Position numbers and translations under genes: made by a program. This document shows, piece after piece, positions 1 through 64,000 of a DNA stretch of 64,000 bases (positions are counted from its first letter, which is position 1; each line of letters begins with the position of its first letter). The notes under the pieces were generated by a model, which was not told the origin of the DNA, searched no databases, and was given only the letters and a program-made list of their open reading frames with translations. Where the stretch lies: NCBI GenBank assembly GCA_947034895.1, contig OX344763.1, positions 46,561,025-46,625,024 on the forward strand. Reading direction: 5' to 3'. This DNA is from Rhytidiadelphus loreus (Eukaryota > Streptophyta > Bryopsida > Hypnales > Hylocomiaceae).

Positions 1-3000
1 TCAATATTGACTCCAAAAGTTTCTTCTCCTTCAATTAGACAATATTCAAAAAGATGCAAAAAAAAAAAATTGAACAATGTTGATTGACCCCTTGAATCAT
101 TTCATGTGTCTTTTGATTGATGATTGAATGGAGGGAGGGGGAGCTATTCCTCAAAATTGTTCTGTTGATCCTAGAGAGCAATCGAAAATTGAATCTGACC
201 AATTTGCAACATCACAAATGCAATAGGAAGATCATTTGGGGACAAAAAATTAGAGCCAACAAGAAGATCGTTATGGGACAGAGGGAGTACAATATTTTGT
301 TTTACTACACTCTTAATATGTTTTGATTGTATATCTTGTGAAATCAATATCTAAGTTTTTGTTATGTTTATTGGTTCAAATACAAGTGTGGCATTTGGAA
401 TAGTATTGATTATGGGTGTACATGGCTTAATATATGGATCAATGTACTTCATTTGTTTCCTATAAGTCCTTCAAAAAGCTTTTAAAAACACTCATAATCT
501 ACCTAATAGGCATCAATATTTTTAGGGGTTAAATTTGTTTTGTCCAATGCTTTGTCTAATTCTAATACTTTCATTTGATTGTCATTAGCAAATTACAATG
601 TCTTGAATGTTCAAACATTTAGAACCAAATTGTCTTCATCATAGCCCTTTTGATTCTATTTATTTTTCAATAAAAGTCCTTCCACTTTATTTATTTTTAT
701 ACAATATCTAATCATCTCGATTGCACAAAACTCCATAATTTAATTTTGGAGATTTTTTTGAATTTTTTTGGTATTTTACTCATTGTAAAGAGACCATAGA
801 AAGAATATACTTTAGGCATTCACAATGTGGACTCAATTTAGTTTTTAAGTGATAATTTTGAACAATATCATATATAATACATTAAAAGATGCAAATTAAT
901 TGAACTCAAAATCATTTAATTTTTATTTAATTTTGAAATTGAGATCCCTAACACATGCAACAGAAAAGAACATTAAATCTACTTTAATTAAGTAGATCTT
1001 ACAAATGGCAAAGAAGATGAATTTGAATTTCTTTTTACAAGTTTTGAATGAGGGATGACAAGTGCATATACCAAAGTGCCTAGAGACACTTGATCTCAGA
1101 GGAAGCCAAATCAAGCCTAAAAGTGGGGTTTTGTTTTTCTTACAGATGGTAATATCTTCAAACAATGGATTTATGCACTAGAGTTAGATACATACACTTG
1201 GATGACAAGTGCACTAAACAATGCACCTCAAGTTAAATAACTCCCAAACAAAGACAAGTGTGCTGGAATTTGGAGTTAAATAATTCCAAGTAGAAGATCA
1301 AGATTTTGATAAGACATGATTATAATAAGTATGACTGCAACTATTACTTTAGTAAATGATTCTAGATGGAATCAAGAATAGAAAACTGAGGGAGAAGTTT
1401 TAATAGATCTATCCTAAAAATTAATAGTCTTGATTGATAGTCTTTATTATATAAGAGGGAGTTTTGGGTGAAGAGAACTTCTTTGGAGTTGGATATCTTT
1501 ATAGTCAGGTGGTTGAGCTTCTTATAAAACATTCTTGTTAATAAGTATACTTTTGTAGTCTTAATTGGAGTCCATTGTCGGAAGTCTATAACACCACTTT
1601 GGTTCCAAAAACACAAAACAATTCTCAGGTTTGATTTGGCTAACCCTTACTTCTAATGAAAAATTACTAATATTGCTAAAAAATTACTAAAAATTTATTA
1701 GAGGGTTCTTCCCAAGCCAAAAATGCACTACACATTTCATTTCATATAAATTACAAACAAATAATCAATTTCACACACGTAGCAAAAAATTAAAAATTCT
1801 CACCACCAATCATTGGGTCAAGGATTAAACCTCAAGATTTGCAAACACTTGAATTTGGGTAGTTCCTCAGGTAGCTCAAAAAGGAACTAGATTGGTCTCC
1901 CTTCAACAAATTAAAAAACAAAATCTAAATTGCCATTTTTTTTGCCATTTTTTTTTACTTACTTTCATATATGTTTCTAGATAGTATTAATGATGATGTT
2001 TTGGTATCCCTAATTCCCTATTTAGTTGACAAATTTCAAAGGTAATCAAATAAAAAAAACTCCAGAAGGATTTGAAAAAATGCATGACGACATTGTAGTT
2101 GTTTGGTTAATTTTATAGATTTTTATTTGTAGAAATTCTTGTTAGTGTCATGATGAATTTAAAAAACTAAAAATAGAGAAAAAAAATTGAATTACTTGAA
2201 AATAATCCAAGTGCTTCAACTGTCCTTTATTACTCCAATAAATCTTAGCATTGCTTGACTTAGTTGAATGATCAACAAACACTTAGAGGATAGTTATGAT
2301 ACCAAACTCCACCATCCAAATGTAGTAGTTAAGTCACTCATACAACCCTCAAATGACATTCCATTGCCTATCAAGTAGTCCAAGGGGAAATGAAAAATCT
2401 CATTGAAGTAGTGCATACGTCTTGTTGCTTGCCCAAAGTTTGTGTAGGGAGGGCATGCAAAAGTTAATATATATGGACAATGAACAATGTTATGGCTTTG
2501 TTACTTAAATGTGGTGCTTGGCGAGTCATTTTTACTATAAAAGTTTATCCAATAGGTTAAAACATTCCAAAAAAAATCTAAATAACACTTTTGTAAAAGA
2601 TTCTCTCCAAATCAAGTTTCAAGGGCTTGACCTGTAAACTTGTTGTTTTAAGGAGTACCCTTTAAGTGGTTCCATGCACAATTTGTAAATGGAACCTTTG
2701 AGACACCAATTGCGTATGTTTCTATGTCGTATTGGAAGAAAATTTTGACTAGGCAATCGAAGACACTAACACAATTGAATTTCAAGTGAGATGGAAAAAA
2801 ATTGGCCCCATATGTAAATTTTGTAAGCATTGATAGTGTTATTTCTAAGTATTATTATTATATTATACCATGCGACTTGCTCAAAATACAACGTTGACAC
2901 AAGTCATCTTCACTAGTTTTGGAGTGACTGGATATGTCCTACACAATTTAGCTCTATGGTACTTAGACATTGATGTGATTAGAGGGGCAACAATTAAGGT

Positions 3001-3149
3001 GGAACAAACCATTATGAACAAAAGATCCATTGGTGTGGACACCCAGGGAGTGACCCTATTACAAGATTTTTTCAATAAATGAAAGTTAGTTCACAATCAA
3101 TGTCTCAAGTAACAACAATGGAGTAATCAATGACTACAACATGAGGAAC
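1..3149. other. AT-rich repeat-derived stretch without a gene
   Basis: I see no supportable gene here. About 2040-2360 is clearly similar in the same orientation to about 31510-31800 (shared words such as GAGGATTTGAAAAAA and ACTTGAAAATAATCCAAGT), so it belongs to a dispersed repeat. The last part, about 3070-3149, is one half of a repeat that was split by the CACTA insertion starting at 3150; its unsplit relative is at about 48.7-49.06 kb on the other strand. A 70-codon open frame at 2870-3082 has no recognisable homology and is probably part of that decayed repeat. Confidence 0.6.
2040..2360 (+). repeat. dispersed repeat, copy 1 (second copy about 31510-31800)
   Basis: The segment aligns by eye with about 31510-31800 on the same strand. 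Both run from a GGATTTGAAAAAA word through ACTTGAAAATAATCCAAG and a conserved TTCAA(C/T)TGTCCTT to CCACCAT(C/T)CAAATGT. The copies have diverged and share no obvious ORF. Family unknown. Confidence 0.5.
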
Positions 3150-3209
3150 CACTACAACAAAATCAATGTTTTATGCTTACAAAATACAACTACACTGAGT
3201 AGTAAAATA

Positions 3210-3620
3210 AAAAAATATGACTCACATATGTATCATTATAGATGATTTGCAATATGATTGGGTCTAGTTAGTATCGATAAGTGGCTTTGGACATCAATCA
3301 CATTTACAATCATATAGGTTGGAGGGTATAATTAGCCATATTTTACCAACGTGGCATATACGTTGACTATCTTTGGAGTCTTGAGCTACACAAGCAAAAA
3401 AAATCCTATGTGGCATATGACTCAATGTAGTCATATTTTGGATGACGTGGTATATGACTTTGTGTAGTCATATTTTTTTGTTGATGTGAAATATGACTCT
3501 TGTGAGTCATTTTCCTTACTAATGTGAAATATGACTCTTGAGAGTCATATTTTTTGTTCACGTGGTAGTTCAGATGGATGTCATTAGTAATTTTATAACT
3601 GACTCCAATCATATTTTGGG
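3210..3620. repeat. subterminal ATATGACT / AGTCATAT array of the CACTA element
   Basis: The words ATATGACT and its complement AGTCATAT recur many times, often as back-to-back pairs such as ATATGACTC followed by GAGTCATATTT (for example 3414-3440, 3450-3475, 3485-3510, 3527-3550). The same words reappear near 4680-4850 and beside the right end at about 12870-12890. CACTA elements typically carry short subterminal repeats that bind their transposase-associated protein, so this array is the natural candidate for that role here. Confidence 0.65.
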
Positions 3621-4169
3621 ATGTGCAAGGTCACATTTTGACATGCATAACTATGAGTATTATATGAATATAGCTAGTTATATTTTGGCCAATATATATT
3701 GTGAAATGTGACTCAAGCATGTGATATTCTAGATGATTGAGAATTACATTTTTTAAATTTGTGTGTGGTTTGTTATTGGGGTGACTAAGGTCCAAAATAG
3801 CTTTAATTACAGACTACAATTATATTTTTTGTGCATTTTAAAAGGATATGACACATTACAATCATATATGAAGATGATTTAACAATTAAATAAAAGAATT
3901 CATGTATTTAAAAACGAATACACATGATTTTAGAGATATACAATAGACAATCATATTGAAGAGAGAGAATGTGAGAAGGAATGCAACTCTCTGTATTGAC
4001 ATTTATTAGTCACCAATACAAAACATATATATCACAATGAATCATTTATACAATCCAATAGGGCCTATATTCCTTACAATGATGTGAAGATGGCTCAATT
4101 GGGTTGCAAGTAGCCTCCAATAACTTTGTTTCAATTTTCGGTGCCTACATATGCAATTAAAGAAATAGG

Positions 4170-4590
4170 AGGTTAATTTTTAGTGAATGAACAACAAAGC
4201 TCAACCTTCAAAGATTTACAACAACACAAAATATATAGCACAAGTTTAGGGTAGAAAGAATAAGGATGGTGATGAAGGAAACAAGGAAAAAAAATGCTAA
4301 GAGATAACAACAAACAAGAGTTAAGATGCAACAAGAAACAACAAGAAATGAGAGTTAAGATGCAACAAGAAGAAACAAAAAGCAAGAACTAAGAAGAAGA
4401 AAGATTTAAAATGCAAGAAGGAAAAATAATTTAGATGCAATAAGAAAAAACAAAAAGTATAATGTACAAAGCAACAAGAAGCAAGAGTTAACATGCAACA
4501 CAAAGCAACAACTAAGAGGCAAAAAATAAGAAGCAACAACAAGTAAGAGCTAAGAGACAACAAAAGGCAAGGAAGAAAAGCCAAAAGAAG
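4170..4590. repeat. degenerate purine-rich minisatellite inside the CACTA element
   Basis: The plus strand is an array of loosely repeated units built from ATGCAACAAGAA, AAGCAAGAGTTA and similar words, almost free of pyrimidine runs. Long minus-strand open frames here (rich in Leu, Cys and Ser) are a by-product of the bias and not genes. Confidence 0.6.
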
Positions 4591-5179
4591 TGGTAGCTAG
4601 GGGTTCAAAATCCTAAGAAAAAAGGGTTAGGATTTCAAAATCATAAACAATGGCTTGTCCATATTTTCTAAGGCTACCAAAAAATTAAAAAATGTTACTA
4701 CCATAAAAATATGACTAGCAATATAACTTAGCGCTCCCCAAATATATTTTTTGTTCTCTATGAAGTACTTTGGTGTTCCCAATGGACGTATAGTATATGC
4801 CCATGAAGTATAAGGCCCAAAAATGACTAGCAATTATATTTTGCAGTCATATTTCTCCTCAAGGTATTGACCTATAAAAATTGACTGTGAACAATTGCTA
4901 GTCATCTATAGTCTAGGTTTTTATCTTTCTTTCCAAACCCAAGACTATAGTATAGGGGTTCTAAAATCTAGCGAATGGTCAAATAGTCCAACGTATTGTG
5001 ACTAAAGACTAAAGTCACTTGTATTTTAGTTATGAATAGGAAATGCTTTAAAATAACTCATAAAACAGGTTGTACACTTTTATTCTCAGATATAATTTAG
5101 TGGCCGGTCCTTAATAATGCTATGGACACGTGTGTGCAGTCCTGTCTTGCTTAGTAGGTTAAAGATATAAAACAAATAG

Positions 5180-6930
5180 TCAAGGTTGCAGAACAATTTG
5201 TCGTGCATATGCACTAGATCCTTTAAATGCAAATTTTATATTAAGTAGTTATATTTATATTGTACACAATAGTATCCAATTCCTTAATTACTGGTTATTC
5301 TTTTTACTAAAATAATTTCTCTCAGTCACTATTTATTGTAGCCTGATCACAAATTTATCATGAGTGTGAAATCCATCAAGTCCTATATACAACAATTGGT
5401 CTCTAACTAATGCAAGGCATGAGTGTGTGTGATGCAAATGCCTTATTTATTTACCCTACACATTATCAAACAATTTGTTATTTTACCAATTATTGAACTT
5501 TTGATTTTGGAAGGGCACACCTTTTTTTACTTACTTGATTGTATGACAAATTGTATCTATATCCCATTCAAGATTTGGACAATTCTTGGGACAATTGGTC
5601 ACCCAACCTCTCTTTAATACAACCCCGGGAACCCATAATTTGCTTCTAAATCTCCACGTTAGTGAACAATCTACCTAATACTGTAAGTTTCTTCAGTTCC
5701 TTGTTTATTGGTTCAACTACTATTTGTCGGTGTCATTGATTCAACCAAAGACCAAAAATTTAGAAAAGACCAACTAGATCAATCACTTAAGCCCCTAACA
5801 TCTCTACAATTTGTTTATCACATAAGCAATTTTATCAATCCATAATCACAACAAGGATCCAACAATTTGTCACACAATTGCGAATACACACCAAGGCTAA
5901 CACAATCAACTTATTTAAACTGACCAACATATAACTCCAATACACACATACATAACCGCAATTACACAATTTGTTGCACAAAACCGACCGAACAATTATT
6001 TACTCATTGAATCATTAAACAATAATTTTGCAAGTGGACTTCAACTTGCACCATTCTGTTTCCTTATTTCTCCATCTCATAAATTGTACCAAACGACCAC
6101 CACACCAAGAACATTAGTGCAGCACAATTAACATAACAAATTTAATTATCATTTCCAATTCTACACTACATGTTAGTATGCCTTAACACAATCTATTTAG
6201 TTACACAATTGGATTACCAATGGACAATTTGTTCAGTTGCCTAATATAGACTCTTGAAAGACAATTTCCAACAACACATTACCATATTTAAACAATTTGT
6301 CAAACTTTTAATACACTAAGATTATGCCTGAGTCAACACAAATTGTAATTAAGATTCTCCTCATTCTATGAACTTAACCCACACCACTTTATTCTCTCTT
6401 ATCTACTGACAAATTGTTATTTGTTTAATCTTCAAACTATAGACTATTTATTCATTCAGTTAATTCAAATAACAATTTGTCTAACTACACAATTAATCCA
6501 ATTAACAAGATTAGGATACCCAAATTTTTCTTACTTGTTTGCACTTCTGATCTTCAATCTCCTTGTCTCTAGCTCGCTACGCACATTTTGACACCACGGA
6601 ACTTGTTCCCAAAGTCAGTAGAAAATTATTGAGCCTTTCCTTCTACAAATTGTTGCAACAATGTCCACTCAAAGGAATAAAACTGAATTAATTTCTTCCT
6701 TCTCACTCATCTGAATTATGTCCATCGCTACTCAAGACAACTGGTTAAACAATTCAGCTCACATTGATTTCGAGTGAATGGCTATTAATTTCCAAACTTT
6801 ATTTTCACAATTCGTCAAAAGAAACAACCCCCGACAAATGAATCAAACAACACACAAATACATACCATCAATCAGTTAACTAAACACTTCCATAGAGACC
6901 AATTGTTACAGTGCCATAAATCGATCAAAG
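5180..6930. repeat. G-poor tract with recurring AACAATTTGT words, left part
   Basis: The plus strand is rich in A, C and T and poor in G. The near-palindromic word (A)ACAATTTGT, or its complement ACAAATTGT, recurs irregularly (for example about 5192, 5469, 5808, 5860, 5966, 6223, 6291, 6410, 6471, 6645). The tract continues beyond the Harbinger insertion at 12311-12600, and a tract of the same composition and motif lies at about 49950-52700. No gene is seen. It is interior sequence of the CACTA element. Confidence 0.55.
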
Positions 6931-6945
6931 TTCTTAATACAGTAA

Positions 6946-7855
6946 GGGCCTATGCACACCTGCAAAACAATGATATGGCATATCACTGTGTTTAGCAAAA
7001 AAGTCTTGTTCTGTTCACACAGCACAATAAGATTCGGGTTTTTTCGAATTTCCAGACCTGAGTATGGTTTCCAACAGCGTAGTTATAAACTAGGGATTTC
7101 ACATTACATGCATGATGATACTAAACTCTAGCTCTGAGTGACATGTTTGAAAGTTTTAGGGTTTGGTGCTCTTTTGATTGTATTGGATGTGGCTCGTCTT
7201 CAATTGCAGGGTTCAAATTAGTTTTGCATTCTTTGCTTGAGCGGGTTGTGGTTTCTTCCCCAGTTTTAGGGTTTAGATTAGTTTCATTGCTTGAGCGGGT
7301 CTTGGCTTTTTTGCCTTTTAAGGCTGAGTGAACATTAACTGGAAGTTGTAGAAGCAAAGAAATCTACAAGTTGTTCAGGTAGCTAGTTGCGGCAAAGGCT
7401 CTTCAACCGTCAGGCTTCACCAAACTCACAAAGAGCAATTGAGTAGTTCAGGTACACACCCTTGGAAATTCTTGACAGGATGTCATGTTCTATCTGATGT
7501 GGCGATTTGTAGCTTTGTGTTTTGTTGGTTAGGGAATTCCTGTGGTGATACTGTTGACAATGGAAACAGAGCACAGCAATTGGAAGTTGTTCTGAAGACT
7601 ATTACTTCAACCTTGGTTTGCAAATTGCTGTGATTATTAGGGTTCTAAACAAGATTTTTTCTAATGTGTGCACATTGGTGTTGTCGAATGATGTCATTTG
7701 TGATGCAACGGAACTGATATGTTTCATTTTATCCAAGCAGACAGTCAAGCAGTTGTAGTCAAGGCGAACCATCGAAGGAGCCCAAGACGTTTTGATCCTA
7801 CTTGGGTGATAAAATTCCTCTTTGTTCATTTTGTACTCAAATCAAAGTTTTCACA
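6946..7855. other. 5' region of the Harbinger element upstream of the transposase
   Basis: No coding exon is evident between the left terminal inverted repeat and the transposase ATG. The region should hold the transposase promoter and 5'UTR. Open frames on both strands at 7121-7357 are composed of a short local repeat (a TTGCTTGAGCGGGT word occurs twice with TTTTAGGGTTT before each copy) and look non-coding. Confidence 0.4.
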
Positions 7856-9181
7856 ATGTTCACCGAACCTGGAGAAGTAATTGCATTCATTACGGCACTT
7901 ATCGTGCTCTTGCAAAATGTTTCGGTGGAGATGGCAAGGGCTCAGGAGGGCGCAGAAGAACAAGAATTGGCTTATGAAACTGTTGCTCGTGTGCATAGTG
8001 CAATCATGCAAATGCATGAGATTGTATCTTGTGTTCTTCACGATTTCCGCATTGGTAATGCAAGGATGTTGTTGGACGAGGAATTAGGGTTTTGGATCAA
8101 ACCACGATCAACGACTTGGTTTTCAATTTTCTTGTGCACTGAATACGATGATTTGCGGTGGATTCAAAACTTCCGCATGACGAAGAAGGCCATGTTCCAG
8201 TTAGCTACAAGACTTCAGCCGTTCATTCAAAGACAGGATACTAAATTTCGGAAAGCTATTCCAATTAGAGTGAGAACAGCAGCAGCTATTTACAAGCTTG
8301 TTCAAGGAGCTCCTTTGTTGATAGTTTCTGAATTTTTTGCAATTGGCTTGTCGACAGTATCAAAGGTGTTACGAGAAGTTGTAAATGCAATTAATATTGT
8401 GTTCAAAAACGAAATCAGATGGCCAAGTCGTGAGCAAGCAGCTATCAATATGGAAGAATTCAAAGAATGGTGCAGCTTGCCAGGGGTCATTGGTGCAATT
8501 GATGCCACACATTTTAGCATCTCGAAACCGACACGTTTCCCTGAAGACTACTATTATTTTAAGACCAATGGCTACAGTCTCGTTTGCCAAGCTGTTGTGA
8601 GCCGCCAGAAGAAATTCTTGGACATATTTGTTGGCTTACCAGGAAGCTTGAATGATGCCAGGGTTCTTAGAAGATCAGGGCTATTTTCAAAAGTGCAAGA
8701 CAGAAATGGGCTTATTGATGGCCTCCCCATTGGAGAAGAAGGATTTCGACCTTATCTGTTGGGAGACAAGGGATATCCTTTACTTCCTTGGATTTTGACC
8801 CCACACAGAGAAGGTAGATTAACTATACTTGAAGAACTATATAACAGAAAACATAAGCGTGGCAGGAGTGTGGTGGAAAATACGTTTGGAATCTTAAAGC
8901 AGTCATTTCGTGAGCTCGGAAAGAAATCTGAACTCCATGTGACATTCTTACCAGATGTGGTTGTAGCATGTTGCTATCTCCACAATTTGCTACTAGGACA
9001 AGAAACTCATGAAGTTGAACGCCTTCTGGAAACTTTGTGCATTGAAGGAATGGATATTGAGTTCACAGAAGATACAGAATCCCACATTCTACATGAACAA
9101 GAAGACATTCAGTTGCCACAAGCAGAAACAATTCGACAAGATTTGGGGCTATACCTTGGCAGACAACGAAACTTGATTTGA
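7856..9181 (+). CDS. PIF/Harbinger DDE transposase (HARBI1-like nuclease)
   Basis: This is a 441-residue transposase in one exon. It is read from the ATG at 7856 (MFTEPGEV); the frame opens slightly earlier but without an ATG. The N-terminal third is helical and includes a predicted helix-turn-helix-like stretch (TRLQPFIQ..., LIVSEFFAIGLSTVSKVLREV) seen in HARBI1-type proteins. The catalytic core shows the family signatures: AIDATH with Asp216, GSLNDARVLRRS with Asp267, LLGDKGYPLLPW with Asp304, and RSVVENTFGILK with Glu341. All expected acidic residues are present and there is no stop or frameshift, so an active enzyme is plausible. It would cut and join element ends in the nucleus together with the Myb-like partner encoded on the opposite strand. 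Length fits the family. Confidence 0.93.
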   Translation: MFTEPGEVIAFITALIVLLQNVSVEMARAQEGAEEQELAYETVARVHSAIMQMHEIVSCVLHDFRIGNARMLLDEELGFWIKPRSTTWFSIFLCTEYDDLRWIQNFRMTKKAMFQLATRLQPFIQRQDTKFRKAIPIRVRTAAAIYKLVQGAPLLIVSEFFAIGLSTVSKVLREVVNAINIVFKNEIRWPSREQAAINMEEFKEWCSLPGVIGAIDATHFSISKPTRFPEDYYYFKTNGYSLVCQAVVSRQKKFLDIFVGLPGSLNDARVLRRSGLFSKVQDRNGLIDGLPIGEEGFRPYLLGDKGYPLLPWILTPHREGRLTILEELYNRKHKRGRSVVENTFGILKQSFRELGKKSELHVTFLPDVVVACCYLHNLLLGQETHEVERLLETLCIEGMDIEFTEDTESHILHEQEDIQLPQAETIRQDLGLYLGRQRNLI

Positions 9182-9280
9182 TTTACAAAGTAAGTATTGC
9201 ATCCACCAATTTTCTAAAATCGTTTTTCTTTCTAGAAATTTCCTATCAAAAGCAATTAGATGCCATTCTTATCTTTGACA

Positions 9281-11818
9281 TCAGTGATATTCTTTTGCAG
9301 AGAGCAAGTTCTCTGGAGAAGCAATCTCTTCATTGGGGACATCTCCATTTGCAGATACCAAGGTAGCATCCATAGTGCTAGGTGTAGTATGTTGATCAAT
9401 TCTTGTCCATAAAGGATATGCTGGTGTTGCTCCATAGGTAGGTGTAGCCCCATAGTTAGTTGTTGCGTAGGTTGGTGGAGCTTCACGATTAGCAGCTAAG
9501 CCATAGTTTGTAGGACCTCTATAGGGCAGTTGAGGTGGACCACAGGGAGGGTGAGTGTGAAAAGATGGGGGTTGCAGGCTAGCGCTCAATACTTGCGTAA
9601 GGCCAGCAATTGCTTGCACCAAATTCCCTTGGTTGGCATGGGTCAAACGAGCATTTTCTTGAGTGACCAGATCACGCTCTCTGTTGTATTTGAGTTGCTC
9701 ATGAAACATATCCCATTGTAGCTTTGAATCTTTTTCATTCAACTTCTCCAACGTAGTCACAAGCTTCTCTCCTGATGAATTAGTTGCTTCGGCAATCTTA
9801 GAATGGCCTGAAAGTGATTTTCGTCTTTGACCAGTGTTGCCATACTTCCGGGTTATTTCTTGGAGAGATGCTTCAGAAGACGACAACAAGTTTAGAGGAC
9901 CCACAGAGGTGCCAAGAGGACCCACAGAGGTTCCATTTGCATCCAAAAGTGACCCACGCCTCTTTGGTGTAGTATTTAAAGCTGGAGTACCACGCCCATG
10001 TGGAATATTTTGGTCGAAGTTGGTGAAAGTGCTTCCAGGACGAGTAGATTTGTCAAGAGAACTACCGCCTGTACAATTCAAAGAATGAGGTTAGAATGTT
10101 GTTACGATCACTAGATACGATCCAAAATTGCAAGTTTCCGATGAATTCACATAAAACAATCTGGAGCAGGACCTGCTCAAGTGCAACAGTCTAGTTAACT
10201 AATCTTTGTTAATTCGTTTGATTACCAAGGCAGGAGATGAATGTGTGAATCAATGCAAGCATGGGTGAATCCAAACCAGATTGCTTCAAAACGTTTTCAA
10301 AACCATTGACCAAGTTAAAATTTCTCAAGACATGTTGAACTCTGGCATGTTTAACAATGTTGAACTCGATGTTTAACAATGTTGAAAACACTCAACATCA
10401 GGTTAGCAAAGGCGAAGTCTCCATTATGGTGTTTGTAAGAGGTCTACATTATTGTGCATGTTCTTCACGTTCAGAATTTGCAAGCAGGAAAGCCATTCGA
10501 AAAGAGGCACGGAAGTTGAAAACTAGACTGAAAATGCTACTGAAAAGAACATTGTTTACGAGGAGGGGTTTGCTTCTCAAAGCTTCAATCGACTTCGACA
10601 GGGTCAAACGGAACTCTTGTTTACTGTATTCCACGTAAGTATTCTCTACTTGTGGGCTTTTACAACTTGGTGTGTCAATTTAACAAGATTAGCTCTAACA
10701 TTTGACTTATCAAAAGATGCAAATGAGAAACATGGAAAGGGCAATGTTTAATTAGTAGTCTAACGTACCAGCGTAAGGTTGTTGAGCTTGGAGCAAAGCC
10801 TCATCGGAATGATCTGTAAAATCTTCCTCATATTGCAACTCGTTAGGCTTGTAGATACTATCTCCAGGATGACTTAGGTCACGAGTATGCAATGGATTCA
10901 TTATTGGTTTCACGCGATACCACTCATCAATGTTGTCATAATTTTCCTTCAAAAAATTTCGAGGAAGATGGAGTTCAGTGCGTTGCTGAGAACTCATGGT
11001 CCAGTACGAGTTGATGCCACTTGCCTTGTGAGAATCAAAGATTTTTTTATAATCCACTAATAGTGTGCTCCATTTATCTTTGCATGCTGATGAGTCTCGA
11101 TTGCACTCTATTAGTTCACCACAGATCTCCATCACTCTCGCCGAAATTTGGGACCACTGTGTGTTTTCACGCCGCATCAGGTTGGGCTCGTGTTGATTTT
11201 CCAAGTCATCAAAAAATTTCTCACGCTTTGCTTGGATGAGTGCAGAGATTTCAACCTGCGTCCAGTTTGACTGTCGTTCCTTGCGAAGACGCTTGGTAGG
11301 ACAAGCAGGGACTTTTGGATTTTGTGGACCGGACTTTCCTGCAACTGTGGGACCAGATGAAACTTCGCAGGCATTGGGTGGAGCTCTTTTCTTCCCCTTT
11401 AATGCGGCAGATGACCAGGTATGTCGCTCAATCATGCTCCTCTCATTATTCGACAATCCAGCAATGCCTACAGGTGGATTTATGTTTAATAAGCTATAGT
11501 TGTTTCAACATTCCTACAAGACCGCAAGTGCTAGTGAACCGCAAGCAAGCATTTCTTTCTTAATATAGCAAGCGTAAATGGAGGCAATTGTGAGATTTAT
11601 ATAAATTGTAAGTAACTCTTTCTTTGTCTCTCACAATTCTTTCCGTAGCAAGAACTAAACTAACAATTTAGAAATCGATCAGGATGCAATTAAATCAACT
11701 CAACACAATTCTTACTTTCAGTGTCTTCGGAGTTTGTAGAAGTTGCAATTGCAGCTGCAGAAGCATTTGCACAGTTGGTGGCCTTTGCTCCCACCTGTTT
11801 TGTAGCTAAACTTGCCAT
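9281..11818 (-). CDS. Harbinger accessory protein with Myb/SANT (trihelix)-like DNA-binding domain
   Basis: Three exons on the minus strand, 11818-11716, 11467-10769 and 10068-9281, join in phase with GT-AG introns to 529 codons plus stop. The start ATG is the first of the open frame (MASLATKQVG). Residues about 100-180 form a trihelix/Myb-SANT-like module with spaced tryptophans (NWTQVEISALI, TQWSQISARVMEIC, CKDKWSTLLVDYKKIFD). A Lys/Arg-rich patch just before it (TKRLRKERQ) may be a nuclear signal. A coiled-coil-like stretch at about 368-413 (EKLVTTLEKLNEKDSKLQ) could mediate dimers or contact the transposase. The C-terminal third is Pro/Tyr-rich with short repeats (GTSVGPL twice, YGATP twice). 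In known PIF/Harbinger elements such a protein binds near the element ends and brings in the nuclease. The exon joins are inferred by eye. Confidence 0.85.
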
Positions 11819-12310
11819 GGATAACACACTCAAGAATCGAAACAAGAACGCCAAAAGGACCAAGAATTTAATCGTCTAGCTTAGTGTGGCTTGATCACCC
11901 TCAGGCACTCACGAATCGCGGAAGAACTACACAAATGGCACAAGTATCAATGCAAGAACAACAAGCAAGATCAAGCTGCCTAGAATCACGCAAGAAAGAA
12001 AAAGGGAGCAAGAAAGCTACTATACCACCTACGCAAGAAAGAAAAAGGCGGGGGACTACATCTTTAGTTAACAGTGACACTTCTTCTTTCAAATCTAGTA
12101 AAAGGTAAGATTTCACAGCTGAAATCTTCAAACGGTGAAACCCCACCATATTTGGTAGCATTCCAGAAATATCGTTCAAATGCTCTGCAAAAAGTAGGTT
12201 CGGTAGTGTTATGTGTTAGGCTTGGTAACATGGTGTGAATGCAGAAGTCATTTGAGTGTGATGATATGGAGTTAACACTGTTATATGTGTCAGGTGTGTA
12301 GAGACCCTAA

Positions 12311-12912
12311 GTCTCCCATACCCACCACTAATACAAAACCACAAGATAATTTCTACAACTTGTCTGCAATTTATCATTAAGATTCACAATCCCCAACAAC
12401 AACCTCACTCAAGTATACCATATCGTCAAAATTCACAATTACAACTGATCCCACAAATGACAATTAGTCTAGAGCAATACACACAAATAACTTCAGCAAT
12501 TACACCACCAAAATACAAACACAGTAATCAAAGATCATACAACAATTTGTTTAAACAAATATTTCACATATATATAGAAGTTCAATAAAAAAAATTTACT
12601 AAAAAACCCGAGAAGACTGAGAAAGCAGAGAAAGAGAAGAGCAAAAATGTTTTTCTTATCGGCCACAACAACGACTATTAGCTCTATAGAGATGCCAAGA
12701 CAAATTATTTTTGTAAGGATCCTAGTACTTTAGGTCATTTCAAATCTTAAGACAATTTATACTCCTATTCTTCTGCTTATTTGAAAATGACCTAACAATT
12801 GGTACCTATTCTCACTGAAGAAGACCATTGATTAAAAAGTAAAAAGAACTAGTTGACTACATCATCTCCAGTCATATTTTTGCAGTCATAAAATACCCGG
12901 GTTTTTGTAGTG
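12311..12912. other. right remnant of the CACTA interior
   Basis: Continuation of the G-poor, ACAATTTGT-bearing interior of the CACTA element after the Harbinger insertion, ending in the CACTA terminal repeat with two AGTCATA words (about 12870-12890). No gene. A GAGAAAGCAGAGAAAGAG-type purine run followed by a CGGCCACAACAACGACTA word resembles about 52540-52600. Confidence 0.5.
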
Positions 12913-13200
12913 AACTTTTACCTTTTGATTGTAAATTCATTGCTTGAAGTGATTTTTCAGGCCTTCATATTGTGACCACATATTAGGAAACAGTGTGACT
13001 ACTTTAGGTGAGTAAGATGAGCATTATAAATGCACTTTTTGTTAGTTTTTCTAATGTAATTTAGGGACTCTTTGGATCTATGATGAGCATCACTTAAAAA
13101 ATTCATAAAAAATTCATAATTTGGTGAAAAATAATCATTATAATTTTTCTCCTTGTTTCTCACATTTGTCTTTATTTGGGAATTTTCTTTTAAAAATTTA
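12913..13200 (+). repeat. right half of the decayed repeat split by the CACTA insertion
   Basis: Read on the plus strand, this matches the complement of about 48680-48975 well (shared GTAAATTCAT, CCTTCATATTGT, CTCACATTTGTCTTTAT). Translating it gives the same broken protein trace as the 48.8-kb copy, with several stops. It joins 3070-3149 across the CACTA element. Nature of the original repeat unknown. Confidence 0.6.
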
Positions 13201-13700
13201 TCAATAGCATGAAGGTAAACTCTAAATTCTACCTATGATGGAATGTTTTGCGTTACTCATATGTCTAAATTAGCATGGCGGCAAAGTAGATTTTCACTTT
13301 CTGAACTGGTCAATTGTAATTGGTCATGATGACGTTCTTAGGATTTGTCCTTGAAGGGATACAATTCCCTTTCACTATGCAAAGGTGACAACTAAAAACA
13401 TAACTTTAGATAAGCCTTATTTTAGGTCTTGTCTTTGTAATTTCAAGGCACTTGATAAGCATAATTTGTCAAGATCTCTGTAATTTTTGTCTTTAGTTTA
13501 TTTTAGAAGTGGTTTATTTTCATTGTCAAATGTTTAATTTGAATTTTTTTCTCGATTTTCTTGTCCCTACTTCCAATATTTTGGGACGTGTTTCTAATGA
13601 TAGAAATTTCAAATTTTAATTATAAACCAGTGAAAAGGTAAAAGTTTATTTGGAAGAGGAGTTGGCCGAGCTTACTAAGGATATTGTGAAGTAGTAATTA

Positions 13701-14783
13701 GAGCATCTACACTTATCCAAGCCCTCAATACTTGCTTATGATAACATTTGGCACATTCTCGGGCACATTTGGACTTATACATTGTCACACCATTCACATG
13801 CCAATTGATGGAAAAACTCATTGTAGGCTCTTAAGGCCCTTGCAATTATCCCAAAGGTAGGTCTTTATATATTTAGTTGATCTTGAATCAAGTCTATTTC
13901 AATCCAAGAATGTGAAAAGAAAGCTATTATGGTGTATGTTTGATGCAAAAACATGGGATTCTTCTAGTTTGTCATTTGAAGAGCAAATTTAGAGGACTAA
14001 TTAAAGTGAGGGCCCAAAGCTTTAGTTAGAGAGCTTGCAATATGAGCTTTGGTGAATCATATTTAATCCTTAAAGGACTTAAGTTTCCGAGCCCCTTGGA
14101 TATTGTTCATTGAAAATCTTTGGAATTTTTACTTGCCTGTTGAAAAAAACTATTGATGGTCAGGCTTGTTCTCTTAGACTTCTTTGTGTAGAAAATTCAA
14201 TGCAACTAGTTGCTCAAGAAAATTGAAATCTACGAGAGTATTGAGGTTGATTGGAAGACATTTTAAGTGATTCTTTGGCAATCCACATGTATATATTGTT
14301 CCTTGTGCCCTTCTCTTACACCATCTTAAGAGTCATTTGCTATAAAGTTTCATTGAGAGAAAAATAACACATTGACAGTACCTTGATTTTTTTAAGGTTT
14401 TGTAGTCAAAAATTTCACAACAATATCTATCAATCTATCATGTATTCATGTCATGAATCCAATGAGTAGTCAACAAAAAATGTTGGAATCTTCACTGTTT
14501 ATAAAGTCCTTCTTCATTTGCTACTAATTCTATTTTCAAAGTATAGCCAACTCCTAAGTTTTTTTCTAGACCTCCAAGAAGCCTCGTTTCATTCAATCTC
14601 TGGGCACGATTCAAACTTCTTCACCCACGCTATCCTATGGTCAAAATCACAAATTTTGTTGAGCTCGACTCCTCTTTAGGCTCTACTAGTGCCACGGTGG
14701 GGGGGATGATTTGAGACTGGCCCACCTTTTGGCCGTCCTAGCCCTACATATGGAGGACATATGGAGGACGGATGGTGATGCTC
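13701..14783. mobile_element. putative non-autonomous PIF/Harbinger-like element
   Basis: The left end GAGCATCTACAC and the complemented right end GAGCATCACCATCC share a GAGCATC start typical of plant Tourist/PIF elements. TTA flanks both sides (13698-13700 and 14784-14786). The inverted repeat is short and imperfect, and no coding sequence is visible in the 1.08-kb body, so the call rests on ends plus target duplication only. Confidence 0.5.
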
Positions 14784-14939
14784 TTAATCCTTAAGCGACA
14801 AGATGGTCCCCGTGGAAATCAACTATTTTGGAACCTTGTGAATTGTTGACTTAAAAAAATGCAAAAGCACTCATTGGAAGTTGAACTATTGTAGGAGACG
14901 TTCCCTTTTCAAGCAAGTCTCACATGGAGAGATTCTTTG

Positions 14940-15110
14940 TCATTCATAGGCCCCGCGCACATGCCAGAAATCCACCCTACCACCCGCCATCCGCCATGAC
15001 ACGTGGCAGGGCGTGAGTGGCCCACCATTCGCGCGGTTTGTGACGCTGCTTCTTCCTGCGCACATGTAGTCTCCGCCACGCCCTGCCACGCCTTGCCATT
15101 TTTTATTTTT
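14940..15110. other. short GC-rich patch with an imperfect inverted repeat
   Basis: In AT-rich surroundings, a patch of about 170 bp carries CGTGGCAGGGCGTGAGTGGC near its middle and GCCACGCCCTGCCACG near its end, able to pair as an imperfect hairpin. No ORF of note. Possibly an internal or subterminal piece of a degraded transposon. Confidence 0.35.
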
Positions 15111-15600
15111 TATTTTTATACTTTTATTTTTATTTTTAAATAGTCACTATGTTTCAACTTCAAGAAATTGAAACTAATTCCTTGAAGGTCCAAAAACTAT
15201 GAAACGACTCCGATTTGATGTCAACGTTATTTTACTTTTTAGTAAAATCTACTTAAAATTGTTCCAAGAAATAAAGCTTCCCCGAAAAGGCAATTAGATA
15301 TTATATGGTAGCTAAAAAGCACTACATTGGCTTTGATGTGTTTCCTAAACAACAATGAAAAGAAACAAGTTATACCAATATAAAATAATGTGTTTTTTTC
15401 TTTTATCTTTTTTTTTTCTTAAAACACATGGACAAATGAATGTGTCTTTTGATTTGTAACCCTTCGATGGAAAAGAATTGCACTATTACATAATTTCTTT
15501 AACATGAATTACAAGTTATAACTTTAAAGTTTACCCCCCACATGCCCAAACTGCATTATATGGTAACATAGTGATTTGGGGCAATTCACTCTCATGAATG

Positions 15601-16438
15601 TAATCCCTAAATGCCCAAATTGCATTCATGAGAACATAGTGATTTGGGGCAATTCACAATAAATGGAGCTTTTATTTTTTTCCTTAAGAGTTTCATTGTT
15701 TAGCGGATAGTCTACGTTGCAAAAGAAAATTCTTTATTAATTATTTTTTCAAGAGATAAAAATTTGAAATTGTTTTTTAAATATTTATCTAAAAGGAAAG
15801 CTTTGAATCATTTTTTTTTTATCAATTTCTTAACAATTATGAAGAGTTTTATTTTAGAGTAGTTTGCTGGTACTTATAGAATCTCTACTCTTTAAAACAC
15901 TTTGAAATCCTTTGTTTAATTCAATATAATGTTTTTGGAAATAATATAAATAGTATGTTTAGATTGCTTATTACAACATTTTTACCATTGGAATTGGCAT
16001 TTTCTAATTCCATTAAAAAATTTATTAATTTTTATTATTTTGAATCATTTTCTATTTCTTTCTATTTTTTTCCTTTGTGTTGTAGAGTTTCAAATGATTT
16101 GGAATTTTTCAAGCATGTAGCTAAGTTGCCTTGAAAGACTAAATCCAAAGGACAATCGCCAATTTGAGTTATTTTTCATACAAATGTTACCTTGTGAAGT
16201 GCAGCTACTTGATTTTTTTACAAGGCTTCAAAAATGATTTTTGTCATTTCAAATGCCAATATCTTGCAGTCTACAAGGTGAAATTAAAAATAAAATAAAA
16301 TTTTACATCTTTTTAAACTAGCATCCTAGAAGATCCTATGGTTATATGTATAAAAAAAATTCTAAAATTTGGTACATGTATAAAAAATGGCAATTCTCAA
16401 GTGTATTTTGTGAAAACATAGTCAAAATTATTTAGGGA
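15601..16438 (+). repeat. CCCTAAA-ended repeat family, copy D
   Basis: It begins TAATCCCTAAATGCCCAA and ends TATTTAGGGATTAA, so both ends carry a CCCTAAA-type word next to (T)TAA. Its 16080-16215 part matches the complement of 33480-33610 (shared TTTCAAATGATTTG, TTTCAAGCATGTAGC, CCTTGTGAAGTGCAGCT). A duplicate of the first 60 bases (TGCCCAAA.TGCATT, ACATAGTGATTTGGGGCAA) lies directly upstream at about 15541-15590. No ORF. Confidence 0.5.
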
Positions 16439-16442
16439 TTAA

Positions 16443-17089
16443 GATGCCTTCTCTCAAAGAGCAAATAACCGTAATATGCTTTTCAACCATGACCCTAGAG
16501 ACAATATGAACTCTATGATATTTACACTTTACATCCAAACGAATTGTTTTTTAGAATGAATTAGAGCAATTTCTAAATCTAATTTTCTACCCTAAATAGA
16601 AGGAGATTGAACATAATTGCATGTCCAACCACAATCATTTGCAAGCATGAAGTAAGTAGTTTGTCATTCATTTCCCAACATGCATCAATTTCGTATGTAA
16701 TTCATTTCCTAGCCATTGCATCAAAAGCAATATCGTTCATAAACTTCATTAGTATGGAATTCATAAACAAACTCTTGCAACATAATAGTAGTGACTACAA
16801 ACAGTGCAAAGTAATATTTAGTAGGCATGAATTAAAGCTATATTAAATTCATTTTTCTACTACTTCCATCACAACATCTTAAAAAAATGGTTTTGAAGCA
16901 TCAATTAAAATACATCAAACCTTTTTTTATTTCCTCATTTCATCGTTTCAATAAGAAATGGCACTCAAGAGAAACAACATTTCCTGTATTGGAGAGCAAC
17001 TTCCCTTAGAGAGACATATAGAAAGACGAATGAGTACCTCAAAGAATTTTTTTTTGTGAAAATCCAACCTTCATTGTTCAAACCCTCCA
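16443..17089. other. AT-rich intergenic stretch
   Basis: No supportable gene or recognisable element. A 79-codon open frame at 16607-16846 has no homology that I recognise and AT-rich background composition. Confidence 0.5.
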
Positions 17090-17954
17090 CCTGAAATTAC
17101 CCTTGGCGGCCTGGCGTTGGCGCTGGCGGGGCTCAAACCCGCCAGGGCCAGTTCCGCCAGCGCGGAGGCCAACCCCACCCTCAACCGTCGGCACCCGCCA
17201 CGAAAAACTGGCATGTGCGCGGGGCCATAGGCCGGAAAACGTCCTCAGCGTTGTTTATGGGTTGAAGAGTAGCGGTGTGTATGCTCTTATTAATATTTTG
17301 CCAAACACCAAAAAGAACGGAACCACTGCCGAGAGATTTCCCCCCGACCACGTCCGAGTCGCAAAGCGGGGTCAGTCAACCGCACAGAAAAACTCCGCGC
17401 ACGTCCTCACCCACCGTAGAATACATCACGCCCGTTTGTACAAACTTTCAGTCTTTTCGCTGGGAAAAGTGAGAAGCCCCTGATTCTTCTCCGAGGGGCA
17501 CATTCCGTCCCCACTCCCCAAATCGAAGTGGTCACGACATGACAGTGCCAGTCGCGGTTCCCCAGGCGCCGCCACCGCGATCGCTTCATCGACAATGAGA
17601 CCGGGCTCGTCGGACCTCCGCCAAGGACGAGTGGACGAGCAAACCCAGGATCCGCTTCGAAACTTAGACTAACTGACAATTCGGGTTAACTTATTCGGCT
17701 TGGTTTTCCTGAAAAGGTCGGGAGAGAACGCAGGAGGGCCGATCCGCGACTGGGAAACTGCGGCGACGTGGAGGAATATGCCCCGGATATCTCACAAGCG
17801 GCGTTCTCTGCCTACTCTGGACCCCAGTCTGCCAGCCCAACTGAAGTGAATATTGTTAAAACAGGAAGCGAAATGCAAAAGTGCCCCCGAAATACTCCTA
17901 CACTCCCACTTGGAGGGGGACTTGGAGCGCTCCTCCGTCTGCTAAGCTCAGGTC

Positions 17955-18066
17955 TAGCTTCCGATGAAGCTTGCTGTTCCGTTCGGATCCTGGTTCGGAT
18001 CGACCGATGAAGCTTGCCTGCCTGCTGTTCCGCGCGTTCGGATCCCTGTTCGGATCGATCGATGAA
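17955..18066. repeat. two-unit imperfect tandem duplication
   Basis: The block CGATGAAGCTTGC, then CTGTTCCG, then GTTCGGATC, then GTTCGGATCGA occurs twice in succession (about 17962-18004 and 18005-18064). The second unit is slightly expanded. It sits immediately before the casein kinase I fragment. Confidence 0.65.
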
Positions 18067-18081
18067 ACACTACAGAAGGCG

Positions 18082-18207
18082 GGCACGGCGCGGTACGCGA
18101 GTCGGAATCAGCACTGCGGGATTGATGAGCACTTCCGGCGAGATGACATTGCGTGTCTGAGCTATGCTCTCATGTACTTTCTGCGTGGGAATTTGCCCTG
18201 GCAAGGC
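18082..18207 (+). pseudogene. casein kinase I catalytic-domain fragment
   Basis: About 42 codons encode [11 protein letters not shown], then [16 protein letters not shown], then LRGNLPWQG. This is the highly recognisable CK1 block around kinase subdomains [17 protein letters not shown] and the LxGxLPWQG motif. One residue is inserted between GTARYAS and RRDD relative to the usual spacing. Sequence before and after loses homology at once. The ATP-binding and catalytic-loop regions are absent, so it cannot be an active kinase. It looks like a single captured or leftover exon. The surrounding frame stays open from 17971 to 18336, but the flanking residues are not kinase-like. Confidence 0.75.
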
Positions 18208-18361
18208 CAAAGTGGGCAGCACCCGAACTTGCAAGAGCTCCGTCACTCCGGTTGGGAGAGTTGTGAGGCCCGGTTGACACCGAAAACGAGTAGGCCAGAA
18301 ATTGCAGGAATCTCCTTCTCCAAGTCCCCTTATTAATCCCTTAACCCCTTTAGGATGTTAA

Positions 18362-18673
18362 GAGCATCACCACCCGTCTTGCAAAATGTGGGGTGGTTTG
18401 GCTTGCGAAATCCAAGGCCATCCAATTTGCAAGCCAAACCGCCCCACCCATTGCATGCTATAACTACATTTTGCAAGACGGGTAAGTTTCCAAATTTGGA
18501 CCGCTTTGCAAGGTGGACCAATGGGCTACAACGCTAAAGGTCCATACTTTGGGGGAAAGTACCGGTTCTCTGTCTCATGTGGTTTGCAAGCCATGCTTTG
18601 GCTTGCAAAATCCCCCATTTTGCAAGCCACCCAAGGACAAGTCACCCGTTTTGCATGACGGGTGGGCATGCTC
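18362..18673. mobile_element. Tourist-like (PIF/Harbinger) MITE
   Basis: The left end GAGCATCACCACCCGTC and complemented right end GAGCATGCCCACCCGTC match at 15 of 17 positions. It is flanked by TTAA on the left and TTA on the right, compatible with a TTA/TAA target. The 312-bp body is dominated by TTGCAAGCCA and its complement, able to fold extensively. No coding potential. Confidence 0.65.
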
Positions 18674-19491
18674 TTAGAAGTCATAATTGGCCTATGGTTT
18701 ACAATACAAAAGAATCTACATACTTAGCTACTTAGGCGTGTAAGGGTTAAATTCAATATTGACACATTTGGGTAGCCACCAATTTGTCTCTTTGTTGATT
18801 GTGCAACAAGAAACGAACAAAAAATTCAAAAAAAATACTAAATTCCAAATTTCCTACCAACAAAAAGAATCCCATTTATTGCAAGTTGCAATCATTCATG
18901 ATGATGTAGTAGTTCATTAGCTCAAAAGCTGCCACATCATAATCAACTTAGTGAAAATTTCTTGTTTCTAAATAAATAAATTATTGTAATATAGTTTTGT
19001 GTTTCATGTGAACTTTCTTAAAACAATACTAATTGGTTTTAACTTAATCCTTTAATGCCTAAGCAACTAAATATGTAGATTTTTTCATATTGTAAATTGT
19101 AGGCTAATTAGTCTAACATCATTTAGGGATTAAGGTGGGCCCCCCCAAATGCACCATAGACCCTAAACCGCCATCTTCACTCTATGTACTATACACCTCC
19201 AAAGTCAATTATGTACCTATGTGGAAAAAATAATTTTAGAATAAAACTTTATTCCTTCATAGCTTTTGCATATAGTATCCAAATGTCATATTTTTTGGTG
19301 CATTGGAACCTCTTCTCAAGTGACAAAAAATAAATGTCTAGAGAAATGTGAAAATTTGACCAGTTTAATAATAGCAACTAAATACAAAAGCTAAAAGTGG
19401 TGGTTTTAGGATACCCACCGTAGAAGTTGTCACAAAGGTTGTCACACCTTTTTCTCCCCATTGTCAATCTTTAGAAAATGAGGATATGGTA
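18674..19491. other. AT-rich intergenic stretch
   Basis: No gene seen. A TTTAGGGATTAAGG word at about 19120-19140 resembles an end of the CCCTAAA/TTAA repeat family, but I cannot find its partner end with confidence. Confidence 0.4.
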
Positions 19492-19494
19492 TTC

Positions 19495-19711
19495 CACTAT
19501 AAAAAACCCATGTTTTAAGTGATGTTTTGTAATTTTTCAAGATGGATTTTAAGTGACATCCAATGCAACAAACCCATGTTTTTATGTCAACAATACATTC
19601 AACATAACATAAATGGTGACATAAAAACATGGGTTTGTTGCAATAGATGTCACCTAAAATTTGCTTAAAAAAATTACAAAATGCCACCTAAAACATGGGT
19701 TTCTTCTAGTG
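19495..19711. mobile_element. CACTA-type MITE (217 bp), TSD TTC
   Basis: It begins CACTATAAAAAACCCATGTT and ends AACATGGGTTTCTTCTAGTG. A TTC repeat sits on both sides (19492-19494, 19712-19714). The whole element is a long inverted repeat: both halves contain CAAACCCATGTTTTTATGTCA or its complement. No ORF. Confidence 0.8.
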
Positions 19712-19714
19712 TTC

Positions 19715-21990
19715 TCTCCTTGAAGTGCAAAAGGCCTATTCTCTAAAGATTGATAAATTTTTCTCTTCCCCTCTAGAAATGAAGAATGGGCATGAAGAAG
19801 TTTTTTCATGGAGAAGGACTCCTATTGGCTCCTCTCTTCACCCCCTACCTTCTCATTCTTCATATAAGTTTCATTCCCAAAGAAGGTACGTACATGACAA
19901 CCCCTATTAAGAAGTTTTCCTTTGAACATCATGACTTTGGGATTGGTGTGAACCTCCAAGAGGGCATGAATGGCAAAAAAATATTAAAAATACCAAAAAT
20001 AAATAAAAATAATTATTTTCATGGAAGACCTCCAAATTTTTGACAGACCTAGATCATTGCAAGAAATACTGGTCCTATTTCAAATTACAACGAAGGTATA
20101 CCTTCTTGTCATCCTCTATAATTTTTGAAGCATAAACTTCATAAACTTGAAATTTTTATTGGAGATGTCTAATTTGATGGTAATCAGATCCCTTATTTTT
20201 TAGAAATTAAAAAAATCATTTTATATTTAAAAATCATTTTTGTTTACTTGTCACTCTATGAGGATTAGGGTTTTTTACTATGTTGGGAGTCAAATTTAAT
20301 GATCTGGAGCTAAATCAATCACTTCAAAAGAACTCACATTGTGAGTTTCCCTAATTTTAAAAATACATGATTCAACTATGGAAAAACTATGTCCATTCAA
20401 TTTCATTGTCCATACAAACAAATGTAGGTGGAATGATAATTTTACAATGAAAAATTAATGATATTACTATAAATTTTCATCCCTGGCAACAAAGATTTTT
20501 TTTTAGTATGCTCAATTACCCTTCTCAAAAAGCAACAAAATCTCTCAAGCAAAATCTTGTACCAAACTATCTACAACCACTAAATTATTGTCCTGCAATC
20601 GTCAAATTAAATCGATTAAAATGTTCCTTAAAAACAATAAAATATCCAATAGTGATGAAAACACTCTATTGTTCAATTGGGGGTACACCATAGGGGGCTT
20701 CAAGGTTGAGATTTAAGAAAAAATAGTTTTTATCCCCAACTCAAGGGGAGCCACCCACTAGAACCTCTATGCTCTAGTTTTTTATAATAAATTTAGCCCT
20801 AAGGGCACAATTTTGAAAAAACTTGAACCATAGGATCCTTTGAATCTAAATTTTCTTGAGTTCAACAATGACACCCACTATTGAGCAAGGAGTAGAGTAG
20901 GCCCGCTCACATAAGCTAAAGGAGCCTATTTGACCCTCATGATGCAAGGTAGATGAAAACTACGACTTGAATCCTCACAATTTTGTAACTATGTGTTTTA
21001 TCCACAAGAAAAAAGAGCAATGTCAAACTTAGCAATTTCACTTTGCAAACTCTAGGCAACATCCTCTTCTCTTGCCTTTGGTAGAGCCTCTTCTTTTCTC
21101 TTACATCATAGAGCCTATAGCAATGAGCTAGGATTTTACCATGGCCTCCATAAAGAAGGGGCAATTGGCAAGATAGGAGGCAAAAGATAGGTCAAAGGTG
21201 GGGGCCCACATTTGTGCACCTAAAGTCCAATGGCACCTTCATTGTGCCTCATCTGCACGGGGAGAGTAATAGGGTCTTCTTGCCCTATAGATCAAACACT
21301 AAACTTACATCCAAAGGTGATGGACCTTGAGTAGTTTTCTCAACCTTCTTCATTGCACTCCCATTTTTTGGAGAATGGATATGTGGTAGCTCCCCATTGG
21401 CTTTACATTGGCTCACCATGCTAAAATATTCTTAGCTCGCAAACTCTTCTCCATGTTGATTATTCTCCTCCGGAACAAAAGAATGGACACGTGGAAGCTT
21501 TTGCAAGTGAAGTATAATCTTTGGCGCTTCGTAGTTTCACCCTCCATTGCCAATTTCATTGTTGTGTTGTTGCCTGATTGGATCCGATCTTGTTACCAAA
21601 ATCTTGAATTCTCCAATGTCAACACAACAAACAGGGTGTTACACCTTCTTCACCTAGAATTGCTGCCCATTGGCTCTTCTTTTCTCTCACCAATTTCTCA
21701 TTCTCCTACAAAGAGGTGTGACTACCCTTCATCCGCGGTAGCAATTTGCTTTGCAAGAGAAGTTAGGGCCAGATTCCATTGGAAGATCGGAGGTCCAAGA
21801 CCTGGAGGGAGGATGGACGTCCATTAGCTTGTCATTGAACACTGGATAGATGGAAATCGACCTCAAAAGTTGTAGCGAGCATTGTAGCCGGGTAACTTTT
21901 GAAAAGTGCATGCTAAGAGAGGTCAAATAGGCTAAATGTCCTTGAAGAGACAAGAACATGTTTTCTTTTGCCCTTACTGGTAGACTTTAG
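19715..21990. other. intergenic, no supportable gene
   Basis: Open frames at 19725-20043 and 21408-21827 show no recognisable domain, biased composition or splice context, so I do not call them. The segment about 20150-20235 (ATCATTTTATATTTAAAAATCA and surroundings) resembles about 58330-58430, marking a further dispersed repeat. Confidence 0.4.
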
Positions 21991-21999
21991 TATGTATTC

Positions 22000-23165
22000 A
22001 GTGTTTTTTTGTTTTATGCTTGGCACCACTCACCAAGAGACTTTTTAGTTGACCTTAATTTCTAGTCATGGCGAACACTGCCTAGGAGCGTCCAACTGAA
22101 ATGGTCAATAAAATGGATTGGTGCGCGCACGTACTCACTCATACAGGCAACCGAATTCCTTCACTGGAGCATAACATCCGCGTGAGATTCCCACTTCGAT
22201 GCTGAACAGCCGGTGACTGCGAATATTCAGTCGCGGACTATCATGAACTTCGCCGTGAAAAATGGCCAGCGCCTTGGAGGGCACATCTCACTATGCTCTC
22301 GTCAGCCCCTCATGCGGCGTCTTTTCAGTTGTCAATCGAGCCACATTCGCCGCCCAACTTTTTCCTTCAAACTGCACAAACACCAAAATCACATCAAATG
22401 CGACACAATCGGCAGTTTCCATCAACTGAAGCCTTCATGAGAGTTGTACTCCGAGGTTGTACGGATTTGTCAGTATCCAGTTGCGGTAGTATCTGGCACT
22501 AGCTTGCCAAAGTTCCGGGATCCTGGCCTTAATTCTATCGTCGTCACCGTGAACAACTCCGTGTCGATCTAGCTGATTTCAATGCTTGTTTTGATATACA
22601 GGAGCGGCATTCTTTGTTTAGGGGTTACGGCTCCAAGTGGGCGGATTACTGTAGCTTCTGAAGCAATTTGATCACCAGGGAGTTTTGTTTCAAGCCCAAA
22701 TGTAGCTTGGCCCAGCTGTTTTCAGAATATCCATCAGAGATCATTCCGGAGTGGACGAAGCTCTCCAAACAGGAAACTTTCTTGTAGCCATTCGCGATTC
22801 GGCGTCTTTGGTTTTAACAACGGGATTGCGGATGTGAACAGATTTGAAAGTTACAGTGGTGGTGATCTATTGACTTCGGGAGATCGTCGCGTGGAGGTTT
22901 CGAATTGCGAGCTGTGCTTGTGTTTGTGAAATTAGGTGTATCGTGATTGGAGGCGTTGGGCGGCTCCACAATGCTGGATCATAGTCGCTATGCAAGTGAT
23001 AGAACAAGTCGAATATTGTTATTATTATTATTCCCCCTCGTCATCCACAGTGCAGCAGTAGCGGCGCCGCGACCCACATGAGCTAGACTGGAGACTACAA
23101 AGCTGGCCTCCTCGAGCTTGCTCCGCGGTTGCGCCTTTGTCGACCCGAACGAATTTCTTGAGGAG
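22000..23165 (+). promoter_or_regulatory. GC-richer upstream region of the USP/DHQS-like gene
   Basis: Composition rises gradually over this kilobase, and no convincing ORF or repeat end is present. It directly precedes the first ATG of the gene at 23166, and an in-frame TGA at 23079-23081 closes the frame upstream. It probably holds the promoter and 5'UTR, perhaps with a 5'UTR intron. A (TTA)n run is at 23016-23033. I cannot place the transcription start. Confidence 0.4.
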
Positions 23166-26100
23166 ATGTCCTTGGAAAGCTTGATCAAGATGCAAAGCTT
23201 CGGAACCCGAAGCATCGAGGAGCCCAACACGCCACGCCCGGGAGGGGTGCCGCAAGGCTCCGTGCTCGTGATCTTGGACGTCACCAAGGACGCGGGGTCC
23301 GCGCCCGTGTACTGGGCGCTGGGCAACGTCGCCCGCCGCGGGGACAACATCAAAATCGTCGGCATTGTCACGCATGTCTGCAACCCAAGTACGCATCATT
23401 CCAAATTTCTTATAATTTTGAGCATCATACCGAATTCTTAGCTGGAATGCCACCTTTAGGATCGGCCCGGGGTTTTGAGTTTTGTGAATTTATGGGGGTT
23501 CAGTGGGGTTTAAGACACGCGTGGACAAGAACAGTTGGATCGGCTCCAATGGACTCCTGCTACAACACGAACTCACAATGAAGCGAGCCGCTTTGGACAA
23601 CATTCCTCACGTGAAGGAGTGGTGCGAAAAAGCAGGGGTACGCAAAGTCGACATTCCTCCGCTGCCCGGGTTCAAATATTTTCTCGTGGGTTCACAATGT
23701 TGATAGTCCCCCACACTGCCCGATTGTGAGCTCAAGGACTCATAATGGTGGACTTGCAGGTGAAGCTGGAAATCGATGTGAAGGGCGGGTACGCAACGAA
23801 GTTGATCATCGTCGATGAAGCGAAAGCCATTGGCGCCTACCACGTCGTACTCGACAAGTGAGTCTCTGTTGCAACTGCGCATGTGTTGCTTGATCACTTG
23901 AAGGCAGTTGATTGATTTCGCGTTTTCTGTGATTTTAGGAATATGAAGAGCGATCGGAAGTACTTCATCGAGCACTTGACGTGCTTCGTATCGCGCGCGC
24001 GTCAAAGTGGTGGCGTGGAAACCATCCGCTCCTTCTCCGTGACGAAGCAGCTTCCCCCGCTAGTCCCCACGCCTCCCAACACGCGCATGAACGGCACCAA
24101 CCATAGCATAAGCCTGCCCACGCCTTCTTCCGGCTCCACAGTCTCCATGGCGTCACTAGGATCCAACTTCTCCCACCACGGATCGGCTTCATCGAACTCG
24201 TTCGGAGTGGCCTCCAGCGATGGCTTCCTCACGCAAGACAGCGACGCCTTCTCCGGCGCGCCCACGACGGGGGAGTCTTTCAACGATCGCCACCAGGAGA
24301 TTCAGGAGCTTTCGTTTCGGCCCCCGCGAGGACCACATTCCGAAGCCGGCTCGCTGCGCACGTCGTACTCCGAATCAGGCTCGCAGAAGGGGAACTCCAT
24401 TCCCAGCACGCCACGAGGCCAATCCGAATCGGGGTACAATCTCATCAACCGGAAACCCGCCCTCCGGAAATGGCTTGCGGAAGAGGAAACACGCGGAGAG
24501 GTTCCATCGTCCGAGAATCCCAATCAGAGCTCCTTTGCTGATCGAACCAACAACAATGGCAACAAAATCTCATCAGCAAACGAGCCACAACAAGTTGTCA
24601 AACGTATTAGTCCTCATCTGAGTCCCCTTCTGATTCCTCACATGAGTCCTCATGTTAGTCCGCCCGCGACGCTTGAAAAGCTTGCGAACTTGCCAGCGCC
24701 ATTGCCGCTTCCCCCTTCGCATTCTTCGCATTCTTCGCCAGGGAGGGCGTTTGCATCAGTGAGAACTTTGCCTTCTCCCATTGCGAGAATTTCCCCCCCT
24801 ATCTCGCGCATGCCGTCGCCTCCCTGCAGCAAGCTGTCGCAGAGCTTGCACAAGACCGTGTGGATATGGACACGAAGCAAGGAAGTCATGCGGTCCGCGG
24901 TGGAAGTGGGTTGGACCACTTTCGTCTTCACTCCGGATACGAAGTACATGGCACCGCAATGGACTTGTGAGTGGGCTTGATTGATTCTGTTTTGTCAATA
25001 ATTCGTTTGAATTTACTCGCGGTGGTGTTTGACTGTTTTTCCCATTTGTGCAGCGATCGAGTGGATCAAGCCCTTGTTTCTTGAAGGAGGCCGGTTTTTG
25101 AACCAGGAGAACAAGCCAGTGGCGCTGCTTGGGCAGGTGTACTCGGGGGAGCAGCTGGACTACCTCCCTGCGATGATGGGGGGCACCGATATCGTCGTTA
25201 TCAATGACCTTGACTGGCAGGTATGCAAACTCTCAAATCTTCTTTACATTTTCAAATTTTGAATGGGAACCAGCCTGGGGTGTATGTTCATCACAAGAAA
25301 ATAGTGGAAAAAATCAGAATAGGATCCTATGCATGTTAGATGGGTTCTGAGATGTTAGTCTGTCATGCCCTTGAAGAATCTTTGTTGCTGTTTTCTTTTC
25401 CATTTGTGAGTGAGACTATGACTGATTCTTAATAATTGTCTTCAAATGGAGGGGGCATGAGTCCGAGCTTGTTGGTTCCAAAACTAGAGGCGATCTTATT
25501 CTATAACTCGATTGGGAAAGTATTTTGGAGACGAGATTCTGGGCTCAAGATTTTGGGGGACCAATTTGGAAAGAAATTTCAGTCAAATCTTGCAAGAAGT
25601 CGAAAATTGCAAGCTAATGTTCACTTGGGACGTTCGCTTGTCTAGGTGATTCCACCTGAAGATATTGTTGCGGCTTTTCAAGGCAGGCGAACGCAGCTCT
25701 TCGCCACCGCCAATTCTGCTGCCGACTGTCAAGTTTACTTGGAGGTCAACTATTTCATTCCCCTAATGCCATTCTCTCCTAACTTGATGTTACCAAATTT
25801 CTTGGTTAGGGTTTGCATTGGTTAGCGGCATTGCTTATATGGAGTTTGTGGCTGCAGGCACTTGAAGTAGGGACGGATGGCGTGGTGCTTCACACCGAGA
25901 ATGTTTCCGAAATTATCGCTCTCAGGGTATTCTTCACGCAACCCTGTCCCCTCAAACCCTCGTTTCAGATTGCCCATATCCATTCAAAGACCTAAATTGA
26001 CCTAATGACCTCGTTGTGTAAGCTTATGGATACCCTATCCGTCACTTTCAAACATTTGAACCAAATATGTTCTAATTATGCGCTTTCTTTGGGAGATAAC

Positions 26101-29076
26101 CATGAAGCTCTCTTGGAGAGAGACCTTTGGGTTCTTCTAGAACCAAGCCTGTGGAGATTAAGTTGTTTCATCACTCAACACATAAAGATTTCTTATGAAA
26201 CCATTTAAAGTGGAAGGTACAGGCCCACTATTGAAGGGACAGTAAACCCTATTTTCATTCAAGATAAACATTTAGCTTACACCACCTGCTAATCGAAGGC
26301 CAACGAAGTGTATCAGAAGAGCTGAGTTGCTGTTGGTAACAAGGCTCATTACAGGAGACAGGATCAGATCTTTAAACGTTTTTAGTATCGTCTACCTTAA
26401 TTTGTGATAGTACTCATGTGATGCTTGTTTTGCAACGCAGGACTACCTGACTGCGAAGAAGTGTGAGAAGGCCCTGGCAATGGCGGATCCGCCCATCAAG
26501 GAGGTGGGTGAGCTGAAATTGGTGTTGGTGGAGCCGACCTCCATGGCAAGATCCGAGGCGAACTCAGATCGGGTGGCTTCTTCTCCGAGCTTGCACAGAT
26601 TGGGGTCCTCCCCAAGGTCGGATGCTAATCCCCTCACTCCAAAAGCAGAGGCCAACCCACTCCATAGGATCGGATCGTCTCCGAGGCTGGTAGAGTCGCC
26701 GAGACATTCTGGGCACTTTCAGACACAGCAGGAGTCTTCAGAGCAAGCGTCCAGGCTTGTGAATGCTACTGTGAAAAGTATTGTTTCCGTGGGAGAAGGC
26801 GACCGCGTTTCTGTGGATCTTTGTAATCTGTTGAATCCGGGCGAGGCTTTACTTGTAAGTGACAAGCCCTGATACTCCCTTTTACCACATTTTTTTTGAT
26901 GTTTTTGACCAGCGTTTGCAATGTTCTTCTTGTGATGTAAAATTTGGCCCTCTCTGAAGCTTTTTTTTACAATTTGACTGATGAATTGGTTTGTTTAAAT
27001 TTGTAAATTCTTGATCTTTTGGTGATCAACCCATTGTCAGGGTGCCAAGTTTCTGTGTTCGGAAATTTATGCGGCAGGTTCGTTTTATTAAGCGAAGATG
27101 TGTCCCTTTTGTTTTTAGGTGGGTTCCTTTTCGAAGGGTATGTTTCTGGTGCATTCCGAAGTTCAAGACAACAACACAAGCCGACGTTCATTTCGTGTTA
27201 ATGCTGTGAGTGTAATCCAAAGTTGTTTTTTCTGCTGAAAATCACTCTATACACAACTCGATTGCTTTCAAACCGTTCTTTACACTCCACTTTCCTCTTC
27301 AATCTTGGGAACGAAAGAAAGAACGTCTGTGATTCCTTTTCTTTAATGATTTTATACACGTGACCCTTTCTAATACACACTCTGTAATTCCACATTCCAT
27401 GTATATCCTGAGAGTCTTTCACGATGTCTGTGTATTGGACAACAACTTCTGCGTGTCAAGTTGTGAACACACATGAGGGTGCATTTAGAGAAGAGTGAGT
27501 AAACCAGTAAAGTGCTCCAGATTGGATGGCATTCCATTAAGGTAAACTACCCCATTACGGACAAAATGGGAGCAAGCCCATTGTGGACTGAATTATGATA
27601 GTGGGGTATATTTTAGAACTTGAATGTACACCACCATTACAGTTTTGCCCACAATGGGCTTGCTCCCATTCTGTCGATAATGGGCTAATTTACCTTAGTT
27701 CCATTGATAAATGATGTAAATCTTGACAGGCGCCCTAATTTGGAATTCTGATTCCAGGGTGCTCCACGTAGGTGTCAAAAAGAGTGTCGTGTGGTATCAT
27801 TAAACTGAGTAGTTGTTTTCCTGCAGAAGTTGAGTACTAGTAGACACCTTGATTGAATGGATTGATTGATAGATTGATTGGACATGGCAGGGTCCCGTGC
27901 ATGCATACACTGGCATGGCAGGAGGGCACATCACGTACTTGTCGGAGCTGGAATCAGGTGGTCACGTTTTGGCCGTGGATGCTCATGGGAACCACCGCAC
28001 GGTTCTTGTTGGCCGGGTGTCGATTGAGACGAAGCCCCTCGTCCTTGTGCAAGTCGAGGCTGAGGGCGAAAGTTTTAGCGTCATGCTCCAAGATGCAGAC
28101 TCTGTCCGCCTAGTTGTGCCTGCTGGTGCGTTCATCCAATCCTGTTTGATCCTAATCTGTTGAGATTTAGCATTAATCCAGTATTTAACTTTGTTCTTTT
28201 TTATCCTGGTACATGACATCTGCATTGCTAAACAAAACATACCATGATTAAGGTAGGAGGTCGCAAAACCGAACGAATTTTTGGCTGACAGCGATGACTC
28301 TTAGTTGAATAGGTCTGATTTTTTATCACTTCACGAATTGGTGCTAAACTTTGTTGAAGTCCAATAATCTAAATTGAATTTAATATGCAAAAGTTCTTCA
28401 AGGTTAAAGTGGAATCGGTGAATTTTCTAGAACCATGCTCTGATTTCATTGTCTTTTCTTTGGACATTGTGCATCATGGACCTACTTTTTCTCTGGATTT
28501 ATGAGGGCATGTTTTTAAGAATGCTCTCGGAATTGAGTCGTTCTACCTTAGTTGTGGCATAGGAGAGCAGGTCAACTGTGAGTTATTTAGAGCAAATTCA
28601 TCTCAAAACAGAGGAAAACAAGCCTACTTAATGTTCTGACATACTCTCATATGAACGCAATGGCTCACTGGCTGGAGTACCCTTATGATAACTTAGCTCT
28701 CATTTGTTCAAACTAGGTGTCCTTCTCGTCCAGCTCATTTTAAATCCCGTGTGAGAATTGTACAGTACGATGGATACATGGTCCCACGATTGGTGAAGGA
28801 CCTTGCACGCACTGTGTACATATGTTACACTTGGATGCAATATGAGCTGGCTGTGACTTTTCATCGTGGACTCTTATTCACATTTTGCATGGCAATTCAA
28901 AGGATGACTGCTTTAGAATGTTTTTTAGATGATTTTGTTTCTTACGTGGAAATGACGATTGTGAATCTACAGATAAACAACGTCCAGGTTGTGAAGCCAT
29001 CGCCGTCACAAAGCTGCAGCCAGGAGACACTGTACTCTTGAGCATGGAAGACGACGACTGCTCATGCGAGCAGTAG
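23166..29076 (+). CDS. fusion: UspA-like domain + Ser/Pro-rich linker + type II (AroB'-like) 3-dehydroquinate synthase domain
   Basis: Eleven exons join in phase into 885 codons plus stop: 23166-23388, 23504-23637, 23760-23857, 23939-24966, 25054-25220, 25646-25744, 25858-25926, 26441-26854, 27119-27205, 27891-28125, 28973-29076. All introns are GT-AG. Residues about 32-170 read as the UspA-like alpha/beta fold seen N-terminal to plant USP-type receptor-like kinases (GSVLVILDVTKDAGSAPVYW, ARRGDNIKIVGIV, VKLEIDVKGG, AIGAYHVVLDKN). The GxxG...G(S/T) ATP loop is absent. Residues about 171-456 are a low-complexity Ser/Pro/Asn-rich linker. Residues about 457-885 match the plant homologue of archaeal AroB' (KTVWIWTRSKEV, WQVIPPEDIVAAFQG, GDRVSVDLCNLLNPGEALL, FRVNAGPVHAY, ITYLSELESG). 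The archaeal enzyme converts an amino-deoxy-heptulosonate to 3-dehydroquinate with NAD. The role in plants is not established. Exon 4 encodes the USP end, the linker and the first synthase strand without a break. Confidence 0.85.
24642..24848 (+). other. possible internal start and transit-peptide-like segment within exon 4
   Basis: Met387 of the fusion protein (ATG at 24642) begins about 70 residues rich in Ser, Pro, Ala and Arg and poor in acidic residues (LPLPPSHSSHSSPGRAFASV, RTLPSPIARISPPISR). They lead directly into the synthase domain at residue 457. Such composition resembles a chloroplast transit peptide. An alternative transcript or start here could give a stand-alone plastid-targeted synthase. 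This is inference only. The same sequence serves as linker in the long product. Confidence 0.3.
27539..27698. mobile_element. foldback MITE (160 bp) in intron 9 of the fusion gene, AAGGTAA-ended
   Basis: The arms AAGGTAAACTACCCCATTA and its imperfect complement TAATGGGCTAATTTACCTTA enclose an internal match (TGGGAGCAAGCCCATTGTGG against CCCACAATGGGCTTGCTCCC). A 7-bp direct repeat TTCCATT flanks it (27532-27538, 27699-27705). A relative with the same inner sequence is at about 37509-37700. Confidence 0.7.
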
Positions 29077-29760
29077 GCGATCTCGTGAGTCACCCAGCAA
29101 CATAGGTTCCATGCAAACTACCATTTTTTTCTGTTGAAATGAAGCAATTGCTTCTTCATTGGAACATCATGCTGAAGCTGATCTTCATAGTTCTCCGACC
29201 CAACTGTTCAGCTCAAACTGCAAGTATGCTATTGCAACAGTCGGAAATTGAGTGTTCTAAACTGTACCACTAGAATAGACTGGTTTTGAAGATCTCCGGG
29301 ATGATGAGCTGTTCCGCGCATGATTCATCTGCTGTCGAAGTACCAACTTTCAACCGATGATTCACTTACGTCGAGAGCTTGTCATGATTGTCATAATTGC
29401 TGCAGGTGGCCTCTGTATAGTCTCCTCTGTATTCAACTATGTCGTCAGAGTAGTTACGATTCTTCAAATCATTGAAGTAGTGAAGTTAGTGAGAGACTGA
29501 GAGTGTATATTTTCCTGAATTTAGATTAACAAGTGTTTCGCTGTAGCATTGTGTTTGAAATTTTGATTTAGTCTGTAAACGGAATATGAAGTCACGATTA
29601 GCAATTCTCTGCGTTGTCTGTCAGTGGTTCCACCGCCCCCCCCCCTTCTGAAGTTCAGAGATTGCAGCTCGGTGATAGCATCTTGTATTGTACTGTAACT
29701 GTGCATGATTTGCTCAGCTTGATATGAATACTACGAATTTTCAAATTGCAGAAAATAGGT
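29077..29760 (+). other. 3' flank / probable 3'UTR of the fusion gene
   Basis: GC-moderate sequence follows the TAG at 29074-29076 and declines into AT-rich background by about 29760. No further coding exon or strong polyadenylation signal can be placed. A C-run (CCGCCCCCCCCCC-like) lies at about 29631-29645. Confidence 0.35.
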
Positions 29761-32700
29761 GTTTCAAAAACCAACCATAGACTTTCATGAATAGTGGGAG
29801 TCTATTTTAGGCAAGAATTTTTTGTGATCAGTTTTAGAAAGCAATCGAAATTAGGTGTAGTCACCTTAGAGGTTAAAATGAAGCAAGACACCCTTCACAG
29901 ACATCAATAAATTTAGAGCTTACTACAATATCACAATATATGAGATTTGTTGTGTCCTTATGGTGTGGGACAATTGATGATGCTCTAATGAAATGGAGTT
30001 TATTGAATCTAGTTTCTACTCCAATTTGAAACTTTTGAAAGTTGCTAAAATTGCTAAAATTGAAAATTTATTGCTATTTGAACATTGGGCCTATTACCAT
30101 AATCTATTGGGCTTCTATTTATAAACTGACTTGAAAATTTTGTTTATAGTATTACATTCTTCACTATAATTTACACATATGGAGAAATTTTCAGATTTTT
30201 TTGACCTAATTGTGTTTTAGATATGAATTTTTGGAAAATCATGGTAATTTGAAATCATCACCAATAAATCTGAAAATTTAATGACTTACAGAAGATATGT
30301 GATTACATATCTGAAAAATAAAATAAAATAATTATCACTCAAAATATAGAATAGCCAAAGTGAAGGATATTGATAAAGATTACATAGTCACTATGGCATA
30401 GGCTCTATCCTTCCAAAGTAAATCCTTTAGATTTGAGACAATTTTTTTTAAAAGCAAAATTTTCATTACCTACTTACAAAAGATTGATTTTTATGGAAAA
30501 TATGGAAGTCTATATATAGATTTTAGCTGCAAAAAGTGTGAGTGCACTTGATGGGATTCCAATATGTCAAATTTGGTACTCATCGAGTAGTGTACTTTGC
30601 AATAGATTTTTTATATTTTTTTATATTAAATAACCTGATTGTCCGGGTATGGTTCACAGCATAGGTAACCATGGTTAGACAATCTCTTGGAGGCCTTATA
30701 TAACATCTAATGGTATTGCAAAGCATACAATTGGATAGTTTTTGCATTATTCAAAGACTTTGTCATATTCACAACCATATAAAGATTACAACAAATTGTT
30801 ATTCCAATGAAACAAATGTACACTTGAAATTAGAGATTCCAACCTTTGTAACAACACATTCCAATCAAACATAAAAAAATTCTTTACAATTTTGTTGAAA
30901 GTTGAAATTGCAATCCACATTGGATTTAGCACGTAGCTAGGCTTGTATACGCCATTGACAATAACTTATATGTTCATTACAAGATGAGAAGGTCAATCCT
31001 AATAGCTAAATACCAACAATATAATCTTGAAAAAACAAAATATATATGTTGCATGTGCATATGTTATTAATACACAATAATACATTATCACACACCAATG
31101 GTATATTAGTATATTATTAGACATATTGTGATAATTGGAGATTATTGATAAATGCAATATTTGCGTTTTTTACAAAATTTCATACTTCATTTGAACATAA
31201 TAAATAATTTTTTTCAAAACTCGATTACCTAAAAAAATTGTAGGTAATAAAGTTACTTTACTTTAGCTTAAAAAAAAATTGATTTAAACCTTTCAATGAA
31301 AACTTATATTCAAGAGAAGGGTATGAATTGAGTTTTTAGATTTTTGTACGGAGGAGGTTGAACAACAACTATTGAGTATTTCCTCATTTCTAAAATGCCT
31401 ACTACACACTCAAATTTATTTTTCATGAAATTGAATCTTCTAACACTAATTGGATTTATCATTCTTCTCCTCAACTCAGATTGTTATATCTATTCAATTG
31501 ACAAATAATGCAATTAATGGAGTCCAAGAGGATTTGAAAAAAAATACAAGGCCATATTGTATTGCCATAATTTATAGGTAAAATTCAAAATATTCAAAAT
31601 TAGAGATAACTTTGATACCATTAGTACTTGAAAATAATCCAAGTCCTTCAATTGTCCTTCTCTACTAGAATGAATTTAGAATGGCTTGAATGGTTTGAAT
31701 GGTCAATAAATACTTGGACGATAGACTTTGACAGCTGCATGCATGCTCCACCATTCAAATGTGATAGCTGCTTTGTATGTTTAAAAAGTCTACTTCCTAA
31801 TGCTATGACCATTGCAACTAGAGAAACACAATCAAGTAATGTGGATAGAGACATATTGAAACTCTAAATAGATTCAATTGTAATCAATTGTTATAAACCA
31901 CTAAAGTTTTGGCTTTTTAAAGAACCTTATTAGCAACACATTTGACTACTTGAAAATGTAAAGAACATATGCAAAATTTGTTGTTTTTGGAATGATGAAC
32001 AAGTCTTGCGTCCATTTTCAAATCTAAAATGTCATGCCTTCTTTAATTTGCTTGTGATAGCATTAATAAAATGTATTTCCTTCTAAACTTATCAATCTAA
32101 ATCTAGACTTCTATATTCATTGAATTGAGTAGTTTAGAATGAATACAATGACAAAGTTATATTTAATTATTAATTATTATAATGCCAAGCTTGCTATATC
32201 TTTTTAAAATGCTTTAAATTTTATGCCTTTAAAATATATTACTACTACTTTTAGAAGGCACAACCATCTAAAATTTTGGAAAGTCTATTTTTAAGCCAAA
32301 GAATTAATTTCATAAAGAAAAAATGATCTTTAGCTTCAAAACAATCTATTACAAGAAAAGACCTATTCTTATTATTTTATGTAATTTTTTAATTTTAAAC
32401 ATTACAACAAATAATAAAAGTATATTGAAAATAAACTTAGAAGATGGTATGAATTCTTATTTATCCAAAAAGTGCATGAAATGTTGTATAATTCATAAGA
32501 TACTTTTGAAAAACTTCATTTTATATATATTTTTTACTTGTCTTTCAAAATATACACATAATGCATTCCCCAAAACTCATATAAGTTATTGATGACAACC
32601 TACACTACCTACAACAATAACAATAACAATATGTCTTTTGTTTGCCTAGAAGTAATAAAATGTTGTCATCAAAATAAATGAATCCCATAAAACCAATGTC

Positions 32701-33180
32701 TTCCTTCATAATGTTCCAGACTAACCTTAAATCCTTCTACTAGAAGAATATTTTTGGCATACTAATTCTTTAGTTGGGCTACAACAAATTCTTTATCATT
32801 TTCTCCTTGCCATTTGATTGTTCTAGCATCATTTGTTATTCTTATAATTTGTCATAAACATGCACATAAATTCTTCTTATAAGATTAGGTCTTCCACCTA
32901 AATACATAATTTCATGTAAATGTACTTTATTTTTCCATTGATAGAGGGTAGTCAAAATTTTCAGAAATGTAAAGTTGTGTTATGAAGTGCAACTTTGAAG
33001 TATGGTTATTTATTGATAATTATATGTCAATGGTCACTCTATTTCTTGATAATTTATCTTCTCTTTGAGACACAATGTACCCAAAAGAATGAGCAAGGGT
33101 ATTAGTTGCCCCCCTCCTCCCTCAAAAATTATCAAGGCCGTTGATTTTTTATTTTAAAATGCTTACCTTTGAAATCGTTG
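29761..33180. other. AT-rich repeat-derived stretch without a gene
   Basis: No supportable ORF. About 31510-31800 is the second copy of the repeat at 2040-2360. The rest shows no element ends that I can pair. Confidence 0.5.
31510..31800 (+). repeat. dispersed repeat, copy 2 (first copy about 2040-2360)
   Basis: Aligned by eye with 2040-2360 through the words GAGGATTTGAAAAAAA, ACTTGAAAATAATCCAAGT, TTCAATTGTCCTT and CCACCATTCAAATGTGATAG. The copies are diverged. No coding capacity. Confidence 0.5.
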
Positions 33181-33234
33181 TCGATTTTTCAAAAATATTT
33201 AAGCCGTTGATCTTTGAAATTTAATCTAAGCCAT

Positions 33235-33395
33235 CCATCCAAATACGAGCACATATACGATATATGGATACGAATCAAAGTATGGTTACAGATATTGTAC
33301 AAATACAATACTTGATATTGGAATATAGTATGTATACATATACAAATACAAATACAAAATATAAAATACGTGTACGAATACATGAACAAATTTCA
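33235..33395. repeat. degenerate ATAC/ACAAAT simple-sequence patch
   Basis: A short tract of alternating ATACGA, ATACAAATACA and TATACATATAC words. The open frames on the minus strand (Tyr/Ile/Cys-rich) derive from this and are not genes. Confidence 0.6.
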
Positions 33396-33479
33396 AAAGT
33401 TTCCACCGTGTAGATTGCAAGATACTAGCATTTGAAGTGATAAAAAAAAAATTGGCCCTGCAAAAAACCGGGCAGCTGC

Positions 33480-34184
33480 ACTTCACAAGGTCACATTTGT
33501 ATTAAAAAATGTCCAAAATAGTTGTTACTCTTATGATTCCTTCTCCAAGGCAAATTGGCTACATGCTTGAAAATTTTCAAATCATTTGAAATTGTACAAC
33601 ATATAGGAAAAAAATAGTAAGTAGAAAGAAGTAGAGAATGATTACAAATACTAAATTGTTAACAATTTATTTATAGAATTATAAAATGCCAATCCCAATG
33701 GTTGTAATGTTGTAATAAACAATATACACCTAATGTTTTTATTTTTTTTCAAAAATATTTATAATTGAGTTAAATAAAGAACTTCAAAGTTATTTTAGAG
33801 TAAAGATTCCATAACTACCCACAAACTAACCCAAACTAAAATTCCTCATAACTTTCATCTCATTAATCAAATTAATGGAATGATTTAGAGCTTACCACAC
33901 ATATTAAAATCTAGAGAATCAATTTCAAATTTTTATTTTTTTTAAAAGTGATTTCCAAAGAAGTTTTTTTCCTGTTCGGACTGCCCACCGAACACTGAAA
34001 ATTACATATTATGCAATAACTTTTGAACCATGTAGTCAAAATTTATGAAAACTGTTGGGCCATAAATCTACTCTTTGGGCACATGTTGTGTGGAAATTCC
34101 AAAGAAAAAAACTAAAAATTCCATTTATAGTGAGCTGTCCAAAATCGCTTTGTTATCAAAAAACGTAGTTTGGTCCTTTAGGGA
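33480..34184 (-). repeat. CCCTAAA-ended repeat family, copy E
   Basis: Its complement matches 16080-16215 of copy D. The right end reads GGTCCTTTAGGGATTAAAG, again a CCCTAAA-type terminus next to TTAA (34185-34188). The left limit is set only by homology. No ORF. Confidence 0.45.
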
Positions 34185-35102
34185 TTAAAGCTCCCAAGAA
34201 TTTAGACTCAAAGAAAGAATCATCCTTATTATGAGTGAAGTAAGTGTAGTCACTTTATCTTTTTGAAGGCACATTTTCCTTAATAAACTTAAATTCTTTC
34301 TTAGATACCTTGATTTTTCTTAAAGTAAGATGGAAGGCTCTTAGCTTGGTCAGGAATAATAAAGGTGTTAGAAAGTAATCAATTATTTATTTAGAAAGAA
34401 GAATTTATGACAAACAAAAATTATAGGCCCATCAAAATACATAATACATGTATGCATTTTTTGCATTTACGTTAATCCAAAATGCACACATTAACCTGTG
34501 AAGTTTTTTTAGTGTTGTGATCAAAATTGCCACAAAATTGCACATGTTAACAACAACATGGAGTGTTGGCAAGTTTGTGATCTCTTTTGCAACATTTTAC
34601 CATAGAATATTATACCTAACTTGAATGTCTACTTCTCCACCAATTTAGCATAGCTTGATTTTTTAGCATCTAATAATCAAAGTAGTGCGATAAGCTTTCT
34701 CCAATTGCACCAAAAGGTAAAGTGTCAACTTTAAAACTTTTCAAGAAAAAATGCTTGTCTTCCCACCTCTCGAGAAATTTGATATTATGTTAAAATTTTG
34801 AGTTAGTAATCTATAGGAAAAAAAGACCCCCCCTCCCTCCCCTTCATTTTCATCCTCTAAATAATCATAATGTAGAAGAATATACAAGATTAAAAAAACT
34901 AAATTGCTAAAGAATCTAACAAGTAATTGAAACAAGCCAATGTCAATGGTGAAAATGTTGTAGGAAATCACCTAAACCCTATGCGCTTTTTTGTTGAGTT
35001 ATTAGAAATTGAATTACAAAACAAACTTCATGGTTATTTTCTTGGAAAATTTCATGACTGTTTGCCAAACAAATTTTCTCATATTTTTTACTTCATTCAT
35101 TA

Positions 35103-35232
35103 CACTAGTACAAACTTGGGCCCAATAGACTAAGAAAATGACTTACAAAAAGACCCACATGACAAAGTTGACTACAAGTGGGTTTTCTCATAGTCATTTT
35201 ACTAATCTACATACCCCAAGTTTCCACTAGTG
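35103..35232. mobile_element. CACTA-type MITE (130 bp), TSD TTA
   Basis: It begins CACTAGTACAAACTTGGG and ends CCCCAAGTTTCCACTAGTG, is self-complementary throughout, and is flanked by TTA on both sides (35100-35102, 35233-35235). Confidence 0.8.
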
Positions 35233-35434
35233 TTAGAATGGAATGAATATAAGTTTTCCAAGTAGATATGGATTTATTCTATAAGAATATATTTTTCACA
35301 ATTTTTAAAAAACACTCATTTTAATTGTTTCAAAGTTCAAGTACATTTGAAAAATAACATAAATTTCTAACTACAAACTTATTTCTTTTGCAAATTGGTT
35401 GATTTTTTGGACCAATTGTTCTAAATGTTATTAA

Positions 35435-36226
35435 CCCTTAAATATTACCCCCAATGTCCTCTTGACGGACTAAATGGGTTTTAGGTAGGCTCCTACAATA
35501 CATTTGAATTTTTGTTGTGATTTTTGAAACTTTTTATAATCTCAACTTTGGGATAATATAATTTTTATTTCAGTCGGTGCATAGGAGCAAGAATTATACC
35601 ACCCTAAGTCCAAAACTGGGTTTATTAGTCAACAAAACAAAAATCTCAGAAAGTCAAAATAAAAATTTTGAATTTTTTTTCTTGTAGAAAGTATTTTTGT
35701 CTATATGGAAAGATTTTATTCTTTCTATTTTGACGAGTGATGAGAAAGTTTTGAACCATCTTGTTTGGAGGGCAATCTAAGCACTTTTTTGAAAAATATA
35801 TTTTGTAGGATTCACTTTTGAATGCAACTTTTATAATTTTTCATAAAACAAAACCTGACAAGGTTTAATTTACTTGCTAGAAAAATCTCACCATGGGGAT
35901 TATTGTATTTCAATTTCATCTTAGACCTATGAACAATTTAGTTTTTCCTTCTCTTGTACCTACTTCTATTTAATATACTTTTAAAGAATGAAAATCAAGT
36001 TTTTTTTTAATTCTTTTTCTTAGACTTTCAACTCAATTCTTCAACAATTTATTTTTTTAATTCAATATTGATAGTGCAAAAATTTCAAGCAAAAAAGATT
36101 CAAAGACTAAAAATCTAGGCAAGCAAGGTGCAAAAAGAATGGTTTTCGTTACTTCAACCACAAATATCTTGCAATCTATGCTGTCTTGAGTGGAATTTGA
36201 TTAAAAAGGGCCTTGGAATTTGGGAA
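35435..36226 (+). repeat. TTAA-flanked repeat family, copy A
   Basis: Between TTAA at 35431-35434 and TTAA at 36227-36230. The left end reads CCCTTAAATATTACCCCCAA and the right end GGCCTTGGAATTTGGGAA. The body matches copy B at 45343-46268 in order (TATAATTTTTATTTCA.TCGGTGC, TATTTTTGTCTA, TGATGAGAAAGTT, ATTGTATTTCAAT). No ORF. Confidence 0.6.
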
Positions 36227-36230
36227 TTAA

Positions 36231-37508
36231 ATACACATGAAACTTGTAAATTTTTTTAGAAGTATGGTAGGCAAACATTTAGAACTATCACCAACAGTTA
36301 AGGTAGAAACACCTAATAGCAACATTTTATAATCTCCAACACCTAAAAAATGGCCTTGAATAAACACTTTCATGACTCAAAACCACCACCATTTCTCAAA
36401 AGCAACCAATGAAAAAGTTAGTTGAGACACTTCATGTTTCAAGGGGGGCCATTCAAGGTAAGTCTATTGTTATATGTAAACTATCCTATGTTCTCAACTT
36501 TGAAAATTGTAAAATATTATTAAAGTGTTGGAAAATTACAAAATCATTTAGGTTGCATTTCTTATGACTTTGCTTATGATTTTTTCATTTTGGTTTTTAG
36601 TTTTTTTAGGGTGATCATTCAAGAGCCTTGTAGATAGTGGGACCAGGAAAAAAAAGTGTCGCTTTTAAGTGTTTCTACCTTAGGGTAGCATGTTTCCCTT
36701 ACCTGGCTTGCTAAGGGAAGGGAAGCATGCTTCCCAGGTAGTATGCTCTAAAAGCAACCATTTAAGGGCTGGTCCACCCTTTTCATAGGTTTCCATGGAC
36801 AAAAATATTTTTCAGAGAAAGAAAAATAGATGTGGAACCTAACACAAGTGGTTTTGTGTTTTTCCACACATTTTTGAATTACTTACAAATTTTCAAAGAT
36901 TTAGAGCATAAACATCTAAGTATTTGTGACCATAGGTCTCCCCAAATCCATCCACTTGCAACTTGTAAAGAGATGTGCATAAATCAAAGACAATGATTGG
37001 CTCTTGCAATAGAAAAATGTATTTTTTCCTCGAAACATTTCAACTGCTAAAGTGGTCCATTTGAGAATCACCACGGGGTGATTTGAAGAAGAGGGTCTCT
37101 TTTACAGCATACTACCTTAGGTGCTGCCCTCTGTCATTTTTTTTTCAGAACCTACAGACAAAATATGTGGTGCTTGAGTAAAGTAAATCGTTACCAATTG
37201 AGACGGAGGTATCCCTTTAGAGTTTTGAGGGGATAGTAAAGTCAAAATAATCATAAAGCAATCAATGTGAAGCAAGCAAGTCCAAATGGAGATTCAAAAT
37301 CAGAAAGTTGATCGATTTGTTCTTTTGCTATGGATTGAATGGTCCATTCAATTCTGACAATAAATTGTAAGAGATCAGAAAGTTCAGTAAAATCCAATGA
37401 ATCTGCTATTGTAGGTATTGCTTTAACTTACTTTTGGTTTTTGAGAATCACGTCCATGGTTGACACCAGCCAGAGAGGTTCTGTCCTTTTCTATAGAGCC
37501 AAGTATGT
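36231..37508. other. repeat-derived stretch with small inverted repeats
   Basis: No gene. About 36655-36770 contains TACCTTAGGGTAGCATG and CCAGGTAGTATGCTCTAAAAGCAACC words, plus a small GGGAAGCATGCTTCCC palindrome. These relate it to the AAGGTAGG-ended MITEs downstream. Confidence 0.4.
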
Positions 37509-37700
37509 GAAGGTAAATGAATGAGCCCATTGCAGACAACACAAACCCATTGCGGACTCAATTGTAATGGTCCTGTAATGGTAGTGTACATTCAAGTTTT
37601 GAAACGGACACCACTACCAGGAATTATCAGGAATTTCCTCACAATGAGCTTGCTCAGTTCCATTCGGCCCTCAATGGGCTTGCTCACTTCCCTTATCTCT
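37509..37700. mobile_element. MITE related to the one at 27539-27698
   Basis: It begins AAGGTAAATGAATGAGCCCA and ends near TGGGCTTGCTCACTTCCCTT. The interior shares (inverted) TGTACATTCAAGTTTTGAAA and CAATGGGCTTGCTC with the intron-9 MITE. The ends are less precise than in that copy. Confidence 0.5.
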
Positions 37701-37710
37701 TGCTAAGGTA

Positions 37711-38013
37711 AGGTAGGATGCTCTAAAAGCAACCCTTTAAGAGCTGATTGCATTTTGGAGGAAGCTAACATTCATGAAACAAATTTCAATAAATTTTCAT
37801 AAGAAGAAAAATGGAATTGGCATCCAACCCAAGTCGTTTCATATTTTTTGGATCTCTGTGGAATTAGTTATGAATTTTTGAAGTTTGAAATGCAGTGGTT
37901 CTAAAAGCGACCCCCTCGTGAAATGTACGTCTTTGGTACATCGAAGAAAGCAGAATGTACCTCTGCAGCCAGATCGCTTTTAGAGACGGGTCTGTTTTAG
38001 AGCCACCTACCTT
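37711..38013. mobile_element. AAGGTAGG-ended MITE, copy 1
   Basis: The left end AAGGTAGGATGCTCTAAAAG and complemented right end AAGGTAGGTGGCTCTAAAAC match at 17 of 20 positions, a clear terminal inverted repeat. The body contains CATCCAACCCAAGTCGTTTC, which recurs in diverged form at about 61230-61250. 303 bp, no ORF. Confidence 0.7.
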
Positions 38014-38406
38014 AGAAGGCTCTGAATTGGAGCGGGCATTAAGAATGGACCTTATAAATGGCTGTGAAATGGACAAATAACAGTTCAAAAATTGACCTCC
38101 ATAGTCATTGAATGAATCAAGAAAAAAAAACATTATTAATTGCAAGAGTCAATCATTCTCTTTACTTTCTCATTTTTTTTAGAAGCTGCAAGTGAATAGT
38201 TTATGAAAGACCTAGAGACATTGTGACACAATTCCTTTGAAAATCCATAAGTAATTCAAAAATGCTTCAAAAAACATGAAACCACTTATGTTAGATTCTT
38301 CTTCTATTTTTTCTTTGTCTGAAAAATGAGCTAAAAACATTTCCATATGAAAAAATATATGAAAAAAGAAGATTAGCCCTTAGATGAGCCATTTCAGAAC
38401 CTCCTA
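38014..38406. mobile_element. AAGGTAGG-ended MITE, copy 2, directly abutting copy 1
   Basis: The left end (AGAAGGCTCTGAATTGGAGCG) is a degraded match to the left end at 61541 (AGAAGGTCCTAAAATGGAGCG). The right end AGAACCTCCTACCTT matches the right end at 61854. Orientation is the same as copy 1. No ORF. Confidence 0.5.
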
Positions 38407-38760
38407 CCTTACCTATCATGAAATTGAAGGGGGAGTCCGTTGCAGTAGTGGCATGAGACTCGGCTATCTTTCCAATTTTACCAATTATTTTTTTTCTCCA
38501 TTTTTTTCCCCCATTGAACATGAGAGGCGGGTGCTAGGGATACATTAGTTGTCAGAACCAACCAACTACTACCGTTACTCATGGCCAGGTCCGTCCAATC
38601 CATGAAAAGATGGATTTTGGAGTATTTCCTGTATTATTATTGTACTCACTCATCAGCTGGTATGAGTTGGGGATGTTGACTGCCTGGCTTCTGATGGATG
38701 GAGACCAAACTTGCAGTAAGTAAGCTTAAGTTACTCTGGCCTTTCCAAATACTGTGACAT

Positions 38761-38920
38761 AAGGTAACTCTGCCTATGACAGGCAAAACTTGGGACCAGC
38801 CTAATGCAGGCAAAAAAATTCACGAGCAGTACATGTGTCTTGTGAAATATACTACAGATGAATTTTTTGGCCTTCATTGGGTTGGTCCCAAGTTTTGCTT
38901 GTCATAGTCAGAGTTACCTT
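38761..38920. mobile_element. foldback MITE (160 bp), AAGGTAACTC ends
   Basis: The left arm AAGGTAACTCTGCCTATGAC with CAAAACTTGGGACCAGCC is mirrored by GGTTGGTCCCAAGTTTTG and AGTCAGAGTTACCTT on the right. The flanking dinucleotide is AT on both sides. The length equals that of the intron-9 MITE, and the end word AAGGTAA is shared. The minus-strand open frame 38852-39121 partly overlaps it and is not a gene. Confidence 0.7.
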
Positions 38921-39154
38921 ATAGTAACCATCTAATTCTACCACATTAAAACTACATGAAGTAGAATTGCCTAATACCACCATCCACCTAATTCTGTCAC
39001 CCATAGGACCCTTAATAACTTGCTTGTCAAGCTTAATTTGTGTGTTATCAGGCCATGCTGGGCCACTTGTGTCTGTCTGGCTGCCCCTGGCTGTACTTTG
39101 ATTTCCCTGATGAAATTCCATTTCATCTGTGTTCGGGAAAAGGAAAAGGCAAAG

Positions 39155-39480
39155 AAAAAATTAAAAAATTAAAAAAGAATTAAAAGAATTAAAAGAATTA
39201 AAAGATAAAAACTGTAAACTTTATGATGATAAGTTATATCAGAGTTGGGGGAAGGACAGGCAGGGCTGCCAGGGAGGGAGTGTCCCGTCAACTCACTCTC
39301 CTCAGAGTCTGTCCGTCAGTCGAATGTTATCCTAAAGCCATTCTGTGGTCTCCAAGGAGACAAGTGAACCATATGGGACCTTATGGGACTAGGCTGATTT
39401 CCAGCCATTCGTTTCCAAGCGGAATAATCCGAATTGCAGTCAGGTCAGGTCAGGTCAGGTACAGTACAGTACAGTACAAG
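39155..39480. repeat. microsatellites
   Basis: AATTAAAAAATTAAAAAAGA / AATTAAAAG repeats lie at about 39158-39206. Consecutive short runs of CAGGT units then ACAGT units lie at about 39439-39478. Nothing coding is supported between them. Confidence 0.75.
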
Positions 39481-39798
39481 CCTACAGGAAATTTATTCAT
39501 TCATTTATTTATTTGAAATAAATGCACCATTCCCCGCCATTGATAATAGGCGAAAACAGCCAGTGCACAGAACTAAGAGCATCGCCACCAGTATTGTTTA
39601 ACGTTCTCGGCAACGGTACTCCAACTTTGGCGTGCCTTTTTAACGATAAATGGCTCCACACCAACAACACGTTACGGTATAAATTTTGGCGTTCATCACG
39701 TCACATTCACATTTCCACGGCAAGGGAGGGCCTTTGTAGAGGGTAGTATTACAACTCACGGTATTTTAGATTCTTAGTCAACGTAGACTATTCCCTCA

Positions 39799-40160
39799 AT
39801 GGATGTCAACATGGAAGCAATGGAGGAGGAGGGGGGCGGGGAGCATGCAAAGAAAGGGAAGAACTTTTGTGAAGCAGAGGAGAAGCAACTTTGTTTTTCT
39901 TTTTTACACATTTCACAGGATCCAAAGCAAGGGACTGGACAGAAGAGTGGGAATTTTTGGAGACACATCATAGAGCACTACAATGCAAACAAGACTTTTT
40001 CCCATGTGTACTCTCAAGAATGTGTGGACGCTTTGAAACCAAAACTTTTCAATGCACACATCACACTCTTGAGGAACAAGACTTTTTTCCATGTGTACTC
40101 TCAAGATGTGTGGACGCTTTGAAACCAAAACTTTTCAATGCACACATCACACTCTTGAGG
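39799..40160 (+). pseudogene. Harbinger ORF1-type Myb/SANT-like gene remnant
   Basis: From the ATG at 39799 the frame encodes an acidic N-terminus, then KNFCEAEEKQLCFSF, HISQDPKQGTGQ and NFWRHIIEHYNANK. This is the pattern (Trp/Phe-spaced SANT-like helix, then sxDPxxGTxQ, FWxxI, Y) of the Myb-like proteins encoded by plant PIF/Harbinger elements. Downstream, an 87-bp segment is tandemly duplicated and the copies differ by one base, which shifts the frame so translation stops at 40122. The normal continuation of the domain is missing. It belongs to a different lineage from the trihelix-type partner at 9281-11818. Confidence 0.55.
39988..40160. repeat. tandem duplication, 87 + 86 bp
   Basis: Units 39988-40074 and 40075-40160 both run from AACAAGACTTTTT to CACACTCTTGAGG and are nearly identical. 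A one-base length difference (CAAGAATGTG against CAAGATGTG) breaks the reading frame. Confidence 0.85.
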
Positions 40161-40199
40161 GACGGGAAAAATAATAAAAGACTTTTTATATAAAAACAT

Positions 40200-40630
40200 A
40201 ACATTATATAAGATTTCATTCAAACTTAAAATTAGAAGTTCTATAAATATTAACAAGTATATGTATATGTTAGGTAATGTAAGAGATAAACCTTCTATTT
40301 TTAATCCATTAGTATATGTTCATATGGAGTACAAGATAAAAAGTTTTATTTTTAATCCATTACTATGTGTTCATGTGGGATACAAAATAAAAAGTTTTAT
40401 CTTTAATCCATTAGTATGTGTTCAAACTTAAAATTATAAGTTCTACAAATATTAACAAGTACATGTATGTGTTATACATACCTTTAATGTAAAAGATAAA
40501 CCTTCTATTTTTAATCCATTAGTATATGTTAATATGGGGTACAAGATAATTTTTTATATTTTTAATCCATTATTATGTGTTCATGTGGGGTACAAGATAA
40601 AGTTTTTATTTTAAATCCATAGATCCATTG
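40200..40630. repeat. AT-rich tandem repeat block
   Basis: The phrase TTTTTAATCCATTA(G/C)TAT(A/G)TGTTCATATGG/GTGGG then ACAAGATAAA recurs at spacings of about 60 bp, and a larger unit of about 225 bp (AAACTTAAAATTA.AAGTTCTA.AAATATTAACAAGTA) is present twice. Confidence 0.7.
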
Positions 40631-41404
40631 CTATGTTCAACAAAAAACTCAATCTTAAAATTTTTAGCTCCAAGAATAAGCCACAGTGTCCGGTGCCTTG
40701 GTGGCACTTGAAAACTTATACTCAATCCAATTTTAGAGGGTTGTTGGTGGGGATCACTATGTGATCACGGCACAACCACATCTCACGGGACTCCAAAGCC
40801 CTCGCCACTTTTGGGTACAGTGCTCATTTGGAGTGCAACTGGTGGCGATGCTCTAATAACTTAGAGCATCTGTAGTGCAACCCTGTATATTGACCCGGTA
40901 TCTGTATAACTAACTTTTGAACAGTAAATAATTAGAGCCTGAAAATTGTCTCATTGGAAGCGCATCCAAAAAAACTTGGAGAAGGTGCACATTTTTTTAA
41001 AGATAGACATTGGATAAGTATTTCAAAAGCAAGGTGAAAAACTGAAATTATAGAGGTCTTAGCAAAGCACAATTACCAAAGCAAACTTTGGCCATTGACC
41101 CTTCACATTTGGCCACTTTTGGAGGACAAGTCCTTCCTTGGCGATTGATTTTTTTTTTTTTTTTGCTTTTGCTTTTCAAGAACCAAATAAACAACTAGCA
41201 GCTCCAAAACAACTGGCAGCAGAGGAGAGGCCCACCAGATCACAGAAGCCGGGAAACTGAACAGGAACCCCACTGGAAATTGGAAGGCAGAAAACGGAAC
41301 TAACTTACTTGTTATTAGCCAATTTTCAATGAGACTTTCAGTTGTTGTGAATGGTCAGAATAATATAGATAGCAATTTTTTAAAATTTTGATTTTGATTT
41401 TCGA

Positions 41405-41442
41405 ATTTTTAATAATAATAATAATAATAATAATAATATACA
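41405..41442. repeat. (ATA)n microsatellite
   Basis: An uninterrupted run of AAT/ATA trinucleotides of about 35 bases. Confidence 0.85.
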
Positions 41443-42167
41443 AATCTGCTAGAATCTTCACCTCCTTCACCTGAATTCTTGAAGCTGCCTGCATATGTTA
41501 GCAAAAGAAACAAACAATGAAAAAGCCGGGATGGATGGATGGATGTGGGTGAACTTCATCCCGAAATATCAGCCCTACCACACCCCAGCCATGCCATTGC
41601 AAATGAATTGATGGTATGGCAGTTCCATGAATTCTTGCTTCAACTGGATGGACTGCTAAATACCCTAAACCCCTCAATGTCCAGAGTCTTCTCCAGAATT
41701 GAGGATTTGAGAAAAAAATCCTCGATTATAAAGTGCTACTTGGAAGGATATTTTGGAAGTGATATACAAATAAAAGTTGTAGACTTTGAATTTTAGATTC
41801 CATCTATATGGTACCAATGCTAGTACCAATCATTTTTTATTTATTTTTACAAATTTTGAAAATGAAATTTCAAAACTCTTTTTAAATTCAAGTACAAGGA
41901 AAACATTATCATTTTTTTAATACTCTTTGATGGAATGGATTTGAAATGAGTTTTTCTTGACATGGTGATTTTTTTGAAATTTTGTACTCATTAAATCTAT
42001 GACCTCATTTTTACAGATCTAGTTTTGAACTAGAGTCAATGCAATTTTGGCTTGGTCAACCACTTGACATACTCCACATTTGTAATTTTAGAAAAATATG
42101 TACTCTAGGAACACCAAATCCAACCATTAGGTAGGACAACAACTTGATAAAGTATCTCCATAAGTAG
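41443..42167. other. intergenic with one unrecognised open frame
   Basis: An 85-codon frame at 41539-41796 (MDVGELHPEISALPHPSHAI..., LLQLDGLLNTLNPSMSRVFS) has more balanced composition than its surroundings, but I recognise no domain and see no splice partners. It could be an exon fragment. I do not call it a gene. Confidence 0.3.
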
Positions 42168-42169
42168 TA

Positions 42170-42456
42170 CACTAAAAAGGATATTTAGTGTTGGATTATA
42201 TTTAGTGTACTTACCACCCTACTCCACACAATGAACTTTGCGGGAATTAGTGTGATATTAGACTTCAATGCATACCATAGAATACATTTAGATTTATCAG
42301 ATTTCACATTTCACATAGAGTATAAATTTTAGATTTACCATAGAGTACATTTAGTATTAGAAACTAGATTTAATGTTACTTATTTTAGTAGAGTTAATGA
42401 TATTTAGTGTCAAGGTTCGTAAATAGTGTTGCTAACACTAAATATCCTTTTTAGTG
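42170..42456. mobile_element. Stowaway-like (Tc1/mariner-type) MITE, TA target
   Basis: The left end CACTAAAAAGGATATTTAGTG is mirrored at the right by CACTAAATATCCTTTTTAGTG. TA lies on both sides (42168-42169, 42457-42458), while the 3-bp flanks do not match, which favours a TA target over CACTA. The element is 287 bp, with further TTTAGTGT words inside. Confidence 0.65.
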
Positions 42457-42458
42457 TA

Positions 42459-45338
42459 ATGAGAAAGAAATGTCAGTTTCAATTTGAAATTGGACCTTGG
42501 AGCATTTAGGGGTTAAGATAGATCAACCTTTTCAAAGTTTACTGGGTAAAGCGTGGGATAGACCGACCGACCTAACCATGCTAAACCAGACATTGACATG
42601 TCCCCTCTCCAAGTGCATTGTCATAGTCCTCAAGGGTTGCTAATTTGTGGAAATGGGTTTGTGGGTGACTGACACAAATGGGAGGGTCCAGTAGAATGTC
42701 GGAATTGTGTGACTGACAACATTGGGTTGTTCAAACCGTAACTTAGTTCTGGCCATGTTCCAACCCCTCTGCATATTTAAGTTAAGTTATTTATCTAAAT
42801 TTTTGGAACCCCCATATGAAGAAATTTCTATTGCTGACAATGCAGGATGGAGCGTACTAGTGCCAGATCCATACAGACTTGGGACAACACAAAACAAAAC
42901 GCACTATCTGACTAAACTTACAAGCCCTTCATTGAATGACCGGGTGGTACGAGCAACCATTGCGTCCGGACACATACCAGCTGCGTAACCAATCCCCTTC
43001 CAACACATCCACCGGCCACATCCATCCATTCATCCATAAAAAGAAAAAAAAGGAAAAAAACAACAACTTAAGTCAGAGTCCTTGTTCCAGAGAAGGCCAG
43101 ATGGGTAAGGTAAGGTAAGGTAGAAGTACCTATTTGTGATAATTTAAACATTTCAGGATGTGGGGCAGTCATGGTCAAATTGAGCTCAATGTGTGCCAAC
43201 ATAAGGATGAGGAAGAATGCAAAAAATAAAATAAAATAAAATCTTTTTTTTCCTAAGAATTAATATTTTTTCAATATAAATGCGGATTTTTCATTTGAAC
43301 CCATTCTGATTCCATAGACTCACCTTTTTCTAGTATACTTTGGCACTTTTCCCTAAGCAAGGAGGGAAGAGACATGTATAGACAAGAAAGTACAAACAAA
43401 TAATATTTTCCAATGAATACTGCATCCACCTATTGTCCACAATGGTCCACCCTAATAAGCCTTCACAAGGAGCTATCCAAAATAGGTACTTCTAAGTCTC
43501 CATCTCGGGTAGTCCGGTTAGGTTGTCATTGTTTTGTTCCACCCGCAATGAATTGCTAGGTGGTGGTTATGTACTATTCCTTTCCCTTTGAAATTAAATG
43601 CTCTTTTGTGCATCGAAAAAAGAAAAAGAAAAAAGAAGAGAGTTGTGGTTGCTTTTGCATACCTTTGAGATATTAGGTCTTTTCCATATAGTTGAACTTG
43701 CTTCCTTTTCATTTATTATTGAAACATAAACATGTAGAAGAAAAAAAATCTATATAACTACATCGCATTTATGTTGGCCTTACCCGAAAGGGACAGAAGA
43801 AAAAGCACAAACAGACAGAGAGCGTTTTTTAATTTTCTGTCCTCTCTCCTTCACCATTTTAATAAAAATCCATTCCAAGCCAGGCTCAAATAACCGACAG
43901 CCAGGAGCAGAAAGCCCCCAGTTAACATAGTATTGAAAATATATATTTGGGGCTACCAAGCCGAGGTCTTTTTCCCGAAAAGCAAGCAAGCAAGCTAGGT
44001 ACTTGTTGTGGGGTCCCTTGATCTCTCGTCCTGAATTCATTTGATGCCATTTTCTCATTTGGGGGGAAGATACCATACCTTATGATATGTTAGAAAGGAA
44101 AAGAGAGAAAGAAAAGAATGGCGGGTGATTATGGTGTTTGTCAGAAAGGTCCCAAACTTTTTCCCAATGAGGGGCTAATCATGAAACTCTAGAGTGGGAG
44201 CCATTGAATAATAGTATCCAAGTATCATAAAACACGGAAAGAGGCCCCGGGGACATTGAATGAAGACGACTATGGAAGGGAAAAAAAAAGAAAAAAAGGG
44301 AGAGTGAGGAGCCGTACTCCCAGCCTAGGACCACGAGGGCAAGGACGTTGGACTGAGAGCCCAAGAGCAGAACAAAAGGAACAAAAGATCAGTTGGTGGT
44401 GCCATGGAAGCTGCCAATTCTGGCAATACCTGGCTTGGTTCCACGGATGGTCCTTGGTCCCAGGATGAGGACATTCGCCCCTTCTGGCCCTCTTGACATT
44501 CGCCTCGTTCAGTCCTACTTGCCCTTTCGGCTATGGTCCTTTGGGGACTTACAATCATTGCCTTGCCCCCCATACTAGGCTCCACAATCTTCACATGGGG
44601 TACATCTCGGACAGCGGTGACGCGAGTGGAAGTGGGAGTGGGAGTCATTGGTGTACTTTGTGGAAGCTTTTTTTTCTTTTGTATATTGATATGGTGGCTA
44701 CGACTGTGATATGTTTTGGGAGTCTACTTAGGTCTCTAAGAAAGGTCGGCGCCTTATCTATCATTGGTGGAGAGTAGGAGTGGAATAGTACGTGTTGTCA
44801 TCGGAGCATCTCCATTGGGATGGGTATCGTTGGTCCGGCCCGGCCCAGCCCAGCAAGCCATTTGTTGCACTTGGCCTTCTTTGTACTCCCTACCAAGTGG
44901 AGATTTTGCACTTTTTTTTCCATAGGGCGCTCCACATTTCTCTCTCCACACTTCAAACTACAATGGATAGCATGTTTGACCTACACCACTGTACAAACGA
45001 GAGAATAAGCTTTCGGAAAAGATCCAGTCTACTGATTGACTTTCACTGGGTTTTTACCTTTCCACATCACCCATTTCCTTGATGAACTGCAAACTGGTGC
45101 TTGGGAATTCGAGTTGCTACCTTGAAAAAAATGTTTCTTTTTTGTAGTCTGTTGGCTAGAGACCAATACGCAAGCGGCACCGACATTTACTTTTTGACAC
45201 ACCAAGTTTACAAAACTAGCACCATTCCACCATTTGTTATTGGAGATACTTTCAAGCCATTAGATTCGAAATAGTTGGATGTAGGATATTGATGCAATAA
45301 AGAAGTTGCTTGAAAAACTTGACCTAATCTAGATAGGA
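42459..45338. other. mixed intergenic stretch with a GC-richer island at about 43.9-45.1 kb
   Basis: No gene can be assembled. The island contains overlapping open frames on both strands (for example 44325-44648 minus, 107 codons, with VRDVPHVKIVEPSMGGKAMI) that lack recognisable domains. A GGAGCATCTCCATTGGGATG word at about 44809 resembles a Tourist-type terminus; a matching opposite end is not clear. TAAGGTAAGGTAAGG words at about 43108 recall the AAGGTA-ended MITEs. Confidence 0.35.
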
Positions 45339-45342
45339 TTAA

Positions 45343-46268
45343 CCCCTAAAGTCCTAGTGTCCCCTCGGGGGACAATTTGGACTTTGGGCAAGTTCTTATG
45401 GGTTGAAATTTTACCCTAATTTTTTGAAACTTTATTTGAAGATAGAAAATCTGATAAGTTTTGTGGGAATATAATTTTTATTTCAATCGGTGCCCAAAAG
45501 CAAAAGTTATAACACAAAAAGCCTAGAACTAAACTCAGCGGGCAGCACAAAAAATATTGCAAAAATTCAATTTTTTTTTTTTTTTTTTTTTTCCCTTAAA
45601 GATTATATTTTTGTCTACATCTAAAGGTTTGATTCATTCCATTTTGATTAGTGATGTGAAAGTTATGAACAATCTTATTTTTTGGGCAATCTAAACATCT
45701 TTTTGAAAGAATAACTTATAGGATTCATTTTTGAATGCAATTTTCAAATTTTTGAAAATTTAATTTTTGAAAATGTTAAGTTTGCTTGCTAGAATAATCT
45801 CACCATTGGGATTATTGTATTTCAATCCCATCTAAGAGCTATTAACAATTTAATTTTTCTTTTAATCTTGGACCTACTTCTACTTGACAATTTTTTGAAG
45901 TACGAAAATCAAGTTTTTATTTTTTTGAAATTTCTTTCCTAGACTTCCAACTCAATTCTTCAACTTAATCAATTTTAAATTCAAATTCCATAGCGCACAT
46001 TTTTTCCACAAATAGCAATCAAAGTCATCCAAAATTGCAGTCTAGTGTTCAAAAAAACTTGTTTTTTCAACTTTGAATGCTCCTATCTCTCAATCTGTAC
46101 GGTCAAACTTCATGAAATGTTTACTACATAATCTCAAACAAGTAAAGTTCAAGATCCTACAGTTCAATTCCAATAAAAGTATTTTTTTTTTGTTTTTTTG
46201 GACAAACGCAGTAGAAATGGTAGTTTTGAGTGGTTTTTGACAGAAAAATGGCCTTGGGACTTTAGAGG
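45343..46268 (+). repeat. TTAA-flanked repeat family, copy B (clearest ends)
   Basis: TTAA lies on both sides (45339-45342 and 46269-46272). The left end is CCCCTAAAGTCCTAGTG and the complemented right end is CCTCTAAAGTCCCAAGG: a terminal inverted repeat of about 12 bases (CCxCTAAAGTCC). The body matches copies A and C. An interrupted poly-T run lies at about 45571-45592. No ORF. TTAA targets with CCC-starting ends are typical of piggyBac-type elements, but there is no protein evidence. Confidence 0.65.
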
Positions 46269-46373
46269 TTAAGAATATATATTGAGCCAAGATTACAATT
46301 GATAGAAATAATATAGTACTTAAGAAGAAGAAGGCAAAGAAGGGTTTCCATCTTTTTTGGAAATGTTTAGAAA

Positions 46374-48036
46374 TTACCTCCTAAATGCCCAAGTTCCCTT
46401 AGGAGACACTTGATAGTTTGGGTAAGCTCATATTATCTCAATTTTTGCTATGATTTTTTGAATTTTTTTCCAAGACATAAAAACAATTGTTCAGGAAAAG
46501 ATAATTTTTATTTCAATCAAAGCCTAAGAACAAATGGTCGAGAAGGGGTAGCAAAAAAATCACAAAAACTTGAAATAAAATTAATTAATTTTTGTTTCTA
46601 ATAGATTATTATTTTTGTCTACATGGATTCATTCCATTTGGATAAGCGATGAGGAAGTTATGGAGCTTTTGTTTTGAAGTCAATATGAGTATCATTTGGA
46701 AAAAATAACATCTTGAATTTGTTTCTAAGATCAATTTTCATGTTTTTTCCAAAACAAAAGTTCGGAAGTGTTAAACTTAATTGATAGAACAATCTCACCA
46801 CTAGGATTAGTGTGTTTCAATTCCATCTTAAAGCTATTAATGCATTCAATTTTCCCTCTATCTCATTCCTTCTTCTACTTAACAATTTTTTGAAGAATGC
46901 ATATCTCATTCATCTTAAAAAAATGAAAATTACTTGACCTTGAAATCAATTCTTCAACATAAAAAAATTTAATTCAAAATTTTTAGTTCAAATTTTTTAA
47001 ATTACTCCCCACAGGACCAAGGCACATTTTGGGCAAAAAATGTCACAACTAGTTTTTTTTAGGACAATGAGAAAAAAAAAAAATTTAATTTTTTTTTTTA
47101 ATTCAACAACACAAAATTTTAATAGACTAATAAGGGAATGTGTGGAAAAAATTCCAAAATTTGACCACACATATTAAATGATTATAACATTTGATGTTAA
47201 AATAAAGAGCTTTTTATGACCTTGTCCAACAAGGTTAGTAGACTTTAATTCCTTTTAGAGTGAGATTTTTCACTACACATGGATTTTTTAAAAGTTGTAT
47301 CCTACATTGTGTTATACAATCACCAAATTTTAGAGTAGAAGAGGGGTTTTGCAAAACTTCTTAAACAATCCAGATTTTTTGGGACAACAGAACTTCTAAT
47401 CCAAGCATTTGATTAAACTTTTTTACACTACTACAAAGAAGGTGAATGTGTCTATATTGTGTCAAAAATTCAAAGACATTTGTCAATTTTTGACTTCATA
47501 ATCACCTACCTAAAATTCAAATGTTTGTTGAATGGATACTTTGTCTTCAAGGGGTAAGAGGATTCAAAGTCTTAAAAACTACTTTGTTTCAATGCCAAAA
47601 ACATAGTGACTATATTTTACTTTGAACTCAAATATCTTGCAGTCTATTTAGTCAAAGTTTTTGAATTTTTTTTTAACACTAGATGATTTTCAGCTGCATT
47701 GAAGGGCCATTTTAGGTCACTTCCCCATGTTGAAAACAATCTACTCTTGGTCAAATGAAGAAATGAAGTATATATATATATTTCAAAAATAAAATTTTAA
47801 TATCATCTGCTCGGTTATGTCAAATTGTTGTTGTGAATGAGTTCCCACAGTTCGAGAATTCGGGGGAACTCACAACTTTATAAAGAGCTGAATTTCATCT
47901 AACGACATTTCCAAACTAGTCTACTACAAGATCCTACAATTAGATATGCAATTTTTTTTAAATGTTTGTACTCTTTGCATTAGACATGGCAGTTCTGAGC
48001 AATTTTTGAAGGAAAAGGACTTAGGCCATTAAAAAA
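46374..48036 (+). repeat. TTAA-flanked repeat family, copy C, longer
   Basis: The left end CTCCTAAATGCCCAAGTTCC and right end GAAAAGGACTTAGGCCATT correspond to those of copy B, followed by TTAA at 48037-48040. The first 600 bases track copy B (TAATTTTTATTTCAATC, TATTTTTGTCTACAT, CTCACCACTAGGATTA.TGT.TTTCAAT). About 0.7 kb is extra, probably a later insertion around 47.0-47.6 kb. No ORF. Confidence 0.55.
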
Positions 48037-48679
48037 TTAAGAGTGTATTTTTTTGAATTAAAGTTAGCAATCGTATAAAGACCAAGTTTAAAAGTGTATA
48101 GACATATAGTGTCTTTCATTTTGTGGTCTAATAGACCATTCATAACCACCATGACAAAATCATGAACACTAACTTAGTAAAAATGATCATATCTTATAAA
48201 GACAACTTAGTTCAAGACTCATACCATGGCAATTGATACTAATCAACATGTGTATTGATTCTATATTCCGAATTTGCTTACAAATTTGTAATTGAGAACA
48301 CTTTCCAATTCCAAAAACATTACATTTCATAAAAATACATGTCTTCAAGCAAGTAGAAAAATTATAGAAAAAAACTTGTTATTTTTAGACAAAATTTGTA
48401 AGAATCAAGTAGTAGGTTTGAAAGTGATCCCTAGAGAAGCAACTTTCTCTTACAACTAATTTGATGAAATTGAGAAAAATGATATATTTATACAAAATAT
48501 ATATTAAAAATAGTGCAAAAATTGAAATAGATTTAGTTGTTACAAGGGTTAATCATGCATGTTGACATCTTTAGCCTTTAGGTATGATGTGCCAACATAT
48601 TAGGAACATGATTTAGAAACCAAATTAGCCAACAAATAGTAAAATAAACCAATCTATGATAGACAAAATGATTGATTTG

Positions 48680-49065
48680 TCATGTTGGCATTGTTGAATT
48701 TTTATAAAAAAAATTCACATAAAGACAAATGTGAGAAATGGGGAGAGCAGTTGAATTTTATTCAATAAAGTATGAATTTTTTATGAATTTTTAAAGTAAA
48801 TTGCCCAATTGGCTCCAAAGAGTCTCTGGGCTACCTCCGAACCAACAAAAAATATATTCATAATGGTCATATCACACTCACCTAAAGCAATCACAATATT
48901 TCCTAACGTGGCTACAATATGAAGGCATAAAAAAGTCACTTCTTTTGATGAATTTACACTCAAAAGGAAGAAGTTCCTATTTGTAGTCACTAATTACTCC
49001 ATCATTGTCATCTAAGACATTGATTGCAACCACTAATTCAATTTAATGTAGCCCAAATCTCATTT
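48680..49065 (-). repeat. decayed repeat containing the CACTA empty site
   Basis: On the minus strand this reads through a 69-codon frame (48990-48781) with NFFLLSVNSSKEVTFLCLHI and EVAQRLFGANWAIYF. The same trace, broken by stops, appears at 12913-13080, and its upstream part (INV..NNGVIxDY) appears at 3080-3149. The family therefore once encoded a protein that I do not recognise. At 48973-48975 the single GTT corresponds to the AAC duplicated around the CACTA element. Confidence 0.6.
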
Positions 49066-49373
49066 ATTGAAATTTTTAAGTGTTTGTAGATGGGAATTTT
49101 CTATAGATGAACTATTGACAAATTCCTATAGTTTTGAGTTCGTTCGCGGGGAGGTATGGATGCTCTATAGGTAATTCTGAATTGGTAACAACTTAATCGA
49201 CATCCAAGTTTATGCGCAATTGAGGATAAGGATAAATATTCAATTCTACACTTACAATAGATAAGACTAGATTTATTATAATTAATCTAGGAATAGGAAA
49301 TTTATTCAATTGTTTTCTAAATCCATAGCTTTAGCTTTGTTCCTTGATTTCCTAGCAACTTCACCAACCGCAC

Positions 49374-49937
49374 CTCGGGGGGTGCACTTAGTTCTATTAT
49401 AACAAACCACGTGCGAACAAGTGGTTTCTAATAAACTATAATTTCAACCTAAAATTTTGAACATTGTTTGATAATGACTATAGCTTTCTATTGCCAAAAT
49501 TTCCAACTCAAATAAAATATGAAATGATTTCTAGAAGAGGTTGAAAATGAACTAAAATGGCATGTTTTTCAACTCAAATAATTATAGAGGACACATTTAG
49601 ATGACCATTGAGTCAATATTCAACTCAAAATGATCTTTTGATAATGAATTATTTTTAGGAATTATTTTTTCATTTTTTAGACAATTTTTTCTTATATAAT
49701 ATAGGGGTGTAAAAGTTATTTTTCCGTTCTACAGTGTATCTTTTTACTTCAAAAATTGGTAACTAATTATTATTAACAAATAAAAATATCAATAATTCAA
49801 AACATAAACTTTTAAAGTAGGAAAATCTATTCATATTTTATTTATTTATTTTTATTTAAAATTCAAAAAGTATATAGGGGGTCCAAAGTTTTGTTCGCAT
49901 GTGGTTTCTAATGGACACTCTAAATGAACCCCTCGAG
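49374..49937 (+). mobile_element. 8-bp-TSD MITE family, copy 1 (564 bp)
   Basis: The direct repeat AACCGCAC flanks it (49366-49373, 49938-49945). The left end CTCGGGGGGTGCACTTAG and complemented right end CTCGAGGGGTTCATTTAG match at 14 of 18 positions. Just inside each end lies an AACCAC(G/A)TGCGAACAA motif. The 8-bp duplication suggests a hAT-type element. No ORF. Confidence 0.85.
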
Positions 49938-49945
49938 AACCGCAC

Positions 49946-52730
49946 TGATACAATCTTCTATTGATCTTCTCGTTCAAGCAGTCAACATCCTTCCATTGAT
50001 TTCTTCACATCCATCAATTGCTAATCACTAGACACACTTTCCACCAACTATTGATTCTCCTTGCTACAAATTTCCTTTGGCTTTTCTTCAATTGAGCTTT
50101 CACTTTTGATTTCTTCTATAGCAACTTCTTTCTTAATTTCACATTCCAATATTGAATAGCTCAATTGATAACAACATTTATACTTTTTCATTTTTGATTT
50201 GATAAACTCTCTATCCATTTTTATATTACTCATCTCTCCAGTTCTATTGATCTCAACTACAGGATCAATCTCCATGTATTTCTAATTATACAATTTTTAT
50301 ATATCAACTCCAAGTTTAAATTTTAAACGCTCAATAGCATCATACTCATATACAATTGATACAACAATTGAAACCAAATAGAGACATGCCTTCATGGCTA
50401 GTCATGACAATAGAACTTCCTCACAATACTAAATCCATAGACTTGGTGCCCAGCACAAACACACTCACAATTGAAATATATATATATTCAACACACATAG
50501 TCATGCACATTAATAATCCCATTACAATAGAAAACTTCACAATTTCATAACACACCCAAGAATTAACACACACAATCTCAATCCAATTGAACACAACACT
50601 TTTCATCTCAAAACTTCCGCGCTATATTCTAGCATAGAGAATATTACAATTGATCCTCACTCCTTTCCAACTCCACTCCGTAACATTTGTCAATCCAACA
50701 CAATAGAAAACAACCAACAATACAATAGAAACTAAATTCCTCACTCGCACTTAGATAGCACTAACACAACTATAGATCTTGGGGGGTCTTATAAGGATTC
50801 TATAGTTTGTTCATTCAACAATTTGTCAACATTCAATAGGTTGCTTATTCAATTATGAACTAAGATCAATTGTTCATATTAACTTATGAGCTCATTCAAA
50901 GCTATCATTGATATAATCTATTCTCAAGATTTGTATCATTCATTCAACTTCACATTTAGACTCTATTCTTCAACAATATTGATCAACTTTAATTTTGTAT
51001 TTAAGTTATCTACAATTTCTAACCAATTTCTTTACACTCAAACAACAAAGAATTTATTGATTCAATCTACATAATTGTGAATGGTTCCACGCTAATGTTA
51101 ATGCCACAATTCTAGTGCAAAATTCTATTTAAGGTACCATCAATTTGTCTCACACAAATAATAGGTCAACAATTGCTTACACTCAAAAGCATGGGAATGA
51201 ATTCAAATACACCTCGAGCAACCCATTCCAAGGCAATCAAATACTAGGATTCACGCACAAATTGTATTCATACATCCTAATATAAGTTAACTCGTCAATT
51301 GGTTTTAAGCCAGTGCATCCTTTCTCCTTGCGCTTTTAGAGTCTCAAATACACTATCAAATCAATCTTTACATCACAATAATTAATGACAACTAGTTATT
51401 CACAAAAAATTTAATTGTCAAGCTAGATTCTACAATGCACAATTTAAACTATGATAATTAACAATGAAATAACATCTTGATTCAAATGGATAATTATGCA
51501 GCCTTTGGTTACACACATCTCATAGAAAAAATTTCAACAATGGATTTTTTGATTTTAAATTACTCACAAATTACAAAGGTTGAACAATATGTCAATTTTC
51601 ATAGAATTTGCTACATCCTAGTATGCAACTTAAAATAGTTTTATTCTCTCTAGGCTATTCGATTGTACAACCTTAATTACTTCTTCTCTAGCAACTTAAC
51701 AATTTTTCGTTCCTATCTAGAATTAAACATCCACTCAACTTCCAAGCTATTAGGGTTGTAGACAATTATTCATTTATGATTAATTCAAATACACCAAACA
51801 ATTTGTTTGGAATCACATTACTCGATTTGGTAGAAGAACTCCAATTACAACTTCTTTTGACAATTTGTATTTGGAGCTAGAATTGACTATGTTTTGCACT
51901 CTAGTTCATGACCCCAAACTCTGTCTAATTATTCCAACAATTCTTCAAAGCGGTGCACAACCAAGAATACAACACTCAATATGTTCTTTAATTCTCCAAT
52001 TAGGTTAATTACTCATTCTTTATATAATAAGACAATTAATCGGTCTCCTTAACACCTATAAATTGTGCAAATTAGTCATTGATTTCAAAACATCTACCAT
52101 TACAAATTATCAAAGGAAACATTCACACTCAAATAGATTTGGCTAAATAAACTTTGAATCACACACAAATTGTCCAAAACAAATAACTAATTGGACACGT
52201 AGATCAACACTATTACATAGTTAACATAGTAGAGTACACTAAGAATATCTTGATCTTTGATACAATAAAGATATAGATTTCACAAATTATTTGTAACTTC
52301 TACCACTCCAAAACCACTAAAATCAATCTCCCCAAACATACATATACACAATCAATAATGAGTTCACCACAAACAATTTGTCACAACAATATAATCAAAA
52401 ATCCAAATATTGGATATAACAATCACACCACTTAAAAATGCAATAAATAGATAAGTACATGCCAATTTATTAAAAACCAAATATATTCACATGAAGGAAT
52501 TCATGATACAAAAATCCAACAATCTAACAATCAGAAAAGGCTGAGAGAGAAAAAAAAAACTTCAAAATTATTAGGCTAATAGGCCAACTATAGAAACAAC
52601 AATTAATCTTCTAGGATTTTAGACAATTTGTCTGTTTACACATCCTAACTATCAAAGTCATTTCTAATACTAAAACAAGTAATTTTCACATTCTCACACC
52701 AATGTAAAAGCAACTTAAGAGTTCGTCTCA
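49946..52730. repeat. G-poor tract with recurring AACAATTTGT words, second occurrence
   Basis: The plus strand is rich in A, C and T and very poor in G, with AACAATTTGT at about 50817, 51797, 52373 and GACAATTTGTC at about 52622. Composition and motif match the CACTA interior at 5.2-6.9 and 12.3-12.6 kb. A purine run followed by GGCCAACTATAGAAACAAC (about 52540-52600) parallels 12606-12690. It may be a diverged relative of that CACTA element whose ends I cannot place. Small open frames here are not gene-like. Confidence 0.45.
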
Positions 52731-54695
52731 TTTCACACAACAAAAGACAAATAGTCAAAAACAAAAAAGACTACATGACTAGAATTGCCGTGGACACCAA
52801 GAATGACAACTTTAGTAGACTCTTGGTGCTCATAACATATTGTATAGGAAGAATTAGAAGATAATTTTTGGAGTAAGATTGCATGAAAGGGACTTGGGAA
52901 TACTTGAGGACAATCCCTTGAACATAGGTTGAAGTGCAAAATTGGGGTCAATGCATGTTTGAGTTTCAGTGTTAGTGTGAGTGAGGTTATACTGTAAGTA
53001 TTATTTAGGGCTCAATATCATCCATTTGGATGTGCAAATTACAATTTTGATAGAGATTTTGACATTAGATGTTGCCTTAACCTACTTGAGTATATAATAG
53101 ATGATTGCAAGGTATTAAAAAGTGTTTTTTTGATGTTATTAGGCGTGATGTGCTTGTTTTGTCTTAGGATTTTGGGAGAAATTTGGAGTATCGTTGAGGT
53201 GGGAGTCCATTACGTAGAGGCACATTATGTTATCACTTTCCACCAACTCAACTCTATGGGGACTTTTTGTCCTAATTGGTAAAAATCTTCATAAAACATG
53301 TTAAGTCAAAGGCCTTACAAAAACATCAAAATAGCCTTTAGGGCTTAAAAGACCTTATTGGAAACTTTAGGGTACAATTAGTACTTCAAGGTAGCCAAAA
53401 TCTAAGAGATAGAAGGTCCTGATCAAATTAACAAGATATCCAACAAAAAATAGTAATTACACTAATAAACAACCTTATGTATGCAACCGGTTGGCTAAAA
53501 ATAATAGAAATATAATTCCAAATGACCAAGGATCATCTCTAAGACTAGTATGCCCCCAATAGGTCCTAATTTAGGAAGTCATGCAAATTTACTGCCTAGG
53601 ATGAGGAAATTAAAAAAAATTGCTTGTACAAAAATCCAACTTTAAGGAAGAGCAAAAATGTCAATGACCGAAGACTAGAGGGAGGCATCTTCAACTATAG
53701 AGGATTCCAAGAGCCCAATGGTGCTATCAGAGTGTCATGATTATCTACCGAGCGAAAGATGTCGTACAACTTATCGAAAGCAATGTAACTACTGACATAC
53801 GTCTTGGTTTCTACAACAAACCAATGTTTTGTTCTTATATATTCATGTTCGTGGTTTTGTTGTTGACTATGAAATTTATTTCATTCTTCTTGTGTACTGA
53901 AGTCTTGTATTACCTCCATGAGAGTGAGATTCTACCATAGCAATGGATGCCCCATTGTGAATTTCTAAGGGTGTTGTAAAAAGTTATCAAAAAAGTTGGT
54001 GTCAATTGATGATTTTCCTTTTCCTTTCCTTTTCATATGGTACGGTGTTTCTATGTGTCTCAAACTAGTCTTCTGACAATAAAACTTTGAACTTGTTTGC
54101 ACCATTTTTTGTTCTGTTTCCATTTTAAAATGCCTATAGCTACATTTTAGTTCAATTAAAAGTGTCAACTACAAAAGAAACAATTCAAATTTGAGATATA
54201 AGGCCTAAAGGTAGTGTCAATATACTAGGCCCAAATTGAGCTATAAAGCCCCAAACTGAATTACATGGCCCAAAATCAAGCTACAAAATTCAACATGTAA
54301 GGTACAATTTCCTATGACCACCTAGACATTTTGTGCAATGTGATTATTATTTCTTATATTTTTTAGACAAGGAATGAGTTGAATTGACTAAAATACAAGT
54401 GTAATCATATTAATTTGATAAGAACTCAAATTGATATGAATTTTCAAACCAAAAATCTAAAACCATTAGTAGGTGGGGGTCATGACCATCTTAAATTAGT
54501 ACTCTACCAACCTGATGGCCTAATCCTATTTGATGAGTGTTTTAAAATCACAAGTTCAACATTCTAAAGCACCTCTTTTATTAGCTGAAACTACAATTTA
54601 TTTTCTAACAAGTATTTATTCACAACTAAGACCACCCAAACCAACATTTATTGAACCACAAATCTTTATGAACCTTAAATTTTCCATCTGTAGAT
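52731..54695. other. intergenic, no supportable gene
   Basis: AT-rich sequence without recognisable domains or paired element ends. Open frames at 52733-52951 (minus) and 53737-53940 (plus) are short and lack homology that I recognise. Confidence 0.45.
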
Positions 54696-55258
54696 TTTTG
54701 GGGGGGTCACTTAGACTATCCATTAGAAACCACGTGCAAACAAAACTTTGGACCCCTATATACTTTTTGAATTTTAAATAAAAATAAATAAACAAAATTT
54801 GAATAGATTTTCCTACTTTGAACGTTTATATTTTGGATTATTGATATTTTTATTTGTTAATAACAATTAGTTAAAAAAATTTGAAGTAAAAAGATACACT
54901 ATAGAACTAAAAAATAACTTTCACACCCCTATATTATATATAAAAAAATTGTCTAAAAAAAGAACAAAAAATTACTAAAAATAACTCTCTATTGAAAGCT
55001 CATTTTGAGTTGAATATTGATTCAATGGTCATCTAAATGTGTTCTCTATAATTATTTGAGTTGAAAAATATGCTATTTTAGTTCATTTTCAACCTTTTCT
55101 AGAAATCATTTCATATTTTATTTGAGTTGAAAATTTTGGCAATAGAAACCTATAGTCATTATTAAACAATGCTCAAAAATTTAGGTTGAAATTATAGTTT
55201 ATTAGAAATCACTTGTTTGCACGTGGTTTGTTATAGTAGAAGTAAGTGCACCCCTAAG
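54696..55258 (-). mobile_element. 8-bp-TSD MITE family, copy 2 (563 bp)
   Basis: Inverted relative to copy 1 and matching it along the full length (AGTTCATTTTCAACCTTTTC, AGAAATCATTTCATATTTTA, TTTGCACGTGGTTTGTTATA). It is flanked by CTGTAGAT (54688-54695) and CTATAGAT (55259-55266), an 8-bp target duplication with one difference. The right end, complemented, starts CTTAGGGGTGCACTTAC. Confidence 0.8.
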
Positions 55259-55266
55259 CTATAGAT

Positions 55267-56393
55267 GTGAACTTGATGTCATTCTCTGACAACAACATCT
55301 AATTGCTTGCCCAAAGAAAATCACTTATACACTCTATAGAAATGAGAGGGGCCTATAGATGACAAAATTGGGTAGTTGGTGGCATTGGATTTTTTGACTA
55401 TAGGGTTGAGACAACATTTGGAGTTCAAAAGAAAACCACAATGAAACTCCAATGAGTGGCAAAATGAATGGTATGTGATACAAATTGAATTGTAAGTGCC
55501 CAAATTTTGAACTCAAGCTTCGAAATCTAAATGTGCTTTCAAAGTAGTAGTTTATTGAATATGGATTAAGCCACATACTGAGTATGCCGTAGTGGTTCTC
55601 TAAAGTCCACTATTTGAATCTCTTAAGTCAATTATATATCAAAATTTTATGTCCATGTGTAGATTTGATAGTTTAGAATAAAGTCAAATTTAGCCTTTAG
55701 AATAGATAATAGAAAGAGCCAAAAGAAAATAGAATAGAGGAAAAAATAGAGTAGAGTCAATTGAAATTAGAAAACAAAGAACAAAAAAAAATGAAAAAAC
55801 AAAAGAAAACATGATAGAGAAAAAAAAAATTATGAATTCTACAAATCTCCAAAAAAATTGTAAAAACTATATAATTTGAAGAAGGAAATGCATTCATAGT
55901 AGAAGTGATAGAAAATGGGGAAGTGATAATTAGCACAAATGGGATAAACAAGTAAAAATTCTCAATTTTGACTTGTTTATCTTTATTACAAGGATTTTAT
56001 TAAAATGTTCAAGAGATTTTTTTGAATTCTCTAATAGGAATTGGGACAATAGATTAGTAGAGAAAAGTTCCAAAAATTAGGTAGTTTTACATTTAGAAGA
56101 TAAACAAAAAACCAAGCGTGCTATTTTATGAGCTTGCAACAATTGCAAACATGAGTGTGTGAACTTGTGAGCATACAACTTAAAAATAATAGAGGTTTCG
56201 GGTTGAAATAATCTTTTCATTTTGTCAATCAGTAGAAAAGATAAGAGATTAAGTGGTGCACATTGTTGCGTAGAGAAGAAATTTTCAACTATAACATGTA
56301 AGTCACAATACAAAGTAAAAGTTTAGGACAAAGAAATATTGAATATATTGCTTTTATTATGCAAGAAGATAAAGTAGAGTGCAATACATGGAA
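55267..56393. other. intergenic, no supportable gene
   Basis: AT-rich, purine-biased around 55700-55880. The minus-strand open frames (55321-55576, 55757-55951, 56077-56313) are Phe/Ser/Ile-rich products of base bias. Confidence 0.45.
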
Positions 56394-56401
56394 AATTGAA
56401 T

Positions 56402-56984
56402 CTAGGGGAGGACACTCTCACTACATTTGGGGTACCCACGTGCGGCGGTGGAAAAAGTAAAACATGTAATTCACCTTGAATAAACTATAATTTCATTCTA
56501 AAATTTTGAGCTTTGTTTAACAATGACTAAAGGTTTCTATTGACAAAAAATTCAATTCCAAATAACATAAGATATATTGTCTAGAAAGGGTTGAAAAATG
56601 AACTAAAATGGCATGTTCTCCAACTAAAATATTTATAGAGTTCACATGAAGATGACTATTGCATCAATATTCAACCAAAATAAACTTTCAATAGAAAGCT
56701 ATTCTATATAATTTTTTTTTCATTTTTCAAAATTTTTTTCTTATATAATATAGAGGTGTGAAAGTTATTTTCAGCTTTACAGTGTATCTTTTTTCTTCAA
56801 AAATTTATAACTAATTACTATTAGCACAAAAAAATACCAATAATTCAAAACATAAACTTCTAAAGTAGTAAAATCTATCCATAATTTTTTTTTTGAAAAA
56901 GAAATTAAATTTTAAGGTGTATTACTTGTTTTACTTTTTCCGCCGCACGTAGGTTGCTAAAACATAGGGAGTGTCCTCCCCGGG
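56402..56984 (+). mobile_element. 8-bp-TSD MITE family, copy 3 (583 bp), with different outer ends
   Basis: The direct repeat AATTGAAT flanks it (56394-56401, 56985-56992). The left end CTAGGGGAGGACACTCTC and complemented right end CCCGGGGAGGACACTCCC match at 15 of 18 positions. The core (AATAAACTATAATTTCA, GAACTAAAATGGCATGTT, GTGAAAGTTATTTT) is that of copies 1 and 2. The outermost 60-80 bases, including GGTGGAAAAAGTAAAACA and its complement, are distinct, defining a subfamily. Confidence 0.82.
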
Positions 56985-56992
56985 AATTGAAT

Positions 56993-58442
56993 CCAACAAG
57001 ATTGATGCGACTAGAAATAGAATCTCATCGAAAAAGAAGACATGGATTGAGAATGACCACTACTCTCGCCACTACTATCAGTTGGTGATGGCTCATCATC
57101 TAATTCTATAATTGTCACATCTAAGAATAGCAAAGCCTTGGGACATGTAACAACCCATGTTTTTATGATGTCTATAGTACTTATGAATTGTACATTGTAC
57201 ATTTGTTTGTCACACATTTGTGATCCCAAATTGTAGAATACATTTCTAAAACAAATGTGATGGTCATACTTGAATAGATTTACTTACACAATGTTGTCTC
57301 AAGGAGTTGAAAGTGCCTTCCAAGTTGCAAAGCCTACCCGAGATTCTCAAGACTCCCTATGCTCACTTCCTCCATGTCATTAACCTTGTAATTTTGAATG
57401 TGGCATGTCCCTCCTAATGGAGCTACTCTCCTCTTTGATACAATTATCTTTTCACTCATGTGTGACTACTTCAATTCTTTTAATGATAAGAATAAAAAAA
57501 TTCTCTTCTTCTTCCTACGCTAAAGATCACCCTCGGATATCTCTTCTACCACAAGCATGAGACTACTACTACATATTGTGGTATGCCTCTCAATGAACTA
57601 AAGCTTTGAATAAGAATTAAGGTGCCTAACCCTCTAATATAGTAATATTGCCTTGAATATTGCACAAGTTTGTTATTACATAATGTGCACAAGTCATTTC
57701 AACCCCTATTCTACTCTCTTTTATTGCTAAAATAGGACTTTAGACTTCTTGTTTTAGAAAGATTCACCTTTAACAATATACGAATTGATAAATTCTCCAT
57801 TAATTTGTTCTTAGCGTGTACACCAAAATTGCTTTCTCCAATCTTAGCAACTACCTCTTCACAAGGTAGACAAACCCATTTCCCTTCACTACCAAATTCC
57901 ACCATCCTACTTTGGATCCAAATACCATCTAAACAATTGTTGTGCAATTTTGGCACAACAATTGTATAGTTAAAATACATAAACCATACGCTATTGATAT
58001 TCATTGTTTTCGCATTGATTTAGTGCGTAAAAATACACTAAGTCAATGTGATTATAGTACAAACCCATGAAACAACGATAACCGCATGATAATTGTTGCC
58101 AAATCGTACGGTCTAAACTTTGTGATGAGTGCTTTCAATTTGAGATTGAAGCATTGCAATTAAACTCATACATATAGCTTTAGAAGTATCAATCATTTGG
58201 GGGGAAAAATATTGTGCTTTGGTCAAATATTCTACAAGATCATTGCAAGAATTGGTGGTCAATATGGTGTCACGCGTAGAAAAACGGACTAGTTTTTGGC
58301 TATAACTTTGGGGGCATGAAGTTGATGAAGTTGAAATTTTTATCAAAGATGGATGTTTTGATAGTTCTCAAATCTCCTATTTTAAGAATTTAAATAAATC
58401 ATTTTATATTTAAAAATCAATTTTACTAATTTATCACACTTA
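56993..58442. other. intergenic, no supportable gene
   Basis: A minus-strand frame at 57011-57229 contains KALLFLDVTIIELDDEPSPTD, a low-homology acidic segment, and 57711-58004 (minus, 97 codons) reads WVCLPCEEVVAKIGESNFGV. Neither shows a family that I can name. They may be decayed transposon ORFs. Confidence 0.35.
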
Positions 58443-58768
58443 CACTATAACAAAACATGGTAAAAAATCCACACTCAAAATGGAGTGTGGGTTTTTTGCC
58501 ATGGATTTGTGCATGTGTGCATAGTGGCCTTGCATCTTTTTTTGCAATTTTTGACTGTAATTTTTGGAATTTTGGGGCGTGTGATACACCGTTGGAGATT
58601 TCTTGAAAATGCCTTTTCAATAGTATATTATACGCCTCAAAATTCTAAAAATTGAATTCAGAAATTGCAAAAGAAGTTGAATGTGCGCATAGTGGGCTTG
58701 TACAAAACCGTGGCAAAAAAAACACTCAATTTTGCATGCGGTTTTTTTTACTATGTTTTTTTATAGTG
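58443..58768. mobile_element. CACTA-type MITE (326 bp), TSD TTA
   Basis: It begins CACTATAACAAAACATGGT and ends ACTATGTTTTTTTATAGTG. TTA is present on both sides (58440-58442, 58769-58771). Inside, GTGTGCATAGTGGCCTTG and GTGCGCATAGTGGGCTTG, plus AAAATTCTAAAAATT/AATTTTTGGAATTTT, form imperfect repeats. No ORF. Confidence 0.78.
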
Positions 58769-58771
58769 TTA

Positions 58772-60696
58772 GAAGTTTAAAGGTTTTTAGTAGTAGGTGA
58801 CCACCCCAAGTTAATGATATAGGACTAAAAAATTTGTGGTTTATTCCCATACTAGGTAAGCATGTTCCTATAAAGAAGGGGCATCCAAATATATATTATT
58901 TTATGTCCTCTACATTCATGCAAAAAAGACTCTCTTGCACATGCACTTTTGAACATTGAAGATGGTTTCAAGATCATTCTTTTGGTGAAATTTCATCATC
59001 TTCAAGTGCTTATAGATGACCAATTTTTAGTGTTTTCTTTTAACTATGGTTGATTTATTATAGATAAAAAAAGTAGACATATTCCTTTTTGTAAAAAACC
59101 AAGACATAGAATTGTTGGGTATAATTAAGATTGCATAGTACTCAAATTAATTTGACACTTGCTGATAGTACAACAAATCTATAATACAATCGATGGACCA
59201 AAATCAACTAGTGAGGTTCCCTTCTAGTATTCATAGTAAAGAGCACCAAAACTTCAGATTTGGGCAAAATGCTATAGAATCAACCACCAATTCTTGCAAT
59301 GACCCTATACAACCGTATTTTCATTTTCATTTTTCTTTCCTATCAATTATATTTTTGGTCTTCATAATCTATACTTCCAATATTCTAGCCAAATTCTACT
59401 AAACCACGGTAATAGGTCCATGGCAATAGGTACTAAAATTTACTAAAAATAGTAAATTTTGACCAAATTTTTGGGGTGAAATCTTTATTTTGAAGTATTA
59501 ATAGTTCTCCAATGCTTTTAAAAAAAAATTGAGCTCACTTCTCACATAATCCCCATATAGCACTGATATAGCACTGATAGCTCACATCCCAACGTCGTTG
59601 AATAAAAAACCAAGTAGTAATTAGAAGTTAAGGCAAACAAATTACACTTTAGAGTATGCTTGAATTAAAATATCAAATATTCATTCACCTAGGAAATTTT
59701 AAGAAGTATTCAGAATCATATGACACTTAAATTTTTTTTGAAAGGAGATAGAGTAGGATGAAGTTTGATTATTAATTAGACAAATTTTGGATGAAAATAT
59801 ACAATTTGGAATGAAATTAGGAAGAATTTCAATTCTTGTATAGAATTAGTTGTAAAATACTCAAATCCATAAAAACCAACCAAAAAGACCGAAAAATCTA
59901 AAAGAAATCTATAGATGAAGTTTTAGTAATTAAGAAGCATTCAAAACTTTAGGAGTTTCCAGTTCATGTTAGAAAGGCTCAATTAGCATGTGTCATACCA
60001 TTTTGGAATTGGCACAACTTGTTTTAAGTATTTGAAATTCTAAGTCCTAAAACAAAATCCCTTAACTTAGAACCATACCACAGATAGTTTATACAATAAA
60101 GTCTATAGAAAACCTAGGAGTTTGCATCCATAACTCAAATACAAAGTAAAAATTCTATAGTTCAAAGAAATAGGTTTCTGAAACTATATAACACTTAGAA
60201 AACAGGTAGAAATTGAGGAAGATAGGAAATAATGAAATTTGAGCATTTGGTAAGTTAAGTGTAGATGAAGAAACATAATTTAAAGTGAAAATAGGAACAT
60301 ATCCACCTCTCAGAAAGTATTAAGTCTTAAAAGCATAATTTCATTTAGAAATACAAAAAAAAACTGTCAAAAAACCTAGAAGAAAACCTTAGTTGAAGTT
60401 TTGATGATCTAAAGCCATGTAAAACTTTGAACTCCTCTAATTCACACTAGGAATGTTCAATTAAAGAGTGGGATATCTTTTTGGAACTTGAACAACGTAG
60501 TCTAGGTAATAGAAACTCAAAAACTAGAAACAAAACTCTAGTCCCTGTGTTTTCCCTTTTAACTTGAAATGAAACCCAAAAGAACCTAACTTTTGCAAAT
60601 TCTAACCACTTTAAGTAAGATTTGGGATACTTGGGACCAATTAACAACAACATCTTGCCCACTACTTGAAAGGTCAATTGGACCATTTGGATGAAG
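58772..60696. other. intergenic, no supportable gene
   Basis: AT-rich, A-biased sequence. A short direct duplication ATAGCACTGATATAGCACTGATA lies at about 59556-59580 (a unit of 11 bases repeated). No gene-like ORF. Confidence 0.45.
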
Positions 60697-60699
60697 CCT

Positions 60700-60976
60700 C
60701 ACTAGAAGAAAACCAGAAGAAACTGCATTTTACTTCACCAAAACTGTGTTGTACTCAACAAAAAAGTATCATTTGGATTTTGTTGAGGTCTTCCTTTGTA
60801 ACACAAAATTTTGCATTCTAATACAAAAAATTTCATTTTACTTGTCAAATTCTGTGTTGAACCGTTGGAACACAGAATTTTGCATCACAAAGGGAGAACT
60901 CAACAAAATCTTTTTTGTTGAGTACAACGCAGTTTCTATGAAGTAAAATGCAATTTCTTCTGGTTTTCTTCTAGTG
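60700..60976. mobile_element. CACTA-type foldback MITE (277 bp), TSD CCT
   Basis: The left end CACTAGAAGAAAACCAGAAG and right end CTTCTGGTTTTCTTCTAGTG are perfectly complementary, flanked by CCT on both sides (60697-60699, 60977-60979). The complementarity continues inward (ACTGCATTTTACTTCA, GTTGTACTCAACAAAAAA). The 66-codon frame inside is not a gene. Confidence 0.88.
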
Positions 60977-61189
60977 CCTAGACACCCATGCTTAGGAATT
61001 TAAACATCAAACAAAACAAAACCCAATTGTGCTCGCTTTATCTCAAAAGTGGAGATAAAACAATTATAGAAGGCTACCATGACAAATGATTTGTAAAACA
61101 AAATTGCTATCATTTTAATTTTTTGATTGACATTTTGCCAATGTCAAAGGTTCTTGTATCAAAGAAGTTGCAACTTCTCTAATTTTTTT

Positions 61190-61440
61190 CCTAGTTTCTC
61201 TTGATTGTGAGAGTAAATGAAAGTGACATTCAACCCAAGTTGTTTCATATTTTTTGAACTTTGAGGAATTGGTTATGAATTTTGAAGTTAGAATCACATA
61301 TATCATTGAAAGTGTTCATCCCTTGATATGTTTGTTGTTAGTGCGTTGACAAATACAATTAGTACATTGAAGAAAGCAATATGTACCTCTATGTTAAAGA
61401 ACACTTTTAGACCCTAAGCTATTTTAGGACCTCCTACCTA
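61190..61440. mobile_element. truncated AAGGTAGG-ended MITE
   Basis: The right end TTTTAGGACCTCCTACCT matches the family. The interior CATTCAACCCAAGTTGTTTC, GAATTGGTTATGAATTTTGA and AAGAAAGCA.TATGTACCTCT align with 37815-37975. No left end is visible. Confidence 0.5.
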
Positions 61441-61540
61441 ATTCCAAGATCTAGGACACTAGAGGCCGGGGAGTGAAGGCAATGCAACAAGGTGGCAAAG
61501 GTGAGAGAGAAAGAGAGAAGGAGGTCGACTACTCCAACTA

Positions 61541-61854
61541 AGGTAGAAGGTCCTAAAATGGAGCGGGTTCTAAAACCGATCAGGCTCTAGAGGTACATTT
61601 TGCACTTTCCAATGTACAAGAGGTGTGCATTTGAGGAGGTGGTCGGTTTTAGAGCCCACAAAAATGCACTTTTCTGCAACTTCAGAAATTCATAACTAAT
61701 TCTACAAAGCTTCAAAAAATATGAAACAACTTGGGTTAGATGTCAATTTCTCTTGCCTTTCAAGGAAAATTTACTGAAAATTATTTAAAGAAGTTTTACC
61801 TCCCCGAAAGTCAGCTTCAGCTCTTAGATGAGCGATTTATGGACCTCCTACCTT
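61541..61854. mobile_element. AAGGTAGG-ended MITE, copy 3 (314 bp)
   Basis: The left end AAGGTAGAAGGTCCTAAAA and complemented right end AAGGTAGGAGGTCCATAAA match at 17 of 19 positions. The interior parallels 38200-38400 (GCTTCAAAAAA.ATGAAAC.ACTT, GCTCTTAGATGAGC). No ORF. Confidence 0.75.
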
Positions 61855-62289
61855 AAGGTAAGAGATCCAAGAGAATGGCTAAGCCCAAATTACACCACCC
61901 CACCTCCAACTCCACATCAAGTGTTGAAATCCAACTACCGGTATTCAATGACCTCATGGATGGGAATTGACGTCTTTTGGCACCATGTCTCCCTCACATC
62001 AATTTCGATTCAATGCAAAGTGTGATGAAAATGACGCGATTCTAGCCCCTCAATTCCAATGTGCATGAGAGTGCAAGATTTTTTCCAAGTAAATATTTTG
62101 CGAAACTTAACCCACTGATTGGTGACCCCTGATTGAGACATTGAGTGGTAGTACCTTAGTACCAGCCACTCTGGTTCCAACTTAGGCTATGACATTGACT
62201 AAGAAAGGAAGGAAGGATCCTGTGATTCCTGAAGCCTCAACTGCAAGACAATCTAAGCCGTAATATCATTCTCGATCCATATTAGGTGA

Positions 62290-62800
62290 GAGCACATGGT
62301 GCGCCTTTGAAGTTGGTAGCAATTCAGTGCATCCGTCTCCAAAAGCTGCAAGTGTTCTTCCGTCCGTCCAATCGCTTACTTCAATTCTCTCTCATGCAGA
62401 GCTAGGTCCGTCAGCAACTTACAGCAGCAGTGGCCTGAAATGGATTGCCCACCTCGGCTGCCCGCCGATGCAGTGCAGTGCAGAGCAGTGCAGAGCAGAG
62501 CAGATCGGGAGTTTTGTTTTGTGAAAAAAATAGCTTAAGCCTACTACTGACTGACTGATCGAGGTGGGAGAGCATTCACTTGCTGCATTCCAGTTCCAGA
62601 GGACGGGACGGGAAGAATCGCTAGAATCGGATCTGGGCTGCCAACACTCGCATATGCACAGCACAGGATCGTGTGCACAGAATCGGGTGTGCACATGCCT
62701 GGGGGAAGAGCCGAGCCAAGCCAAGCGTAGCCTGCCCTCGTCCAAACCGGCCTCCACACCGAGTTTCGGGAGAAGCAGAAGGTGAGGAACCACGAAACCG
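62290..62800. other. GC-richer island, possibly a 5' exon of a gene running out of the window
   Basis: Composition shifts to GC-rich with CAGTGCAGTGCAGAGCAGTG-type short repeats (about 62467-62503) and ends at a good donor-like AGAAG|GTGAGG (about 62780). Open frames on both strands lack recognisable domains. A non-coding first exon or promoter is possible, but no following exon is found before 64000. Confidence 0.3.
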
Positions 62801-64000
62801 ACACTAATGGCTACGTCTGTGCCTAATTACTATTAATAGAATATAATGTTCAATCTTCGTATTTTTCTCCTTGGCAAGTGAAAGGAGATTCCAATGCACC
62901 AGAGAACGCGACATTTGGATACTGGATGCAAAAGTTATGCGTTCTACATAAAAAGCGTTTCATCCACATAGGTACATAACTGATTTGGGAGATGTACACA
63001 TAGCAAGGATGGCGATTGAGGATCATTGGCGCATTGGGAGGTGCCCACTGTATGTACCCCAAACTAACAAACAAAGAAAAATGACACTTACAATAGGCCT
63101 GGTTTATATGTGGGGTTGGATTGAAGGCCGGACCGAACTCTTCAAGTTTCAACCAATAGGATCACCGAATTCTTCCATTTGAGCCAAGCTGAAACTACAA
63201 CTCACCCTACGTATTATCTTAGGTGACATAGTTTTGGCACATAACCTTCCATCCCCAAGGAAGAAATCGGGACGAGCTTTGGGGTGGCCCGAAGTCCCAT
63301 CTAGGGTTAGATTGGGCTCTATATGGAATTGGGGCATGTATCATAATCCTATGTAATTTGGAGACACTTAAATGTGCAACAACATGACATAGTGTACATG
63401 AAGGTCATATTTGGCAAAGAGGTGCCGAAATGGAATTTCCACATCAATTTTTTTGACAAATCCATACACCTAGCACCAATCACTATATATTGTGTGCTAC
63501 TTTTTTTTACTAAAACGACTAAAATTTATGTTGAATTTGACCTTCATGTAGGGTAGTGTTTGTATTAGGTGCAATTTTGGTTTTGCATATATTTATTTTA
63601 TCCATGGTGATTGAAAGACCTTAATTGGAGTGATTGGAAAGAGGCATTGGAATTGCTTCCTTCCACACTTTGTGACTCTAGTTGTGAACTATAGGATCTG
63701 AGTTCAACAATAGGAACAACCTCTCAGTCCAGATACAATTGTTGGGTCCAACGGCTCACCAACAAGTTTTTCAAATGCTTAGTAATCAACATTTATATAA
63801 GCATACAGAAAATATTCCTTAGGAATACCTCATCAATTGAAAATTCTTGAATAGTAAAATCTCTCTTGTTCATTTTGACACCAAGAATTTGGTATCATTC
63901 AGCTTCTAAATCTTTGTTAACATGTTGGAAGATGAGTATACAATATATGGAAAAAATTAATCCAAAAGAAATTTGGATTCATTTTTTAAATAAATAAGAG
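62801..64000. other. intergenic to window end
   Basis: AT-rich sequence with a moderate patch at about 63000-63340 (open frames on both strands, none recognisable). No gene called. Confidence 0.4.

Follow-up and report, generated by a model that had tools for sequence, protein, structure and literature searches.

A moss gene family joining a USP-like module to a type II 3-dehydroquinate synthase domain, with a putative pseudoenzyme in Rhytidiadelphus loreus

The window, that is, the whole 64-kb stretch of Rhytidiadelphus loreus DNA that was analysed, contains a gene at 23166..29076, where 11 exons are spliced to 2658 nt (885 codons plus stop) with GT at every donor and AG at every acceptor site; coordinates, phases, and length agree with the original prediction of one gene whose exons all join in phase. 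Exon 4 (23939-24966) is a single open frame for residues 152-495, running from the last part of the USP-like domain across the full linker into the first synthase strand, which confirmed the predicted presence of both domains in one ORF. The exons and the domains of the encoded protein are the following:

23166..23388, + strand: exon 1, start codon and first part of the USP-like domain
23504..23637, + strand: exon 2, 134 nt, USP-like domain; of equal length in loci L097 and L098
23760..23857, + strand: exon 3, 98 nt, USP-like domain; of equal length in loci L097 and L098
23939..24966, + strand: exon 4, from the last part of the USP-like domain through the entire Ser/Pro-rich linker into the synthase
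25054..25220, + strand: exon 5, synthase N half
25646..25744, + strand: exon 6, synthase N half
25858..25926, + strand: exon 7, synthase N half
26441..26854, + strand: exon 8, end of the N half, clade A insert, start of the C half
27119..27205, + strand: exon 9, synthase C half
27891..28125, + strand: exon 10, 235 nt, synthase C half
28973..29076, + strand: exon 11, end of the C half, shortened tail, stop
23253..24041, + strand: USP-like domain, residues 30-186, introns included
24042..24848, + strand: Ser/Thr/Pro-rich linker, residues 187-455
24849..26467, + strand: synthase N half, residues 456-615, introns included, TIM-barrel-like in the model of an orthologue
26468..26746, + strand: low-complexity clade A insert inside the synthase, residues 616-708 as defined by alignment
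26747..29043, + strand: synthase C half, residues 709-875, introns included, intein/HINT-like in the model of an orthologue

In alignment with the orthologues of clade A, the moss clade in which the window protein falls, the exon junctions are gap-free (10/10; P0005 is too short at the first three junctions and P0003 at the first), and the start of P0002 is nearly identical to window exon 1: MSLESLIKMQSS. The length of exon 10 is the same in 5/5 modelled genes (the window gene and loci L097, L098, L099, and L100 of the same genome). Two other fused proteins, P0012 (706 aa) and P0013 (710 aa), are encoded without interruption on short contigs (the longest of 3113 bases for P0012, one of 2671 bases for P0013), which would most simply be cDNA and so point to one transcript across both domains. 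A pseudogene was rejected, as the 885 codons are without stops and both domains are conserved relative to Physcomitrium; a mis-joined gene pair was likewise rejected, given the recurrence of the fusion with a matching exon plan.

No second copy of the gene was found by self-search of the window, which also gave nothing from Rfam at gathering thresholds and nothing from the tRNA scan. At 7796-11504 a transposase frame (DDE_Tnp_4, 6.1e-29) on the + strand and a Myb/SANT-like frame (6.4e-9) on the - strand were observed, which together resemble a PIF/Harbinger-type element. In addition, a casein kinase I-like exon fragment (PDB 3sv0, E 3.1e-14) is located at 17968-18333 (+), and an 86-base unit in two head-to-tail copies (97% matches), partly within a 111-codon open frame, at 39988-40160.

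The predicted USP-like domain stands as a predicted fold, since the USP alpha/beta fold was found for the window-type domain, but not as a Pfam assignment, since PF00582 gave no match for the window's own domain. Among its siblings PF00582 matches 6 of 10 full-length proteins (best 21.7 bits against a cut-off of 24) and 5 of 11 isolated domains (best 4.4e-5), and a profile comparison with nine prokaryotic USPs (E 0.056) did not outperform the control (0.04); from sequence alone the USP assignment is weak. The ATP-binding USP motif G-2X-G-9X-S/T was found nowhere inside the domain in the first 220 residues of 18 proteins (the domain being present in 16 of them, two with a truncated form), and its matches in P0007, P0015, and P0016 all lie outside the USP domain, so that the nucleotide-sensing part of the originally proposed coupling was not sustained. 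The protein search with region 1-200 returned four clade A proteins only. The module starts about 30 residues from the N-terminus and leaves little room for the usual plastid transit peptide, which suggests that the protein is cytosolic.

The same USP module was examined in nine other loci, where kinase motifs follow it in three and neither kinase nor synthase was found in six. In this set L126, L129, and L130 of the same genome, which are 32-45% identical to the window module over single exons, carry it before kinase motifs, in agreement with the expectation that plant USP domains precede kinases. Loci L127 and L128 (G000 C2) possess USP exons quite close to those of the window gene (reaching 64% identity in exon 1); no synthase or kinase was found in the fetched stretch, and these loci are possibly USP-plus-linker genes.

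The homology of the second domain to the type II (archaeal, AroB'-like) synthase was well founded: PF01959 matches the window protein over both halves with 293.4 bits against a cut-off of 22.2 (2.6e-87), and seven NCBIfam models match it, all under their cut-offs (best 232.6 versus 485). Pfam analysis of the whole protein yielded the DHQS domain and one sub-threshold match, and no kinase domain. The description of this part as an aromatic-pathway-type enzyme domain needs correction: 14 unfused enzymes (4 from plants, 10 from prokaryotes) have 60 invariant columns in common, and the window protein retains 47 of them. The 13 lost sites include an invariant Lys, an invariant Cys, and the C-terminal Arg-His tail; the changes (P0041 numbering) are N149D, C232S, G244A, P271S, T290I, K320S, R324K, N344D, E346D, and T347S, together with the tail sites R384, H385, and G387, the last three depending on a gappy alignment (all gaps in one alignment; C, S, and a gap in another). 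Several of the replacements (R324K, E346D, T347S, and N344D) are mild, and 12 of the 13 sites belong to the C half or the tail after it.

These 13 sites are kept in 80/80 prokaryotic loci (H385 in 79) among the best 80 of 587 confirmed loci, where conservation of C232 and P271 is biased because the collection patterns, RPFRVNAGP or GxGDRVCVD, cover both sites. To our knowledge, no structure-defined active site exists for the type II synthase, and sequence searches gave no relative in the PDB, so that "invariant" need not equal "catalytic"; Foldseek top rows for the unfused synthase model were mixed and mostly weak.

In clade A 43 to 51 of the 60 sites are kept (P0001 47, P0002 45, P0003 45, P0005, incomplete at its N-terminus, 43, Sphagnum P0004 51, and L097 45), five replacements (N149D, P271S, R324K, E346D, and T347S) are fixed in 6/6 rows, and the invariant Lys (K320) is S, Q, or C. 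Other moss copies are altered to different degrees, namely, L099 with 48 sites, the B2 rows with 49 to 51, Sphagnum P0006/P0007 and L098 with 54, P0015 with 57, and the incomplete record P0050 with 28. All 60 sites are kept in P0010, P0011, P0016, the unfused Sphagnum copies, and L100, so an intact copy is present in each named moss genus as well as in the window's genome, where the one found is the unfused L100. In rows outside the column-defining set the counts are 55 to 60 for seed plants and for P0023 and P0046 (rows without species name), with loss of the tail in P0051, 56 to 58 for algae, and 56 to 60 for prokaryotes. An association between fusion and loss of invariant residues was considered and fails, as the fused proteins P0010 and P0011 have all 60 of them; being fused does not by itself imply loss. 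Nor can the losses in the window protein be put down to divergence alone: Rhododendron P0018 is as far from intact P0010 (139/280 other columns differ) and differs at 0/60 invariant columns, whereas the window protein differs at 129/277 other columns and at 10/57 aligned invariant ones.

The nearest relative of the window protein is Physcomitrium P0001 (68% identity over 99%). The identities between the two are 130/157 in the USP module, 133/160 in the synthase N half, and 150/167 in the C half, which show that both domains stay under constraint, and 128/237 in the linker and 36/73 in the clade A insert, which in the window protein is a low-complexity segment of 93 residues. The linker (residues 187-455) has low confidence in the orthologue's model and retains the short motifs DGFLTQDSD, RKWLAEE, and SRMPSPP. 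The motif RKWL[AN]E[ED] (window residues about 323-334) was observed in 6/6 scanned clade A proteins amid variable linker sequence, and a similar motif, ARKWLLNDD, is present in P0010 and P0016. The SP/TP sites of the linker are not enriched over composition (the count was reached in 482/2000 shuffles).

The whole-protein search identified 40 homologues, 14 of them with the USP part (in P0003 and P0015 as a truncated domain), and P0050, one of two proteins of a further search examined for this domain (P0041 and P0050), is one more. The named sources of the fusion are Physcomitrium, Ceratodon, and Sphagnum. In the other 26 homologues (seed plants, algae, short moss proteins P0005 and P0016) no USP match was obtained at E up to 10; the searches were bounded by shared words and length, and presence or absence of the USP part applies to that set. 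The proposed search of relatives recovered the same architecture, and the fused gene turned out to belong to a family of moss genes, of which each genome has several paralogues; a one-off fusion was rejected accordingly. P0016 (505 aa) is apparently a USP-less form of Physcomitrium P0010 that starts inside the linker and may be an alternative transcript. In the angiosperm entries P0021, P0025, and P0028 aldose 1-epimerase and the synthase occur in one predicted protein, and since both genes are named together among hazel S-locus candidates in an excerpt of PMC8921776, these are probably conserved neighbours joined by annotation.

In the window genome (407 Mb, 489 contigs) the family includes the window gene and L097, L098, L099, L100, and L101. 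L097, a clade A gene (846 aa modelled) 3.2 Mb from the window gene on the same contig, has the same plan of 11 exons, eight of which are identical in length (223, 134, 98, 167, 99, 69, 87, and 235). L098 (750 aa modelled) and L099 (713 aa modelled) are also fused; L100 is synthase only, the roughly 26 kb upstream of it having given no convincing match to the USP module, a check in which L103 gave one 26-residue USP match (E 0.022). The models of L097-L100 are protein-guided and without stops, their first residues being uncertain save in L097. L101 (G000 C1:87501000-87510900) has an open frame of 730 codons that encodes the USP module, a long linker, and the synthase C half, with no recognisable match to the N (barrel) half.

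The synthase tree unites all moss rows (100/99) and places the window protein inside clade A (100/100), which is recovered in the USP tree with support of 100/99; thus co-inheritance of both parts is supported. The USP exons of 134 and 98 nt are common to the window gene, L097, and L098, and L099 has one exon of 232 nt, their sum, which fits a single fusion followed by duplication. Unfused Sphagnum P0041/P0043 lie outside the fused group in three trees (93/76, 80/72, and 92/85, L100 falling inside the fused group in the last), and a topology that puts them with B1 could not be rejected (p-AU 0.207). Because L100 clusters with the fused Ceratodon protein P0011 (90/79) and has a first exon similar to linker sequence, a loss of the USP part is likelier, which weakens the idea that unfused L100 with a transit peptide is the ancestral state.

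According to these data the window protein is probably, in a judgement of modest confidence, a pseudoenzyme that serves as a stress-linked sensor or regulatory partner and not a working enzyme. The disappearance of 13 invariant sites together with the insert and the new N-terminal module is most simply explained if clade A dropped this chemistry, while good conservation of the domain between this moss, Physcomitrium, and Ceratodon indicates that some function was retained, for which ligand-dependent or partner-dependent regulation is favoured. The protein may be regarded as a predicted USP-fold module joined via a long low-complexity linker to an altered type II synthase domain, where the linkers would be disordered and carry binding or phosphorylation motifs, the altered fold would bind a ligand or pair with the intact paralogue without turnover, and the USP module, probably drawn from the pool that precedes plant kinases, would give dimerisation or stress input. 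PDX1.2 is a pseudoenzyme that does likewise for its active partner. More tentatively, mosses may have made a set of USP-coupled signalling proteins out of an archaeal-type aromatic enzyme: after one fusion clade A, B2, and L101 would have lost catalysis separately, and the dead fold would read a metabolite or stress state and signal to the intact paralogue or to kinases with the same USP module.

An active enzyme with changed chemistry, which has a new substrate or performs no NAD-dependent deamination and is regulated by the USP module, is rather unlikely. The clade A replacements are conserved in Physcomitrium, Ceratodon, Sphagnum, and the window protein, which suits the gain of a new function no less than a loss, and GriH/BagC-type relatives in the wider family make 3,4-AHBA, as stated in an excerpt of PMC6692506; however, the invariant Lys and the tail are among the altered sites, and further losses, of other invariant sites or of a whole half, are seen in B2 paralogues and L101, as if the constraint on catalysis had been relaxed. 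A normal aromatic-pathway dehydroquinate synthase, merely regulated or anchored by a USP tag, agrees with the strong family match and may hold for the two intact fused proteins P0010 and P0011, but it is improbable for the window copy without its 13 sites, the more so as plants already own a monofunctional dehydroquinate synthase (PMC3608921, in excerpt).

Equally improbable is a USP module that is a passive leftover of kinase domain shuffling, with the synthase-derived part alone being of importance: the module is widespread in the genome in front of kinases or with neither partner, and intact L100, nested among fused copies, shows no convincing match to it, but the identity of the module between the window protein and P0001 is about as high as that of the synthase halves, and L101 lacks the synthase N half and keeps the USP module. 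Two neighbouring genes wrongly joined in the gene model, as plant annotation seems to have produced in the above-described epimerase-synthase entries, can practically be dismissed, since the junction lies within one open exon and the fused arrangement is found again in three moss genera known by name and, with matching exon lengths, in several loci of the same genome.

The sequences of this family are already in databases, and in the open-access literature no text pairing the USP and type II synthase domains was found, in accordance with the original statement that no description of the two together was known; nor was there a literature match for DHQS with a HINT or intein fold, for AT3G28760, or for an assigned role of plant type II dehydroquinate synthase homologues. 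The monofunctional dehydroquinate synthase of plants is an unrelated plastid enzyme. It is single-copy in all surveyed species but soybean (PMC3608921, in excerpt), and a type II homologue is mentioned among hazel candidate S-locus genes (PMC8921776, in excerpt).

The type II 3-dehydroquinate synthase (MJ1249/OE1475F type, PF01959) resembles the window protein by homology over both halves. The archaeal enzyme acts after ADTH synthase to give dehydroquinate (PMC4162585, in excerpt), the ADTH synthase gene adjoins the prokaryotic type II gene in 4/5 loci with neighbours scanned, and the M. maripaludis homologue was reported to be dispensable for aromatic amino acids. None of the reference columns is lost in the unfused Sphagnum copies, in L100, or in several of the seed-plant copies, whereas the window protein differs by its 13 losses, the insert, the shortened tail, and the USP domain in front. 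The Streptomyces 3,4-AHBA synthases (GriH, BagC, and FevH) belong to the same family, and the NCBIfam BagC_FevH model matches the window protein (1.3e-38) but far below its cut-off (132.8 versus 750 bits); we know of no USP domain in these enzymes.

The plant USP-domain kinases share the USP module, as seen at L126, L129, and L130, but the partner in the window protein is synthase-like and is absent from the partners named in the excerpt of PMC6560075 (kinases, U-box, SWIM, HDzip, cation exchanger, and IKI3 motifs). The USP module of plant kinases is combined here with the fold of a metabolic enzyme. The moss proteins P0001, P0002, and P0010 (Physcomitrium), P0009 and P0011 (Ceratodon), and P0004 and P0006 (Sphagnum) have the same architecture, their database entries being named only "uncharacterized," "hypothetical," "unnamed," or "3-dehydroquinate synthase" and bearing no precomputed Pfam label on the USP part. 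Since Physcomitrium, a transformable plant, has both intact and altered members of this moss family, in which the synthase fold is paired with a stress module, the question of the function of the plant homologues becomes directly testable.
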